Of a DNA stretch of 64,000 nt, positions 1-64,000 are shown piece by piece. The stretch lies in NCBI RefSeq assembly GCF_027568395.1, contig NZ_JANKZL010000002.1:62001-126000 (forward strand). The letters run 5' to 3'. The DNA comes from Aminobacter sp. HY435. GTDB lineage: Bacteria > Pseudomonadota > Alphaproteobacteria > Rhizobiales > Rhizobiaceae. Numbering within the stretch: the stretch's first letter is position 1; each line of letters begins with the position of its first letter. The notes below the pieces were generated by a model. That model made no database searches. It saw only the letters and a program-made list of their open reading frames with translations, and was not told where the DNA came from. Both the position numbers and the translations under genes were made by a program.

Positions 1-34
1 GATGAACAACAGGTTCAGGCCGGGTTGTTGTTCG

Positions 35-604
35 TCAGGGCCGCATCACGCTTGCCGAACGCTCGGCAAAAGTCATGGTCCTGACGTTCTCACCTTTTTG
101 AGCGACGGGCGAAAAACCCATCTTCTGATAAAGCGGCAGCGCTGCCGGATGGTCGAGCGTGCATGTCTGCACGGTCACCTTGTTCGGCTTGTATGACCAG
201 GCAGCCGAGATCGCGGCTCCCAGGAACCAGCGTCCGATGCCCTGCCCCATGGCATGGTCCATCATGCCGAAATAGGCCAATTCGACCTCGTCGGGCAGGT
301 GCGGCTTGAGGTCGAAGAAACCTGCCGGTGCGCCATCGAGATAAAGCACCCTGATGTCGCGGTCCTCGCGATGCAGACCAGCGGCGAGTTCCTCGTCGTC
401 GAGACGCAGAACATTGACCCAATGCCATTTCCGGCCGACGCGGTCCGTCAGATAGCGATAAAAGTGCAGCGGGATGTTGCGGGTCCTGAGCAGCGCGATC
501 TGCCGGTTGACCGGCAGCGGCGGCTGGTAGGCCGGCGGCACGTGCATTTCCAGAAACGTTACGGTGACGGGAATGGTCTCGCTGCGATCAGCCGCCATGT
601 TCAT
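35..604 (-). CDS. GNAT-family N-acetyltransferase
   Basis: A 189-residue protein with a GNAT fold. It keeps a DLKPHLPDEVELAYFGM strand, a QGIGRWFL acetyl-CoA pyrophosphate-loop segment and a C-terminal ALPLYQKMGF strand, the usual order for this superfamily. The acyl acceptor cannot be told from the sequence. I chose the ATG at 604 because it overlaps the sseA stop in an ATGA arrangement. A start 14 codons further upstream would run into sseA. It is the last gene of the minus-strand cluster cysK-alaX-sseA-GNAT and is probably translationally coupled to sseA. Its place with sulfur-amino-acid genes hints at a small-molecule substrate, but that is inference only. Confidence 0.85.
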   Translation of the reverse strand: MNMAADRSETIPVTVTFLEMHVPPAYQPPLPVNRQIALLRTRNIPLHFYRYLTDRVGRKWHWVNVLRLDDEELAAGLHREDRDIRVLYLDGAPAGFFDLKPHLPDEVELAYFGMMDHAMGQGIGRWFLGAAISAAWSYKPNKVTVQTCTLDHPAALPLYQKMGFSPVAQKGENVRTMTFAERSASVMRP

Positions 605-1452
605 GCTTTCCCGGTTGCCACGGGCGTGTCCGACATTGCGCCCCATTCCGTCCAGGAGCCGTCATAAAGCTTGTTCTCACCGTGGCCGAGGGACTGCAGC
701 GCAAGGGTGATGACGGCGGCAGTGACGCCCGAACCGCAGGAGGTAACCACCGGCTTCGCGAGGTCAAGGCCCGCGCCCTCCAGCACCGCCTTCAGCCGGT
801 CAAGGGACAGGAGTTCGCCGTTCTCCGACAACGAAGTCGACGGAACGCTGCGCGCGCCCGGCATGTGGCCCGACCGCAAACCCGGCCGCGGCTCGGGATC
901 AGTGCCTTCGAAACGACCGGCAGAACGCGCATCAGCGATCTGGGCGCTGCCCGAATCGACGATTCTTCGCATCTCGGCCAGCGAGGCAACCTTTGAGGCG
1001 TCGTAGTCGACATGGAAGACGTTCGGCGCCGTCTTGGTCGGCTCGGCCGTCACCGGCCGGCCGGCGGCCTTCCAGCGCTCGAAGCCACCATCGAGGATGT
1101 AGACCTGGAAAACGCCCATGATGCGGAACATCCACCAGACGCGCGGTGCGGCCATGAACCCCGGACCGTCGTAGATGACGATCGTATCGTCGGCGGAAAT
1201 GCCCATCGAGCCGGCAAAGCGAGCGAATAGCTGCGGCGACGGCAAGGCATGCGGCAGCGTCGACTCCGGATCGACGACGAGGTCCTGATCGAAGAACACG
1301 GCGCCCGGTATGTGCGCCGCGTCATATTCGGCGCGGGCATCGCGCTTTTGCGCCGGCATGTGCCAGGAGGCGTCGACAATCGACAGCCCCGGCGTGCCCA
1401 GCCGCTGCTCCAGCCAGTCGGCGTCGATGACGAAGGCGCTTTTGTCGCCCAT
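601..1452 (-). CDS. sseA: 3-mercaptopyruvate sulfurtransferase
   Basis: A 283-residue tandem-rhodanese protein, normal length for the family. It moves the sulfane sulfur of 3-mercaptopyruvate to a thiol or cyanide acceptor, releasing pyruvate. The first rhodanese domain (about residues 1-150) is the inactive one; the second carries the active-site loop CGSGVTA. That loop is the mercaptopyruvate form rather than the CRxGT form of thiosulfate sulfurtransferases. The gene starts 15 bp after the alaX stop and overlaps the next gene by 4 bp. The operon therefore links cysteine synthesis (cysK) with cysteine-derived sulfur transfer. Confidence 0.93.
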   Translation of the reverse strand: MGDKSAFVIDADWLEQRLGTPGLSIVDASWHMPAQKRDARAEYDAAHIPGAVFFDQDLVVDPESTLPHALPSPQLFARFAGSMGISADDTIVIYDGPGFMAAPRVWWMFRIMGVFQVYILDGGFERWKAAGRPVTAEPTKTAPNVFHVDYDASKVASLAEMRRIVDSGSAQIADARSAGRFEGTDPEPRPGLRSGHMPGARSVPSTSLSENGELLSLDRLKAVLEGAGLDLAKPVVTSCGSGVTAAVITLALQSLGHGENKLYDGSWTEWGAMSDTPVATGKA

Positions 1453-1467
1453 GATTGGCTCTCCCGT

Positions 1468-2211
1468 TCAGTTGGCCGGCATTGCGCCGAAACGAATACG
1501 AAAGCGACGGTTTTCCCGCCCCTTCTTTTCGATCTTGCCGATATGGATGTCACCGATCTCGGCTGTGCTCGCAACGTGGGTGCCGCCGCAGGGCTGGCTG
1601 TCCACCGAGGCATTGTCGCCGATGCAGACGAGCCTGATCTTGCCGGTGCCGGAAGGCGGCCGGACGTTTTTCGACTTCACCAGCGTGGGATTGGCGCCGA
1701 GCTCGTCGTCGGAGATCCAGCGCGTGTAGATGGGGTAGTCGGCGCGCACCAGTTCCATCAGGCGGGCGGTTACCTCTTCCTTGGTGAAACCGGCGTCGGG
1801 GATGTCGAAATCGACGCGCGAATCGTCTTCGCTGACCGAAGCGCCGGTGATCGGATAGGGGCAGACGACGGTCAGCAGATGGCAGGCGGCATGCATGCGC
1901 ATCAGCAGATGCCGACGCGGCCAATCGATTGCGAGCTGAATCGTCTCGCCGACCGACGGCACAGGCTGCTCGAGCGCCGGCACGTGAATGATCTCGTCCT
2001 TGGTCTCGCCCGTGACGGTGGCGGCAACGGCGATGCGGCCGCCGTCGCTTCGAACCAGAGATCCCGTATCGCCGGGCTGACCGCCTGAAGTCGCATAAAA
2101 GATCGTCCGGTCGAGGATGATGCCGCCGCGGTCATTGACCGCCACCACCTTCGCCTCGGTTTCGCGCAGATAGGAATCGTCGCGAAACACCGCCTCGGTG
2201 ACAAAGGCCAT
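1468..2211 (-). CDS. Alanyl-tRNA editing protein, AlaX type
   Basis: A 247-residue free-standing homologue of the AlaRS editing domain, expected to hydrolyse Ser-tRNA(Ala) or Gly-tRNA(Ala). Seen directly: the N-terminal FYATSGGQPGDTG segment typical of the family, the zinc-ligand pair in MHAACH, and the second metal motif CGGTH near residue 185. There is no aminoacylation domain. The ATG at 2211 overlaps the cysK stop as TGATG; a GTG one codon upstream is the alternative. The coupling to cysK is tight, so both are presumably made from one message. Confidence 0.9.
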   Translation of the reverse strand: MAFVTEAVFRDDSYLRETEAKVVAVNDRGGIILDRTIFYATSGGQPGDTGSLVRSDGGRIAVAATVTGETKDEIIHVPALEQPVPSVGETIQLAIDWPRRHLLMRMHAACHLLTVVCPYPITGASVSEDDSRVDFDIPDAGFTKEEVTARLMELVRADYPIYTRWISDDELGANPTLVKSKNVRPPSGTGKIRLVCIGDNASVDSQPCGGTHVASTAEIGDIHIGKIEKKGRENRRFRIRFGAMPAN

Positions 2212-3242
2212 CACGGCACCTGCTCAAACGGAACCGAAATCTCGGGCGCGAGTTCCATCCAGCCCGGAACTGGCAGATTCTTTTCGCGGAGGAACTCCGG
2301 ATTGAACAGCTTCGACTGATAGCGCGTGCCGTAGTCCGCCAGGATGGTGACGATGGTGTGGCCCGGGCCGAGGTCGCGCGCCAGCCGAATTGCGCCAGCG
2401 ATATTGATGCCCGACGAGCCGCCGACGCAGATGCCTTCTTCCTGGATCAGGTCGAACACCAGGGGCAGCGCCTCCTCATCCGGAACCTGATAGGAGAAAT
2501 CAGGCGACAGACCCTCGAGATTGGCGGTGATGCGGCCCTGGCCGATGCCCTCGGTGATCGAGCTGCCTTCGGCCTTGAGTTCCCCGGTCGTGTAGTAGCT
2601 GTAGAGCGCGGCACCAAGCGGATCGGCGAGCGCGATCTTGACGTCCTTGCTCTTGCCCTTGAGGCCGACGGCGACGCCGGCCAGCGTGCCGCCGGTGCCA
2701 ACGGCGGAAACGAAGCCGTCGACCTTGCCGTCGGTCTGACGCCAGATCTCCTCGGCTGTGGTGTGGATATGACCATCGCGATTGGCGACGTTGTCGAACT
2801 GGTTGGCCCAGATCGCGCCGTTCGGCTCGGTCCTGGCCAACTGTTCGGCGAGCCGGCCCGAGACCTTCACATAGTTGTTCGGGTTCTTGTAGGGCACAGC
2901 GGGAACCTCGATCAGCTCGGCGCCGAGCAGGCGAAGCGCATCCTTCTTTTCCTGGCTCTGAGTATCGGGAATGACGATCACGGTGCGATAGCCAAGCGCC
3001 TTGGCGACGACGGTCAGGCCAATGCCGGTGTTGCCGGCAGTGCCCTCCACGATAACGCCGCCCGGGCGCAGCAGGCCGCGCTTTTCAGCGTCGCGAATGA
3101 TGAAAAGGCCGGCGCGGTCCTTGACCGACTGGCCGGGATTCATGAATTCGGCCTTGCCGAGGATTTCGCAACCTGTTTCCTCCGAAGCCCGCCGCAAGCG
3201 GATGAGAGGCGTATTGCCGATGGCATCGATCACCGAGCGCAT
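2211..3242 (-). CDS. cysK: Cysteine synthase A (O-acetylserine sulfhydrylase)
   Basis: A 343-residue PLP enzyme of the beta family making cysteine from O-acetylserine and sulfide. The PLP lysine lies in NPGQSVKDRAG (about residue 42). The substrate loop EGTAGNTGIGL and the phosphate-binding GTGGTLAG loop are both present. It is somewhat longer than the roughly 310-320 residues of enterobacterial CysK, with a C-terminal extension ending in a LPVPGWMELAPE tract. It is the first gene of the minus-strand operon and is divergent from the SDR gene. The 189-bp gap between them holds a perfect 22-bp inverted repeat. A CysM-like or cystathionine beta-synthase-like specificity cannot be ruled out. Confidence 0.9.
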   Translation of the reverse strand: MRSVIDAIGNTPLIRLRRASEETGCEILGKAEFMNPGQSVKDRAGLFIIRDAEKRGLLRPGGVIVEGTAGNTGIGLTVVAKALGYRTVIVIPDTQSQEKKDALRLLGAELIEVPAVPYKNPNNYVKVSGRLAEQLARTEPNGAIWANQFDNVANRDGHIHTTAEEIWRQTDGKVDGFVSAVGTGGTLAGVAVGLKGKSKDVKIALADPLGAALYSYYTTGELKAEGSSITEGIGQGRITANLEGLSPDFSYQVPDEEALPLVFDLIQEEGICVGGSSGINIAGAIRLARDLGPGHTIVTILADYGTRYQSKLFNPEFLREKNLPVPGWMELAPEISVPFEQVP

Positions 3243-3337
3243 GAAGATTCCTTCCTAATTCGCCGAAGAACCCTAGAAATGTGAGCCTCCTGATTCAAGG
3301 GATGAAATTCTCTGGACCAGCCTTCGGCCCACCATTT

Positions 3338-3384
3338 GCTTCATCTGGAAAGGCTGTTTCTAAAACAGCCTTTCCAGATGAAGC
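3338..3384. repeat. Perfect 22-bp inverted repeat between divergent genes
   Basis: The arms at 3338-3359 and 3363-3384 are exactly complementary and separated by only three bases (CTA). The outer end of each arm reads GCTTCATCTGG and the inner end GCTGTTT. It lies 96 bp from the cysK start and 47 bp from the SDR start, in a divergent promoter region. It has no U-tract on either side, so a simple terminator is unlikely. It could be an operator, an attenuating hairpin, or a small mobile palindrome. Confidence 0.9.
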
Positions 3385-3431
3385 CTGCCTCGCTAGAGCT
3401 ATTGCGACAATGACTGCCCAGGGGTTTTGGA

Positions 3432-4253
3432 GTGAGCACATACCGGGCCGACCCGAAGGACGGAGTCGCGTGGATTACGGGCGGCAGCACCGGCATAGGG
3501 CGCTCGGTGGCGCGGCTGCTCGCCAAGCAGGGCTATACCGTTGCGGTGACGGTTCGCCCCAACGATCCCCTGGACACGTTGATCGCGGAGACAGAGGGCA
3601 TGGTCGGCAAGGTACTCGCCTTCCCGTCCGATGTCACCGACCAAGCCGGCATGGCCGCAGCGGTGGCGGCGATCGAAGCCGAAGCCGGGCCGATCGTGCT
3701 CGCCATCTTCAATGCCGGTGCCTACCTGCCGGTGACCGGCGACAATCTGCGCATGGAGGCGTTTCGACAGAGCTTCGACGTCAACGTCTTCGGCGTCATG
3801 AACGGGCTGGTTCCGGTCACAACGCGCATGCGCAACCGAGGACGCGGCCATATCGTGTTCATGGGCTCGATCAGCGCCTATTTCGGCTGGCCGACGACCG
3901 CCGCCTACGGCGCCACCAAGGCAGCCGTCAACATCATTGCCGAAGCGCTCAAATTCGACTTCGACAAGATGAACATCAGAAGCCAGGTGATGAACCCCGG
4001 CTTCATCGACACGCCGCTGACGGAAAAAAGCTCCTTTTCCATGCCGGCGATGATGCCGGTGGAAAAAGCTGCCGAACGGATTTGCCTCGCCATCCGCAAG
4101 GGAGGCTTCGAGGTTACCTTTCCTAGGCGGCTGACATGGGTGATGAAACTGCTGTTCCTTTTGCCGCGTCCGTTGCGCGAGAAGGCCTTGCGGCTTTCGA
4201 CCCGGTGGAAGGCCGAGCCGCTGGTCTACGCCCGGCGATCTACCTTCGAATGA
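3432..4253 (+). CDS. Short-chain dehydrogenase/reductase
   Basis: A 273-residue classical SDR. It shows the TGGSTGIG cofactor loop near residue 17, a NAG motif (IFNAGAYLPV), a catalytic serine in MGSISAYFG and the YGATK tyrosine-lysine pair. The C-terminal 45 residues are basic and hydrophobic (WVMKLLFLLPRPLREKALRL), which suggests membrane association. A GTG at 3432 is the chosen start; GGAG stands just before it, so spacing is poor and the exact start is uncertain. The substrate is unknown. It is monocistronic, divergent from cysK, and faces the helicase gene tail to tail. Confidence 0.88.
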   Translation: MSTYRADPKDGVAWITGGSTGIGRSVARLLAKQGYTVAVTVRPNDPLDTLIAETEGMVGKVLAFPSDVTDQAGMAAAVAAIEAEAGPIVLAIFNAGAYLPVTGDNLRMEAFRQSFDVNVFGVMNGLVPVTTRMRNRGRGHIVFMGSISAYFGWPTTAAYGATKAAVNIIAEALKFDFDKMNIRSQVMNPGFIDTPLTEKSSFSMPAMMPVEKAAERICLAIRKGGFEVTFPRRLTWVMKLLFLLPRPLREKALRLSTRWKAEPLVYARRSTFE

Positions 4254-4291
4254 CCTGATTTGCCGCGGCCCATGGCGGTCGAGCGACACAC

Positions 4292-4456
4292 CTATTGCAA
4301 ACCGGGCGAGCGCGAAGGCGATGAAGAACGCGCCCGAGGCAACAACAGCTGCGCCTTGGTGACACCGAGCGTGAGCGCAGGCGTCAGCACCGCCATGAAC
4401 GAGCGATAGAGCTGCGACAGCACATAGGCACTTGCGGGCGCAGCGATCCCGGCCAT
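4292..4456 (-). CDS. Possible small ORF of unknown function
   Basis: A 54-codon frame lying in the 306-bp gap between the convergent SDR and helicase genes. It begins MAGIAAPASAYVLSQLYRS and has a hydrophobic middle (FMAVLTPALTLG), with a purine-rich GAGGGA five bases before the ATG. I recognise no family. Coding is not certain: the tail is low-complexity Ser/Arg/Pro. It could equally be the decayed end of a membrane-protein gene. Nothing else was seen in this gap. Confidence 0.25.
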   Translation of the reverse strand: MAGIAAPASAYVLSQLYRSFMAVLTPALTLGVTKAQLLLPRARSSSPSRSPGLQ

Positions 4457-4559
4457 GGGGTCCCTCAAAACTAAGGGCGGCCGAAGCACCGCCTCGACCG
4501 CCCTGGCCTATTCAACCTGTCGCAGCATATGGACCAGACCGGCCGATATGCTGCACGGA

Positions 4560-5948
4560 CTACGCTGCGCGCGTCGTCTGCTTGCGGCCGCCGAAGCCGC
4601 GACGCTTGCCACGGAACGGACGGTCGCCCTTGGGCGCGCCGCCGGGCGCACGATCGCCGCCGGCGAAATGCCCCTTGGACTTGCCACCATTGTTGCCGCG
4701 CGGCTTCTGGCCCTGCGGGCGGCGCTCGTCGCGGTCGCCCCGGTCGTTGGCCGGCTCATAGCGCGGCTCGCCTGCCGGACGCTGCGGATCGGGCAGAGCC
4801 AGATGGTCGGCGTCGACCGGCAACTTCATGCGGATGATCCGCTCGACCTGCTTGAGCTTGGCGTTCTCGCTCGGGTCGACCAGCGTGACGGCGATGCCGT
4901 CGGCGCCGTTGCGGCCGGTGCGGCCGATGCGGTGGACGTAGCTTTCGGCTTCGTCGGGCAGGTCGAAGTTCACGACATGGCTGATGCCGGGCACGTCGAT
5001 GCCGCGAGCGGCAATGTCGGTTGCAACCAGGATGCGCACGGAACCGTCACGGAAGCCGTTGAGCGCCTTCTGGCGGGCATTCTGCGACTTGTTGCCATGG
5101 ATGACCGCTGCTTCGAAGCCATCGCGCTCGAGATCGCGGGTGACGCGGTCAGCGCCGTGCTTGGTGCGGGCGAACACGATCACCGAACGCATCGCCTCGT
5201 CGGCCAGCATGTCCGACAGGATCTTGCGCTTCTGCTTGGTGCGGGCGAGAACGATGCTCTGACGGATCTCGGCGGCGGTGGTGCCCTGAGGGGCAACTTC
5301 GACGCGCAGCGGATCGCGCAGCAGGCCCTTGGCCAGCTCAGCGATTTCAGCCGGCATCGTTGCCGAGAAAAGCGCGGTCTGGCGAGCCTTCGACGTCGCC
5401 TTGGCAATACGCTTGACGTCGTTGATGAAACCCATGTCGAGCATGCGGTCGGCTTCGTCGAGGACGAGCCACTGCGTGTCGGCAAGCACCAGGTCGCCTT
5501 CGCGGACCAGATCGGTCAGACGGCCGGGCGTGGCGATCAGCACGTCGACGCCGGGGCTGATCTTCTTGACCTGCGAGAAGCGCGACACGCCGCCCAGCAC
5601 GAGCGCCGTCGAGATGTGTGCTCCCTTGGCGAGGATCTTGATGGTGTCTTCGATCTGCACGGCAAGTTCGCGCGTCGGCGCAAGGATCAGCGCACGGGCC
5701 GTCTTGGGCCGGCGCTTGGTGCCGAGCGTGATGATCTTGGACAGGATGGGAAGCGCGAAGGCAGCGGTCTTGCCCGAGCCCGTCTGGGCGATACCGAGAA
5801 TGTCCCGGCCTTCAAGCTGCGCGGGGATCGATTCGACCTGAATCGGCTTGGGCTCGGTGTAGCCAGCCGCGAGGGTGGCCTTGAGCAGAGCGCCAGTAAT
5901 ACCGAGTTTGGCGAAGCCGTTCAGCTCCGCATTGTTTTCGTTCGTCAA
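4560..5948 (-). CDS. DEAD-box ATP-dependent RNA helicase
   Basis: A 462-residue RhlE-like helicase that remodels RNA duplexes in ribosome assembly or mRNA decay. In order: Q motif (GYTEPKPIQ), motif I AQTGSGKT, motif Ia PTRELAVQ, motif II as LDEADRMLD, motif III SAT, and motif VI HRIGRTGR. The C-terminal tail of about 90 residues is rich in Arg, Gly and Lys (for example RGNNGGKSKG) and probably binds RNA non-specifically. I used a TTG start at 5948, preceded by a GAAGAAGA purine run, because the homologous N-terminus begins at TNENNAELNG. The 20 codons upstream look non-coding. Confidence 0.92.
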   Translation of the reverse strand: MTNENNAELNGFAKLGITGALLKATLAAGYTEPKPIQVESIPAQLEGRDILGIAQTGSGKTAAFALPILSKIITLGTKRRPKTARALILAPTRELAVQIEDTIKILAKGAHISTALVLGGVSRFSQVKKISPGVDVLIATPGRLTDLVREGDLVLADTQWLVLDEADRMLDMGFINDVKRIAKATSKARQTALFSATMPAEIAELAKGLLRDPLRVEVAPQGTTAAEIRQSIVLARTKQKRKILSDMLADEAMRSVIVFARTKHGADRVTRDLERDGFEAAVIHGNKSQNARQKALNGFRDGSVRILVATDIAARGIDVPGISHVVNFDLPDEAESYVHRIGRTGRNGADGIAVTLVDPSENAKLKQVERIIRMKLPVDADHLALPDPQRPAGEPRYEPANDRGDRDERRPQGQKPRGNNGGKSKGHFAGGDRAPGGAPKGDRPFRGKRRGFGGRKQTTRAA

Positions 5949-6281
5949 TATCTTCTTCTTTCGTGCGACGAATATTCGCCGCAAACAACAAATGGCGGCA
6001 GGGCGCAACCTGCCGGCCTGAATCTCTCGTGAAACGACAAGGCGGCGGACGGACGTCCGCTCGGCTGCGCTGTCGTGCCCGCAAGCCTCATGCCCGCGGG
6101 TCTATTTCGCCACACACCGTTGCCGGGAGGGTGAAAACAGACGCAACCAGTCTCTCTGTAGAGAAAGCCGTTAGCCCGGCTCAAGCGCCTATGGGGCTGC
6201 ATATGGATGATTTGGCCGCAAATAGCAAGCAGCACGTGCTGCGATGCAGCATGAGCCTTCATCCAATCATCCTGAAATGGC
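5949..6281. other. Intergenic region upstream of the helicase gene
   Basis: This 333-bp gap holds the helicase promoter and leader on the minus strand. No supported gene is present. It contains a perfect 14-bp palindrome GCAGCACGTGCTGC at 6229-6242, and a GACGGACGTCCGCTC tract near 6048. I cannot assign either to a known regulator. Confidence 0.5.
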
Positions 6282-6461
6282 TCAGGCGGCGTCCCGAACC
6301 ACCTCGTTCAGGGCGTCGAGATCGACGTAGAAAATCCTGGTTATCGCGACGATCAGCTCATCGTCCCAATAGCCGTAGGATTTCAGGATACCAACGGCGG
6401 TCAGGATATCCACCCGCTCCGTCAGACGCCGCTTCATGCTTTCCTCGACAAACTGTTCCAT
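6282..6461 (-). CDS. Small conserved-looking hypothetical protein
   Basis: A 59-residue acidic protein beginning MEQFVEESMKRRLTERVD. It is predicted mostly helical, with no signal peptide or membrane segment. The ATG at 6461 is preferred to one 11 codons upstream because the extra residues look random. It stands alone on the minus strand between deoD and the helicase gene. I do not recognise a family. Confidence 0.55.
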   Translation of the reverse strand: MEQFVEESMKRRLTERVDILTAVGILKSYGYWDDELIVAITRIFYVDLDALNEVVRDAA

Positions 6462-6650
6462 CGGGCTGTCCCTATGTCCTGTTGTCCAACGCAAGGAACA
6501 CGGACCGCAAACACCACCTGACCGAAACTATGGAGCGTCGCTTGCGCGAAACTTGCCTGCGGAAGGCTTTCGTCAGGCAACCAATGCAACGCGGGAAAAG
6601 CAGCCGACTCACCGAGGCCACAGTTATTTTAGCACAAGCCCATATGGGCG

Positions 6651-7388
6651 CTACGCGCGGTCGGTGCGGGCTTCGGCCGACATCTCGCAAACAACATCCA
6701 GGGCAAGCCTGGTCATGTCGGTGAACAGCTTCTGCCGTTCACCGGGAGCGGTGTCCTCGCCCGTGACGAGATTGTCGACGACGGTGCATATCGACAGCGC
6801 CCTCGCCCCGAACCGGGCCGCGACCGTATACAGCGCATTGGTTTCCATATCGACGGCCACGGCGCCATGGGCACGGAGTCCGGCGAAGCGGCCGAGGACG
6901 TCGGGATGGTAGAAGACATCGCTCGACGCGGTCTGGCCGAGGTGATGCTCGATGCCCAGCTCGGCAGCCCGGCGCACCGCACATTGCAGCAGGCCGAAAT
7001 CGGCGCTCGGCGCATAATCATAGACACCGAACAGCTGGCGGTTGATGGCGCTGTCGCTGCTCGACGACTGCGAAATGACCAGGCTGCGCAGTCCGACATG
7101 TTCGGCCAGCCCGCCGCAGGTGCCGACACGGATCAAGGTGCGAACCCCATAGAACTCCATCAGCTCATGCGCATAGATGGCCAGCGACGGCGCGCCAATG
7201 CCAGACGTCTGGACGCTGACCGGCACACCGCGAAAGCGCCCGGTAAAACCGAGCGCGCCGCGCAGGCGGTTCACGCATCTGACATCATCGAGAAAAGTCT
7301 CGGCAATCCACTCGGCGCGCTGAGGATCGCCAGGTAGCAATGCCACTCCGGCATAGTCGCCTCGTTGCGCCTCGTTGTGCGGTGTCAT
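6651..7388 (-). CDS. deoD: Purine nucleoside phosphorylase, DeoD type
   Basis: A 245-residue hexameric-type nucleoside phosphorylase that splits purine (deoxy)ribonucleosides with phosphate to base plus (deoxy)ribose-1-phosphate. Family marks are LLPGDPQRAEWIA at the N-terminus, the phosphate-site RVGTCGGL, and VDMETNALY in the ribose-binding region. After VDMETNALY the base-contacting segment reads ICTVVDNLVTGED. Length fits the family. It is a single gene on the minus strand, 71 bp beyond the end of cckA. No salvage partner is adjacent. Uridine phosphorylase specificity is possible but less likely. Confidence 0.88.
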   Translation of the reverse strand: MTPHNEAQRGDYAGVALLPGDPQRAEWIAETFLDDVRCVNRLRGALGFTGRFRGVPVSVQTSGIGAPSLAIYAHELMEFYGVRTLIRVGTCGGLAEHVGLRSLVISQSSSSDSAINRQLFGVYDYAPSADFGLLQCAVRRAAELGIEHHLGQTASSDVFYHPDVLGRFAGLRAHGAVAVDMETNALYTVAARFGARALSICTVVDNLVTGEDTAPGERQKLFTDMTRLALDVVCEMSAEARTDRA

Positions 7389-7459
7389 TGGATCAATCCC
7401 GCGATGCGATGATCCGTATCATGCCACCGCACCGGCCGATCGCAAAGCGCTACGGACGA

Positions 7460-10060
7460 CTATCCTTCCAGCACTTCCTTGACGACTGTCGCCAGTTGCT
7501 TGAGCGAGAACGGCTTGGGCAGGAAACCGAACTGCGCGTCGGCGGGCAGGTTCTTGGCGAAAGCGTCCTCGGCGTAGCCCGATACGAAGATGAACTTGAT
7601 GTCGGGCTGACGCTTGCGCAATTCGCCGAGCAGCGTCGGACCGTCCATTTCCGGCATGACCACGTCGGACACCACGATGTCGACCTTGCCTTCCAGTTCC
7701 TCGAACACCTCGAGCGCCTCTACGCCCGACGACGCCTCGTGCACCGTGTAGCCGCGCGAGGTCAAAGCCCTCACGCCGCCCATGCGAACGGCATCCTCGT
7801 CCTCGACCAGCAGCACCGTCGCGGACCCGGACAGGTCGCGGGCCGGGCTCGGAGCCTCGGGCCCCTTGGCGGGCGCCGGCGCCGTACCTTCGGCGACCGT
7901 CCTTGCGTCGCCTTCAAGCACAGGCTGCGGCTTGGCGATGTGGCGCGGCAGGAAAATGCGGAACACCGTGCCCTTGCCGACCTCGGAGTCGCAATAGATG
8001 AAGCCGCCGGTCTGCTTGATGATGCCGTAGACCATCGACAGGCCGAGGCCCGTGCCCTTGCCCACTTCCTTGGTGGTGAAGAACGGCTCGAATATCTTCT
8101 TGAGCACCTCCGGGGGAATGCCCGTACCTGAGTCCTCGACCTCGAGCACGACATAGTCGGCCGGCACCAGCTCACGGTAGCCGTAGGCCTTGACCTCTTC
8201 GGCCGGCACGTTCTTGGTCCGCACCAGCAGGTCGCCGCCATCGGGCATGGCATCACGGGCATTGACGGCGAGGTTGACCACGACCTGCTCGAACTGGCCG
8301 ATATCGGCGCGGATAGGCCAAAGGTCGCGCCCGTGATCGATCTTGAGCTTGATGCTGTTGCCGACAAGGCGTGCCAGAAGCGTACGCAGGTCGGCCAGAA
8401 CGTCGGTCAGGCTCAACACTTCGGGGCGCAGCGTCTGCTTGCGCGAGAATGCCAGCAGCTGCCGCACCAGCGATGCGGCGCGGTTGGCGTTCTGCTTGAT
8501 GTTCATGATGTCGGGGAAGGACGGATCCGACGGGCGGTGGTTGGTCAGAAGCAGGTCCGAGGCCATGATGATGGCCGTCAGGACGTTGTTGAAATCGTGC
8601 GCGATGCCGCCGGCAAGCTGGCCAACTGCCTGCATCTTCTGGCTCTGCGCCATCTGGCTTTCGAGCGCCTTCTGCTCGGTCGTCTCGACGGCGTAGACGA
8701 TGGCCGCCTCTTCCGCGCCCTCGGCATCAGAGCCGTCGGCCACGGCGTTGACGTAGAAGCGCATGTGGCGCTCCTCGTTGTCCGGCAGCACGGTGTCGAT
8801 CGGCGCGATGTCAGCCTGACGCTGGCGCGCCCGCTCAAGCGCTGCAGCGAAGGCGGCCCGGTCGCGTTCGTGAATGACAGTGTCGAGCCTGACGCGGCGA
8901 TCGACGGCGTCGCGGTCGACGACGGTCGAAAACAGCGACAGGAACGGGGCATTGGTGCGCAGGATGCGGCCATTGAGGTCGACGCCGGCAATCGCCATCG
9001 GCGTCGAATTGAAGAAGCGCGTGAAGCGCACCTCGGAGGCGCGCAGCTGGGCGGACGAATCCTCGCCCTGCGTGCGGTTCAGCACGATCGTGCGCGTCGG
9101 CCCGTTGATGCCTTCGCGGCTCGCCGACACGCGGTGCATGAAACGCACCGGCAGGGCCTCGCCGTTGACGGTGGCGAGATCGAGATCGATGACCGCGTTG
9201 CGCGTGGTGCCGGCATCGGCCTTGACCGAACGAACGAGCGCCATGCCGTCGCCGGCCACAACCTCGTCGAGACTGATGGCGCCGGGCGTAAAGCTCGCCA
9301 GATCGATGCCCAGCCAGTTCGCCAGCGTGGCGTTGACATAGGTGATGCGACCGTCCTGATCGGCGGAAAAGAAACCGGCCGGGGCATGGTCGAGATGATC
9401 GATGGCCTGCTGCAGATCGAGGAAGAAACGCTCCTGCTCGGCCCGTTCGGGAGAAATGTCGGCAAGTTGCCAGGCGTTCAGCGGCTGGCGCTGGTCCGGC
9501 ACTGAAAAGGCTCGCGCCCTGACGCGATACCAGCGCGCACCGGGCGCGGCACCGGGGCGGATCGACTGGGCGAGACGAAACTCGCCGTCGCCGACCTGAC
9601 CGTCGCGCAGGCCCGATGCGAGTTCGGAAATGGTCGCGGACGCCTCAGGCACGTCCGAAAGCAGGCCCTCGACGGTCTTCACATCGGCGGCCGTGGTGGC
9701 GCCGGTCATGTCGGCATAAGCGCGGTTGGCGTAGACGACGCGTCCCTTCGCGTCGGTGACGATGAGGCCTTGCGTCATCGAATCGACAAACGCCTTGGAA
9801 AGGCCGTCAGCGGGCGATCGCGGCGCGATCTGGATGAAGCCGATTGCGGTTGCGAACAGATAGCCGACGCCGATCATGGCGAGGACGCCGAGCATGCCCA
9901 GCAGGAACGGGTCGCCGAGACGCTCGCGAAAAATGCCGAAGACGATGGCTGCGCCGGTCAGCACGACGATGAAGATGATCAGCCGGGTGATGGCATCGGG
10001 GCGCGCTGCCTGATCCACGATCGGAACCGGATAAAAGTCGTTGCGCGATTGCTTGGCCAT
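7460..10060 (-). CDS. cckA: Cell-cycle hybrid histidine kinase CckA
   Basis: An 866-residue membrane hybrid kinase, the top of the CckA-ChpT-CtrA phosphorelay that controls replication and division in alphaproteobacteria. It has two N-terminal membrane helices (about residues 22-73) and a string of PAS domains (about 80-450). The HisKA domain carries [11 protein letters not shown] with phospho-acceptor His488. The ATPase domain shows [10 protein letters not shown] and [11 protein letters not shown]. The C-terminal receiver domain has phospho-acceptor Asp799 in [11 protein letters not shown]. The MAKQSRNDF start at 10060 is preferred to an ATG 26 codons upstream. It is divergent from a FliO-like gene, as expected for a CtrA-linked locus. 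Confidence 0.95.
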
Positions 10061-10269
10061 GCCCCTGCGAGTCTCTCCGGCTCCCTCGTACCGAAGCGGT
10101 TGAATCACATTCTCCTTACCGGGAAAAGGCCCCGACATAAAAAGCCGCGTAAGTTCGGGGCAAGATCATGCTCTTAGCCTCAATCCCGCCAGCAACGCAC
10201 GAATGGCAACTTGCCGTGTGGCCGCGCGTGGCGTTAGTGTCGCGCGCGGCGTGACGACGGGGGAAGCAA

Positions 10270-10989
10270 ATGTTCGAATGGCTGGATAACGTGGCGGGAC
10301 CCGGATACACGGCGGCGATACTGTGGACGTTTGCCGCACTTGTGCTGCTCGTCATCGTTCTGGTCATCGTCAAGCTGATCCGCAGCCTGACCTTCGGAAC
10401 TTTCGTGGCCGGCGGCAGAAACCGCAAGACGCGCCTTGCCGTGATGGACGCGACCGCCGTCGACAGCCAGAGACGTCTGGTGCTGGTGCGGCGCGACGAT
10501 ATCGAACATCTTCTGCTGATCGGTGGCCCGACCGATGTGGTTGTCGAGCGCGACATCAGGCTTTCGGCTTCGCGCCGCCCAGCCCCATCAGCGGATGCCG
10601 CACACGAAGCCCAGCACGCGCTCCGCCCGCAGGCGCAGCGCCTTGAGCCGGCTCCCCAGCAGGCCACCCCTCGCCCTGCCCCACCGGCCCAGCCAAGGCC
10701 CCAGCCGCAGCCAGCGGCACCGGCAGCACGACCGGCACCGCCGAAACTGCCCGTCGCGACAATCCCGCTCTCGCCTCCGCCACCCAGGCCGACGGTTTCC
10801 GCCACCTATGGGGCGGCAGTCCGGCCCGCACCGGCACCCGTACGGCGCGAGGAGATCGACGAGACCCTGATGAAGGAGTTGGAGGTGTCGCTCGACGAAC
10901 CACAGCCGAAAAAGGCTTCTGCGCCGGATACTTCGCTCGACGACGAAATGGCGAAGCTGCTTGGCGAGTTGTCGAGCCACAAGCGCTGA
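10270..10989 (+). CDS. FliO-like membrane protein
   Basis: A 239-residue protein with one N-terminal membrane helix (about residues 15-38), then a small beta-rich FliO-type domain (RLVLVRRDDIEHLLLIGGPTDVVVE). A long Pro/Ala/Gln/Arg-rich linker (about 105-185) leads to an acidic-amphipathic tail. FliO helps assemble the FliPQR core of the flagellar export gate. No flagellar genes are adjacent, so the role may be general. GGGGAAGC sits just before the ATG. It is divergent from cckA with 209 bp between the starts, and ends before a bidirectional terminator. Confidence 0.72.
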   Translation: MFEWLDNVAGPGYTAAILWTFAALVLLVIVLVIVKLIRSLTFGTFVAGGRNRKTRLAVMDATAVDSQRRLVLVRRDDIEHLLLIGGPTDVVVERDIRLSASRRPAPSADAAHEAQHALRPQAQRLEPAPQQATPRPAPPAQPRPQPQPAAPAARPAPPKLPVATIPLSPPPPRPTVSATYGAAVRPAPAPVRREEIDETLMKELEVSLDEPQPKKASAPDTSLDDEMAKLLGELSSHKR

Positions 10990-11048
10990 ATGAGTCATCT
11001 GCAGGCCAGCGTCCTGCAAGATTTGGCTTTCGACTGGAGAAACGATGC

Positions 11049-11077
11049 AAAAAAAGGCGGCCGAAGCCGCCTTTTTT
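11049..11077. terminator. Bidirectional intrinsic terminator
   Basis: A hairpin with GGCGGC and GCCGCC arms and a CGAA loop, flanked by seven A on the left and six T on the right. It can end transcription from both strands. It lies between the convergent FliO-like and dksA genes, exactly where a shared terminator is expected. Confidence 0.92.
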
Positions 11078-11096
11078 GTTGTCCTGGTAACAGCGA

Positions 11097-11513
11097 TCAG
11101 TCGTCGCGGTAGACCTTTTCACGGCGCTCGTGACGTTCCTGTGCTTCGATCGACAGCGTGGCGATCGGACGCGCGTCCAGCCGCTTCAGCGAGATCGGTT
11201 CACCGGTCTCTTCGCAATAACCGTAGGTACCCTCGTCAATCCTCTGCAGCGCCGAGTCGATCTTGGAGATCAACTTGCGTTGACGATCCCGCGCCCTCAA
11301 CTCGATGGCGCGATCCGTCTCGGACGAAGCACGATCGGCAAGGTCCGGATGATTGGCGTTTTCCTGCTGAAGTATTTCGAGGGTCTCGCGCGCCTCGCGA
11401 AGGATGTCGTTCTTCCAGGCAATCAGCTTAGCCTTGAAGTACGACTTCTGCCGTTCATTCATGAACGGCTCCTCCTCGGAGGGAACGTAGCCAAGTGTAA
11501 CGGTATCGTTCAT
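11097..11513 (-). CDS. dksA: DksA/TraR-family RNA polymerase-binding factor
   Basis: A 138-residue secondary-channel factor that works with ppGpp on RNA polymerase. The N-terminal coiled-coil region (about residues 20-85) ends in a DKSA-type tip containing DRASSETDRAIELRARDR. The C-terminal zinc-finger module reads YCEETGEPISLKRLDARP then TLSIEAQE. Only the first of the four classical zinc cysteines is present; the others are Thr, Ser and Glu. This is the cysteine-poor form known from alphaproteobacteria and from P. aeruginosa DksA2. The second ATG (11513) is taken as start. It shares a terminator with the gene to its left. Confidence 0.92.
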   Translation of the reverse strand: MNDTVTLGYVPSEEEPFMNERQKSYFKAKLIAWKNDILREARETLEILQQENANHPDLADRASSETDRAIELRARDRQRKLISKIDSALQRIDEGTYGYCEETGEPISLKRLDARPIATLSIEAQERHERREKVYRDD

Positions 11514-11757
11514 TCGACTCACCCAACAACCCCGTTTTGGCGCCTATATATTCGCGGGCCAACCCTCACACAAGCGTATTCATCGAAAAGTTTACGACTG
11601 GCCCGAACGCTTGTGATTCGGCGTGGCATGCGTGCAACTCCATATCCATGCAACGCACAGCCGCATCGCCCGGTTGCAAGGCGACGAGGGCTTGGATACA
11701 TGCTGGAATGACAGTTTGTGCGGGCTCGCCGGGACGCCTGCCCTTGGGGAGCAATAT

Positions 11758-12261
11758 TTGAGCAAGCTCTTTCTTCTCAGGCACGCAAAGGCAGGCTGGG
11801 CGCTTCCGGGCATGAGGGATTTCGACCGCCCGTTGGACGCAACCGGAATAGCCGACGCCGAATCGACCGGAACGGCGATGCGGGCCAACGGCTACGTCCC
11901 CGAACTGACGCTCTGCTCCAATGCCCGCCGCGCCCGCGAAACGCTCGAGGGGATCGCCGGCCATTCCGACACCGGACGCGTGATCTTCACGGATGCGCTC
12001 TACAGTGCCGACGCCGCCGGTTACCTCGACAGCATCCGCGAGCATGGGCGCCACGGCACGGTGCTCGTTATCGGCCACAACCCAATGATGGAAGACCTGG
12101 CGATCGCGGTTGCCGGAAACGGCGAGGAAAACGCGCTGCACACGCTGCACACCGGTTTTCCGACATCCGGGTTGGCCGTCATTCGCTTTGAGGGTAGCCT
12201 TTCCGAGGCACAACTCGGCCAGGGCTTCCTCGAAGCATTCCTCACGCCTCCCGACCTTTGA
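11758..12261 (+). CDS. SixA-like phosphohistidine phosphatase
   Basis: A 167-residue histidine-phosphatase-superfamily protein. The catalytic LLRHAKAGW motif is at residues 5-13 and the second catalytic His sits in VIGHNPMMEDLA. SixA enzymes remove phosphate from phosphohistidine, for example on phosphotransfer proteins. The TTG start at 11758 is supported by GGGGAG six bases upstream and places the catalytic motif at the very N-terminus, as the family requires. It is divergent from dksA and precedes ycjX by 79 bp. Confidence 0.85.
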   Translation: MSKLFLLRHAKAGWALPGMRDFDRPLDATGIADAESTGTAMRANGYVPELTLCSNARRARETLEGIAGHSDTGRVIFTDALYSADAAGYLDSIREHGRHGTVLVIGHNPMMEDLAIAVAGNGEENALHTLHTGFPTSGLAVIRFEGSLSEAQLGQGFLEAFLTPPDL

Positions 12262-12340
12262 AATCGCTCGCCATTTCAATTCGGCGCGACGGTTCCTATA
12301 TCGGGGCCGGACCGCATCAGGCCCCAAGGGGATCGGACGA

Positions 12341-13816
12341 TTGGCGTCACTGACCACTTTCACCGACGAGGCGCGCATCGCCCTCGACACGTTTTCCGGG
12401 CGCGCGACCGGGTTGTTCTCCCCCTCGCTCAGGCTCGGCGTGACCGGACTGTCGCGCGCCGGCAAGACGGTGTTCATCACCTCATTCGTGCACAACCTGA
12501 TCCACGGCGGCCGGCTGCCGATGTTCGAGGCACAGAAATCCGGTCGAATCGCGCGCGCCTTCCTCGAGGAGCAGCCCGACGACGCAGTGCCGCGCTTCCA
12601 GTACGAGGATCACGTCGCAGCGCTGGTCGACGAGGGCGTCTGGCCCGACTCGACGCGCGCCATCTCCGAACTGCGCCTGACCATAGAATTTGAATCCGCT
12701 TCCGGCTGGAACCGCATGTTTTCAGCAGGAAAACTGTCTGTCGACATCGTTGACTATCCGGGCGAATGGCTGCTCGACCTGCCGCTGCTCGGCAAGAGCT
12801 ACCGCGACTTTTCCCACGAGGCTTTCGAGCTCGCCGGACTGCCCGTGCGGGCGGATTTGTCCGAGGCGTGGCGCGCCCTCTCGGCCACGATCAAACCAGA
12901 CGCCGATGCCGACGAAATGACGGCGCGGCGTTTGGCGGAGGCATTTGCCACCTATCTCAAGGCCTGCAAGGACGACGAGCGCGCGCTGTCCACGCTGCCC
13001 CCCGGCCGCTTCCTGATGCCGGGCGACCTTGAGGGCTCGCCGGCGCTGACCTTTGCGCCGCTTGCCGCGCTGGGCGACGCCCGGGCCAAGCCCGGCTCGC
13101 TGCATGCGATGATGGAGCGCCGCTACGAGGCCTACAAGACGCATGTCGTGAAGCCGTTCTTTCGCGAGCACATCGCGCGGCTTGACCGGCAGATCGTGCT
13201 GATCGACGCCATGCAGGCGCTGAACGCCGGGCCCGGTGCCATCGCCGACCTCGAACGCGCTGTCACGGAAATCCTCGCCTGCTTCAGGCAGGGACGCGGT
13301 AGCGTACTCACCGACCTGTTCTCGCGCCGCATCGACCGCATTCTGGTCGCAGCGACCAAGGCCGACCACCTCCACCACGAAAGCCACGACCGGCTGCAGG
13401 CAATCGTGCGGCGGCTGACCGAGCGCGCCGTCTCCCGCGCCAATCTGTCAGGGGCGGAAGTCGACGTTCTTGCACTCGCAGCCGTGCGGGCGACCCGGGA
13501 AGGCACCGTCAAGCAAGGCCGGGATACGCTGCCTGTCATCATCGGAACGCCGATCAAGGGCGAGCGGATCGGCAAGGAATGCTTCGACGGAAACACCGAA
13601 ACTGCGATATTTCCCGGTGACTTGCCGGACAAGGCGGAAGTCGTCTTCCAGGATTTCGGTATCAACCACCGCCAGGACGCCAACGATCCGACCATCCGTT
13701 TCGTGCGCTTTCGTCCGCCGAGGCTGGAACGCACCGCCGAGGGCGTGACGCTGTCGCTGCCGCACATCCGGCTCGACCGCGCGTTGCAGTTCCTGATTGG
13801 AGACCATCTCGCATGA
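12341..13816 (+). CDS. ycjX: YcjX-like P-loop GTPase (DUF463)
   Basis: A 491-residue protein with a Walker A motif GLSRAGKT near residue 35, and a VDYPGEW Walker-B/switch region near residue 135. The second half has the VAATKADH base-recognition motif. The family is conserved beside ycjF and has been linked to stress responses; the precise substrate is not known. A TTG start at 12341 fits the family N-terminus better than the far-upstream ATG, which lies inside the sixA-like gene. It overlaps ycjF by four bases (ATGA), indicating coupled translation. Confidence 0.88.
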   Translation: MASLTTFTDEARIALDTFSGRATGLFSPSLRLGVTGLSRAGKTVFITSFVHNLIHGGRLPMFEAQKSGRIARAFLEEQPDDAVPRFQYEDHVAALVDEGVWPDSTRAISELRLTIEFESASGWNRMFSAGKLSVDIVDYPGEWLLDLPLLGKSYRDFSHEAFELAGLPVRADLSEAWRALSATIKPDADADEMTARRLAEAFATYLKACKDDERALSTLPPGRFLMPGDLEGSPALTFAPLAALGDARAKPGSLHAMMERRYEAYKTHVVKPFFREHIARLDRQIVLIDAMQALNAGPGAIADLERAVTEILACFRQGRGSVLTDLFSRRIDRILVAATKADHLHHESHDRLQAIVRRLTERAVSRANLSGAEVDVLALAAVRATREGTVKQGRDTLPVIIGTPIKGERIGKECFDGNTETAIFPGDLPDKAEVVFQDFGINHRQDANDPTIRFVRFRPPRLERTAEGVTLSLPHIRLDRALQFLIGDHLA

Positions 13817-14892
13817 GCGCTCCCCGCAAGCCCGCTGCGTTTCACATCGAAAGCGGGCCGTCGCTCCACCCCGCGGGCAAGCCGCCATTGCGCGAACAAG
13901 AACAGCGCAAGCCGCGCGCGCTGGCTGTCGAAACGGCAATCGTTACCCCAGCCGAGATCGACGTCTTTGACGCTGGCGACATCGCCGCCGCCCTGCCCGC
14001 GCCGGCAACGCCGCCGAAACGCCGGTCGCGTATCGGCGCGCTCTTTCTCGGCGCCGCCGGCGTCCTGGTTTCCCTTGGCATCGGCTTGTGGACCGACAGC
14101 CTGATCCGCGATCTTTTTGCCCGCTCGGACTGGCTGGGCTGGCTGGCAGTGGGCGCGACCGGCGTCGCGGCCGCCGCATTGCTCGTCATGCTCGCCCGGG
14201 AGCTACTGGCGCTAACAAGGCTGACCTCGGTAGAACGCCTCAGGGAACGCGCCGCCGACGCCATCGAGCGCGACGATCCAAGGGCGGCGCGCGCCGTGAC
14301 CGACGAGCTGTCACGCTTTGTCAGGTCCAAGGCCGAGACCGCCGCGGGCCGCCGCGCGCTCGAGGAACTGCGCGGCGAAGTGATCGACGGCGGCGACCTC
14401 GTGCGCCTGGCGGAAACCGAGATACTCGCCCCGCTCGACGCCCAGGCCAAGATCCTGATCCTGGACGCGGCAAAGCGCGTCTCGCTGGTGACCGCGGTCA
14501 GCCCGCGCGCCCTCGTCGACATCGCCTATGTCGTGTTCGAGGCCGGCAGGCTGATCCGACGGCTGTCCGAGCTCTACGGCGGCAGGCCGGGCACGCTCGG
14601 CTTCTTCCGCCTGGCGCGCAGCGTGCTGGCGCATCTTGCCATCACCGGCTCGATGGCGGTCGGCGACAGCTTTGTCCAGCAGATCGTCGGCCAGGGGCTG
14701 GCCGCCAAGCTGTCGGCAAAGCTCGGCGAGGGAGTCGTCAACGGCATGATGACGGCACGCATCGGGCTCGCCGCCATGGAGGCCGCTCGCCCCCTACCCT
14801 TTGCTGCCCTGAAACGCCCAGGCATGGGCGACTTTCTCGCCGCGCTCACGACTTTTGCGAGCAAGGACAAGGCTCCGCAGACACCGAAATAG
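13813..14892 (+). CDS. ycjF: YcjF-family inner-membrane protein (DUF697)
   Basis: A 359-residue membrane protein. A basic, low-complexity N-terminal 70 residues is followed by two membrane helices (about 75-95 and 103-128). The large C-terminal DUF697 region contains the hydrophobic YVVFEAGRLIRRLSELYGG and GSMAVGDSFVQQIVGQG segments. It is the constant partner of YcjX, and the ATGA overlap with ycjX supports a complex in the inner membrane. Molecular function is unknown. A weak CtrA-like half site (TTAACCAT) follows the gene. Confidence 0.86.
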   Translation: MSAPRKPAAFHIESGPSLHPAGKPPLREQEQRKPRALAVETAIVTPAEIDVFDAGDIAAALPAPATPPKRRSRIGALFLGAAGVLVSLGIGLWTDSLIRDLFARSDWLGWLAVGATGVAAAALLVMLARELLALTRLTSVERLRERAADAIERDDPRAARAVTDELSRFVRSKAETAAGRRALEELRGEVIDGGDLVRLAETEILAPLDAQAKILILDAAKRVSLVTAVSPRALVDIAYVVFEAGRLIRRLSELYGGRPGTLGFFRLARSVLAHLAITGSMAVGDSFVQQIVGQGLAAKLSAKLGEGVVNGMMTARIGLAAMEAARPLPFAALKRPGMGDFLAALTTFASKDKAPQTPK

Positions 14893-14965
14893 ACAAAGCG
14901 TTAACCATTTTTCGCCATGGTCCAGACAGCAAATCGTTCCCAGTTTCCTGTTGTCGGGTGTCTCC

Positions 14966-15523
14966 ATGAAGCGCTTGTTGAAGTCCGCCGTGCTGCCAGT
15001 CGTCGCGGCCATCGCCCTGCCGGGCGCCGCGGTCGCCGGCTCGGCGAAGGCACCGGAGCGCGACCAGAAATTCTTCAAGGCGGTCGAAGGCGAATGGGTT
15101 GGCCCGGGCGAGATCGTCGCCGGCAAATACAAGGGCACCAAGTTTACCTGCACCTTCACCGGCTCGACGCCTGACGGCAAGCTCGGCATGGCGCTGGACG
15201 GCGGCTGCCGCGTCGGCATGTTCACCCAGAAAATGTCGGCCCAGATCGAGCAGAAGGGCCGCAGCGGCTACAAGGGCACTTTCCTCGACGGCTCGGCCGG
15301 CAAGGGCATGGACATCATCTCGGGCAGTGTCGTCGACGGCCGCAAGGTGGTGCTGTCACTCAACCGCAACCAGCTCAACGGCGTGATGCAGGCGCGTGTG
15401 CCCGACGAGAATTCGATGCATGTCACCGTCTCGGTGCGCGTCGAAAAGCAGCTGGTGCCGGTCATTGGCATGAAGCTGACCCGCGTCGATGGTTCCGCCG
15501 TTGGCGCCATCGCCAAGAACTGA
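14966..15523 (+). CDS. Exported hypothetical protein
   Basis: A 185-residue protein with a clean Sec signal peptide (MKRLLKSAVLPVVAAIALPG, cleavage after AVA). The mature part is rich in Gly and Lys and appears all-beta. It contains repeated strands such as EGEWVGPGEIVAGKYKG and two cysteines that could form one disulfide. I recognise only that similar periplasmic proteins occur in rhizobia. A TTAACCAT sequence at 14900-14907 upstream resembles a CtrA half site. It ends before a bidirectional terminator. Confidence 0.8.
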   Translation: MKRLLKSAVLPVVAAIALPGAAVAGSAKAPERDQKFFKAVEGEWVGPGEIVAGKYKGTKFTCTFTGSTPDGKLGMALDGGCRVGMFTQKMSAQIEQKGRSGYKGTFLDGSAGKGMDIISGSVVDGRKVVLSLNRNQLNGVMQARVPDENSMHVTVSVRVEKQLVPVIGMKLTRVDGSAVGAIAKN

Positions 15524-15542
15524 TCTCTTCTTCCGACAGCAA

Positions 15543-15573
15543 AAAGGGCGGCGCCTCCAGGACGCCGCCCTTT
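15543..15573. terminator. Bidirectional intrinsic terminator
   Basis: Arms AAAGGGCGGCG (15543-15553) and CGCCGCCCTTT (15563-15573) with a nine-base loop. It lies between convergent genes ending at 15523 and 15588. The A and T tails allow termination on either strand. Confidence 0.88.
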
Positions 15574-15587
15574 GTCTATCTGTCGCC

Positions 15588-15854
15588 TCAGCCCTTGATG
15601 GCCGCGAGCAGCTCATCATAGGCCTTGCAGGCGTCGTCCGACGTGGTCGAACCCTGATACTTGCTGGTGACTTCCGCGACCTTGGCGGTCAGTTCGCCCG
15701 CCTTGGCCGGATCCTTCGTCACCGCGTCCTGAAGCGCAGCCACCACTTCCTGGCCCTTCTTGGCCATGACATCAGCGGTGCATTCCGGCGCCTTTGAGCA
15801 GGCCGAAAGGCCAAGTGCTGCAACGCCCAGCAGCGCGAATACGATCTTGTTCAT
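15588..15854 (-). CDS. Small predicted lipoprotein
   Basis: An 88-residue protein with a lipoprotein signal (MNKIVFALLGVAALGLSAC, lipobox LSAC, lipidated Cys19). A short helical domain follows, with two further cysteines (PECTAD and DDACKAY) that may form a disulfide. Function is unknown. The start is fixed by the signal peptide. It is divergent from the Kef-type antiporter gene with a 265-bp gap in which I see no other gene. Confidence 0.82.
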   Translation of the reverse strand: MNKIVFALLGVAALGLSACSKAPECTADVMAKKGQEVVAALQDAVTKDPAKAGELTAKVAEVTSKYQGSTTSDDACKAYDELLAAIKG

Positions 15855-16119
15855 GTCAATCCTCTCCTCGTGGCCAACGCAATGTCGGCGGCAGTTCAGC
15901 CCCTCGCTGGGCGAAACCGTGCCCGCCTTAGCCTCACTCCCTGTCGCACGCAATGACGGGTTGTAGAGCCACGGATGCCGCAGCCACATCCACGATGAGC
16001 AACGTAGCGTCATGGCAACGATTCGATGTTGACGGTGGGCTGTTCGCCAGCCACCGAAGCACCTATCTTGAACTTCCCAGACGGCGTTGGCCGCGCAACC
16101 ACAAGACACGGGAGCACAC

Positions 16120-17976
16120 ATGGCGGCTGAGGCATCGGGCAGCGAACTGATTCAGGTTGTGGCGCTGCTTGCCGCCGGAGTGGTGTCGGTTCCCATATTC
16201 AAGAGGCTCGGCCTCGGCTCGATCCTGGGCTACCTGTCGGCAGGCATCGTCATCGGACCGTTCGGGCTCGGTTTTTTTTCGGAAGCGGAAACGATCCTGC
16301 ACGTCGCCGAACTCGGCGTGGTGATGTTCCTGTTCATCATCGGTCTCGAAATGCAGCCGTCGCGATTGTGGGGCCTTCGCCGTGAAATCTTCGGACTCGG
16401 CGCCTTTCAAGTCGGCCTGTGCGCCCTGCTGCTGACCGGTGTGGGCTTTGTCACCGGCTTCCCTGCCTCCCAGTCCTTCGTCGCCGGCGCGGGCTTCGTC
16501 TTGACCTCGACGGCCATCGTCATGCAGTTGCTCGAGGAGCGCGGCGAACTCGGCACGCCCAGGGGCCAGCGCATGGTTTCCATCCTCTTGCTCGAAGACC
16601 TCGCCATCGTGCCGCTTTTGGCGGCGGTCGCATTCCTGGCGCCGGTCTCGCCCACCGACCATGGCACGGGCTGGACCGAACGGTTGCATGACATCGGCAT
16701 TGGCGTCGGCGCCATCGTCGGGCTGATCTTCGCCGGCCGCTACCTGCTCAACCCTCTGTTTCGCGTCCTGGCCAATTCGCGAGCCCGCGAAGTCATGACG
16801 GCGGCAGCACTGCTCGTTGTGCTGGGATCGGCGTTGGCGATGCAGATGAGCGGACTTTCGATGGCGATGGGCGCGTTCCTCGCGGGCGTTCTGCTGTCCG
16901 AATCGACCTTCAGGCACCAACTGGAGGCGGACATCGAGCCCTTCCGCGGCATCCTGCTCGGCATGTTCTTCATCGCGGTGGGCATGTCGCTTGATCTGCA
17001 GGTTGTCGCCGCCAACTGGCGGATGATCGCATTCTACGTCGTCGTCTACATGATGATGAAGGGCGCCGGCATCTACGTCGTCGCTCGCATCCTGCACGCC
17101 GGGCACCGCGAGGCCCTGGAACGCGCCGTGGTCATGGCCCAGGGCGGCGAATTCGCCTTCGTGCTCTACTCGTCAGCGCTCGCGGTCGGCATCATCGACG
17201 GTGAAGCCAACGCCGTCCTGACTGCCATCATCATTATCTCGATGGTGCTCACCCCGCTCGCCATCACGGTGCTGCGCCGTTTCACGCCACGCGACGAGCA
17301 ATCGCTGGAAGGCGTCGATGTGGCGCAAGAACTGAGCGGAAGCGTGCTGGTCATCGGCTTTGGCCGCTTCGGCCAGATCGCCAGCCAGCCGCTATTGCTG
17401 CGCGGCATCGATGTCTCGATCATCGACAACGACGTCGAGATGATCCAAGCGGCGGCCGACTTCGGCTTCAAGGTCTATTATGGCGACGGTACCCGCCTCG
17501 ACATCCTGCATGCGGCCGGTGCGGGCCGGGCACGCGCGGTCCTGATCTGCGTCGACAAGGAAGAAGTCGCGGTGCGCATTGCCGAGCACATGAAGGCGGA
17601 ATTTCCGCTGGTGCCGGTGCTGGCGCGCGCATTCGATCGCGGCACCGCGATCCAGTTGATCCGGGCGGGCGTAGCCTACCAGTTGCGCGAGACATTCGAA
17701 TCGGCGCTGCTGTTCGGCGGCACGACCCTAGAACAGCTCGGCGAAGACCCAAGCACGGTTGCCGAAGTGATCGAAGACGTGCGTGCCCGCGACGCCGCGC
17801 GCCTCGATACGCAGATAGCCGGCGACATTCGGTCGGGCCGCGACTACCTGCAGGGCAACATCCCCGCCCCCGTGCCGGCACCGCTCACCCCGCCGCGCCG
17901 CAGCGCCAAGGCGCTCAACGAAGAGGCGGCAGACGCGCTCAGCAAGAAGGCGATCGAACAGGCTGAAAGGAAGTGA
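16120..17976 (+). CDS. Kef-type cation:proton antiporter (CPA2) with TrkA-N domain
   Basis: A 618-residue transporter. About 12 membrane helices fill residues 1-385, with the family motif GYLSAGIVIGPFGLGF near residue 38. A cytosolic NAD-binding TrkA-N domain follows (VLVIGFGRFGQIA). The design matches KefB/KefC, glutathione-gated K+ efflux systems that acidify the cytoplasm during electrophile stress. The C-terminus is a short charged tail. The ATG at 16120 has GGGAG five bases upstream and is preferred to one 11 codons earlier. The following DUF924 gene is two bases away. Whether glutathione gates this protein is not visible. Confidence 0.9.
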   Translation: MAAEASGSELIQVVALLAAGVVSVPIFKRLGLGSILGYLSAGIVIGPFGLGFFSEAETILHVAELGVVMFLFIIGLEMQPSRLWGLRREIFGLGAFQVGLCALLLTGVGFVTGFPASQSFVAGAGFVLTSTAIVMQLLEERGELGTPRGQRMVSILLLEDLAIVPLLAAVAFLAPVSPTDHGTGWTERLHDIGIGVGAIVGLIFAGRYLLNPLFRVLANSRAREVMTAAALLVVLGSALAMQMSGLSMAMGAFLAGVLLSESTFRHQLEADIEPFRGILLGMFFIAVGMSLDLQVVAANWRMIAFYVVVYMMMKGAGIYVVARILHAGHREALERAVVMAQGGEFAFVLYSSALAVGIIDGEANAVLTAIIIISMVLTPLAITVLRRFTPRDEQSLEGVDVAQELSGSVLVIGFGRFGQIASQPLLLRGIDVSIIDNDVEMIQAAADFGFKVYYGDGTRLDILHAAGAGRARAVLICVDKEEVAVRIAEHMKAEFPLVPVLARAFDRGTAIQLIRAGVAYQLRETFESALLFGGTTLEQLGEDPSTVAEVIEDVRARDAARLDTQIAGDIRSGRDYLQGNIPAPVPAPLTPPRRSAKALNEEAADALSKKAIEQAERK

Positions 17977-17978
17977 CG

Positions 17979-18530
17979 ATGACCCAAGTGGACAGGAAGC
18001 GGGCGACCGAAGTGGTCACCTACTGGCGCGAAGCCGGTGTCGAGAAGTGGTTCTACAAGGACGCGATGTTCGACGACCACTTTCGCGAGACCTTTGGCGA
18101 CCTGCATATGGCCGCGGCCAAGCGCCAATGCGATGCCTGGGCGGACGACGCCGAAGGCGCGCTGGCGCTGATGATCCTGCTCGACCAGTTTCCGCGCAAT
18201 TGCTTCCGAGGTTCGGGCCACATGTACGCGACCGACCCGCTGGCCCGGCATTTCGCCCGCAAGGCGGTGGCCGACGGCCATGATCTCGCCACCGAAGGCC
18301 CCATCCGCGTCTTCTTCTACCTGCCGTTCTCGCATTCCGAGACGCTGGCGGACCATGACATTCCGCTGGAGCGCTCGACAGCCCTGGGTGGCGATTTCAT
18401 GAAGCATGCCATCGGGCACCGCGATATCGTCGCCCGGTTCGGCCGCTTCCCGCACCGAAACTTCATCCTGGGGCGCGACTCGACCGAGCAGGAACTGGCG
18501 TTCCTGGAAAGCGGCGGCTTTTCCGGCTGA
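17979..18530 (+). CDS. DUF924 family protein
   Basis: A 183-residue soluble, largely helical protein. It has the family segments LMILLDQFPRNCFRG and RVFFYLPFSHSE, with HRDIVARFGRFPHRN near the C-terminus. The family resembles a TPR-like helical fold but its function is unknown. The ATG at 17979 stands after an AAAGGAAG ribosome site that lies inside the end of the antiporter gene, so the two are almost certainly co-transcribed. Confidence 0.88.
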   Translation: MTQVDRKRATEVVTYWREAGVEKWFYKDAMFDDHFRETFGDLHMAAAKRQCDAWADDAEGALALMILLDQFPRNCFRGSGHMYATDPLARHFARKAVADGHDLATEGPIRVFFYLPFSHSETLADHDIPLERSTALGGDFMKHAIGHRDIVARFGRFPHRNFILGRDSTEQELAFLESGGFSG

Positions 18531-18537
18531 TTCTGTC

Positions 18538-18635
18538 TAGAGCGCCGTGCGTCCGAATGGACGCACAAAGGACGCTCTAACTTACTGAGTTGGCGCATCG
18601 TGCTTTCCGAAAATCGGGTCCGATTTTCGGGCCGA
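18538..18635. repeat. Mosaic intergenic repeat of rhizobial type
   Basis: A composite palindromic element between convergent genes. The outer arms TAGAGCG (18538-18544) and CGCTCTA (18573-18579) enclose a perfect stem GTGCGTCC / GGACGCAC (18547-18554 / 18559-18566). A second hairpin has 11-bp arms CCGAAAATCGG / CCGATTTTCGG (18607-18617 / 18620-18630) with a two-base loop. From memory this resembles dispersed palindromic elements in Mesorhizobium and relatives; copy number cannot be checked here. Confidence 0.72.
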
Positions 18636-18639
18636 TCCG

Positions 18640-19215
18640 CTAAAGCTCGATCCGCATCAGCGGCCGGCCGGGCTTGCGCTCGGCCGCGCGCACGAAGCCG
18701 GCTTGCTCGAACACGCGGGTCGAACCGACGAAAAGCCCGACCGAGCGCGAATCCTTGGATTGATCCATGGGGCAGGCTTCCAGCAAGCGCGCGCCTGATC
18801 GGCGGGCAAACTCCATGCCGGCGCCAACGAGCCTGTGGGTGAGGCCCGCGCCGCGCGCCTTGGAGCGCACGAAGAAGCACGAGATCGCCCAGACTTCCGG
18901 GTCGCCGGCATCCATGGGGTCGAGCGGCGCCGATCCCCTGCCCGCATTGTTGAATTCAGGCACGTCGGCGCGTGGGCCTATCTGCATCCAGCCGACCGCC
19001 TGGCCATCCTGGAACGCCAGCAGACCCGGTGGCGGACCGGCCTCTATCCGAGACTTGATGTGGTCCTTGTTGCGCTCGCGGCTGCTTTGCCGGCGCGCTG
19101 CCGGCGGCAGGCGAAAATAGGTGCACCAGCAACCGTAGCAAGCACCCTGCTTGCCAAACAGATCCTCGAAATGCGGCCAGAGTTCAGGTGTCACCGGCAA
19201 GATGTCATCAGACAC
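18640..19215 (-). CDS. GNAT-family N-acetyltransferase
   Basis: A 191-residue protein with a GNAT core: [19 protein letters not shown] carries the acetyl-CoA loop, and [17 protein letters not shown] is the C-terminal strand pair. An unusual Cys cluster ([12 protein letters not shown]) near residue 22 is shared with a known subgroup of GNAT proteins. The GTG start at 19215 is inferred from where homology-like sequence begins; the upstream extension would overlap the dinB control region. Substrate unknown. It ends five bases from the mosaic repeat. Confidence 0.82.
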
Positions 19216-19273
19216 GGGACAGCTCCCCAACGCCGCCTTGTCCCGGCGGGCAGGCTGGCATAAAATCACGATT

Positions 19274-19288
19274 GTTCTCTTTATGTTC
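19274..19288 (+). promoter_or_regulatory. LexA (SOS) box of dinB
   Basis: The sequence GTTC, seven bases, GTTC matches the alphaproteobacterial LexA operator exactly. It lies 13 bp before the proposed dinB start at 19301, and covers an alternative ATG at 19283. It is expected to repress dinB until DNA damage. Confidence 0.75.
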
Positions 19289-19300
19289 GCAGCGAAGGCG

Positions 19301-20611
19301 ATGCCTGTCAACGATCCCAGCCACGGTTTCTGCCGCGACTGCCTTGCCCTTCAACGCGGCGCGGGCCCGCGTTGCCATGCCTGCGGCAGTCCGCGCCTGC
19401 TGCGCCACGCCGAACTGTACAGGCTGCACCTCGCCCATATCGATTGCGACGCTTTCTACGCCGCCGTCGAGAAACGCGACAATCCTGAACTGAAGGACAA
19501 GCCTGTCATCATCGGCGGCGGCAAGCGCGGCGTGGTCTCGACGGCCTGCTACATCGCGCGCATCCATGGCGTGCGCTCGGCGATGCCGATGTTCAAGGCG
19601 CTCGAAGCCTGCCCCGAAGCGGTCGTGGTTAAGCCTGATATGGAGAAATACGTGCGCGTCGGCCGCGAGGTGCGCGCGATGATGCAGGCGCTGACGCCGC
19701 TGGTCGAGCCGCTATCGATCGACGAGGCGTTCCTTGACCTCTCCGGCACCGAGCAATTGCACGGGCTGCCGCCGGCGCTGGTGCTCGCCCGCTTCTCGGT
19801 GGCGGTGGAGAAGGAAATCGGCATCTCCGTTTCCGCCGGGCTGTCCTACTGCAAATTTCTGGCGAAAGTCGCCTCCGACCTGCGCAAGCCGCGCGGTTTC
19901 GCCGTCATCGGCGAGGCCGAAGCCGCGAGCTTTCTCGCGCCGCAGCCGGTGACGATGATCTGGGGCGTCGGCAAGGCTTTTGCCGCGACGCTGGAGCGCG
20001 ACGGCATTCGCAGCATCGGCCAGTTGCAGCGCATGGACCTGGGCGACCTGATGCGGCGATACGGCACGATGGGCAGCCGACTCTACCATTTGGCGCGCGG
20101 ACAGGACGAACGCCGGGTGTCGCCGGACCAGGAGGCGAAAAGCGTCTCGGCCGAAACGACCTTCGACACGGACCTGGCGACCTCGGAGGACCTGGTTCCG
20201 GTGCTCAGGGCCCTGTCGGAAAAAGTCTCGGCGCGCCTCAAGAAAGCAGGCATCGCTGGCCGCACAGTGGTGTTGAAACTGAAAACCCAGGACTTCAAGC
20301 TTCGCACCCGCAACCGCCAGCTGGCTGATCCGACGCGGCTCGCCGACCGCATTTTCCAGACCGGCATGCAACTGCTGTCGAAAGAAACCGACGGCACCAA
20401 GTACCGCCTGCTCGGCATCGGCGTGAGCGACCTGTCGGACGACGACCGCGCCGACCCGCCTGACCTCGTCGACCTCCAGTCGCGCAAACGCGCCTTGGCG
20501 GAAGGGGCTATGGATGCCCTGCGTGACAAGTTCGGCCGCAAGGCGGTCGAGACCGGCTACACCTTCGGCAAGGGCCGCAACGCCCATCCGCCCGAACCGC
20601 TGGACGAATAG
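19301..20611 (+). CDS. dinB: DNA polymerase IV (Y-family)
   Basis: A 436-residue translesion polymerase. Catalytic acidic residues are visible in [14 protein letters not shown] and in [12 protein letters not shown]. The helix-hairpin-helix region and little-finger domain follow. The N-terminus carries an extra CxxC...CxxC ribbon (FCRDCL then CHACGS) before the polymerase core, which E. coli DinB lacks. I prefer the ATG at 19301 because a LexA box overlaps the upstream ATG at 19283. It is divergent from a GNAT gene and followed, convergently, by a lipoprotein gene. Confidence 0.92.
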
Positions 20612-20626
20612 CTGCGCCGGGACGCG

Positions 20627-20935
20627 CTACGCGGCCTTCTGGACGGAAGACACGGCGCCCATGTTGTCGACGATGCAGACGTAGCGCTGGCCGGACGCAT
20701 TGAGCTCGACCTGGTAGCGTGTGGCGTCAAGTTGCTGGGATCCGACGGGCAGCACCTTGTTGGCGTCGACACCGGCCGAGGTGGCTGCCGCGCTGGCGCA
20801 GGTCAGCTGCAGGTCGGCCGGTGCTGTCTGAACGGTGGTCCGCGCCATGTCCTGCGGCTCTGGCGCGGTCGAACTGCACCCGACAAGTGCTGCGCCTGCC
20901 ACCAGAAAAGTCACAGAAAGAAAAATCGCTCGCAT
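20627..20935 (-). CDS. Small predicted lipoprotein
   Basis: A 102-residue protein with a lipoprotein signal (MRAIFLSVTFLVAGAALVGC, lipidated Cys20). A short mature domain holds two cysteines, LTCASAA and RYVCIVDN, likely disulfide-bonded. Function is unknown. It lies immediately downstream of the L,D-transpeptidase gene on the same strand (44 bp), so a shared message and envelope role are plausible. Confidence 0.82.
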   Translation of the reverse strand: MRAIFLSVTFLVAGAALVGCSSTAPEPQDMARTTVQTAPADLQLTCASAAATSAGVDANKVLPVGSQQLDATRYQVELNASGQRYVCIVDNMGAVSSVQKAA

Positions 20936-20979
20936 GTCGTCCCCTCGATCGTTGCGCCGGATTTTCGGAACCTCCGCGG

Positions 20980-21660
20980 TCACACTCCCTTGTAGAGCGC
21001 GGCCCCCTGCATCAGCACGACAACCTTGGCGCCGACCTGCACCTGGGCGTGCAAGTCGACAATGTCGTCGTTGTTCATGCGAATGCAGCCCGACGAGACA
21101 TCGAGACCGATCGTCCAGGGCTCGGGCGTGCCATGGATGCGGTAGATGGTGTCCTGATCGCCCTGGTAGAGATAGAGCGCGCGCGCGCCGAGCGGATTGT
21201 CAGGGCCGCCCGGCATGCCGCCGGCGAACTTCGCGGCATTCGGATCGCGCGCCACCATCTCGGCCGGCGGCGTCCAGGTTGGCCATTCCGCGGTCCGCCC
21301 GACGCGGACGATGCCAGCCCAGCCAAATCCCTCGCGGCCGACGCCGATGCCGTAGCGCACGGCCTTCAGGCCGGGCAATACGAGATAGAGAAAATGCTGG
21401 TTGCCGTCGATGATGATGGTGCCCGGCTTCTCGGCCGTACGGAACGGAACGATCTGGCGGCGGAACGCATCGGGGACCTGGCCATGGGCGGCATAATACT
21501 GGCGCGCCTTCTTGCGGTCGTAGTTGATCCATTTGTGCGTCTTGGGATCGAAAATCTGCGTGGTCGGTCCGACCTGCGCCAATGCCACTCCGAGCCCGAC
21601 CGCCGTGAACAATGCCGCGGCCCAGCCCAGCCTCGCGTTCCGACGCAGCGTCCCTGCCAT
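20980..21660 (-). CDS. L,D-transpeptidase (YkuD domain)
   Basis: A 226-residue periplasmic enzyme. Following an N-terminal membrane/signal segment (about residues 12-28), the YkuD domain ends in the catalytic motif: HGTPEPWTIG, then SSGCIRM with the nucleophilic cysteine. Such enzymes form 3-3 cross-links in peptidoglycan or attach proteins to it. Length and motif spacing are normal. Its neighbours are a small lipoprotein downstream and a binding protein upstream; neither defines the substrate. Confidence 0.92.
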   Translation of the reverse strand: MAGTLRRNARLGWAAALFTAVGLGVALAQVGPTTQIFDPKTHKWINYDRKKARQYYAAHGQVPDAFRRQIVPFRTAEKPGTIIIDGNQHFLYLVLPGLKAVRYGIGVGREGFGWAGIVRVGRTAEWPTWTPPAEMVARDPNAAKFAGGMPGGPDNPLGARALYLYQGDQDTIYRIHGTPEPWTIGLDVSSGCIRMNNDDIVDLHAQVQVGAKVVVLMQGAALYKGV

Positions 21661-21690
21661 GCGCGTACCCCTCTCAGGCCCTTGCGGGCG

Positions 21691-22641
21691 TCACTGCATC
21701 CATCCCTTGACGCGATCCGGGTGCGCAGCGACCCATTCGCGCGCGTAGTCCGATGGCGACTTGCCGTCGACCTCGATGGCGTAGCTCATCGCCGTGATCT
21801 CGTCGGGCGCAAAGTCGACCTTGTCGAGGAACTTCGCCACCTGCGGCAGGCGGCTGGCCAGCGAACTCGCATAGGCAACGCTGAAGCTCGATGGTTTCCA
21901 CGCCACCGGCGCACTGGATTTGGACAGCCACATCGGATCGTCGGCCTGGAGCACGACATTCCATTTGGCCGGGTCGAAAGCCGGCTCGGTCAGCCGCTTG
22001 ATTTCGTGCAGCTGGAATACGTGGTGCGGGCTGTAGCAATAGAAGACGATCGGCCTGTCGGTGGCAACCGCGGCATCGACGCCGGACATGCCGACTTCCT
22101 CGGGCATCTCGAGCAGCGTCATGGTGTTGGCGTAGCCGTAGCTCTTGGCGCGGATCTGCTCGACGTCGGTCGACAGCCAGCCGCGCGCGCCGATCCACAT
22201 CTCGCCCTTGCCGTCGCCATCGGTGTCGAACAGCTTGGCCTTGGCCGGGTCGGTCAGGTCGGCGACGTCGCGCACGCCGAGATCATAGGCCTTCTTGGTG
22301 ACGCAAAGCCCCTGCGTCGCCGCCACATTGTGAGGCGCGAGATGGATCGTGCCGCGATCGGTGGCGTATTTCTGGACCAGCGGATCGAAGTTCGGCCGCC
22401 AGACCTCGGGATAGACGTCGACTGCGCCGCTATCCATGCCGGTGAAGGCGATCAGCGTGCCCATCTCCTGGACATCGACCCTGATTTTCAGCGCATCCTC
22501 GAGCGCGACCTTCATGATATTGGCGGACGCCTGGCCCGACGGCCAGCTTGGCATGGCGACGACCAGATCGGCCGAATGTGCGTGGAGGATACCTCCCGCA
22601 AGCACAGCCGTAACGCAGACACCTTGCAATAGGGCCTTCAT
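21691..22641 (-). CDS. Glycine betaine/proline-type ABC substrate-binding protein
   Basis: A 316-residue periplasmic binding protein of the OpuAC/ProX type. It has a signal peptide (MKALLQGVCVTAVLAGGILH) and core motifs GAVDVYPEVWRPN and RPIVFYCYSPHHVFQLHEI. Aromatic residues in those segments typically cage a quaternary amine. The ATG at 22641 matches the signal peptide start. No permease or ATPase gene is next to it, so it is an orphan component that must use transport partners encoded elsewhere. The ligand could be betaine, choline or proline betaine. Confidence 0.87.
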   Translation of the reverse strand: MKALLQGVCVTAVLAGGILHAHSADLVVAMPSWPSGQASANIMKVALEDALKIRVDVQEMGTLIAFTGMDSGAVDVYPEVWRPNFDPLVQKYATDRGTIHLAPHNVAATQGLCVTKKAYDLGVRDVADLTDPAKAKLFDTDGDGKGEMWIGARGWLSTDVEQIRAKSYGYANTMTLLEMPEEVGMSGVDAAVATDRPIVFYCYSPHHVFQLHEIKRLTEPAFDPAKWNVVLQADDPMWLSKSSAPVAWKPSSFSVAYASSLASRLPQVAKFLDKVDFAPDEITAMSYAIEVDGKSPSDYAREWVAAHPDRVKGWMQ

Positions 22642-22746
22642 GTTGACCGCCAGTCTCGTTTCCGCTGCAGGCAGGATTTCTGCATAAAGCGGTTGTGTCA
22701 AGCGAGCTTCTCGCCAGATGGCCTGGCCGGCGTTACCGGACTCAAG

Positions 22747-23751
22747 CTAGACAGGCCGACATTCCATTATGCTGATGCGTGGGCCTGTATCGAATACTCG
22801 CGCCAGCGCGAACCCGGAAGCTTCGTAGAGCCGGCCATATTCTTCGGTGGTGCGCTCCTGCCCGCCGGGAACGGCCAGCATGTTGAGATCGGCAAATTTG
22901 GCCCGGGCGCCCTCGTTACGCGGAGCCAGTATGCTTTCCAGCACGAGCAGCTTGCCGTCCGGCTCAATCGAGCGCCGACTGCTTTTCAGCACCGCAAGGG
23001 AACGTTCGTCATCCCAATCGTGCAATATCCATTTCATCAGATGCCCGTCCGCACCTTCGGGCACCGAGGCAAAGAAGTCGCCGGCTACCACCTGGCAACG
23101 ATCGGCGACAGCCCCGATCGTTGCAGCGGCACCTGCCACCACCTGCGGCTGATCGAACAAAACGCCGTTGAGATGCGGATTGACAGCGAGGATGGCGGCC
23201 AGCAACACGCCTTGCCCGCCGCCGACATCCATCAGCGTCTTGAACCCACTGAAATCATAGGCTTCCAGCACCGCGGCCGCGACCGGGGGCGCAAATGACG
23301 ACATGGCGCTGTCGAAGATCGCCGATTCCTCCGGCTGCCTGGCGCGATAATCCCAGACGCCCATGCCATAGGCGTGATGAAAGGCATTTTCTCCGGTTCG
23401 GACGCTGTGCAGCAGATCGCTCCACGCCTGGCGATAGTAGGGCCGCTCGACCATCCGCGCCCATGGCGCGACCGAATGCGGTGCGTCGGAGCGCAGGGCA
23501 CGGCCCAACGGCGCCAGCGTAAAGCTGCGCCCTTCGCCTTCATGAAACACGCCGACAGACGCCAACGCACGCAGCAGACGGTAGAGCGATTGCGGATGCG
23601 CGGCCGTCATTGCGGCCAACTCGTCGCTCGTTCGGGCGCCCTCGCCCAGACAGTCGGCGATGCCGAGCGTCGCAGCGACGCAGATCGCCTGCGACACCTG
23701 ATACCCGTTGATCATCTGCATGAGTTCTGCGGCTGCGGTCTCCTCGTCCAT
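22747..23751 (-). CDS. SAM-dependent O-methyltransferase (family 2)
   Basis: A 334-residue enzyme. The N-terminal winged-helix dimerisation domain (about residues 10-100) precedes a Rossmann methyltransferase domain. The SAM loop is DVGGGQGVLLAAI, and MKWILHDWDDE holds the catalytic His-Asp region typical of plant-type O-methyltransferases and of hydroxyneurosporene or acetylserotonin methyltransferases. The substrate is not evident. It stands alone between dnaE and the binding protein. A 13-bp inverted repeat lies about 100 bp upstream. Confidence 0.85.
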   Translation of the reverse strand: MDEETAAAELMQMINGYQVSQAICVAATLGIADCLGEGARTSDELAAMTAAHPQSLYRLLRALASVGVFHEGEGRSFTLAPLGRALRSDAPHSVAPWARMVERPYYRQAWSDLLHSVRTGENAFHHAYGMGVWDYRARQPEESAIFDSAMSSFAPPVAAAVLEAYDFSGFKTLMDVGGGQGVLLAAILAVNPHLNGVLFDQPQVVAGAAATIGAVADRCQVVAGDFFASVPEGADGHLMKWILHDWDDERSLAVLKSSRRSIEPDGKLLVLESILAPRNEGARAKFADLNMLAVPGGQERTTEEYGRLYEASGFALARVFDTGPRISIMECRPV

Positions 23752-23852
23752 GACGACGTCCCCGAATGCCAAGATAAGCGCGCTCGAAAATACCAGCATC
23801 TTCTTTTGGCAGCAACGCGCCGTATTCGCGTTCAGAAAACTCCCGTTGGCCT

Positions 23853-23894
23853 GCCTGTCTTGCTCCTCTCCGGCGGTCCCAGAGCAAGACAGGC
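23853..23894. repeat. 13-bp inverted repeat
   Basis: Perfect arms GCCTGTCTTGCTC (23853-23865) and GAGCAAGACAGGC (23882-23894), 16 bases apart. It sits between the dnaE stop and the methyltransferase start in a 293-bp gap with no gene. There is no T-run on either side, so an operator is as likely as a terminator. Confidence 0.7.
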
Positions 23895-24044
23895 TGTTCG
23901 GTGGCGATTGCCGGCGGCGAACTCATGGGAGACTGGAAATACGCAATTGGCCGCAAAACGCGTCCCTTTCAGCCGATAGAAAGTTCGCGCTTCGAATCCG
24001 TATTTCGGCTCAACGTATTGTACAGTAAGACTTTTCCGATCCGA

Positions 24045-27000
24045 CTAGACCAACTCGACCTCGACGACCCCCGGCACGGCGCGCATGGCCGAAGCGATCG
24101 AGGGGGTGATGCGGTAGCGGTTGGGCAACTCGATTTCGATCTCGCCCTGGCCCTCGCCCTTGAGCACGATGAAACTGACTTCGCCTTCGCCGCGGGTCGT
24201 CAGATGGTTCGACAAGGTGCCGAGCGGGGCAGCGTCGCGGACGAAGATGCGCAGCGTCTTTTGCACCCGGCTGGCCTCCTCCTCCAGGGATTGCACCGTC
24301 TGGATGCGCAGGTTGACGCCTTCGGGACGGTTTTCTGCTTGCACCGTGATGACCACCGATTTGCCCGGCTCGAGCAGGTCGCGGTATTGCGCCAGAGCCT
24401 CCGAAAACAGCACGGACTCGTACTGTCCGGAAACATCCGAGAACTGGATGACGCCCATCTTGTTGCCGGTCTTGGTCTTGCGCTCCTGCTTGGTGGAAAC
24501 CGTTCCGGCCAGACGCCCGGCCGTAGCGCCGCGCTTCACGGCGGCCTCGAAATCGGTCCAGTTCTGGACGCGCATCTTCTCCAGCGCTGCCTTGTACTCG
24601 TCGAGCGGGTGGGCCGAGAGATAGAAGCCCACCACCTGGAACTCACGGTGCAGGCGATCGGCCGGCAGCCACGCATCGGCCTGGGGCAAATGCAGCACAG
24701 GGGCCTGGCCGGAGAAGGCGCTGCCGAAGATGTCGGACTGGCCGAGCGTGGCGTTCTCATGCGCCAGCGACGCCAGACCCATCATGCGCTCGATGCCGGC
24801 CATCAGCGATGCCCGCTCGTAACCGAAGCAATCGAATGCGCCCGCCATGATCAGGCTTTCGAAGACGCGCTTGCCGACGATCTTCGGATCGATGCGCTCG
24901 CAGAAATCGGCAAGGCTGGCAAAGGGCTTCTCGGTGCGTTTGGCAACGATGTGCTGGACTGCTGCCTCGCCGACACCCTTGATGGCGGCAAGCGAATAGA
25001 AGATCTTCTTCTCGCCGACCTCGAAGTCGCGGAAGCTTGTCATCACCGACGGCGGTACGACTTCGATGCCAAGGCGCATGGCGTCCAGGCGGAAGTCGTT
25101 GAGCTTGTCGGTGTTCGCCATATCGTAGGTCATCGAGGCCGCGAGGAACTCGACCGGGTAATGCGCCTTCAGATAGGCGGTCTGGTAGGAGACGATGGCG
25201 TAGGCGGCGGCGTGCGACTTGTTGAAGCCGTAGTCGGCGAACTTGGCCAGCAGATCGAAAATGGCGTTGGACTGGGGCTTGGAGACGCCCTTTTCGATCG
25301 CACCGGTGACGAAGCGCTCGCGCTGCTTGTCCATCTCGGCGCGGATCTTCTTGCCCATGGCGCGGCGAAGAAGGTCGGCTTCGCCAAGCGAATAGCCCGA
25401 CAGCTCCTGCGCGATCTGCATGACCTGCTCCTGGTAGACGATGACCCCTTGGGTCTCCTTCACCAGATGGTCGATCATCGGATGGATCGAGGCGATTTCC
25501 TCCTCGCCGTGCTTACGGTTGTTGTAGGTCGGAATGTTCTCCATCGGGCCCGGGCGGTAGAGCGCCACCAGCGCGATGATGTCCTCGACGCGGTCGGGCT
25601 TCATACCGATCAGCGCCTTGCGCATGCCGGCACTTTCAACCTGGAAGATGCCGACGGTCTCACCGCGCGACAGCATGGCGTAGGTCAAGGGGTCGTCGAG
25701 CGGGATCAGCGCCAGGTCGATGTCGACGCCGCGTCGGCTGATGAAATACAGCGCCTTTTGCAGCACCGTCAGCGTCTTCAGGCCGAGGAAGTCGAACTTC
25801 ACCAGGCCGGCCTGCTCGACATATTTCATGTTGAACTGGGTGACCGGCATGTCCGAGCGCGGGTCGCGGTACATCGGCACCAGTTCCGACAGCGGCCGGT
25901 CGCCGATGACGATGCCGGCGGCGTGGGTCGAGGCGTGGCGATAGAGCCCTTCCAGCTTCTGCGCCATTTCGAGCAGAGTCTGGACGATCGGCTCGCGCTC
26001 GGCCTCCTCAGCGAAACGCGGCTCGCCTTCGATCGCCTGGGCCAGCGTCACCGGATTGGCCGGGTTCTGCGGCACCATCTTGGTGAGCTTGTCGACCTGG
26101 CCGTAGGGCATCTGCAAGACGCGGCCGACGTCGCGCAGCACGGCGCGCGCCTGCAGCGTTCCAAAGGTAATGATCTGGCCGACCTGTTCGCGGCCATACT
26201 TGCCCTGGACGTAGCGGATAACCTCTTCGCGCCGGTCCTGGCAGAAGTCGATGTCGAAGTCGGGCATCGAAACGCGATCAGGGTTGAGGAAGCGCTCGAA
26301 CAGCAGCGAAAAGCGCAGCGGGTCGACGTCGGTGATGGTCAGCGCATAGGCGACCAGCGAGCCCGCGCCCGAGCCGCGGCCCGGCCCGACGGGAATGCCC
26401 TGCTGCTTGCCCCATTTGATGAAGTCGGCAACGATCAGGAAATAGCCCGGAAATTTCATGCGCTCGATGATGCCGAGCTCGTATTCCAGCCGTTCCCTGT
26501 ATTGCTCCGGCGTATAGCCTTCGGCCAGGCCGCGCGTCGCCAGGCGCATGGCGAGACCGTCATGGGCTTGCCGGGTCAACTCGGCGGCTTCGGCCGCCAC
26601 CGCTGCATCGGCGTCGGCGATGTCGCCGCCGGTGAAGCGCGGCAGGATAGGGTTGCGGTTCCTGGGGTAGTAGGAGCAACGCCGGGCGATCTCGACCGTA
26701 TTGTCGATCGCTTCGGGCAGATCGGCAAAAAGCTCCGACATCTCCTTTTGCGACTTGAGGAAATTGTCCGGCGTCAACCTGCGCCTGTTGTCTTCGGCCA
26801 CGACCGAGCCCTCGGCAATGGCGATGAGCGCGTCATGTGCCTCATAGTCGCCGCGCGACGGGAAGAACGCCTCGTTTGTCGCCACCAGCGGCAGGCGGTG
26901 GCGGTAGGCCAGTTCGAGGGTCGCAGCCTCGATGCCTCGATCATAACCGGCCAGCCGTTCGATCTCGACATAAAGCCGGTCACCAAAGATCTCCTGCAGG

Positions 27001-27575
27001 CTGAGCAGGCGGCTCTCGGCAACGGCCGCATGATCGCTCTTGATGGCCGAGCCGATCGGCCCACGCGGGCCGCCCGTCAGGCAGATGATGCCCTCCGCCG
27101 ATGCCCCAAGCCAGTCGAGGGTCGCATGCACGGGGTCGCCCGGCGGCGTTTCGAGATAGAGCCGACTGACCAGCCGGACCAGATTGGCGTAGCCCACCTC
27201 CGTCGCGGCGATCAGTGCAACGGGCAAAAGCTCAAGCGCCGCCTTGAATACCGGCCCACGCTGCGCGGGGTCGGCAGCTTCGGCGAAGTCGATGTCGACC
27301 TGGCAGCCGATCAGCGGCTGCACGCCATCCTTGGTCGCCTTCTGGGCGAACTCCAGCGCCCCGAACAGGTTGTTGCTGTCGGTGACCGCAATCGCTGGCG
27401 CTTCGTCCTTGACGGCATGGCCGACGACCTTGCCGAGCGGCAGCGCGCCTTCCAGCAGCGAATAAGCGGAGTGAACGCGCAGATGAATGAACGTTCGCTC
27501 GGAAGCCTCTGGCTTTTCAGCTGCTTTTAACGCTTCGCGCTTGAGTGGATCGCGCGGGAGCCTGTCACTCGCCAT
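24045..27575 (-). CDS. dnaE: DNA polymerase III alpha subunit
   Basis: A 1176-residue replicative polymerase. The N-terminal PHP domain begins at HLRVHSAYSLLEGAL. The palm carries the catalytic aspartates in MPDFDIDFCQDRREEVI, preceded by GPGRGSGAGSLVAYAL. Then come the fingers and beta-clamp region and an OB-fold near residue 980-1060 (AGTVSTKQERKTKTGNKMG). This is the DnaE1 type. I use the ATG at 27575 (MASDRLPRD); an upstream GTG/ATG would add about 43 unrelated residues. It is monocistronic and divergent from the formaldehyde dehydrogenase gene. Confidence 0.96.
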   Translation of the reverse strand: MASDRLPRDPLKREALKAAEKPEASERTFIHLRVHSAYSLLEGALPLGKVVGHAVKDEAPAIAVTDSNNLFGALEFAQKATKDGVQPLIGCQVDIDFAEAADPAQRGPVFKAALELLPVALIAATEVGYANLVRLVSRLYLETPPGDPVHATLDWLGASAEGIICLTGGPRGPIGSAIKSDHAAVAESRLLSLQEIFGDRLYVEIERLAGYDRGIEAATLELAYRHRLPLVATNEAFFPSRGDYEAHDALIAIAEGSVVAEDNRRRLTPDNFLKSQKEMSELFADLPEAIDNTVEIARRCSYYPRNRNPILPRFTGGDIADADAAVAAEAAELTRQAHDGLAMRLATRGLAEGYTPEQYRERLEYELGIIERMKFPGYFLIVADFIKWGKQQGIPVGPGRGSGAGSLVAYALTITDVDPLRFSLLFERFLNPDRVSMPDFDIDFCQDRREEVIRYVQGKYGREQVGQIITFGTLQARAVLRDVGRVLQMPYGQVDKLTKMVPQNPANPVTLAQAIEGEPRFAEEAEREPIVQTLLEMAQKLEGLYRHASTHAAGIVIGDRPLSELVPMYRDPRSDMPVTQFNMKYVEQAGLVKFDFLGLKTLTVLQKALYFISRRGVDIDLALIPLDDPLTYAMLSRGETVGIFQVESAGMRKALIGMKPDRVEDIIALVALYRPGPMENIPTYNNRKHGEEEIASIHPMIDHLVKETQGVIVYQEQVMQIAQELSGYSLGEADLLRRAMGKKIRAEMDKQRERFVTGAIEKGVSKPQSNAIFDLLAKFADYGFNKSHAAAYAIVSYQTAYLKAHYPVEFLAASMTYDMANTDKLNDFRLDAMRLGIEVVPPSVMTSFRDFEVGEKKIFYSLAAIKGVGEAAVQHIVAKRTEKPFASLADFCERIDPKIVGKRVFESLIMAGAFDCFGYERASLMAGIERMMGLASLAHENATLGQSDIFGSAFSGQAPVLHLPQADAWLPADRLHREFQVVGFYLSAHPLDEYKAALEKMRVQNWTDFEAAVKRGATAGRLAGTVSTKQERKTKTGNKMGVIQFSDVSGQYESVLFSEALAQYRDLLEPGKSVVITVQAENRPEGVNLRIQTVQSLEEEASRVQKTLRIFVRDAAPLGTLSNHLTTRGEGEVSFIVLKGEGQGEIEIELPNRYRITPSIASAMRAVPGVVEVELV

Positions 27576-27798
27576 CGAATCGTTCGCCTCGGTAAGGGGT
27601 ATTTCGGTGCCATGTTCGGCCACGCCCACCGGCATGTCCATCCCGCAAGGGGTCGCGCCGGCAACGGCTTGTGGAGTACCATGGCGTCCGCCGCATGGCG
27701 ACACCGCAGCGTCGCCTTGGCGGTTGATCGCCGGCGCAAAACCTGAAACCTTGCCGGCGGAGTTTTGCCCCCCTGAAATCTAGTGAAGGACGTTCATC

Positions 27799-28926
27799 AT
27801 GAAAACCCGCGCCGCTGTCGCCGTCGGAGCCGGAAAGCCGCTCGAGATCATGGAGGTCGACCTTGAAGGGCCGCGCGAGGGCGAGGTGCTGGTCGAGATC
27901 AAGGCGACCGGCATCTGCCACACCGACGAGTTCACGCTGTCGGGCGCCGATCCCGAAGGCATCTTTCCGGCGATCCTCGGTCATGAGGGCGCTGGCGTGG
28001 TCGTCGACGTCGGCAAGGGCGTAACCTCGCTCAAGAAGGGCGACCACGTCATCCCGCTCTACACGCCCGAATGCCGCTCCTGCCCGTCCTGCCTGTCGCG
28101 CAAGACCAACCTGTGCACCGCGATCCGCTCGACGCAAGGGCAAGGCCTGATGCCGGATGGCTCCAGCCGCTTCTCGATCGGCAAGGACAAGATTTTCCAC
28201 TACATGGGCTGCTCGACCTTCTCGAACTTCACCGTGCTGCCGGAGATCGCGCTCGCCAAGGTCAACCCGGACGCGCCCTTCGACAAGATCTGCTACATCG
28301 GCTGCGGGGTGACGACCGGCATTGGCGCCGTCATCAACACGGCCAAGGTCGAGATCGGCGCAACCGCGATCGTCTTCGGTCTCGGCGGCATCGGCTTGAA
28401 CGTCATCCAGGGGCTCAGGCTCGCGGGTGCCGACATGATCATCGGCGTCGATCTCAACAACGACAAGAAGGCGTGGGGCGAGCGCTTCGGCATGACCCAT
28501 TTCGTCAACCCGAAGGAGGTCGACGGCGACATCGTTCCCTATCTCGTCAACATGACCAAGCGGGGTGCCGACCAGATCGGCGGCGCCGACTACACCTTCG
28601 ACTGCACCGGCAACGTCAAGGTGATGCGCCAGGCGCTCGAAGCCAGCCATCGCGGCTGGGGCGAGTCGATCGTCATCGGTGTCGCCGGTGCCGGCCAGGA
28701 GATCTCGACGCGGCCGTTCCAGCTGGTCACCGGCCGGACCTGGAAGGGCACCGCCTTCGGCGGCGCGCGCGGCCGCACCGACGTGCCGAAGATCGTCGAC
28801 TGGTACATGGAGGGCAAGATCCAGATCGACCCGATGATCACGCATACGCTCAAGCTCGAAGACATCAACAAGGGTTTCGACCTGATGCATGCCGGCGAGA
28901 GCATCCGGAGCGTGGTGGTCTACTGA
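27799..28926 (+). CDS. frmA: S-(hydroxymethyl)glutathione dehydrogenase
   Basis: A 375-residue class III zinc alcohol dehydrogenase that oxidises the glutathione-formaldehyde adduct with NAD and also reduces S-nitrosoglutathione. Catalytic zinc ligands are in [14 protein letters not shown] and later YIGCGVTTG. The structural-zinc cysteines are in [17 protein letters not shown], and the cofactor loop is [10 protein letters not shown]. Length is normal. A GAAGGA site precedes the ATG. It overlaps the next gene by one base (TGATG). No S-formylglutathione hydrolase gene is nearby. Confidence 0.95.
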
Positions 28927-29399
28927 TGCGTGATATCGCATACGAGGTCGACGTCAGGCGCCTGGACGAACTGTCTCCACGCGACCTCTATGCGATGTTG
29001 AAGATGCGCATCGAAGTCTTTGTCGTCGAACAGAAATGCGCGTTTCCCGAACTGGACGGCAAGGATCCCGAGGCGCTGCACCTCAGGCTGCTTGCCGGCA
29101 GCGAACTGCTGGCAAGCACGCGCATCATCGCCCCGTCAGGCACAGACGATCCGGCCTATATCGGCCGGGTCGTGGTCTCTCCCGATCATCGCGGCAAGCG
29201 GCTCGGCGACAGGCTGATGGCCGAATCCATCGCCGCCTGCGAGCGGCTGTTTCCGGCTCGTCCGATCGCGTTGTCGGCGCAGAGCCATCTCGAAAAGTTC
29301 TATGGCGCCTTCGGCTTCGACACGGTGTCGGAAGAATATCTCGAGGACGACATCCCGCATATCGACATGCTCAGGCTGGCACCAGGTAGCGGCGCGTAG
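28926..29399 (+). CDS. ElaA-type GNAT acetyltransferase
   Basis: A 157-residue GNAT protein of the ElaA subgroup. It has LRIEVFVVEQ-like sequence (MRIEVFVVEQKCAFPELDG) and the acetyl-CoA loop VVSPDHRGKRLGDRLM, then AQSHLEKFYGAFGF. Substrate unknown. It begins inside the stop codon of the formaldehyde dehydrogenase gene, so translation is probably coupled. After it comes a 170-bp gap with no gene. Confidence 0.87.
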   Translation: MRDIAYEVDVRRLDELSPRDLYAMLKMRIEVFVVEQKCAFPELDGKDPEALHLRLLAGSELLASTRIIAPSGTDDPAYIGRVVVSPDHRGKRLGDRLMAESIAACERLFPARPIALSAQSHLEKFYGAFGFDTVSEEYLEDDIPHIDMLRLAPGSGA

Positions 29400-29569
29400 G
29401 GTGAAGGAGACCGCCGAGACGTCAGCGCCATAGGTGCCACCCCGGAGTTCACCATGCCTGGCATCGACCTTCTCCTCCCATTTACCGCGGTTGATGGCAT
29501 GTGCCATGCTTGACCCCGCTCTCGTTGGACGGGACCGACCTTGGCCAACGCCTCAGGGACAGTGACTGA

Positions 29570-30043
29570 ATGAGCCCTACGCATCCTGTCATCTACGTCG
29601 ACGCCGACGCCTGCCCGGTGAAAAACGAGGTGGTGAAGGTGGCCGAGCGGCTGGAACTCGTCGTCACCTTTGTGTCCAATGGCGGCCTGAGACCGTCACG
29701 CGACCCGATGATCCGCAACGTCGTTGTGTCGAAGGGGGCCGATGCAGCAGACGACTGGATCGTCGAAAACGCCAAGGCCAACGACATCGTCATCACCGCC
29801 GACATTCCGCTGGCAAGCCGTGCGGTCCAGCTCGGCGCCCATGTGCTCGGCCCGACCGGCAAGCCGTTCACCCCTGAAAACATCGGCATGGCCGTCGCCA
29901 TGCGCGACCTCAAGCAGCATCTGCGCGAGACAGGCGAGAGCAAGGGCTACAACGCCAGCTTTTCGGCGCAGGACCGCTCGCGCTTTCTCGGGGCGCTCGA
30001 CCTGATGGCGCGGCGCGCGCTCAAGACGGCGCCAGCCGCATGA
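29570..30043 (+). CDS. YaiI/YqxD family protein (DUF188)
   Basis: A 157-residue protein of a widespread family related to NYN/PIN-type nucleases. It has the N-terminal YVDADACPVKNEV and the acidic VITADIPLASRAVQLGA segments, which hold the conserved aspartates. Biological role is unsettled. It overlaps the following DUF1345 gene by four bases (ATGA). Confidence 0.87.
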   Translation: MSPTHPVIYVDADACPVKNEVVKVAERLELVVTFVSNGGLRPSRDPMIRNVVVSKGADAADDWIVENAKANDIVITADIPLASRAVQLGAHVLGPTGKPFTPENIGMAVAMRDLKQHLRETGESKGYNASFSAQDRSRFLGALDLMARRALKTAPAA

Positions 30044-30693
30044 AGCCGTTCAAGCGTCACGTCATATTCCTGATCAGCGCAGCAGTCGGCTTTTCCGCCC
30101 TCGTCATTGCCTTGCTGCTCAAGCAGCCGCTGGTCTACGCCATCGGCCCGAACGTGTTCTTCATCACCTATGCGGCGCTGATGCTGCATCAGATTCCGCT
30201 GCTCGACGCCAACTATCTGAGCCGGCGCGCGCAGGAAGCGGACGAGCCGCTGGCGCTGATCTACGCGATCACGCTGGTCATCGTGGCGGTGGCCGTCGGC
30301 TCGCTGTTCATGCTGATCAACGCCAAGGAAGTGGCCAGCCCGACGGCGCTGGTGTTTTCGATGATCTCGCTGCCGCTCGGCTGGTTCACCATCCATGCGA
30401 TGGCAGCACTGCACTACGCGCACCTGTTCTGGCGCGGCGACGCCAAGGACGCTGCCTCGACCCGCGCCCACAAGCCCGTCGGCGGGCTGCTGTTTCCGTT
30501 GACCGATCGCCCCATTGGCTGGGACTTTCTCTACTTCGCGGTGGTGATCGGCATGACCGCGCAGACCGCCGATACGAACATTTCCAGCACTGCGATGCGC
30601 AAGGCCGTTCTTGCCCACTCGATCCTGTCGTTCTTCTTCAACACCGCCATCGTGGCCGCCGCCGTCAACCTGATCGTATCGCTTCCGAACTAG
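30040..30693 (+). CDS. DUF1345 membrane protein
   Basis: A 217-residue integral membrane protein with about five hydrophobic helices. The central ALHYAHLFW segment and the C-terminal GWDFLYFAVVIGMTAQTAD segment are the family's conserved parts. Function is unknown. It is translationally coupled to the DUF188 gene. A resemblance of family members to ion channels has been suggested, but nothing here tests that. Confidence 0.85.
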   Translation: MKPFKRHVIFLISAAVGFSALVIALLLKQPLVYAIGPNVFFITYAALMLHQIPLLDANYLSRRAQEADEPLALIYAITLVIVAVAVGSLFMLINAKEVASPTALVFSMISLPLGWFTIHAMAALHYAHLFWRGDAKDAASTRAHKPVGGLLFPLTDRPIGWDFLYFAVVIGMTAQTADTNISSTAMRKAVLAHSILSFFFNTAIVAAAVNLIVSLPN

Positions 30694-30852
30694 GCGGTTG
30701 TTTCGACGTGCCGTTCCCGCGGCAAGCCGTGTCCTCATTCACGAGATTATCATCTGCCACCGCGAAACCGATTCGGCATGCTGCACGTAATTTGACCAAG
30801 GCAGGCGCATTGCGGCCAAACGAGCCGCAGCCCAGCCTGGAGGTCAGCGACG

Positions 30853-31734
30853 ATGACGATGCAGGCACTCAACGTGCGCGACGACGCCAGTACGCCGGCG
30901 GACGCATCGTCTGACACGCTCGTCTACCGCCAGACGCGCTGGACGCGGCTGACCCACTGGCTGTGGGCCACTTGCCTGTTCTTCCTGCTGCTCAGCGGCC
31001 TGCAGATCTTCAACGCGCACCCATCGCTCTACATCGGCAAGCAATCCGGTTTCCAGTTCGACAACAGTGTGCTCGTCATCGGCGCTGCGGATGAGGAAAC
31101 AGGAACAATCGGTTACACCGAGATATTCGGGTATCGATTCAACACGTCGGGCGTGCTCGGCCTGTCGGGATCGACCGCCAATCCACGCGCCCGCGCCTTC
31201 CCGGCATGGGCAACGATCCCGTCCGGCCAGGATCTCGCCACCGGCCGCGTCGTGCACTTCTTCTTTGCCTGGGTCCTGTCAGGCACGCTGCTCGTCTGGC
31301 TCGCTGCGAGCCTCTGGAGCGGCCATCTGCGCCGCGACCTTGCGCCAACCGTCGAAGACCTGCGCCGGCTACCGGCTGATATCGCCGACCACGCCAGGCT
31401 GCGACTTCACCACAGCCGCGACTACAACACGCTGCAGAAGCTCGCCTATGGCGGCGTGCTGTTCGTGCTGCTGCCGCTGATGATCGTCACGGGACTGGCC
31501 ATGTCACCGAGCATGAACGCGGCGGTACCGTTCCTGACCGACATGCTCGGCGGGCGGCAGACGGCGCGCACGATCCATTTTGCCATCATGCTGCTGCTGG
31601 TCGGCTTCTTCGTCATCCACATGCTGATGATCCTGGCCGCAGGCCCGATCAACGAACTGCGCTCGATCATAACCGGCTGGTACCGCATCGATCCCGCCGA
31701 AGATCGCGACGACCAGGCCAGGGGAGGCAACTGA
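30853..31734 (+). CDS. Cytochrome b561-type membrane subunit
   Basis: A 293-residue protein with four predicted membrane helices. Candidate haem-ligand histidines lie in RLTHWLWATCLFF, RVVHFFFAWVLSG, ARTIHFAIMLLL and FFVIHMLMIL. It looks like the quinone-facing b-type cytochrome of a two-component oxidoreductase. A periplasmic loop of about 60 residues follows helix one. It ends one base before the molybdoenzyme gene, so the two almost certainly form one electron-transfer pair. The ATG at 30853 has GGAGGTCAG upstream. Confidence 0.84.
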   Translation: MTMQALNVRDDASTPADASSDTLVYRQTRWTRLTHWLWATCLFFLLLSGLQIFNAHPSLYIGKQSGFQFDNSVLVIGAADEETGTIGYTEIFGYRFNTSGVLGLSGSTANPRARAFPAWATIPSGQDLATGRVVHFFFAWVLSGTLLVWLAASLWSGHLRRDLAPTVEDLRRLPADIADHARLRLHHSRDYNTLQKLAYGGVLFVLLPLMIVTGLAMSPSMNAAVPFLTDMLGGRQTARTIHFAIMLLLVGFFVIHMLMILAAGPINELRSIITGWYRIDPAEDRDDQARGGN

Positions 31735-31735
31735 C

Positions 31736-32527
31736 ATGGCCGGCTTCCAACTCACACGCCGGCGCTTCCTGACAGCGACGTCGCTTGGCCTCTCAGGTGC
31801 CGTGCTGTCGGGATGCGATGCGTTCGACTTTCTCCAGGATCGCGACAGCGCGGCCCGCAGCGTGCTGGAAAGCGCCAACGACCTCACCTATCGCGCCCAG
31901 CGGTTGATCGCCGGGCGCAACAGCCTGGCACAGGAATACACAGAGGCGGATATCCGCCAGCCGCAAAGGCCGAATGGCATCACCGCGCCCGACGATTCCA
32001 CCTACAAGTCGCTGCTGTCCAACGACTTCGCGGACTGGCGCCTGGAAGTGAGCGGGCTGGTCGAAAGGCCGCTGTCGCTGTCCCGCGATCTGCTCATCAA
32101 CATGCCGTCGCGCACCCAGATCACGCGTCACGACTGCGTCGAGGGCTGGAGTTGCATCGCCAAATGGACCGGCGTGCCAATGGCCCTGCTGCTCGACGCC
32201 GCCGTGGTCAAGCCGAATGCCCGCTATGTCGTCTTCCACTGCCTCGACACGATCGAGCGCAGCCTCTCCGGCGACGTCAAATATTATGGCTCGATCGACC
32301 TGATCGACGCCCGCCATCCGCAGACGATCCTCGCCTACGGCCTGAACGGCAAGCCGCTGCCGGTCGAGAACGGCGCACCGCTCAGGGTGCGGGTCGAGCG
32401 CCAGCTCGGCTACAAGATGCCGAAATACATCCACAAGATCGAGCTGGTTGATAGTTTCGGCGCCATGGGGCTGGGCAAGGGCGGTTATTGGGAAGATCGG
32501 GGCTATGACTGGTACGGTGGTATCTAG
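31736..32527 (+). CDS. Tat-exported molybdopterin oxidoreductase (sulfite oxidase/YedY fold)
   Basis: A 263-residue enzyme with a twin-arginine signal (TRRRFLTATSLGL) that also ends in a lipobox-like LSGC near residue 22. Mature protein may therefore be lipid-anchored after Tat export. The molybdenum-ligating cysteine is in TRHDCVEGWSCIAKW. It is shorter than E. coli MsrP and lacks the second domain of sulfite oxidases. With the cytochrome b encoded just upstream it should pass electrons to or from quinone. Substrate is unknown; sulfoxide reduction or sulfite oxidation are candidates. Confidence 0.86.
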   Translation: MAGFQLTRRRFLTATSLGLSGAVLSGCDAFDFLQDRDSAARSVLESANDLTYRAQRLIAGRNSLAQEYTEADIRQPQRPNGITAPDDSTYKSLLSNDFADWRLEVSGLVERPLSLSRDLLINMPSRTQITRHDCVEGWSCIAKWTGVPMALLLDAAVVKPNARYVVFHCLDTIERSLSGDVKYYGSIDLIDARHPQTILAYGLNGKPLPVENGAPLRVRVERQLGYKMPKYIHKIELVDSFGAMGLGKGGYWEDRGYDWYGGI

Positions 32528-32536
32528 CATGACCAC

Positions 32537-32556
32537 GGGTAGGCAATCGACTACCC
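32537..32556 (+). terminator. Possible weak terminator hairpin
   Basis: GGGTAG and CTACCC arms with an eight-base loop, ten bases after the molybdoenzyme stop. There is no clear T-run, so it may instead protect the transcript end or be fortuitous. Confidence 0.35.
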
Positions 32557-32672
32557 AATAGTGTGGGGATCAGCCTTCCAACCAGCGAATAAGCGCTATG
32601 CTTACAGGTGACAAAGGCTTGTGCTTGGGATATTGACGACTCGTCGAGGGCCTTTACCGGCTCTACCTGTTT

Positions 32673-32741
32673 GCGGGAGAGAACAGCGAAAGCTGTCGCC
32701 GAAGGGGAAATCGCCCGAAATCTCTCAGGCAAAAGAACCGT
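32673..32741 (+). ncRNA. Glycine riboswitch, first aptamer
   Basis: It contains the family signatures in order: GCGGGAGAGAA, a hairpin ACAGCGAAAGCTGT, the core CGCCGAAGGGG, and ATCTCTCAGGCAAAAGAACCG. It binds glycine and together with the second aptamer controls the glycine-cleavage operon that follows. Typically glycine binding turns gcv expression on. Confidence 0.92.
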
Positions 32742-32752
32742 AGACGGGAAAG

Positions 32753-32851
32753 ACACTCTGGAAAGTCGGGACTTTGATCCCGCGCCGAAGGTGTAAGCGC
32801 TGCCGACAGAGATCCGGGGCGCGAGTCTCTCAGGCTTCAGACAGAGGGGCA
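32753..32851 (+). ncRNA. Glycine riboswitch, second aptamer
   Basis: The second member of a tandem pair. It starts ACTCTGGAAAG, has a TCGGGACTTTGATCCCG hairpin, the core GCGCCGAAGGTGT and closing segment AGTCTCTCAGGCTTCAGACAG. It ends 47 bp before the gcvT ATG, leaving room for an expression platform that exposes or hides the gcvT ribosome site. Confidence 0.9.
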
Positions 32852-32898
32852 CGGAATGGCCGCCGCAGCGGCTGGACACGTGCGACTCTGGAGAAGAC

Positions 32899-33999
32899 AT
32901 GACGGGCGACAATACCAATCAACTACCCCTTGCAGACCTGCATTCCGCTGCCGGTGCGCGCTTTGGCGCCTTTGCCGGCTGGAACATGCCACTGACCTAT
33001 CCCGCCGGCGTGATGAAGGAGCACCTTCATACCCGCGAGCATGTCGGCCTGTTCGACATTTCGCACATGAAGCTGTTCGTGGTCAGCGGACGCGGCGCCG
33101 CCGACCTGCTCAACCGCGCCTGCCCGCTCGATGCGCGTGCTCTTGAGCTGCGTCAGTCGAAGTACACATTCTTCCTGACCGACGCTGCCGGCATCATCGA
33201 CGACCTGATCATCACCCGCCTCGGCGACGAGCGCTTCATGGTGGTGGCAAATGCCGGCAATGCCGCAACCGACGAGGCGCATCTGCGCGCACTCGCCAAG
33301 GACTTCGACGCCACCATCGAGCCGCTCGACCGCGTCTTCATTGCGATCCAGGGCCCTGAATCGGCAGACGTGCTCGAAAAGGCCGGCATAACCACCAATG
33401 AGTTGTTCTTCATGCAGGGCTTCGAGCCTCGCGCCAACTGGTTCATGAGCCGCTCCGGCTACACCGGCGAGGACGGTTTCGAGATCGGCCTGCCGGAAGC
33501 CGATGCGCGCCAACTGCTCGGCAAGCTGCTTTCCGACGAGCGCACCATGTGGGTCGGCCTTGCCGCCCGCGACAGCCTGCGCCTCGAAGCAGGGCTCTGC
33601 CTGCATGGCAACGACATCACCCCCGACAACGACCCGGCAAGCGCCGGCCTGATGTGGGCGATCCCCAAGGACCTGCGCGCCGACGGCAACTTCATCGGCC
33701 GCGCCGCCCTTGCGACGATCCTCGCCGACGGCGCCAAGGAAAAGCGCGTCGGCCTGAAGCCCGAGGGTCGCCAGCCGGTTCGCTCTGGTGCTGAACTGTT
33801 CGACGCCGACGGCCAGCTGATCGGCCGCGTTACCTCGGGCGGTTTCGGTCCGTCGGCAGGTTTCCCCGTCGCCATGGGTTACGTCTCCGCGTCGCTGGCC
33901 AAGGCCGGCACCCGCGTCTTCGCCGACGTCCGCGGCACGAAGGTGCCTGTCGACGTCCATTCCCTTCCCTTCACGCAGCATCGCTACCGCAAAGGATAA
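32899..33999 (+). CDS. gcvT: Glycine cleavage system T protein (aminomethyltransferase)
   Basis: A 366-residue protein that moves the methylene carbon from the H-protein aminomethyl group to tetrahydrofolate and releases ammonia. It has the [17 protein letters not shown]-terminus, FDISHMKL, and the folate-binding [10 protein letters not shown] motif. The catalytic aspartate region is RDSLRLEAG. Length is normal. It is the first gene after the tandem glycine riboswitch, and gcvH follows after five bases. Confidence 0.96.
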
Positions 34000-34004
34000 T
34001 TTCC

Positions 34005-34373
34005 ATGACCAAGACCTATTTCACCGAAGACCACGAGTGGATCCGCGTTGAAGGCGACATCGCCACTGTCGGCATCACCGACTACGCCCAGGAACAGCTT
34101 GGCGACCTGGTCTTCGTCGACCTGCCGGAAACCGGCCGCAAGCTCGCCAAGGGCGACGTCGCCGTGGTCGTCGAGTCGGTCAAGGCCGCTTCGGACGTCT
34201 ATGCGCCGATCGACGGCGACATCACCGAAGCCAACGCAACCCTCTCGTCTGACCCGGCCCTCGTCAACTCGGCGGCCACCGGCGACGGCTGGCTGTGGAA
34301 GATGAAGATCGCCAATGCGGGCCAGCTCGACGGCCTGATGGATGAAGCGGGCTACAAAGCCCATATCGGTTGA
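34005..34373 (+). CDS. gcvH: Glycine cleavage system H protein
   Basis: A 122-residue lipoyl carrier. The lipoylated lysine is Lys60 in [14 protein letters not shown], in a barrel-sandwich fold. It shuttles the aminomethyl group between the P, T and L proteins. Start has the family N-terminus [17 protein letters not shown]. It lies between gcvT and gcvP in one operon. Confidence 0.97.
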
Positions 34374-34387
34374 CAGGATCGCCTGAG

Positions 34388-37198
<2,811 letters not shown>

Positions 37199-37218
37199 TC
37201 CGCGCGGCCAACACCCTC

Positions 37219-37249
37219 ATCGGCGGCGTACCTCACGGGCGCCGCCGAT
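37219..37249. terminator. Probable terminator between gcvP and the GGDEF gene
   Basis: Arms ATCGGCGGCG (37219-37228) and CGCCGCCGAT (37240-37249) with an 11-base loop, followed by only two or three T. The position between convergent genes supports termination; the weak T-run lowers confidence. Confidence 0.6.
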
Positions 37250-37308
37250 TTGACTCCTACCCTTGTTCAAATGCTTCCAGGCCGCACTCGGGCGGTTCGC
37301 CGGCGCAG

Positions 37309-38484
37309 TCAGGCAATCAGCAGCTCCGGCTCCCTGTATGTGTCGCTGCCTGGCGTCTCGGCGGTGGCGACGCGGTTCCTGCCGGCTCGCTTGGCGGCGT
37401 AGAGCGCGGCGTCGGCGCCGAGCAGCATTTGCTCGAGTCTCCTGATATCGTCGTCACCCAGGCATACCCCGATGCTGACGGTGCTCCTGAGGAGACCGAG
37501 CTTGGTGGCGACGACTTCGGCGCCGAAGGACGCACCGATCTTGCGCAGGATCTCGTAGGCGTCCAGCGCGCTCACGCCGGAAATGACGATGGCGAATTCT
37601 TCGCCGCCGAGCCGGAACACCTCAATGCCGTCACCGGCATAGCGCCTGACGACGTCGGCGAACCGCTGCAACACCCGGTCGCCGACCGCATGGCCGAAAA
37701 CGTCGTTGGTTCGCTTGAAATGATCGAGATCGACCATGGCCAGCGCCATTTGCCGGCCGAACCCGGTGTCGCCATGCAGCGAATTCAGGGCGCGTCGGTT
37801 CATCAGCCCTGTCAGCGGATCGGTAAGCGTTTCCTCGGTCAGCCGGTTCTGGGTGCGCAGGTGGTGGAAGGAGATGGTCAGCGCGCCGAGCGCGGTCATA
37901 CAGGCGACGACGACGACCGTGTTCAAGTCTTCGGCCCAGTTCCTGGGCACGCTGCCAAGCACCCACTGCTTCTGCTGGACGATGACGAAGGCGCACAGCG
38001 CGAACGATATGGCGCTGCTGCCGGTGAGCAGCGAGACTGGGGCCAGCACGCGGCGATCGACCTCAGTGCTGGTCCAGAAGGCTGCCGCCGTCATGACAAG
38101 AATGCCGGTCACCGCCAGATAAGCGATGACGAAACCGACGCCGTCGAAACCCGCTGCGGTCACCACCACCGTCAAGACGATGACGGCGGCCACCGGCAGG
38201 GCCGCAGGCTTCGCCCAGCCACGTTCGATGTACTGGTCGGAAGAGGTGAAAACGACGAAGAAGCCGGCGACAAGAAGCGCCAGCATCGCCTGCGCGAGCC
38301 ACGGTGAGGCATCGCGTCCGTAAAGCCAAAAGGCGATGACATGGGAGACGAGAAGTAGTATCCCCACGGCCATCGTGAGAACGAAACGGGACTGACGCGC
38401 CGTCAGCCAGATCGCGACGAGCGTTCCGCTCAGGCATGCACCCGACAGGGCTGTGGCGAGCAGGAGGGAACCAAAGTCAAGCAC
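37309..38484 (-). CDS. Membrane diguanylate cyclase (GGDEF)
   Basis: A 391-residue protein with about six N-terminal membrane helices (residues 1-215) and a GGDEF domain. The catalytic signature GGEEF is at residues 293-297, preceded by DPLTGLMNRRAL and VDLDHFKRTND, so cyclic-di-GMP synthesis is likely. The product-inhibition RxxD site normally found just before the signature is absent. The membrane part probably senses an unknown envelope signal. It is divergent from parE with a 256-bp gap holding no other gene. Confidence 0.88.
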   Translation of the reverse strand: MLDFGSLLLATALSGACLSGTLVAIWLTARQSRFVLTMAVGILLLVSHVIAFWLYGRDASPWLAQAMLALLVAGFFVVFTSSDQYIERGWAKPAALPVAAVIVLTVVVTAAGFDGVGFVIAYLAVTGILVMTAAAFWTSTEVDRRVLAPVSLLTGSSAISFALCAFVIVQQKQWVLGSVPRNWAEDLNTVVVVACMTALGALTISFHHLRTQNRLTEETLTDPLTGLMNRRALNSLHGDTGFGRQMALAMVDLDHFKRTNDVFGHAVGDRVLQRFADVVRRYAGDGIEVFRLGGEEFAIVISGVSALDAYEILRKIGASFGAEVVATKLGLLRSTVSIGVCLGDDDIRRLEQMLLGADAALYAAKRAGRNRVATAETPGSDTYREPELLIA

Positions 38485-38740
38485 GGGGGCGCGGCCTTCC
38501 TGATGTCCGAATGTTCGGGCAGCAGTTATTGGGCATTCAGGTTAGCCGCAACCTTACAGACCCGCTTCAATCGCCGTCTGGTCGCAGCGATTTCGGTTAG
38601 CGTTTACGAAAGGTTGCGCTGCCCTGGCCAATTTGGGCATATCGAACGGGCCGTGTACGAACAGATCAGGAACTGTTGCCGGAGCGGCAAAACTGGCAAA
38701 CTCGACAAATGATTCGCAACACGGAAAAACCGTAGTGAGC

Positions 38741-40801
38741 ATGGACGACAGCAACGACCTCTTCGGCAATCTCGACAAGCAGCCCGCGCGCCCGGTTTCA
38801 CGCCCTGCGGATCCATTGGTCGCGGCGGCTGCTGCAGCCAAGCGCGCGGCGCCGGTCAAGGACGCCAGCGACAGCTACAGCGCTGCCGACATCGAGGTGC
38901 TCGAAGGCCTCGAGCCGGTGCGACGCCGTCCGGGCATGTATATCGGCGGCACCGACGAAAAGGCGCTGCACCACCTCTTCGCTGAAGTCATCGACAACTC
39001 CATGGACGAGGCCGTGGCCGGCCATGCGACCTTCATCGAAGTCGAACTCGATGCCGAGGGTTTCCTGACCGTCACCGACAACGGTCGCGGCATCCCGGTC
39101 GATCCCCACCCGAAGTTCAAGAACAAGTCGGCGCTTGAGGTCATCATGACCACGCTGCATGCCGGCGGCAAGTTCGACTCCAAGGTCTATGAGACCTCGG
39201 GCGGCCTGCACGGCGTCGGCGTCTCCGTCGTCAACGCGCTGTCCGACCAGCTCGAAGTCGAGGTAGCGCGCGGCCGACAGCTGTTCCGCCAGCGCTTTTC
39301 GCGCGGCGTCCCGCAGGGCGGGCTCGAAAGCCTGGGCGACGTGCATAACAGGCGCGGCACCAAGGTGCGCTTCCATCCCGACCCCGACATCTTCGGCAAG
39401 GGCGCGCATTTCGAGCCGGCCCGCATCTACAAGATGGCTCGCTCGAAAGCCTATCTGTTCGGCGGCGTCGAAATCCGCTGGAACTGCGATCCGGCGCTCA
39501 TCAAGGAAAAGGACGAGACGCCGGCCAAGGCCGTGTTCCATTTCCCCGGTGGCCTCGGCGACTATCTCAAGGCCTATCTCGGCGACGAGATGCAGGTCAC
39601 CCGCGAAATCTTCTCGGGCAAGAGCGAGAAGCAGAGCGGCCACGGCTCGGTCGAATGGGCCGTCACCTGGTTCGGCGGCGACGGCTTCGTCAACTCCTAC
39701 TGCAACACCATCCCGACAGGCGACGGCGGCACCCACGAAATGGGCTTCCGCAACGTGCTGACGCGCGGCCTGCGCGCCTATGCCGATCTGGTCGGCAACA
39801 AGCGTGCCTCGATTGTCACCAGCGAAGACGTGATGATTTCCGCGGCCGGCATGCTGTCGGTGTTTATCCGCGAACCGGAATTCGTCGGCCAGACCAAGGA
39901 CAAGCTCGCCACCGTCGAGGCCATGCGCATCGTCGAGACGGCGATCCGCGACCCGTTCGACCACTGGCTCGCCGACAATCCGCAGGAAGCGTCGAAGCTT
40001 CTCGACTGGGTGATAGCGCGCGCCGACGAGCGCGTGCGCCGCCGCCAGGAAAAGGAAGTGTCGCGCAAGAGCGCGGTGCGCAAGCTGCGCCTGCCCGGCA
40101 AGCTGGCAGATTGCACGCAGAATGCCGCCGCAGGTGCTGAACTGTTCATCGTCGAGGGTGACTCGGCAGGTGGCTCGGCCAAGCAGGCGCGCGACCGGAA
40201 GATGCAGGCGATCCTGCCGCTGCGCGGCAAGATCCTCAACGTCGCCAGCGCCGGCAACGACAAGCTGGCTTCAAACCAGCTGATCGGCGACCTGATCCAG
40301 GCGCTCGGCTGCGGCACGCGCTCCAAGTACCGTGAAGAAGACCTTCGCTACGACCGCGTCATCATCATGACCGACGCCGATGTCGATGGCGCCCACATCG
40401 CCTCGCTGCTCATCACCTTCTTCTACCAGGAGATGCCGCAGCTGATCCGTGGGGGCCATCTGTATATGGCCGTGCCGCCGCTCTACTCGATCAGGCAGGG
40501 CGGCAAGGTCGCCTATGCCCGCGACGACGCCCACAAGGATGAGCTGATGCGGACGGTGTTCACCGGCCGCGGCAAGATCGAGATTGGGCGCTTCAAGGGC
40601 CTCGGCGAAATGATGGCGGCGCAGCTCAAGGAAACGACGATGGACCCGAAGAAGCGCACGCTGCTGCGCGTCGAAGTCCTCGACGATGCCGAAGAGACCA
40701 AGAACGCCGTCGATGCGCTGATGGGTACCAAGCCGGAGCTGCGCTTCCGCTTCATCCAGGACCGCGCCGAATTCGCCGAATCCGAAGCGCTCGATATTTG
40801 A
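38741..40801 (+). CDS. parE: DNA topoisomerase IV subunit B
   Basis: A 686-residue type II topoisomerase subunit that decatenates chromosomes with ParC. The GHKL ATPase domain shows EVIDNSMDEA, DNGRGIPVD and GGLHGVGVSVVNAL. The TOPRIM domain shows VEGDSAGGSAKQ and the acidic MTDADVDGAH. The 45-residue low-complexity N-terminus before the ATPase core is Ala-rich. Assignment to ParE rather than GyrB rests on length and the absence of the gyrase-type insertion; GyrB is a weaker alternative. Confidence 0.92.
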   Translation: MDDSNDLFGNLDKQPARPVSRPADPLVAAAAAAKRAAPVKDASDSYSAADIEVLEGLEPVRRRPGMYIGGTDEKALHHLFAEVIDNSMDEAVAGHATFIEVELDAEGFLTVTDNGRGIPVDPHPKFKNKSALEVIMTTLHAGGKFDSKVYETSGGLHGVGVSVVNALSDQLEVEVARGRQLFRQRFSRGVPQGGLESLGDVHNRRGTKVRFHPDPDIFGKGAHFEPARIYKMARSKAYLFGGVEIRWNCDPALIKEKDETPAKAVFHFPGGLGDYLKAYLGDEMQVTREIFSGKSEKQSGHGSVEWAVTWFGGDGFVNSYCNTIPTGDGGTHEMGFRNVLTRGLRAYADLVGNKRASIVTSEDVMISAAGMLSVFIREPEFVGQTKDKLATVEAMRIVETAIRDPFDHWLADNPQEASKLLDWVIARADERVRRRQEKEVSRKSAVRKLRLPGKLADCTQNAAAGAELFIVEGDSAGGSAKQARDRKMQAILPLRGKILNVASAGNDKLASNQLIGDLIQALGCGTRSKYREEDLRYDRVIIMTDADVDGAHIASLLITFFYQEMPQLIRGGHLYMAVPPLYSIRQGGKVAYARDDAHKDELMRTVFTGRGKIEIGRFKGLGEMMAAQLKETTMDPKKRTLLRVEVLDDAEETKNAVDALMGTKPELRFRFIQDRAEFAESEALDI

Positions 40802-40815
40802 TCGGAGTGCGGTGA

Positions 40816-41937
40816 TCAGGCCGCCGCTATCGCCAGCGCATGGCCGCGGGCATTCTCGCGCAGCGCGTCGAGATGGATCGACTTGACCAGACCGGCCAGT
40901 TCGCCCTCGGTGGCCTGGCCGCCCAATTCCCTTAGCATCAGCCAGCTGACTTCCTGGGCGCCGGCGACACGGCGGCCGTTGGCGACCTCGCGCCAGACCT
41001 TCAGCGCGCGCAGTATGATGGCATGGGTCGCCTCGGCAAGACCCGCGGAGCGCAACAGCGCCCGCAAGGCGACATCCTGGCCGCCAGCAAGCAACGCCCT
41101 CACCCGCGGCTCGTCTCGGCCAGTAAGCACCACCAGCGCCGCACCGAAGAAATCGATCTTGCCGTGCGCAAGCACGCGAATGATGAAGCTGGCCGTCAGA
41201 TCGCCGCGCAGGCGCAGATGTTCGACGAGTGCCGCGTGCTCGACGGCATGCGTGCCTTCGATCAGCGTCAGCGAGGCCTTGACGCAGGCGTCGCGGGTGA
41301 CTCGCTCGGCCCTGGCCGCCCCCATCAACGCAAGCACCAACGGGGCGGTCTTGAGCGCCTCGCCGAGCTTGACCAGCAGAAGATGCCGGCAGTCGGACGG
41401 CAGGCGCGGATCGGCTATCAGCGCCTCGCGCACCCCGGCGTCATGGCCGAAACGCTCGGCCATTCGCATGAAGCTGAGCGAGGCGATCCTGGCGCCGTAG
41501 TTGCCGATCAGGGCAACGCAGGCCTCCGGCTCGGCGACTTCGGCGATCGCCGCCGCCAGCGACATCGAGACCGCAGGACGATCGGCAATGAGCTTCTGGA
41601 TGACAACCGGACCTGAAGCGACGCGGTCGATCAGATCGGCATCGGTGAGTAATGGCGAGCGCGCCAGGACCACGCCGGCGACATCCGGCTGATCGGCAGC
41701 GAGTGCAGCGATGATCTGCAGCGGCGCATTGGCGCTCAACGACAGCGCTTCGGCCAGCGCGAGGCGCACCTTGGGGGACGGGTCGTCGAGCAGCAGCGTG
41801 AGTGCGGCTTCGGCGGCACAGCGGTCCTCGAACGGCAGCTCGCGCCCGACATATGCGCCGGCCAGAGCCGTAGCTGCTGCTGCCCGCTCGCCAACCTTGG
41901 CGGTGTCTATCCATCTCAGGAAATGCGAGACCACCAT
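40816..41937 (-). CDS. DUF2336 domain protein
   Basis: A 373-residue helical protein with HEAT-like repeats, for example DPSPKVRLALAEALS and RPAVSMSLAAAIAEVAEP. DUF2336 proteins are common in alphaproteobacteria and their function is not established. There is no signal peptide. It is convergent with parE, 14 bp away, and divergent from the maoC-like gene. Confidence 0.85.
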   Translation of the reverse strand: MVVSHFLRWIDTAKVGERAAAATALAGAYVGRELPFEDRCAAEAALTLLLDDPSPKVRLALAEALSLSANAPLQIIAALAADQPDVAGVVLARSPLLTDADLIDRVASGPVVIQKLIADRPAVSMSLAAAIAEVAEPEACVALIGNYGARIASLSFMRMAERFGHDAGVREALIADPRLPSDCRHLLLVKLGEALKTAPLVLALMGAARAERVTRDACVKASLTLIEGTHAVEHAALVEHLRLRGDLTASFIIRVLAHGKIDFFGAALVVLTGRDEPRVRALLAGGQDVALRALLRSAGLAEATHAIILRALKVWREVANGRRVAGAQEVSWLMLRELGGQATEGELAGLVKSIHLDALRENARGHALAIAAA

Positions 41938-42085
41938 TCGCTTTTCTTCGCCCCCGGCAACACGTGCCCAAACCCGGAATCGACCCTAGGAACAAAAGGT
42001 TTACGAACGGTTCACCATATCCGTTAACCCGCTTGCCGCATGGCGTGGCAGCGCCTATCAAACGGTGCAACAGGAGGAATTGCGC

Positions 42086-42538
42086 ATGGCCGGTTTGTAT
42101 CTTGACGAGTTCGTTGTCGGCCAGGTGATCCGCCACCAGCTCACCAAGACCGTGACCGAGAGCGACAATATGTTCTTCTCGACCATGACGCTCAACCCGC
42201 AGCCGCTGCATATCGACTTCGACTTCGCCGCCAGGAGCGAGTGGGGCAAGCCGCTGGTCAATTCGCTGTTCACGCTCGGCCTGATGATCGGCATCTCGGT
42301 GCACGACACCACGCTCGGCACGACTGTCGGCAATCTCGGCATGACAGAAACCACCTTCCCTCACCCGGTCTTCCACGGCGACACCATCCGTGTCGAGACC
42401 GAGGTCCTGTCAGTGCGCGAATCGAAGTCGAAGCCCGATCGCGGCATCGCCGAATTCGAGCATCGCGCCTACAATCAAGACGGTGCGCTGGTCGCCAAGT
42501 GCAGGCGGCAGGCGATGATGTTGAAGAAGGCTGCCTGA
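42086..42538 (+). CDS. MaoC-family (R)-hydratase
   Basis: A 150-residue hot-dog-fold protein. The catalytic hydratase motif appears as FFSTMTLNPQPLHIDFDFA, holding the usual Asn/His pair, and the C-terminus has FEHRAYNQDGALVAK. Such proteins hydrate enoyl-CoA-type substrates. CAGGAGG lies nine to fifteen bases before the ATG. It overlaps the CitE-like gene (TGATG), the common pairing of MaoC and CitE proteins. A mesaconyl-CoA or methylfumaryl-type substrate is a guess from that context. Confidence 0.87.
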   Translation: MAGLYLDEFVVGQVIRHQLTKTVTESDNMFFSTMTLNPQPLHIDFDFAARSEWGKPLVNSLFTLGLMIGISVHDTTLGTTVGNLGMTETTFPHPVFHGDTIRVETEVLSVRESKSKPDRGIAEFEHRAYNQDGALVAKCRRQAMMLKKAA

Positions 42539-43410
42539 TGCGTTCGCTGCTGTTCGTTCCGGGAGATTCCGAGAAGAAGCTCGAGCGTGGCTTCGCCTCC
42601 GGCGCCGACGTCGTCATCGTCGATCTCGAGGATTCGGTGGCACCGCAAAACAAGGCGCATGCCCGCGCCGTCGCCGCTCAGTTCATCGCGGCCCATCGCG
42701 ACGCGACCTCGCCCCTGGTCTATGTCCGCGTCAACGATCTCGCCACCGGGATGACCGACGACGATTTGCGCGCCATCATGCCCACGGCACCCCACGGCAT
42801 CATGTTGCCCAAGTCGAACGCCGGCGTCGACGTCCAGCATCTGTCGACCAAGCTGCGCGTGATCGAGGCAGAGAACGATCTGGCCGATGGGGCGACGCGG
42901 ATCATAGCCATCATCACCGAAACGGCAGCCGGCGTGCTCGCCACCGGCACCTACGCCGGCGCAAGCGCCCGCCTTGCCGGCCTGACCTGGGGGGCGGAGG
43001 ACCTGTCCGCCGCGATCGGTGCACGCGCTGCCCGCGACGAGAGCGGCCGCTACACCGACGTCTTCAGGCTGGCACGATCGATGACAATTCTGGGCGCGGC
43101 CGCAGCCGACACCGCAGCCGTCGACACGGTCTTCGTCAACTTTCGCGATCCAGAGGCGCTGATGGCCGAGTGCATCGAGGCCGAGCGCGATGGATTCACC
43201 GCCAAGATGGCTATCCATCCGGACCAGGTGGCAGTGATCAACGAAGCCTTCACGCCGACCGTCGAAGCGGTAGCGCGCGCGGCATCGGTGGTCGCGGCGT
43301 TCGAACAGGCCGGCAATCCCGGCGTCGTCGGCATCGACGGCAAGATGTATGACCGGCCGCATCTCAGGCTCGCCCAGCGCCTGCTGGCCCGGGCGCGCGC
43401 CGCCGGATAG
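42538..43410 (+). CDS. CitE-like CoA ester lyase (HpcH/HpaI family)
   Basis: A 290-residue TIM-barrel lyase resembling citrate lyase beta and malyl-CoA lyases. Family marks are RSLLFVPGDSEKKLERG, VIVDLEDSVAP, a TETAAGVL metal-binding glutamate, WGAEDLSAAIG and the C-terminal KMAIHPDQV. It probably cleaves a short acyl-CoA (malyl-, methylmalyl- or citramalyl-CoA). There is no alpha subunit or acyl carrier nearby, so it is not a classical citrate lyase. It is coupled to the MaoC-family gene. Confidence 0.88.
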   Translation: MRSLLFVPGDSEKKLERGFASGADVVIVDLEDSVAPQNKAHARAVAAQFIAAHRDATSPLVYVRVNDLATGMTDDDLRAIMPTAPHGIMLPKSNAGVDVQHLSTKLRVIEAENDLADGATRIIAIITETAAGVLATGTYAGASARLAGLTWGAEDLSAAIGARAARDESGRYTDVFRLARSMTILGAAAADTAAVDTVFVNFRDPEALMAECIEAERDGFTAKMAIHPDQVAVINEAFTPTVEAVARAASVVAAFEQAGNPGVVGIDGKMYDRPHLRLAQRLLARARAAG

Positions 43411-43461
43411 TGAACTATAAGAATTTCTGTCAGCTTAGAAGCCGGCTTACGGAGTTCGAAT

Positions 43462-44037
43462 TTGTTTCCGCTAAACATCACTCAGCAGGCGCTGGAAAAA
43501 GAAATTCGGGACATGAGCGAGGAGGACTTCGCTCGATTCTTGTATTGTCAGCATATGAGCTCAACATTTATGGCGATACACCAACTGGAGCATACGCTGA
43601 CTTCGGCAATGCTAATGTGCGATAAGATCAGCGTTGGAAAAGCTCTGCGCGAAGACATGGCTGCCTGGGAACGGCTACTAGCCAAGCAGAACACACTTCA
43701 AGACTCCACACTTGGAAGCCTCATCGCCATTCTTGACCGCCATGACATCTCTAAGCAGGACGTAGCATATCTCAAGTGGATTAAGCGCAAGCGCGACCAT
43801 TTCGTTCATCGTCAATTTCATGATGGTTCCTGGCCGGGAGATTTGTACGCAGAAGACTGCCGGCACGTCACTAGGCGCCTAGTGGCGATACAAATTTGGC
43901 TCTCCCGCGCAAACCGTCAGATATGGAAGATTTTCCAGCGCGCTGGTTTCATTGATGTTGAGGACCTCGGAGAAGACGGCCAACTAATCTTCAATACAGG
44001 GTTCTGGGAAACGCTTGCTTCGCCGGAGTCGACTTAA
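43462..44037 (+). CDS. HEPN-like hypothetical protein of atypical composition
   Basis: A 191-residue, mostly helical protein. The motif R111-DHFV-H116 (in KRKRDHFVHRQFHDG) has the Rx4H form that marks HEPN domains, many of which are RNases in toxin and anti-phage systems. No antitoxin-like gene is adjacent. GC is visibly lower and codon use more AT-rich than the neighbours, suggesting recent transfer. The TTG at 43462 has GGAG seven bases upstream. Its stop overlaps the flavin reductase stop tail to tail by three bases. HEPN assignment is from the motif and helical character only. Confidence 0.6.
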   Translation: MFPLNITQQALEKEIRDMSEEDFARFLYCQHMSSTFMAIHQLEHTLTSAMLMCDKISVGKALREDMAAWERLLAKQNTLQDSTLGSLIAILDRHDISKQDVAYLKWIKRKRDHFVHRQFHDGSWPGDLYAEDCRHVTRRLVAIQIWLSRANRQIWKIFQRAGFIDVEDLGEDGQLIFNTGFWETLASPEST

Positions 44038-44639
44038 TCCTCCCAGCGTGGCCGGCGCATCGAGAAGGTGGCGTCGATCGACGAATAATCCATGTAGCCG
44101 AGGCGGGCGACGTTGCCGGCCTTGACCGCATCGAACAGGCCTCCGGTGAGGAAAGCCTCGTCGATGTGGACGCCGACCACCTCGCCTATGACGACGACCG
44201 CGCCGGTCTCCTGTCCGTTCAGGCCCTTGGGCCGGAATATTTCGGTGACCTTGCATTCCAGCGCCGCCGGCGCCTCGGCGACACGTGGCGGTGCCACCAG
44301 CAGCGATGGCGCTGACGTCAGCCCGGCATAATCGAACTCGCTGGTGCCGCGCGGCGCATTGACCGAGCTGCGGTTCATCTTCCCGGCAAGATCGCGGCCG
44401 ACGATGTTGGCGACGAATTCGCGAGTCTCGCCGGCGAAGGTGGCACTGTCCTTCTCGCTCTCGGAGGAGAACCATACCAGCGGCGGCTTGCCCGACAGTG
44501 CGTTGAAGAAGGAATAGGGCGCGAGATTGAGCGCCCCGTCCTTGCTGACAGTCGAAATCCAGCCGATCGGCCGCGGCGACACCAGTGCCTTGAACGGATC
44601 ATGCGGCAGGCCGTGGCCCTTCGACGGTTCGTAGAACAT
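44034..44639 (-). CDS. Flavin reductase-like FMN-binding protein
   Basis: A 201-residue protein of the flavin reductase/NimA-like split-barrel family. It has the conserved SPRPIGWISTVSKDGALNLAPYSFFN segment, shown here in two parts: SPRPIGWISTV and NLAPYSFFNALSG. The motif GEVVGVHID lies nearer the C-terminus. It likely binds FMN and reduces flavin or aromatic substrates with NAD(P)H. The start MFYEPSKGHG is chosen because the upstream 45 codons belong to the nitroreductase gene in another frame. It follows the nitroreductase gene by four bases, so the two are one operon. Confidence 0.86.
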   Translation of the reverse strand: MFYEPSKGHGLPHDPFKALVSPRPIGWISTVSKDGALNLAPYSFFNALSGKPPLVWFSSESEKDSATFAGETREFVANIVGRDLAGKMNRSSVNAPRGTSEFDYAGLTSAPSLLVAPPRVAEAPAALECKVTEIFRPKGLNGQETGAVVVIGEVVGVHIDEAFLTGGLFDAVKAGNVARLGYMDYSSIDATFSMRRPRWED

Positions 44640-44643
44640 CGTG

Positions 44644-45228
44644 TCAGCCCGCCCAGGGGCCGGAATAGTCGGCGTAGAGCTTGGCGACATCGGGGCGCGG
44701 CCGTTCCTGCCCGGCGCCTTCGTAAGAGCCAATGTGGACGAAGCCGACGACGCGTTCCTGCGGCGCAAGACCAAGCAAGGCGCGACCTTCCTCGCAGTCG
44801 GAATACCAGTTGGTGATCAGGTTGGCGCCATATCCGAGCGCATTGGCCGCGAGGATCAGGTTCATCGCCGCCATGCCACCCGACAGGAACATCTCCCATT
44901 CTGGGATCTTGGGGTGCTGCTTGGGACTGGAGATCACACCGATGACCAGTGGCGCGCGCGAGAAACGGCTGAGCTCCTGGTTGCGGCGGCCTTCCGTCAG
45001 CGGTCCTTCGCGGCGTTCGGCAAGCACGGCCAGCTTGTTGCCGATCTCGATGCGGGCGTCGCCGCGATAAAGGATGAAGCGCCAAGGCTCAAGGCGGCCA
45101 TGGTCGGGCACCCGGCTTGCAGCGCGCAGCATTGTCTCTATGTCCGCGTCGGAAGGCGCCGGGTCGCGCAATTCAGGGATCGGTGCGGAATTGCGGGTCA
45201 ACAAAAGATCGATGATCGGCGATGTCAC
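44644..45228 (-). CDS. Nitroreductase family protein
   Basis: A 194-residue FMN-dependent protein of the YdjA-like group. Seen: the FMN contact RVPDHGRLEPWRF, the central SGGMAAMNLILAANALGYG helix and the C-terminal VVGFVHIGSYEG. The substrate is unknown; quinones or nitro compounds are typical in vitro. It is first in a two-gene operon with the flavin reductase-like gene. Confidence 0.88.
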   Translation of the reverse strand: MTSPIIDLLLTRNSAPIPELRDPAPSDADIETMLRAASRVPDHGRLEPWRFILYRGDARIEIGNKLAVLAERREGPLTEGRRNQELSRFSRAPLVIGVISSPKQHPKIPEWEMFLSGGMAAMNLILAANALGYGANLITNWYSDCEEGRALLGLAPQERVVGFVHIGSYEGAGQERPRPDVAKLYADYSGPWAG

Positions 45229-45363
45229 AGCGCGGGTGCTCCCAGGTTTTTCGGGCTGAAGCGACGCCCGAAAGGCTGCCGCTCTGGCTCGGCGCTTTAT
45301 TGGAGGATTCCATCACGCCGGAATAGCCTTGAAATTGCCACCGCCTTGGGCTTCAAACAAGGG

Positions 45364-46332
45364 ATGTCTAGGGGACGCTTCCGCTTTTTCGCGCCGATTC
45401 TGGGTGCCGCACTGTCACTGGTGCTGGCAAGCTCGACTTTCGCACAGGACGGAGCAGCCGCTATCGACGGGCTCAGCCTTCCCGGCATCTCCGGTTTCGC
45501 GCCGCCGCGCAGCGACGAGCCCCTGGCCACCAGCGCGCTCGGCGACGTCACCCTGACGGCCCAGCTGACAGACAAGGGCCAGGACATCAACCGCGGGCTG
45601 GTATGGCGTGTCTTCCGCCCGGAAGCCGGGCCTGACGGCAAGCTGCCGCTCGTCGCCTCGGCACAGGGCGGCACCAGCATGTTCCAGCTGCCGCCCGGCA
45701 GCTATCTCGTGCACGCCTCCTACGGCCGCGCCGGCGCGACCAAGCGCATCACCGTCGGCAAGCAGGCCAAGCGCGAGAACCTGGTTCTCGACGCCGGTGG
45801 CCTGAAGCTCGACGCTGTCCTTTCCGGCGGCGTCCGTATTCCACCGGCAAAGCTCAAATTCTCGATCTTCGAGGCCGACGCCGGCAGCGACGGCGAACGC
45901 GCGCTGGTTATTCCGGACGTCGAGCCGAACACCGTGGTTCGCCTGAACTCCGGCACCTATCATATTGTTTCGACTTATGGTTCGGTCAATGCGGTGATCC
46001 GCTCCGACATTCGCGTCGAGGCCGGCAAGCTGACCGAAGCCACCGTCGAACACAGGGCCGCCGACGTCACCTTCAAGCTCGTTCGCGAGGCCGGCGGCGA
46101 GGCCATCGCCGACACCTCCTGGTCGATCCTGACGGAATCCGGCGATCCGCTGCGCGAAGCCGTCGGCGCCTTCGCCTCCATGGTGCTTTCCGAGGGCGAC
46201 TACACGATCGTCGCCAAGAACCGCGACCGCATCTACCAGCGCGACCTCACGGTCGTCGCTGGGCGCAACCAGGATGTCGACGTGATTGCCGCCGAGGATG
46301 CGGCAATCGACCCCAACGAGGGCGCTGACTGA
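45364..46332 (+). CDS. Exported hypothetical protein
   Basis: A 322-residue protein with a Sec signal peptide (RFFAPILGAALSLVLASSTF, cleavage after FAQ). The rest has several Ig-like or PEGA-like beta repeats, for example QLPPGSYLVHASYGRAG, RLNSGTYHIVSTYGSVN and VLSEGDYTIVAKNRDR. The three repeats share a P/S-G-x-Y core, suggesting an adhesive or carbohydrate-binding beta-sandwich array in the periplasm. Function unknown. It is divergent from the nitroreductase operon and shares a terminator with thrS. Confidence 0.82.
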   Translation: MSRGRFRFFAPILGAALSLVLASSTFAQDGAAAIDGLSLPGISGFAPPRSDEPLATSALGDVTLTAQLTDKGQDINRGLVWRVFRPEAGPDGKLPLVASAQGGTSMFQLPPGSYLVHASYGRAGATKRITVGKQAKRENLVLDAGGLKLDAVLSGGVRIPPAKLKFSIFEADAGSDGERALVIPDVEPNTVVRLNSGTYHIVSTYGSVNAVIRSDIRVEAGKLTEATVEHRAADVTFKLVREAGGEAIADTSWSILTESGDPLREAVGAFASMVLSEGDYTIVAKNRDRIYQRDLTVVAGRNQDVDVIAAEDAAIDPNEGAD

Positions 46333-46384
46333 TTTCAGGTGTCATGCCTTCTCGGCAACGCCTTCGAGCAGAAACGGCATAGGA

Positions 46385-46410
46385 AAAGGGCGGCATCACT
46401 GCCGCCCTTT
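46385..46410. terminator. Bidirectional intrinsic terminator
   Basis: Arms AAAGGGCGGCA (46385-46395) and TGCCGCCCTTT (46400-46410) with a TCAC loop, between convergent genes. It is nearly the same design and sequence as the terminator at 15543-15573. Confidence 0.9.
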
Positions 46411-46418
46411 GCTGGTTA

Positions 46419-48398
46419 TCAGGCCGCCTGGATGGCGCGGCGCCGATCCGGCGTCATCGCCTCGTCGACCAGCGAGGCAATCGCCTCGTCGAGGCTCATC
46501 GACTGCTGGTCGCGCGAGCCGAGACGGCGGACGTTGACGGAAGCTTCTTCCGCCTCGCGCTTGCCGCAGACGAGAATGACCGGAACCTTGGCCAGCGAGT
46601 GTTCGCGGACCTTGTAGTTGATCTTCTCGTTGCGCAAATCCGCCTCGGCCGAGAGACCGGCCGCCTTCAGCTTCGCCACCACCTCGCGCGCATAGTCGTC
46701 GGCGTCGGAAGTGATCGTCGCCACCACCACCTGCTGCGGTGCGAACCATAGCGGGAAATGGCCCGAATAGTTCTCGATCAGGATGCCGAGGAAACGCTCC
46801 ATCGAGCCGCAGATGGCGCGATGGATCATGACCGGCTGCTTCTTCTCCGAGTCCGAGCCGATGTAGAAGGCGCCGAATCGCTCCGGCAGGTTGAAGTCGA
46901 CCTGGGTCGTACCGCACTGCCATTCGCGGCCGATGGCATCCTTCAGCACATATTCGAACTTGGGCCCGTAGAAGGCACCCTCGCCCGGATTGATCGATGT
47001 CTTGATGCGGTTGCCCGAGCGCGCCCGGATCGTCTCCAGCACGTTCGACATGATCTCTTCGGCGTGGTCCCAGGCCTCGTCAGAGCCAACGCGCTTGTCG
47101 GGGCGGGTCGACAGCTTGACCGAGATTTCGTCGAAGCCGAAATCGGCATAGGTCGTCAGGATCAGGTCGTTGATGCGCAGGCACTCGGCGGCGAGCTGCT
47201 CCTCGGTGCAGAAGATGTGCGCATCGTCCTGCGTGAAGCCGCGCACGCGCATCAGCCCGTGCAGCGCGCCCGACGGCTCGTAGCGGTGGACGTTGCCGAA
47301 TTCGGCAAGCTTGACCGGCAGGTCGCGATACGACTTCAGGCCGTGCTTGAAGATCTGGACGTGGCCCGGACAGTTCATCGGCTTGAGTGCAAAGACGCGA
47401 TCGTCGTCAGTGTCGTCGCCGGCGACCGTCACCTTGAACATCGCATCGCGATACCAGCCCCAGTGGCCCGACGTCTCCCACAGGCTCTTGTCGAGCACTT
47501 GCGGAGCGTTGACCTCCTGGTAGCCCTGCGTGTCCAGACGGCGGCGCATGTAGCTGACAAGGTTCTGGAACATCTTCCAGCCCTTGGCGTGCCAGAAGAC
47601 GACGCCCGGGCCTTCTTCCTGGAAGTGGAACAGGTCCATCTCGCGGCCAAGCTTGCGATGGTCGCGCTTCTCAGCTTCCTCCAGCATGTGCAGATACTGG
47701 TCGAGCTGGGCCTGGTCGGCCCAGGCGGTGCCGTAGATGCGCGTCAGCATCGGGTTGTTGGCATCGCCGCGCCAATAGGCGCCGGCGACCTTCATCAGCT
47801 TGAAGGCGTTGCCGATCTGGCCGGTGGACGCCATGTGCGGGCCGCGGCAGAGGTCGAACCACTCGCCCTGGGCATAGATGTTGAGGTTCTGGTCCTCGGG
47901 GATCGCGTCGATCAGTTCGAGCTTGTAGGCCTCGCCCTTGTCGCGGAACACCTGCTTGGCCTTGTCGCGCGACCAGACCTCCTTGGTGAACGGCTTGTTG
48001 CGGCCGATGATCTCGCGCATCTTCTTTTCGATGGCGGGGAAGTCTTCGGGCGTAAAGGGCTCGTTGCGTGCAAAATCGTAATAGAAGCCGTTGTCGATGA
48101 CCGGTCCGATGGTGACCTGGGTTCCCGGCCACAGCTCCTGCACGGCTTCCGCCAGCACGTGGGCGGTGTCGTGGCGGATCAGCTCGAGCGCGCGCGGATC
48201 GTCGCGGGTGACGATCTCGACCTTGCCGGACTTGCCCAGCGGGTCGGAGAGGTCGCGCAGCACACCGTCGATCGCGTAGGCGACGGCCTTCTTGGCAAGC
48301 GACTTCGAGATCGACTCGGCCAGGCCGGAACCGGTCATCGCCGCGTCGTATTCGCGAACGGAACCATCGGGAAATGTCAGGGAAACGGAATTCAGCAA
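46419..48398 (-). CDS. thrS: Threonyl-tRNA synthetase
   Basis: A 659-residue class II synthetase. In order: N-terminal TGS domain ([15 protein letters not shown]), the editing domain with [10 protein letters not shown], and the catalytic core. Class II motif 2 appears as [19 protein letters not shown], with zinc-ligand region [10 protein letters not shown]. The anticodon-binding domain follows. The TTG start at 48398 has AGGAGA just upstream and fits the family's N-terminus. The 145-bp gap upstream shows no leader structure I can assign. Confidence 0.96.
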
Positions 48399-48543
48399 GA
48401 TTGTTCTCCTATCCAGTCCCGCAAACGAGCGCGGGTGGTGAAAAAGCCGGATGCGTCCGGCGACGAGCGGTCTTTTAGGGCGAGATTTCAGCGCCGTAAA
48501 GACGTTGGCCGAGATGCGACATCGTCGCCCCGGCACTTGGTCG

Positions 48544-49374
48544 TCAGTTGGACTTGAACGTCATGGCGGGCAACCCGGCGAGAAAGTTCGCGCGCACCTG
48601 CGGCCCGAGCAGAACCGGGCTCTTGCCTTCGTTGACGAACAGGTTGGCGAAGACGATCTTGCGGCCGCCCTTTTCGGCCCAGCCGACAAACCAGCCAAGC
48701 GGCCTGCTGCGATCGGGCGTACCGTCCTTGCCGGGCAGCCAGCCGGTGCCGGTCTTGCCCGTCACGCGCCACGTGCCGGCCTGGAAATCGGGCAGCACAG
48801 CTTCCGTCATCTCGAAAGCCTTGGCCGACAGCGGCAGCGAGCGGTCGGCGATGCCGCGCATCAGGGCGACTTGCTGTTCCGGCGAGATCTTGAGCGACGA
48901 ACTCAGCCAGGAGTGCGCCAGCCCGTCCTTCTTGCCGCGATTGCCGGAGATGTCCCGGTTGCCGTAGCCGAGGCTGGTGATGTAGGCGGCAAAGCGCTCC
49001 TGGCCGAGCTTGCGGGTGATCTGCTGCGAGAACCAGACGACCGAGTCCTTCTCCCAGATCGTCGGATCGACCGGCTTGTGGTCGCGCTTCACCGCCTTGA
49101 ACTCGGGTTTGTAGTCCCAGCGCGGCGTATGCTCATCGACCAGGATGCCGGCATCGAAGCCCATCAGCGCCAGCGGCACCTTGAAGGTCGAGGCCGGGCT
49201 GACCTGCCTGTCGCAGACGCCCTGGCGCGCAAGCGTCGCGCCGCTCGCCGCATCGACGACCAACGTGCATTGCAGGAAAGGCTTGGTGGCGGCGGCCCCG
49301 GCCAAGGCCGGAGCTGCACCTGTCAACGTTGCGAGGGTGACGATGGACAGAACGAACTTGCGAGCGAGCAGCAT
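48544..49374 (-). CDS. Class D (OXA-type) beta-lactamase
   Basis: A 276-residue periplasmic serine beta-lactamase. Signal peptide ends about residue 27. All class D motifs are present: the nucleophile and carbamylated lysine in S62-TF-K65, S111-V-V113, Y137-G-N139 and K207-T-G209, plus a tryptophan in [15 protein letters not shown] that shields the lysine. It is expected to hydrolyse penicillins. It could also be a related penicillin-binding sensor protein, but there is no membrane anchor beyond the signal. The start at 49374 matches the signal peptide. It is encoded in ordinary host backbone with no mobile element seen. Confidence 0.88.
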
Positions 49375-49508
49375 TGCATTCTCCGAGTGGCCGCCGAGGA
49401 CTATCGAGCGCAGTTGGCTCGAATATGACTGAATTCGGAAAGCCGCCGTTACCCTAAGCAAAGTCGGAATATGCCTGACAGAAAGTTAAGGCAGGTGCAG
49501 ACGAAGCG

Positions 49509-49874
49509 TTATGCCTCGGTGGTCTTGCCGCCGATGCGCCAATAGCGCCAGGGCGTGAACCAGACGTAGCGCTGGCCGAGCGCCTCCGGCACCCGGTCGA
49601 TGCCGTGTGTTCCCCAGGGCCCACAGCGCAGCACGCGAAACAGCCCCATCCACCCGCCGGCCCACAGGCCGTGGCGCGCGATCGCCTCATGTGCGTATTC
49701 CGAACAGGTCGGCATGTGGCGGCAGGAATTGCCGATGAAGCCGGACAATGTCAGCTGGTACAGCCGCACCAGCGACGTTCCAAGCACGCGGCCCGGCGTC
49801 TTGCGCCATGGCCCCGGCCAGTTGCGGCCGCGCGCAATCGGCTTGTCATGCGAATGGTCGTGACTGTGGCTCAT
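49509..49874 (-). CDS. yidD: Membrane protein insertion efficiency factor YidD
   Basis: A 121-residue protein of the YidD family, which assists YidC-dependent insertion of membrane proteins. The core is SLVRLYQLTLSGFIGNSCR, then PTCSEYAHEAIARHG and LRCGPWG, with the three conserved cysteines. It carries a His/Asp-rich N-terminus (SHSHDHSHDK) which could bind metal. The ATG at 49874 has GGAG close upstream; an ATG at 49922 would add 16 residues. The usual neighbours rnpA and yidC are absent. Confidence 0.88.
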   Translation of the reverse strand: MSHSHDHSHDKPIARGRNWPGPWRKTPGRVLGTSLVRLYQLTLSGFIGNSCRHMPTCSEYAHEAIARHGLWAGGWMGLFRVLRCGPWGTHGIDRVPEALGQRYVWFTPWRYWRIGGKTTEA

Positions 49875-49970
49875 TGGCTCCGCCATCGGGGCAACACCCG
49901 ACATAGATGTCAATTCCGCCATGCCGACGCAATATCAAGGGCGTGGATGCCGTATTGCTGCGGCGCCGTG

Positions 49971-50135
49971 TCACGCAAACCAGCCAGGTTTCGCGCGACC
50001 GTGAGGGCACGGCCGCTGCGGCGCCTCAAGCTGCCGGGGGCCGGCATCGCAGCGCTTGGCCCGCATCACACCGCTGTCGGTCTGGAACGTCGCTATGCGC
50101 AACATGCCTGCGTAGACGTCAAAGATGGTGGACAT
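49971..50135 (-). CDS. Possible small protein divergent from a LysR gene
   Basis: A 54-codon frame starting MSTIFDVYAGMLRIATFQTD, after a GAGGAGAC ribosome site with good spacing. The rest is basic and low in hydrophobic residues. I recognise no family. Its place, divergent from a LysR-type regulator within a 300-bp gap, is that of a typical regulated target. Coding is supported by the ribosome site but not by homology I can see. Confidence 0.4.
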   Translation of the reverse strand: MSTIFDVYAGMLRIATFQTDSGVMRAKRCDAGPRQLEAPQRPCPHGRAKPGWFA

Positions 50136-50222
50136 GGTCTCGTCTCCTCTGCGCAAGGATTAGAGCGCCGCTGGCCGTTCGCCTCAAACGAGTATAACGT
50201 CCGCATCGGATAACTTGAGATT

Positions 50223-51143
50223 ATGCGAATGAAGCGCGGGCGCCTGCCTTTGACAGCCCTGAGGAGCTTCGAAGCGGCGGGGCGGCATCTCAGCTTCAGC
50301 CGCGCGGCTGAGGAACTGTTCGTCACGCAGGCCGCAATCAGCCGGCAGGTCCGCGAGCTTGAACAGTTGCTGGGCCAGCCGCTATTCCTCAGGCTGCACC
50401 GCCGTGTCGAGCTGACAGAAACGGGCCACAAGCTGCTGCAACAGCTGACCAGCAGCTTCGACGACATCGATCAGCAACTGACCGTCCTGACCGCGCATCC
50501 GGCGCAAGCCGTCGTGACCGTCAGCGTCGAGCCGTCACTGGCCGCTTCATGGCTGGTGCCACGTCTCAATAAATTCCGTGGCTTGCGACCGGATATCGAC
50601 ATCTCGCTCGAAGTCGACCCCAGACTGGTCGAGTTCCGCCGTGGCCAACCCGAACTCGCGCTGCGCTTCAGCGCGCACAACACGTCGTGGCCGAGATCGG
50701 ACGCCGAACAGCTTGCACCTGTGATCGACACGCCGGTGATGGCTCCCGCTCTCCTGGCTTCCGGCCCAGAACTCTCCGGCCCTGCCGATCTGCACGGCTA
50801 CACGTTGCTGCACGAAGAGAACCGCAAGGGCTGGGCGCGTTGGTTCGAGGCGGCGGGGGCGGCAAATCATGCCCTGCCCACCAGAGGCCCGCTCCTTGCC
50901 GACGCTTCGCTGGCCAAGCAGGCAGCGATGCTGGGGCATGGCGTGGCGCTTGGCGACCTGTTGCTGGTGCGCGACGAACTCGCCTCCGGAGCCCTGGTCA
51001 GGCCGTTTGCGACAAGCGTCGTCAGCGGCGCCTACTGGCTTGTCGCCCGGGACTTGCACACACTTAGCGACGGCGCGCACGCGTTTGCCGACTGGCTGCG
51101 GGCAGAGTTCGCCGAAAGCCGCCGCTATCTCGACAATTGCTAG
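50223..51143 (+). CDS. LysR-type transcriptional regulator (GcvA-like)
   Basis: A 306-residue regulator. The N-terminal winged helix is LPLTALRSFEAAGRHLSFSR followed by AAEELFVTQAAISRQVRELE. The effector domain fills residues 90-300. This N-terminus is the GcvA-like type often found next to beta-lactamase genes or metabolic targets. A class D beta-lactamase gene lies 850 bp to the left but yidD intervenes, so a link is only a possibility. The start codon may be at 50223 or 50229. Confidence 0.88.
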   Translation: MRMKRGRLPLTALRSFEAAGRHLSFSRAAEELFVTQAAISRQVRELEQLLGQPLFLRLHRRVELTETGHKLLQQLTSSFDDIDQQLTVLTAHPAQAVVTVSVEPSLAASWLVPRLNKFRGLRPDIDISLEVDPRLVEFRRGQPELALRFSAHNTSWPRSDAEQLAPVIDTPVMAPALLASGPELSGPADLHGYTLLHEENRKGWARWFEAAGAANHALPTRGPLLADASLAKQAAMLGHGVALGDLLLVRDELASGALVRPFATSVVSGAYWLVARDLHTLSDGAHAFADWLRAEFAESRRYLDNC

Positions 51144-51580
51144 GCGGTAGCTTCCTTGCGCTCGATCTGGCCGATGGCGTCGACCACGGCATCGAAGGTC
51201 AGCATCGTCGAATTGTGCCGCGCCTTGTAGTCACGCACGGGCTCGAGATACTTCAGGTCTTCGAACCGGCCTTGCGGCGGCGTGCCATTTTCCTTGAGCA
51301 TGCGCAGCATGGTTTCGCGCACGGCGCGCAATTCCGCGGCGGTGGCACCAACCACATGCTGGGCCATGATCGACGATGACGCCTGGCCGAGCGCGCATGC
51401 CTTGACGACGTGGGCGAAGTCGGTGACCACGCCGTCCTTCATCTGCAAATCGATCGTGACCGTCGAGCCGCAGAGCTTGGAATGGGCCGTCGCCGTCGCA
51501 TCGGGATTTTCGAGCCGCCCAAGGCGCCCGATGTTCCCCGCAAAGGCAAGGATTTTCGAGTTATAGATATCGTCGATCAA
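51140..51580 (-). CDS. IscU/SufU-like iron-sulfur scaffold protein
   Basis: A 146-residue protein of the NifU/IscU N-terminal family. Two of the three cluster-binding cysteines are present, in SKLCGSTV and KACALGQASSS. At the third position, where IscU has HCS, this protein has HNS (in KARHNSTML), so the cysteine is replaced by Asn. This variant form probably has a different role from a classical scaffold. It is divergent from folE, and convergent with the LysR gene with a four-base overlap. Confidence 0.82.
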   Translation of the reverse strand: MIDDIYNSKILAFAGNIGRLGRLENPDATATAHSKLCGSTVTIDLQMKDGVVTDFAHVVKACALGQASSSIMAQHVVGATAAELRAVRETMLRMLKENGTPPQGRFEDLKYLEPVRDYKARHNSTMLTFDAVVDAIGQIERKEATA

Positions 51581-51655
51581 CTTTTTTCACTCTGAGTGCG
51601 CATTTCGACCATCTCATGTCGATGTCACATCTTTCAATCATCGTCTTCACCCATA

Positions 51656-51661
51656 TATAAT
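51656..51661 (+). promoter_or_regulatory. Candidate -10 element of folE
   Basis: TATAAT, a perfect -10 consensus, lies in an AT-rich tract 150 bp before folE. A matching -35 (TTCAAT or TTTCAA) at the right distance is poor. It would start a leader that includes the riboswitch-like region. Confidence 0.4.
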
Positions 51662-51723
51662 GGTGAGGTTCGCGTCCCGACAAGGCACAGAGGAAGCTTC
51701 GGGAGCGGACAGAATACGCAGCT

Positions 51724-51804
51724 TTGGGTACGGCACTATTACGGTGGTCCCTGAAGTGGCTGTGTCCGTTCAACTCGTCCCTGCGTCGACAGGGACTACT
51801 GGAG
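51724..51804 (+). ncRNA. Putative THF-II-type (folE) riboswitch
   Basis: The leader holds two copies of a strand, GTCCCTG at 51747-51753 and 51777-51783. Either can pair with CAGGGAC at 51790-51796. The upstream choice extends to ten pairs (51744-51753 with 51790-51799, one G-U), ending two bases before the GGAG ribosome site at 51801-51804. Position, alphaproteobacterial host and folE target fit the folE motif, a tetrahydrofolate riboswitch class. I recognise it by context and structure, not by a computed match. Confidence 0.6.
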
Positions 51805-51813
51805 ACGCCTGAT

Positions 51814-52455
51814 ATGGATGCCGTGATCAAGAAGCTGATGCCCCAATCAGCCTATATGGAAAAGCCTGCCACCGACCGGCCGAGCGAGGCCGAGGTCGAA
51901 GCGGCGGTGAGGGTGCTATTGCGCTGGACCGGCGACAACCCGGAGCGCGAGGGGCTGATCGACACGCCGAAGCGCGTGACCAAGGCATTTCGCGAAATGT
52001 TCAACGGCTACGACATGTGCCCGGCCGAAGAACTCGGCCGCACGTTCGAGGAAGTGGCCGGCTATGACGACCTGGTCATCGTCCGCGACATCAAGTTCCA
52101 TTCGCATTGCGAGCACCACATGGTGCCGATCATCGGCAAGGCGCATGTCGGCTACCTGCCGGACGGCAAGGTCGTTGGCCTGTCCAAGATCGCCCGCGTG
52201 GTCGACATCTTCGCCCACCGCCTGCAGACGCAGGAAGCGATGACGGCGCAGATTGCCGGTGTCATCCAGGACGTGCTAAATCCGCGCGGCGTCGCCGTGA
52301 TGATCGAGGCCGAGCATATGTGCATGGCCATGCGCGGCATCCGCAAGCAGGGTTCCACGACCCTGACCTCCACCTTTACCGGCGTTTTCCGGGATACCCC
52401 CGAAGAGCAGGTCCGGTTCGTGACAATGGTGCGGGCCGGCGGCCACGGGATCTGA
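51814..52455 (+). CDS. folE: GTP cyclohydrolase I
   Basis: A 213-residue enzyme converting GTP to 7,8-dihydroneopterin triphosphate, the first step of folate synthesis. The zinc site and catalytic histidine lie in [20 protein letters not shown], with the second cysteine in [14 protein letters not shown]. Length is normal. The ATG at 51814 has GGAG at 51801-51804. It is followed 36 bp later by hisI. Its leader looks like a tetrahydrofolate-sensing RNA. Confidence 0.96.
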
Positions 52456-52491
52456 TCCCGCTTCGCCGGCGCCCGAATACAGGACCCGGCG

Positions 52492-52947
52492 ATGACCGTG
52501 AAATTCACTGAAGCGTCCAAGGACAAGCGCGCGCTCGAGGAAGGCGAGGCCTTCACGCCGCGCTTCGATGCCAATGGCCTGGTCACCGCCGTCGTCACCG
52601 ATGCTGCCGACGGCATGCTGCTGATGGTCGCGCACATGAATGCCGAGGCGCTGGCGCTGACGATCGAGACAGGCATCGCCCACTACTGGTCGCGTTCGCG
52701 CGGCTCGCTGTGGAAGAAGGGCGAGACGTCAGGCAATTTCCAGCATGTCGTGGAGATGCGCACCGACTGCGACCAGGACGCGGTGTGGCTGCGCGTAAAA
52801 GTTTCCGGCCACGATGCAACCTGCCACACCGGCAGACGTTCCTGCTTCTATCGGACGGTGGGGCAAAAAGACGGCGTGGCGACCCTCGGCACGGACGGCA
52901 GTGCACCGCTCTTCGACGCAGACGCGATCTACCGCAAAAAGCCGTGA
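52492..52947 (+). CDS. hisI: Phosphoribosyl-AMP cyclohydrolase
   Basis: A 151-residue single-function HisI, catalysing the third step of histidine synthesis. The metal-binding [12 protein letters not shown] motif and the cysteines in [15 protein letters not shown] are present, as is [12 protein letters not shown]. The HisE domain fused in enterobacteria is absent, as expected in alphaproteobacteria. It follows folE by 36 bp, probably in one transcript. Confidence 0.95.
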
Positions 52948-53031
52948 ACCGACTACCTTTCCTACCACACAAAGATTCACGATTTTAATACGGGTCGGGT
53001 GTAGTCTGTTCCTGGGACAAGGGAGATCGCG

Positions 53032-54003
53032 ATGCTCGAATGGGCATCTTTCCATGCGCGCCAGAACGTCCGGGAAGCCAACGGCTTTTCTTCCGGCACC
53101 GGCTCCGACAACTCCGAAAAAGCCAAGCAGACCGGAATATCCCTCGCGCTAGGCGGTGGCGGAGCGCGTGGCTGGGCCCATATCGGCGTGCTGCGGGCGC
53201 TGGATGAAGCAGGCATCCGCATCGACATGATCGCCGGCACCTCGATCGGTGCGCTGGTCGGCGGCTGCTATCTCGCCAACAAGCTCGACGAGTTGGAGGA
53301 ATTCGCGCGCAGCCTGACCAAGCGCCGCATCTTCGGGCTGTTCGACTTGCAGATCGTCGGCAACGGGCTGTTCGGCGGCATGAAGCTCGATTCGCGCATG
53401 CAGCAGCACATGGCCGGCGTCACCTTCGAGGATCTGCCCAAGCCGTTCGTCTGCGTTGCTGCCGAGATCCGCACCGGCCATGAGATCTGGCTATCGAGCG
53501 GTTCGCTGATCAAGGCGATGCGGGCCTCCTATGCCCTGCCCGGCGTGTTCGAACCGGTGACGTGCAATGGCCGCGTGCTGGTCGACGGCGCGCTGGTCAA
53601 TCCGGTGCCGGTATCGGTCTGCCGCGCCAACGAGCAGCCGCTGGTGGTCGCCGTCAACCTGCACTACGACCTGTTCGGCCGCGCCGCCGTGATCAAGCAC
53701 AGCGCAGGCGAACTGATGGTCGAACGCGACGCCAAGCCGGCTGAGCAGCATGACGCCAATCGCAGCGCGCGCGAATCGCGGCTCGGCATCACCGGCGTGA
53801 TGGTCGAGGCCTTCAACATCATCCAGGACCGAATCTCGCGGGCGCGCCTCGCCGGCGATCCGCCTGACCTGTCGCTGCAGCCAAGGCTCGGCCACATCGG
53901 CCTGTCGGAGTTCTATCGGGCCGACGAGGCGATCCGCCTCGGCTATGAGGCGACCAAAGCCCAGATGGAAGAAATCGTCAGGCTCCAGGCAGTTCTGGGC
54001 TGA
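53032..54003 (+). CDS. Patatin-like phospholipase
   Basis: A 323-residue lipid acyl hydrolase of the RssA type. The oxyanion loop is GGGGARGWAHIGVL near residue 40, the nucleophile elbow GTSIG near residue 67, and the catalytic aspartate in DGALVNPVPV near residue 185. There is no signal peptide. The N-terminal 35 residues are of low complexity. It is convergent with recJ, 21 bp away. Confidence 0.9.
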   Translation: MLEWASFHARQNVREANGFSSGTGSDNSEKAKQTGISLALGGGGARGWAHIGVLRALDEAGIRIDMIAGTSIGALVGGCYLANKLDELEEFARSLTKRRIFGLFDLQIVGNGLFGGMKLDSRMQQHMAGVTFEDLPKPFVCVAAEIRTGHEIWLSSGSLIKAMRASYALPGVFEPVTCNGRVLVDGALVNPVPVSVCRANEQPLVVAVNLHYDLFGRAAVIKHSAGELMVERDAKPAEQHDANRSARESRLGITGVMVEAFNIIQDRISRARLAGDPPDLSLQPRLGHIGLSEFYRADEAIRLGYEATKAQMEEIVRLQAVLG

Positions 54004-54024
54004 AGTCGCGCCTGGCCGCGGCGA

Positions 54025-55815
54025 TCACGGCCCGGCCAGCGATGCATCCATGACCCGCACCTGCACCGTGCGGTTGCCGTTCCAGTGGTTGACCGACAGC
54101 GAACCGGCGACATGGAGCGTGCGTCCGGCGTTGCGGAACAGGAAATCGCCGAGTGGCGTTTCGGCGGCGCGGAACGATATGCCCTGGATGCGACCGCCGC
54201 TTTCGGAACGCAGGTCGACACGAATATGGCCGGTGCCGATAATACGGACATCGGCAAGCTTATGACGCGGCAGCACGAATACCGGCGCAACGTGCCCGGC
54301 CCCGAACGGGCCAGCCTTTTCGAGCGCCTCGATCAGTGCAAGCGTCGCTCCCTCCGCTGCCAGCGCCCCGTCGATCAACAGGCTTTCTTCATCCTGCAGG
54401 CGAAACACGTCTGCTGCGGCGCGCGCCTCGAAGAAGGCGCGAAGCTCGCCGAGCTTGGCGCGCTCGACGGTGATGCCGGCAGCCATGGCATGGCCGCCCC
54501 CCTTGATAAGCAACCCCGCCTCGACCGCCTCGCGCACCAGGCGGCCGAGATCGAAACCGGAAACCGAACGTCCCGATCCTGTGCCGATGCCATTGGGATT
54601 GAAGGCGATCGCGAAGGCCGGGCGGCGGGCATGGTCCTTGAGCCGTGAGGCGATCAGCCCGACGATACCCGGGTGCCAGCCTGTGTTTGCGGTTACAAGG
54701 ACGGCAGGCCCCGGCCCCGCACCGATCTCCGCGTCGGCTTCGGCGCGCGCCTCCGCCAGCATTTCGGTTTCCATCGCCTGGCGCTCCTGGTTCAGGCGGT
54801 CGAGCGTTTCGGCAATCGTTCCGGCTTCGACCGGATCGTCGGTGGCAAGCAGCCTGCTGCCGAGGGCGGCGTCGCCGATACGGCCGCCGGCATTGATGCG
54901 CGGGCCGAGCAGGAAGGCGAGATGGAAGTTGTTGAGCGGTTCGCCGATGCGCGCCACCCGGGCCAGGGCGGTCAGGCCATCATTGTGCTGCTGGCGCATC
55001 GCCTGCAGGCCCTTGACGACGAAGGCCCGGTTGACGCCGATCAGCGGCACGACATCGCAGACCGTACCCAGCGCGACGAGGTCGAGCATCTTGAGCAGGT
55101 CGGGGCGCGGCGCGTCGGGCTGCCTTTCGCGCAGCACCTTGGCCGTCTGCACCAGCGTCAGGAAGGTTACGCCCGCCGCGCACAGATGGCCCTGCCCTGA
55201 AAGATCGTCATCGCGATTGGGATTGACGACCGCGACCGCATTGGGCAGCGGTCCGCCGACCTGGTGATGGTCGAGAACGACGACGTCGGCGCCGGCTTCG
55301 TTGGCGGCATCGATGGACGCGGCCGAATTGGTGCCGCAGTCGACCGTGACGATCAGAGTTGCGCCGCGGCCGATCAGTTCGCGCATCGCATCGGGGTTCG
55401 GCCCGTAGCCTTCGAAAATGCGGTCGGGAATGTAGATCTCGGACTCTATGCCAAAATGCCCGAGGAAGCGCTTCATCAACGCCGACGACGATGCGCCATC
55501 GACGTCGTAGTCGCCAAAGATCGCCACCTTTTCGCCGCGGAACACCGCATCGGCGATGCGGGCGGCGGCCGGTTCCATGTCCGTCAGCGAAGCAGGATCG
55601 GGCAAAAGATCGCGGATGGTCGGATCGAGGAACCGTTCGGCATCCTCCGGCATCACGCCGCGCCCGGCCAGCACGCGGGCGACGATATCGGGCACGCCGT
55701 GCCCCTGCGCGATGGCAAGGGCCAGCATGTCCTGACGCTCGGTCAGCCGGTGCTCCCACGAGACACCGGTGGCCGAACGCCGCACACCCAGGAAATTACG
55801 CTTTTCAATCGCCAT
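54025..55815 (-). CDS. recJ: Single-stranded-DNA-specific exonuclease RecJ
   Basis: A 596-residue 5'-3' exonuclease of the DHH phosphoesterase family. Metal-binding motifs include FGDYDVDGASSSALM, VTVDCGTNS and LDHHQVGG, and the DHHA1 motif is KGGGHAMAAGIT. The C-terminal OB domain follows. Length fits the family. It lies 56 bp downstream of glpX, the second last of a likely minus-strand run. Confidence 0.95.
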   Translation of the reverse strand: MAIEKRNFLGVRRSATGVSWEHRLTERQDMLALAIAQGHGVPDIVARVLAGRGVMPEDAERFLDPTIRDLLPDPASLTDMEPAAARIADAVFRGEKVAIFGDYDVDGASSSALMKRFLGHFGIESEIYIPDRIFEGYGPNPDAMRELIGRGATLIVTVDCGTNSAASIDAANEAGADVVVLDHHQVGGPLPNAVAVVNPNRDDDLSGQGHLCAAGVTFLTLVQTAKVLRERQPDAPRPDLLKMLDLVALGTVCDVVPLIGVNRAFVVKGLQAMRQQHNDGLTALARVARIGEPLNNFHLAFLLGPRINAGGRIGDAALGSRLLATDDPVEAGTIAETLDRLNQERQAMETEMLAEARAEADAEIGAGPGPAVLVTANTGWHPGIVGLIASRLKDHARRPAFAIAFNPNGIGTGSGRSVSGFDLGRLVREAVEAGLLIKGGGHAMAAGITVERAKLGELRAFFEARAAADVFRLQDEESLLIDGALAAEGATLALIEALEKAGPFGAGHVAPVFVLPRHKLADVRIIGTGHIRVDLRSESGGRIQGISFRAAETPLGDFLFRNAGRTLHVAGSLSVNHWNGNRTVQVRVMDASLAGP

Positions 55816-55871
55816 TCAGAAATGGTCCACCCGCTTCGGGTCGACCATAGGCGACCGGAACAGGCGCGTAA

Positions 55872-56846
55872 TCAGAATTTTTCCAGATCCTGATGGCGCG
55901 CCTTGATCTCGCGCACCGTCTTGGACGACGAGCGCAGCACGATGGTGTGGGTGGTGATCGAGTCGCGGCCGAACTTGACGCCGGCCAGCATGTTGCCGTC
56001 GGTGACGCCGGTGGCGGCAAACAGCACGTCGCCACGCGCCATTTCGTCGGTGCGATAGACCTTCTTCGGATCGGTGATGCCCATGGTGGCGGCGCGGGCG
56101 ACCTTGTCAGGCGAATCCAGCAGCAGGCGGCCGAGGATCTGGCCACCGGTGCAGCGCAGCGCCGCTGCCGCCAGCACGCCTTCAGGGGCGCCGCCGGTGC
56201 CGAGATAGATGTCGATGCCGGTCTCTTCCGGATTGGTGGTGTGGATGACACCGGCCACGTCGCCGTCGCCGATGAGGCGGATGGCGGCGCCGGTCGCGCG
56301 CACGGCTTCGATCAGCTTGGCATGACGCGGACGGTCAAGAATGCAGGCAGTGACTTCGTTCACCGGAACGCCCTTGGCCTTGGCGACACTGGCGATGTTT
56401 TCGGCCGGCGATGCGTCGAGGTCGATCACGCCCTCGGGATAGCCCGGGCCGACGGCAATCTTGTCCATGTAGACGTCGGGTGCGAACAGCAGGCTGCCCT
56501 TTTCGGCAATGGCGATGACCGCCAGCGCGTTGGGCAGGTTCTTGGCGCAGATGGTGGTACCTTCGAGCGGATCGAGCGCGATGTCGACCTCGGGGCCGCC
56601 GGCGCCGACTTCCTCGCCGATGTAGAGCATCGGCGCCTCGTCGCGCTCGCCTTCGCCGATAACGACCGTTCCCTTGATGGCGAGGTTGTTCAGTTCCTGG
56701 CGCATGGCGTCCACGGCCACCTGATCGGCGGCCTTTTCGTCACCGCGTCCGCGCAGCCTCGCGGCAGCCACAGCGGCGCGCTCGGTGACGCGCACGAGTT
56801 CCATGGTGAGAATCCGGTCGAGGCCGGCAACAACGCTTTTCGCCAT
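55872..56846 (-). CDS. glpX: Fructose-1,6-bisphosphatase, class II
   Basis: A 324-residue GlpX-type enzyme that removes the 1-phosphate of fructose-1,6-bisphosphate in gluconeogenesis. Metal and substrate motifs are VVIGEGERDEAPMLY, DIALDPLEGTT and the C-terminal TGVTDGNMLAG. The start MAKSVVAGLDR at 56846 is preferred over an upstream ATG (22 codons earlier) because the family begins there. It is between hom and recJ; a 191-bp gap separates it from hom, so it may have its own promoter. Confidence 0.95.
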   Translation of the reverse strand: MAKSVVAGLDRILTMELVRVTERAAVAAARLRGRGDEKAADQVAVDAMRQELNNLAIKGTVVIGEGERDEAPMLYIGEEVGAGGPEVDIALDPLEGTTICAKNLPNALAVIAIAEKGSLLFAPDVYMDKIAVGPGYPEGVIDLDASPAENIASVAKAKGVPVNEVTACILDRPRHAKLIEAVRATGAAIRLIGDGDVAGVIHTTNPEETGIDIYLGTGGAPEGVLAAAALRCTGGQILGRLLLDSPDKVARAATMGITDPKKVYRTDEMARGDVLFAATGVTDGNMLAGVKFGRDSITTHTIVLRSSSKTVREIKARHQDLEKF

Positions 56847-57002
56847 ATCAGGGTCCTGAAATCGATGAGTTCGGGTCGCCCGAACCGGGCTGGGGCTCTT
56901 ATTGTCAAACACTTATGACAACGGCAAGACCCATGGCCAGCTTTATCGAAAGCGAAACAATATCAATCGATTGAAAGGGAAACGTATGATTTCGCGCTGT
57001 CG

Positions 57003-57020
57003 GGGAGCGTTACCGCTCCC
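57003..57020. terminator. Hairpin downstream of hom
   Basis: GGGAGCG and CGCTCCC arms with a TTAC loop, 18 bases past the hom stop. There is no T-run on the minus strand, so it is a weak terminator candidate or an RNA-stabilising hairpin. Confidence 0.4.
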
Positions 57021-57037
57021 TAGGCTTGGACAGCCAA

Positions 57038-58354
57038 TCAGCCGGCGCGTTCGATGCGGATGACCTGCGGCTTGTCGGTCAGGTGACCGTCCTTGGTCAC
57101 GCCGTCGACGGCCTTGCGGACCGCAGCTTCGGTGGTTTCGTGAGTCACCAGGATCACGGTCTTCTGGGCAACGCCACCTTCGGTGCCGTTGGCATGCTGG
57201 ACGATCGATTCCAGCGAAATGTCGTTGTCGGCCATGCGCTTGGCGATCGCCGCAAACACGCCGATGCGGTCATGCACGGTCAGGCGGATGAAATAGCCGC
57301 CGGCGTGGCTGCGCATCTGCGCCTTCTTGTAGGGCTTCAGTTCCTTCGCCGGATAGCCGAACACCGGACCATGCTGGAAGCCCGGACGGCTCTTGGCGAT
57401 GTCGGCGATGTCTCCAACCACGGCGGATGCGGTGGCGTTGCCGCCGGCGCCCGGGCCTGACAGCAGCAGTTCGCCGAGAATGTCGGTTTCAATTGCAACG
57501 GCGTTGGTCACGCCATGCACCTGCGCGATGACGGAGGCCGTCGGCACCATGGTCGGATGCACGCGCTGCTCGATGCCGCTTTCGGTGCGCTGGGCGACGC
57601 CGAGCAGCTTGATACGGTAGCCGAGTTCACCCGCGGCGCGGATGTCGGCCTGGGTGATGTTCGAGATACCTTCGAGATAGATCGCATCGGCGGCGATCTT
57701 GGTGCCGAACGCCAGGCTGGTCAGGATCGCCAGCTTGTGGGCCGTATCGTTGCCTTCGATGTCGAAGGTCGGGTCGGCCTCCGCGTAACCCAGACGCTGC
57801 GCGTCTGCCAGGCAGGCTTCGAAGGTCAGGCCTTCGGCTTCCATGCGCGTCAGAATGTAGTTGCAGGTGCCGTTGAGGATGCCGAACACGCGATTGACGC
57901 TGTTGCCGGCCATCGCTTCGCGCATCGTCTTGATGACCGGGATGCCTCCGGCTACCGCCGCCTCGTAGTTGAGCAGCACGCCCTTCTTTTCCGCGACCTC
58001 GGCAAGGGTCACGCCATGCTTGGCAAGCAGCGCCTTGTTGGCGGTCACGACATGGCGACCGGCGTCGAGGGCCGCGCGCACGCAGGCACGAGCCGCGCCT
58101 TCGTCGCCGCCGATCAATTCGACGAACACGTCGATGTCGGCTTTTTCCGCCATTTCAACCGGATCGTCGAACCACTTGGCGCCACCGAAGTCGACGCCAC
58201 GGTCGCGCGAACGATCGCGCGCCGAAACCGCGGTGACGACGATTTCGCGGCCGCACTGACGCGTCAGTTCGGCTGCCTTGTCGCGCAGCACACGCGCCAC
58301 CGAAGCACCGACCGTGCCAAGACCGGCAATTCCAATACGCAATGCTTCAGCCAT
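57038..58354 (-). CDS. hom: Homoserine dehydrogenase
   Basis: A 438-residue enzyme that reduces aspartate semialdehyde to homoserine for threonine and methionine synthesis. The NAD(P) loop is GIAGLGTVGASVARVL, the substrate region is AVAGGIPVIKTMRE, and the C-terminal ACT domain (YFIRLTVHDRIGVFA) probably mediates threonine feedback. It lies 48 bp after the aminotransferase gene on the same strand, so they likely form one operon. Confidence 0.95.
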   Translation of the reverse strand: MAEALRIGIAGLGTVGASVARVLRDKAAELTRQCGREIVVTAVSARDRSRDRGVDFGGAKWFDDPVEMAEKADIDVFVELIGGDEGAARACVRAALDAGRHVVTANKALLAKHGVTLAEVAEKKGVLLNYEAAVAGGIPVIKTMREAMAGNSVNRVFGILNGTCNYILTRMEAEGLTFEACLADAQRLGYAEADPTFDIEGNDTAHKLAILTSLAFGTKIAADAIYLEGISNITQADIRAAGELGYRIKLLGVAQRTESGIEQRVHPTMVPTASVIAQVHGVTNAVAIETDILGELLLSGPGAGGNATASAVVGDIADIAKSRPGFQHGPVFGYPAKELKPYKKAQMRSHAGGYFIRLTVHDRIGVFAAIAKRMADNDISLESIVQHANGTEGGVAQKTVILVTHETTEAAVRKAVDGVTKDGHLTDKPQVIRIERAG

Positions 58355-58402
58355 GGTCGTCGGCGCCTCTTTACTTCGGTATTTCAGGATTTCGCGGTGC
58401 GC

Positions 58403-59620
58403 TCAGCGATGGGCTGCGAGCGGAACCACGTTGTTGGGATGTTTGGACGTGGACGTCAGGAAGCGCTTGATGTTGCGCGCCGCCTGGCGGATCCGGTGCT
58501 CGTTTTCGACGAGAGCGAGACGGACATAGTCATCGCCATGTTCGCCAAAGCCGACGCCAGGCGCCACGGCCACATCGGCGTGCTCGATCAGGAGCTTCGA
58601 GAACTCGAGCGAACCGAGATGCTTGAACTGCTCGGGGATCGGAGCCCAGGCGAACATCGTCGCCGCCGGGGCCGGGATATCCCAGCCGGCGCGGGCAAAG
58701 GAATCGACCATGATGTCGCGGCGCTTGTGATAGACCTCGCGCACTTCCGCAATGTCGGCACCATCGCCGTTGAGGGCCGCTGTCGCCGCCACCTGGATCG
58801 GCGTGAACGCACCGTAGTCGAGATACGACTTCACGCGCGTCAGGGCGGCGATCAGGCGCTCGTTGCCAACGGCAAAGCCCATGCGCCAGCCCGGCATCGA
58901 GAAGGTCTTCGACATCGAGGTGAACTCGACGGTGACGTCGATGGCGCCCGGCACCTGGAGTACCGAAGGCGGCGGATTGCCGTCGAAGTAAATTTCCGAA
59001 TAGGCGAGATCCGACAGGATGATGATGTCGTTCTTCTTGGCGAAGGCGACGACGTCCTTGTAGAAATCGAGCGTCGCGACTTGCGCCGTCGGGTTCGACG
59101 GATAGTTGAGGATCAGGGCCAGAGGCTTGGGGATCGAGTGACGGACGCCACGCTCGAGCGCCGGGATGAAGCCGTCGTCGGGCTTCGCCTGCAGCGAGCG
59201 GATGACGCCGCCCGACATGATGAAGCCGAAAGCGTGGATCGGATAGGTCGGATCGGGGCACAGCACCACATCGCCAGGCGCGGTGATCGCCTGCGCCATG
59301 TTGGCAAAGCCTTCCTTGGAGCCGAGCGTCGCCACGACCTGGGTATCGGGGTTGAGCTTCACGCCGAAACGGCGGGCATAATAATTGGCCTGAGCGCGGC
59401 GCAGGCCGGGAATGCCGCGCGACGACGAATAGCGATGCGTGCGCGGATCGCGCACGACTTCACACAGCTTGTCGACGATCGCCTGCGGCGTCGGCAAGTC
59501 GGGATTGCCCATGCCGAGATCGATGATATCGGCTCCGCGCGAACGGGCCGAGGCCTTCAGCCGGTTGACCTGCTCGAAGACATAGGGCGGAAGGCGACGG
59601 ACCTTGTGAAATTCTTCCAT
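58403..59620 (-). CDS. Class I aminotransferase (AlaC/LL-DAP aminotransferase-like)
   Basis: A 405-residue PLP enzyme. It has the LNYPSNPTAQVATLDFY substrate loop, the PLP-binding lysine in TSMSKTFSMPGWRMGF and the C-terminal LVENEHRIRQAARNI. Rhizobial homologues upstream of hom are variously named aspartate, alanine or LL-diaminopimelate aminotransferase. Sequence alone does not settle the amino donor, though the hom neighbour favours aspartate-family metabolism. Confidence 0.88.
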   Translation of the reverse strand: MEEFHKVRRLPPYVFEQVNRLKASARSRGADIIDLGMGNPDLPTPQAIVDKLCEVVRDPRTHRYSSSRGIPGLRRAQANYYARRFGVKLNPDTQVVATLGSKEGFANMAQAITAPGDVVLCPDPTYPIHAFGFIMSGGVIRSLQAKPDDGFIPALERGVRHSIPKPLALILNYPSNPTAQVATLDFYKDVVAFAKKNDIIILSDLAYSEIYFDGNPPPSVLQVPGAIDVTVEFTSMSKTFSMPGWRMGFAVGNERLIAALTRVKSYLDYGAFTPIQVAATAALNGDGADIAEVREVYHKRRDIMVDSFARAGWDIPAPAATMFAWAPIPEQFKHLGSLEFSKLLIEHADVAVAPGVGFGEHGDDYVRLALVENEHRIRQAARNIKRFLTSTSKHPNNVVPLAAHR

Positions 59621-59668
59621 GTCAAATCCAGGTAAAACGGGGGGCGCTTTTGCGTGCGCGGTATATAC

Positions 59669-60016
59669 TCAATTGCAGGCGGGGTCGATAGGGTCGCACT
59701 TGCCTTCGATTGCCTTCAGCGTGTCTTCGCCGTGCTTCCTCGCCAGCGTCGTCATGGCACCCGGGTCGGATGCCGCAGCACCGGCGCGGCCGCCCTGGCG
59801 CTGCCTGGCGCCCTGGAGCGCCGCCAGCTTCGCAGCCTTCTGGTCTTCGGTGAACTGCGGCGCCGCGACCTTCGGCGCGATGTTCAAATTCGGATAGGTA
59901 CCCGTGTCCTGCGCGCCACGCGTGCCGGACGCGAGGGGAGCCGTGTCGACGGTGCTCGTGCTCGAGCAGCCGGCGACCGCGAGCGGCAACACGGCAACTG
60001 TCGCGGTCAACATCAT
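59669..60016 (-). CDS. Predicted lipoprotein
   Basis: A 115-residue protein with a lipoprotein signal (MMLTATVAVLPLAVAGC, lipobox AVAGC). The mature part is Ala/Gly/Gln-rich with two cysteines near the end (KCDPIDPACN) that may pair. Function unknown. It is the last clear host gene on this side of the prophage-like region. Confidence 0.8.
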   Translation of the reverse strand: MMLTATVAVLPLAVAGCSSTSTVDTAPLASGTRGAQDTGTYPNLNIAPKVAAPQFTEDQKAAKLAALQGARQRQGGRAGAAASDPGAMTTLARKHGEDTLKAIEGKCDPIDPACN

Positions 60017-60201
60017 GCGCGCGCAGAAAAAAACATGCCGACCAACACTATATGTCATAAAGTTTCCCCGACAGGCGCGGTAGAGCGCGTTGGACCCGGT
60101 AAGACGTCACATGATAGTATGTCAATATCCCGGCGTGGCGGCGTAACGTTGATTTTGTTGCATTAAATAGGGTCGCAACAGCCCCGTGTATGACAGTCCC
60201 G
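60017..60201. other. Host-prophage junction region
   Basis: A 185-bp gap with no supported gene. On the minus strand, TTGACA at 60120-60125 could be the -35 of the lipoprotein promoter. Base composition drops to about half GC here and stays irregular to the right. The junction of host and phage probably lies in or near this gap, but no attachment core can be named from one end alone. Confidence 0.45.
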
Positions 60202-60474
60202 TTAGACAGGCGTTTGAGCGGCCCTAAGCTCCACCTGGGCATTTGCCAACAGGCGCATAACCTCGTTCAACTCGGCCACGGTAGGTTTGGCCCGCGCACC
60301 CATAGTAGCACGCTCGCCTAGGATGCGATGCGCCGCCGCCACGTTGCCGAGCGCTTCACTGAAGGATACCGCAATCATGAGCATACCGATTAGCTCTAGG
60401 AAGGTAAAGAGAAAATCCCAGGCCCATTCCTTGGCACGCATGAGGCGCGACACGTTGCGGGGCTCAGCGCTCAT
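60202..60474 (-). CDS. Small phage membrane protein
   Basis: A 90-residue protein with one strong membrane helix (AWDFLFTFLELIGMLMIAVS) near residues 18-40 and a charged helical C-terminus. It begins inside the end of the upstream gene (11-bp overlap). Holin or spanin-like function is possible from size and topology, but I recognise no family. Confidence 0.6.
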   Translation of the reverse strand: MSAEPRNVSRLMRAKEWAWDFLFTFLELIGMLMIAVSFSEALGNVAAAHRILGERATMGARAKPTVAELNEVMRLLANAQVELRAAQTPV

Positions 60475-60772
60475 TGGTGGCGGCCTCCGCCCGCTTGTCG
60501 GCAATCGTGAAGTGGTGCGAGTAGACCCCAGCGCGAACCCAGACATAGAAGTCGCCGCCATCCGCCATATGCCAGTCGCCGGCCCAACCCAGGCGCTCCG
60601 CCAAGGCCTTTGCGGCGGCCTCATGGTTGCCTACGCTGTCTAACAGATGATCCCAGTTAAGCGTTAGCGTGCGCTGTTCACCTGGACGGCCACTGTCCAT
60701 CACGCTGGCCTTAACGCGACTGCTACGTGTGTTCGTATAGCCTAGATAGGCGGTCTTGATTGCAACGGGCAT
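60464..60772 (-). CDS. Hypothetical phage protein
   Basis: A 102-residue protein (begins MPVAIKTAYLGYTNTRSSRV). It has WDHLLDSVGNHEAAAKALAE and DFYVWVRAGVYSH segments. The ATG at 60772 has AGGAG upstream with good spacing. It overlaps the next gene by 11 bp. Function unknown; phage origin rests on context. Confidence 0.6.
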   Translation of the reverse strand: MPVAIKTAYLGYTNTRSSRVKASVMDSGRPGEQRTLTLNWDHLLDSVGNHEAAAKALAERLGWAGDWHMADGGDFYVWVRAGVYSHHFTIADKRAEAATNER

Positions 60773-60838
60773 GGCTTGAAGTCTCCTCAACATGCTGCCC
60801 CGCTTGATTGCCAGGCAGTGGCGCACAGTGGCCATGTA

Positions 60839-60858
60839 GAGGGCCGCGCTGGGCCCTC
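60839..60858. repeat. Hairpin before a phage gene
   Basis: GAGGGCC and GGCCCTC arms with a six-base loop, lying 67 bases before the 60772 start in the 115-bp gap between two minus-strand genes. It lacks a T-run. Confidence 0.4.
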
Positions 60859-60887
60859 CTCAAAGCGACTGAGGCGGTGTTGTTGGG

Positions 60888-61250
60888 TTAGGCGTGGATT
60901 AGGCCATCATCGCCTATGTAGAGGTCCACGTTGCCGAAGCGCTTGGCGGCCTTGGTGAGCTTTGCGCCTTGCTTGTCAGGCCAATCGCCGTCCCAGAAAC
61001 CAGCGCCATGGCCGCACCGCGTGAGCCAAAAATCGTGGCCCGCTTGTGCGAAGTCCTCACAGTCGGCCAGCGTGTCCTCTGTGGCTGCATAGAAGGCGTC
61101 ACAATCGGCCCGCATCTTGGTGAGCGTATCAGGCGCGATGTCGCTGGCGTCGTGGTTTTCGTCCAGCGGCCTGGCGTCGTCGCCTGTTGAGGACCATAGG
61201 GCGGCCCCCACGTAGGCATCGAAGAATTCTTCAGGGGCGGCCATGGTCAT
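60888..61250 (-). CDS. Conserved phage-type protein
   Basis: A 120-residue acidic protein. It has a YVGAALWSSTGDD N-terminal part and a GHDFWLTRCGHGAGFWDGDW core. From memory, proteins with a DFWLTRNGHGAGFWDR-like core are common in tailed phages and some plasmids, function unknown. The start overlaps the previous gene's stop (ATGA). Confidence 0.72.
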   Translation of the reverse strand: MTMAAPEEFFDAYVGAALWSSTGDDARPLDENHDASDIAPDTLTKMRADCDAFYAATEDTLADCEDFAQAGHDFWLTRCGHGAGFWDGDWPDKQGAKLTKAAKRFGNVDLYIGDDGLIHA

Positions 61251-61582
61251 GCCCTCCCCATGATGTCGGCACGGAGGGAGTGCGGAACCAGATTAAGGCT
61301 GGCCGCGACTGTGTAGGCTTGAACCTTTGGGCCCGTGTCCCTTACCAGGGCGTCCGCAACGCTGTCGTCTGTGCCCCTGTTGAGTAGGGCGATGGCGTCC
61401 ATTGCGGCCCTGTGTGCGGCCCTAGCGCCTGCCGCGCCTGGGCTGTTTGCATGGTCGCGAGCGTAGACCCTGTGCGTTTCAGCAAGGTTGGCCAGCGCGT
61501 CGGCAAATAGCGACGGATGACACGCAAGAGACCGCAAGATAACGTCGCGGGCTGTGCATGTCGTGAAGTCGATAGGATACAT
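61247..61582 (-). CDS. Hypothetical phage protein
   Basis: A 111-residue, mainly helical protein beginning MYPIDFTTCTARDVILRSLA. GAGG precedes the ATG. It is coupled at its end to the 120-residue gene by an ATGA overlap and follows the 78-residue gene by 13 bp. No family recognised. The upstream extension of this frame is a shadow of the 78-residue gene. Confidence 0.6.
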   Translation of the reverse strand: MYPIDFTTCTARDVILRSLACHPSLFADALANLAETHRVYARDHANSPGAAGARAAHRAAMDAIALLNRGTDDSVADALVRDTGPKVQAYTVAASLNLVPHSLRADIMGRA

Positions 61583-61595
61583 CGTCGCGGCCTCC

Positions 61596-61832
61596 TCAAT
61601 AGCCAAGCCACTGGCGGACATCACGCCCAGCCACATGGGCAACCGCAAAGCCGTCAATCGGGTCTTGCTCAAAATACACAGGGAACACAGTGGCCTCCTC
61701 AAAGTACCTGTCATCACTATGGTCGCCGCCTGTTGCCGCCATGCAGGGCATAAGGCCAACCAAGCCTTCCGGCGTGTCGTACACCTGGAAGCCATTGGCC
61801 ACGATGAAAGCCTTAGCGCGTTCTGCAAGCAT
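61596..61832 (-). CDS. Hypothetical phage protein
   Basis: A 78-residue acidic protein (begins MLAERAKAFIVANGFQVYDT). It has a strong AGAGAGGGACTAAGG leader. It is the first gene of the small minus-strand operon, 66 bp from a consensus-like sigma-70 promoter. Function unknown. Confidence 0.62.
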   Translation of the reverse strand: MLAERAKAFIVANGFQVYDTPEGLVGLMPCMAATGGDHSDDRYFEEATVFPVYFEQDPIDGFAVAHVAGRDVRQWLGY

Positions 61833-61897
61833 GTCCTTAGTCCCTCTCTATCTGTGTTGAACCTTGTGGCCAACCACATGCCGAACCACAAGCCCAA

Positions 61898-61927
61898 CTG
61901 TAAGACTGAGTGCATTGCGGTTGTCAA
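61898..61927 (-). promoter_or_regulatory. Sigma-70-type promoter of the small phage operon
   Basis: Minus-strand TTGACA (61927-61922) and TTACAG (61903-61898), 18 bases apart, about 66 bp before the first gene of the operon. A CTTGTGG/CCACAAG inverted repeat (61863-61869 and 61886-61892) lies just downstream and could be a repressor site. Confidence 0.55.
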
Positions 61928-61932
61928 GTGGG

Positions 61933-62465
61933 CGGCATGAAGAAAAGCATGCGGGTGGCACAAGGGCCGGTAGACCCCATGCGCTCAAAGTGACCTAGTT
62001 GCTAACCATGGATGAGATCATAAGGGCGACCACATGGCCAACCTAATGGGCAACACTCCATGTTGGCGACCAGGTAGCGGCCCAATGTCCTCCGGTAAGG
62101 ACATGGGAGCGGTGCGATATCAAGCACTTAGGCACTAGGTTGGCCCCATGGCGGCCCAGTGCCGGCGTCCAGGTGGCGTAGTGCGGGCCTTTGGTGCGGC
62201 AGGAGGGGCACGGGGGGAATGCTCGCCGCAGCCCACACGAGAGTACGTCTCACGTGGGTGACCCCTAGTTTCATTGGGTGGGCATCAAGGGTCTAAGTGA
62301 AGTGGGGCCGGTATCCCCTCCCTCCCCACTGTCTCCTTATGGGTAGGCAGTAAGTAGGTCACTTTGAGCACAAGAGCAAAGCGAAGAGAGACGCTGCCTC
62401 CACACTGCAAGCATAGTGGGCACCCAAGGGAGGGCATAAAGTAGGGGCATGAAGTTTGGCATCAA
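61933..62465. other. Non-coding phage region rich in repeats
   Basis: No supported gene. It holds a long-range inverted repeat (GCTCAAAGTGACCTA at 61983-61997, its complement at 62355-62369), an 11-bp direct repeat GGCATCAAGGG (62281-62291; second copy 62458-62468) and a hairpin at 62232-62258 (CCCAC-AC-GAGA / TCTC-AC-GTGGG). Possible roles are a lysogeny control region, an origin, or an untranslated phage RNA. Confidence 0.55.
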
Positions 62466-62537
62466 GGGAGCCCTCCAAGGGATGATGGGGAGAGCAGGGG
62501 TGGTCTATATCTCTCTATAGAGGCACGGAGGGCTCCC
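62466..62537 (-). repeat. Long stem-loop downstream of terL
   Basis: Perfect 11-bp arms GGGAGCCCTCC (62466-62476) and GGAGGGCTCCC (62527-62537) enclose 50 bases with an inner palindrome CTCTATAGAG (62513-62522). It begins at the end of the T7-like promoter match and could be a transcription terminator or RNA-processing site. Confidence 0.6.
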
Positions 62538-62559
62538 CTGGCTATAGTCCGTCCTATTG
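62537..62559 (-). promoter_or_regulatory. T7-type phage RNA polymerase promoter candidate
   Basis: Read on the minus strand, from -17 at 62559 to +6 at 62537, 16 of 23 positions match the T7 class III consensus. Shared parts are AATA (-16 to -13), GAC (-11 to -9) and ACTATAG (-6 to +1), with AG at +4/+5. It lies about 53 bp after terL on the same strand. A phage-encoded single-subunit RNA polymerase would have to be outside the window. Confidence 0.5.
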
Positions 62560-62611
62560 GCTTCTGAGCAAAAGCGCATAGATGCCGCTATGGACACCTA
62601 CGCGCTCTCTT

Positions 62612-64000
62612 TCATCTGTTGGTGGGCCGAGTGGATGCAGGCCGACCATCAGGCCTTTTGGAGCCCCCACGGCCGACCGCTTCTTCCGTCTCGTGAAGCA
62701 GCCGCTCAAGCTCATCCTCGTAGCGGTCCTCACGGGCCCGTACAGCCATCCCCAGTGGGTCAACACCAAGCCGGGGCGCAAAGATACCGCAGGCACCCGA
62801 GAGGCTCTCCAAGCGGTCATCATGGCCCAGACAGTCACGCTCTCGCGTAAGGTGGGTGTACTGGTAGCCCCACGCATAGCGGTGGCGGCTGTCCTCGCCC
62901 TCGATCTTCTGGAGGGACGCATGGTCCCACTCGATGACCGCCCGGGAGACAACAAGCCGGTGCTGCTGGGTGATCGGCTCAAGCACACTGAGGATGCGCT
63001 TCTCCTTCTCCACCCTGCCGGACTTCACCTCTTCGATGACGGTGCCGCCGTGGTCATCCGCTCGGGCACCCTTGTTCGCCTTCTCCCACTCCTTGAAGAG
63101 AACAGGCTTCAGGAGGGCCACAAGCATGCCGTCACCGTAGTTGCTCTCCACGTAGAGAGTGGTGACGCGGAACCTTACGCAGGCCTTGGCGATAGCCGTG
63201 AGCGTCTCTATGCCGTAGCCATCGGTGTTGGCCCAGAGGTGGAGCCAGTAGAGGCGGCCGTAGAGTTCCGCCACGATGCTCAGGGAGGTTTCATCCGCCC
63301 CGCGCCCCGAGCCGTCCACGTAGCCGATGACCTCGGTGTACTTCTCGTAGACCGCCCTCTCCACTGGCACAGGGCCATAGTAGAAGTCGCCATCGTGGCC
63401 CATCACCGGGAGGTCGCGCTGGAGGTTCGTGGACCCCCATATGACCTCATCAGGGCCCATGCGGTCGTCCAGGTCCATGACGGTGAGGTCTTTGAGGCGG
63501 AGCGGGAACTTGTCCATGAAGGAGCCCGAAAGGTCCAACATGAACTGGAGCCGGAACTCCGAGTTGCCCATTGCGGCCCTGCGGCCCTCAAGGTCCTCGT
63601 CGGTAAAGCGGAAGGGCATCGTGGAGTGGCCCACAATGCTCGGCCCCTGCTTGCGCAGCTCAGCCGTGATGTACGGTGCCAGCCACTTCCCGTAGGCCTT
63701 AATCTCATCCTCGGACGGGAACAGGGCGGGCCAGATGCGGGCATCGTAGACAGGCTTGCCGTGGACATCCTTGAGGCGGAGCAGCTTGAGATACAGGCTG
63801 TCCACGTCGTGCGGGGTGCCAAGGTACTTGATGACGCCACCGGGCGTGAGGACGGACTCAAACTCCTTGACGGCCTCTTCGATCTTCTCCCGCATGACCA
63901 CAGTCAGGGAGTTCGTCTGGGTCTCCACGTCATCAGGGATGATGCAGGAACCACGGAAGCCGACGAGCTGGCCACCAATACCGAAGGCCGTGAAGGAGGC
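62612..64000 (-). CDS. terL: T7-type terminase large subunit, 5' end outside window
   Basis: The visible 462 codons run off the right edge; the first codons read AFGIGGQLVGFRGS then CIIPDDVE, the Walker B region of T7 gp19. After KYLGTPH and ARIWPALFP, the nuclease domain has D229 in GYVDGSGRGADE, E285 in YVESNYGDGM and D394-D395 in CLGHDDRLE, matching the T7 nuclease order. Translation continues in-frame to base 64000, so the GTG at 63928 is not the start. The protein packages DNA into the capsid and cuts concatemers. Missing are the Walker A motif and N-terminal part. Confidence 0.92.
   Translation of the reverse strand, partial: ASFTAFGIGGQLVGFRGSCIIPDDVETQTNSLTVVMREKIEEAVKEFESVLTPGGVIKYLGTPHDVDSLYLKLLRLKDVHGKPVYDARIWPALFPSEDEIKAYGKWLAPYITAELRKQGPSIVGHSTMPFRFTDEDLEGRRAAMGNSEFRLQFMLDLSGSFMDKFPLRLKDLTVMDLDDRMGPDEVIWGSTNLQRDLPVMGHDGDFYYGPVPVERAVYEKYTEVIGYVDGSGRGADETSLSIVAELYGRLYWLHLWANTDGYGIETLTAIAKACVRFRVTTLYVESNYGDGMLVALLKPVLFKEWEKANKGARADDHGGTVIEEVKSGRVEKEKRILSVLEPITQQHRLVVSRAVIEWDHASLQKIEGEDSRHRYAWGYQYTHLTRERDCLGHDDRLESLSGACGIFAPRLGVDPLGMAVRAREDRYEDELERLLHETEEAVGRGGSKRPDGRPASTRPTNR

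What the first reader, a model, noticed from the sequence alone, without database searches (positions are those of the whole stretch)
60100..64000. One end of a T7-like prophage in an alphaproteobacterial chromosome
A terminase large subunit with the T7 gp19 order of motifs is followed by small overlapping genes of phage type and then by host genes. T7-like phages are mostly strictly lytic, so an integrated one is uncommon. The visible end matches the late end of a T7-like genome.
Basis: partly seen in the sequence, partly recalled or inferred. Interest (0 to 1): 0.7.

Follow-up and report, generated by a model that had tools for sequence, protein, structure and literature searches.

The report
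T7-like prophage with a rebuilt integration module
The end of this window is one edge of a nearly complete T7-like virus genome sitting in a bacterial chromosome; its group of relatives appears to have lost the usual dormancy regulator and to swap in new integration genes.

Summary
Confirmed and extended. The window's right end is the late end of a T7-like (Autographiviridae) prophage of about 47.2 kb plus one unresolved G-run. Beyond the window it carries a T7-order gene set, the single-subunit RNA polymerase (split over two contigs) and two tyrosine recombinases. Integration is shown: the same 10-bp core lies at both ends, and 8 of 8 other same-genus genomes holding the locus have the empty site, just upstream of host phaC. 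T7-like prophages are known, so the kind is not new. The integration module is unusual. All 8 T7-like genomes compared outside its clade have a MarR-like regulator (five of them built the search model); in those five it directly precedes a full-length integrase. Five related phages, this one included, form a clade (support 100/98) with no detected MarR and a shortened integrase, IntB, keeping its catalytic residues. In the three with known host junctions, the attachment site lies beside another integrase (two distant types), at three places on the phage map. I read this as repeated replacement of the integrase-attachment cassette, IntB being kept for another job. IntB's role, lysogeny control and inducibility are untested.

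The parts
59669..60058 (-). host ORF (129 aa, lipoprotein-like by eye), last host gene before the prophage
   Evidence: same flank in the empty-site loci of 8 same-genus genomes; no NCBIfam hit
60118..60127 (+). attachment core TATGTCAATA at the window-side end; second copy at G000:C22:5150-5159, 30 bases before the likely phaC start codon
   Evidence: only copy in the window on either strand; flanks joined at it align with 8 of 8 empty sites
60464..60835 (-). small phage gene, phrog_3199 (unknown function)
   Evidence: relatives after terL in G069 and L065
60888..61250 (-). small phage gene, phrog_1915 (unknown function)
   Evidence: E 1.1e-22; 51% identical relative in G069
61596..61832 (-). 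small phage ORF
   Evidence: no family hit; 32% identical relative in the same order in G069
61983..61997 (.). arm of inverted repeat GCTCAAAGTGACCTA, candidate packaging or genome-end signal
   Evidence: motif core present in the corresponding region of 7 of 7 phages examined, this one included
62355..62369 (.). other arm of the inverted repeat
62612..64000 (-). terminase large subunit, T7 gp19 type (frame continues outside the window to C21:126654)
   Evidence: PHROG 38, PF22530, NF033889

Best explanation
This is a temperate T7-like phage integrated in the chromosome. SHOWN: T7-order genes run on the - strand from the polymerase to the terminase; the two ends carry the same 10-bp core; relatives have the empty site. 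INFERRED: the tyrosine recombinase IntA (567-aa frame, start codon uncertain), whose gene begins next to the far attachment site, recombined the phage circle with the phaC 5' region. Because attP lies in the early region, the prophage map is a permutation of the virion map, leaving a few early genes beyond the terminase. INFERRED: the ancestor had the usual MarR regulator plus full-length integrase. In this clade MarR and the integrase's N-terminal part were lost, the shortened IntB was kept, and new integrase-plus-attP cassettes were inserted at different places on the phage map. IntB probably now does something other than chromosomal integration; what keeps the prophage silent is not known.
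For: Terminase. Structural and replication genes in T7 order. RNAP C-part E 4.5e-87, frame running off contig C21; RNAP N-part at the start of C22; the two stop at the same GG|YW place, compared with relatives. Recombinases. Attachment cores and empty sites. G069 18-bp repeat at tRNA-Leu; G396 22-bp repeat. MarR model: hit in 8 of 8 other T7-like genomes (five in the model, refound by leave-one-out 5 of 5; G177, G380 and G232 independent); no hit inside the phage in 5 of 5 short-IntB phages. Clade 100/98 on RNAP (5 of 13 rows) and 100/99 on terL (4 of 12 rows). IntB residues R154, K184, R251, H275, Y284 invariant in 5 of 5.
Against: The polymerase gene is interrupted by an assembly break in a G-run, so its integrity is unknown. 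C21 and C22 are joined only by gene logic and the att match, not by sequence. The core is short (10 bp); 3 of 8 empty sites carry it exactly, 5 of 8 with one difference. Which recombinase acts was not tested. IntB scores just under Pfam's integrase cut-off (24.9 against 27.1 bits), though PHROG 1 hits at E 1e-19. Its start is uncertain in L065 and L066, whose frames could be 322 and 330 aa. L065 and L066 were read over 20 and 15 kb only, so MarR absence there is partial. L066 has short IntB, no IntA in the stretch read and an unknown attachment site, so IntB may still integrate in some members. Only three phages of the clade have known junctions. In G010 and G136, MarR-bearing sisters, a tRNA-Leu adjoins IntB but no direct repeat was found; the 20-21 bp match to a tRNA-Leu part at the other end is inverted, so their sites are unresolved.
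Confidence: 0.85

Rival explanations
1. A defective remnant: the phage is integrated but can no longer be produced, for instance because the polymerase gene is broken at the G-run.
For: The polymerase is interrupted at the contig break. A relative in the same genus (G306) is clearly decayed and has a 7-G run at the same motif.
Against: The major genes identified are open frames covering most of their profiles. The break coincides with a homopolymer, and the halves end at neighbouring residues of the conserved motif.
Confidence: 0.25
2. Both recombinases act together at one site (a two-recombinase integrase) rather than IntB being kept for another job.
For: G000, G069 and L065 carry both genes, and the catalytic residues of IntB are conserved.
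Against: G396 has IntB but a different integrase at its attachment site, far from intB, and L066 has IntB with no IntA in the stretch read.
Confidence: 0.15
3. Assembly chimera: free phage DNA from an active infection was joined to host DNA by the assembler.
For: The phage lies at a contig end with an artefactual-looking poly-G tail.
Against: Both junctions are seen independently on two contigs with the same core, and the joined flanks align with 8 of 8 empty sites.
Confidence: 0.03

Closest known systems
Rhizobium phage Pasto (MT708545) and Pseudomonas phage LUZ100 (OP329100), T7-like phages with lysogeny genes
   Same: T7 gene order, single-subunit RNAP with early genes before it, tyrosine integrase in the early region. 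LUZ100 RNAP is the first-listed match among phage records (36.5% identity).
   Different: They have a MarR-like regulator before one full-length integrase (358 and 357 aa); here no MarR is detected, IntB is short, and a second integrase flanks the attachment site.
T7-like cyanophages P-SSP7 and S-TIP37 (PMC8776855)
   Same: T7-like phages shown to integrate site-specifically; for S-TIP37 integrase and attP were shown to be needed (passages).
   Different: Their attP lies downstream of the integrase and matches tRNA-Leu, and no stable lysogens were found; here attP lies 5' of IntA and the target is a protein gene's 5' region.
   Same: Largely the same gene set, with relatives of IntA (33%) and short IntB (45%).
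   Different: IntA is reversed and lies between IntB and the polymerase on the circular map; the target is tRNA-Leu.

Membership tests
Autographiviridae (T7-like phages) | single-subunit phage RNA polymerase | tested here: met
   PF00940 E 4.5e-87, PF14700 E 5.1e-13, phrog_414 E 1.6e-167; gene split by a contig break
Autographiviridae (T7-like phages) | T7-type large terminase | tested here: met
   NF033889 equivalog, 543 bits against cut-off 150
Autographiviridae (T7-like phages) | T7 gene order, one transcription direction | tested here: met
   for the genes identified; HNH and kinase-like genes lie in between
Autographiviridae (T7-like phages) | direct terminal repeats in the virion | not testable with these tools
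   needs virion DNA; an inverted motif at the expected genome end is only suggestive
prophage | attachment repeats at both ends and an empty site in relatives | tested here: met
prophage | can be induced | not testable with these tools
   needs culture
MarR-integrase temperate T7-like phages (Pasto, LUZ100 type) | MarR-like regulator next to the integrase | tested here: not met
   no hit at E 0.1 in the loci holding this prophage; 8 of 8 comparison genomes hit, five of them in the model
MarR-integrase temperate T7-like phages (Pasto, LUZ100 type) | tRNA-Leu attachment site (as in the printed cyanophages) | tested here: not met
   site is the phaC 5' region; no tRNA in the window nor within 3 kb of the far junction

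The most novel reading that the evidence does not exclude
In this clade chromosomal integration has become a plug-in: distantly related integrase-attP cassettes are swapped into different places of a T7-like genome. The old integrase, stripped of its N-terminal part and its MarR regulator, is repurposed, perhaps acting at the conserved inverted repeat at the genome end. Elements (two of them sized, 19-20 kb) in four genomes of another family of the order, which share an IntB relative, a small pre-polymerase protein, a gp16-like ejection protein and in 3 of 4 an IntA relative, are satellites or derived parasites of such phages.
Probability: 0.2. Interest if true: 0.8.

Novelty: new variant of a known kind. 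Interest (0 to 1): 0.55.

Why it matters
How T7-like phages, long held to be strictly lytic, settle as stable prophages is an open question; the printed proposal rests on a MarR regulator next to the integrase (PMC10134795, passages read). A clade of integrated T7-like phages in which no such regulator is detected offers a natural test of that proposal and candidates for what replaces it. The changing position of the attachment site would explain why prophage maps of one phage group look permuted.

Tried and rejected
Ideas dropped or left open: (1) the 15-base inverted-repeat motif as a phage promoter: only its two copies occur in the prophage at up to 3 mismatches. (2) A phase-variable G-run in the polymerase gene: in 6 of 7 relatives the longest G-run at the motif is 2-4, but the closest relative, G306 (decayed), has 7; the run in G000 cannot be measured, so this stays open. 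(3) A sigma-70 promoter for phaC at the empty site: the simple scan found none on the phaC strand, so disruption of phaC transcription is inference only. (4) Fold of the pre-polymerase protein o1034: model from 2 sequences, mean pLDDT 48, no fold search made. (5) Terminase in the genomes with the IntB-bearing elements: 0 of 6 genomes searched (the four, plus G207 and G306), the tool warning that the call held no positive control. (6) The inverted motif at the annotated terminal-repeat ends of Pasto and LUZ100: no clear match. (7) Wider spread of short IntB: 5 of 397 genomes of the order (this one and the four with elements) and 1 of 385 of the class (this one) at E 1e-20.

Literature: LUZ100 paper (PMC10134795), passages; cyanophage paper (PMC8776855), outline with abstract, and passages; VarioGold paper (PMC9658991), passages; other papers only as search listings. 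In the listed rows of these six searches, which show only part of the papers found (30 of 198, 15 of 101, 15 of 152, 15 of 17, 12 of 17, 8 of 57), I saw no report of a T7-like prophage with two integrases or at phaC; most subscription papers are not held, so this is weak.
Full report
1. The observation. The terminase is genuine and of T7 type. Host genes lie to the left, and the change from host to phage falls at window 60118-60127. G+C drops from about 0.64 to about 0.60 there. ARAGORN found no tRNA gene in the window.

2. What lies beyond the window. The window is G000:C21:62001-126000; C21 ends at 164300. On the - strand, from late to early in T7 order, I found terminase, tail fibre, internal virion proteins (one with a peptidase M15 domain), tail tubular B and A, major capsid, an HNH-type ORF, scaffold, head-tail connector, polynucleotide-kinase-like and thymidylate-kinase-like genes, a second HNH ORF, exonuclease, methyltransferase, DNA polymerase, primase-helicase, MazG-like protein, amidase, endolysin, endonuclease I, single-stranded DNA-binding protein, and the C-terminal part of the RNA polymerase. 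Of the 30 ORFs given to searches matched a PHROG family at E 0.01 and 4 did not; other small ORFs were not all scanned. C21 ends in an artefactual-looking poly-G. The polymerase N-terminal part opens contig C22, so I take C22 as the continuation. The halves stop at the same GG|YW place seen uninterrupted in relatives.

3. The far end. After the polymerase N-part come o1034 (133 aa), IntB (301 aa), o2736 (longest frame 209 aa), IntA (567-aa frame), the second core at C22:5150-5159, and host phaC, a class I PHA synthase whose likely start is at 5190 (an in-frame ATG also lies inside the core). The genome has six integrase-domain matches, two of them here; IntA passes Pfam's cut-off, IntB lies just below it. 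The prophage is 42,111 + 5,087 bp plus the unresolved run. Of 10 genomes searched in the genus, 9 including this one have the phaC region; the tenth is 81% complete. The 8 others all have the uninterrupted site: 3 of 8 with the exact core, 5 of 8 with TATGTCAACA. Most of the roughly 78 bases left of the core are invariant. The core lies 30 bases before the likely phaC start, so the insertion separates phaC from its native upstream region; an effect on phaC is inference.

4. Relatives. Of 394 genomes searched in the bacterial family, 9 (this one included) had a polymerase match, one of them only a 54-residue piece. I compared six of them (G069, G010, G136, G177, G380, G232; G380's lies alone on a 44-kb contig) and the same-genus G306, a decayed remnant at another site. 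G010 and G136 carry MarR directly before full-length IntB (403, 414 aa) with a tRNA-Leu next to it; their attachment sites are unresolved, since the only tRNA-Leu match at the other end is inverted. Lo5R7ANS, Pasto and LUZ100 also have a MarR-like gene before a 357-359 aa integrase. G069 carries short IntB and a reversed IntA relative, between an 18-bp repeat at the 3' end of tRNA-Leu. A genome scan with two short IntBs gave one locus, Methylobacterium ajmalii (L064, G396), and a viral-contig scan two, L065 and L066. The phage collection (50,697 records) gave no match to IntB at E 1e-5.

5. Integration sites move. In G396 the prophage lies between 22-bp repeats at contig positions 17560 and 68072. 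Its attachment site is between amidase and primase-helicase, next to a third integrase (430 aa; no BLASTP match to IntA at E 0.01, a match to the Lo5R7ANS integrase at E 6e-11), inside an ORF that I read by eye as a terminase gene of another prophage. So the attachment site is between the small early genes and IntA-o2736 in G000, between IntB-IntA and o1034 in G069, and between amidase and primase-helicase in G396. The IntA relative in L065 has the position and orientation of that in G069. The o2736-IntB pair stays together in 5 of 5. In the three phages with known junctions the site lies beside another integrase, not beside IntB.

6. The regulator. A profile from five MarR-like proteins, refound by leave-one-out in 5 of 5, hits 8 of 8 T7-like genomes outside the clade, three of them (G177, G380, G232) not in the model. 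It hits none of the five short-IntB phages inside the phage; one hit in G069's flank (E 1.3e-4) lies in host DNA. L065 and L066 were read over 20 and 15 kb only. The short-IntB phages are one clade in polymerase (5 of 13 rows, 100/98) and terminase trees (4 of 12 rows, 100/99), with G010 and G136 as sister and the other phages outside (midpoint root). Loss of MarR and of the IntB N-terminal part in the clade's ancestor is the simplest reading.

7. IntB. All five short copies (292-301 aa as aligned; longer starts are possible in L065 and L066) keep R154, K184, R251, H275 and Y284 (numbering of G000; their catalytic role is recalled) and end at the same place. The two long relatives aligned have about 70-85 more residues in front and about 45 behind. 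I infer that IntB is still an enzyme but no longer the chromosomal integrase here.

8. Genome end. Downstream of the terminase the motif CTCAAAGTGACC occurs at up to one mismatch in 7 of 7 phages examined (the five short-IntB phages, G010, G136): 12 of 14 matches lie in 10.5 of 341 kb (overlaps of neighbouring loci counted, and for L066 the first 1,500 bases were taken as the region without seeing its terminase). In 4 of 7 (G000, G069, G010, G396) it forms inverted pairs some 310-460 bases apart; L066 has two copies in one orientation, G136 and L065 one. The host part of the window has none in 59.6 kb. Position suggests a packaging or end signal; Pasto and LUZ100 did not show it clearly.

9. 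Known and not known. T7-like prophages and integrating T7-like phages are in print (passages). The points I did not find in print, within weak searches, are the site at phaC, the lack of a detectable MarR, the short IntB and the moving integrase cassette. This is a new variant of a known kind.

Noticed in passing
L096-L097 (G447:C1:2215039-2235383), L104-L105 (G516:C18:180777-200046), L108-L112 (G544), L100-L102 (G483): Elements sharing a gp16-like protein, o1034 and an IntB relative (314-454 aa) with the window's prophage, with an IntA relative in 3 of 4. Two lie between repeats at tRNA-Leu (20.3 and 19.3 kb); the other two were not sized. No terminase, capsid or polymerase match by tblastn; a weak scaffold-like hit (88 aa, E 5e-4) in G447 and a tail-fibre-like hit in or near G544. 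Candidate phage satellites.
   Followed up: partly
L086-L088 and L064 (G396:C106:17560-68093): T7-like prophage of Methylobacterium ajmalii inserted in what looks by eye like the terminase gene of another prophage, with a 22-bp repeat.
   Followed up: partly
window 61983-61997 and 62355-62369: 15-base perfect inverted repeat after the terminase; its core motif is conserved in relatives.
   Followed up: partly
L005:9229-9300 and L030:48-72: Both contigs break in a G-run at the GGYW motif of the polymerase gene; true run length unknown. G306 has 7 G there, six other relatives 2-4.
   Followed up: partly
L034:7700-18102 (G306:C1:4627.7-4638.1 kb): Decayed relative in the same genus: polymerase with deletion and frame shift, long open gp16 frame (71% identity), o1034 relative; most other T7 genes not found by tblastn.
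   Followed up: partly
L096:13379-14095: AbiU2-like HEPN protein, a possible phage-defence gene, inside the G447 element.
   Followed up: no
L004:4536-4907: HNH/LAGLIDADG-like ORF between scaffold and capsid genes, overlapping the upstream end of the longest capsid frame.
   Followed up: no
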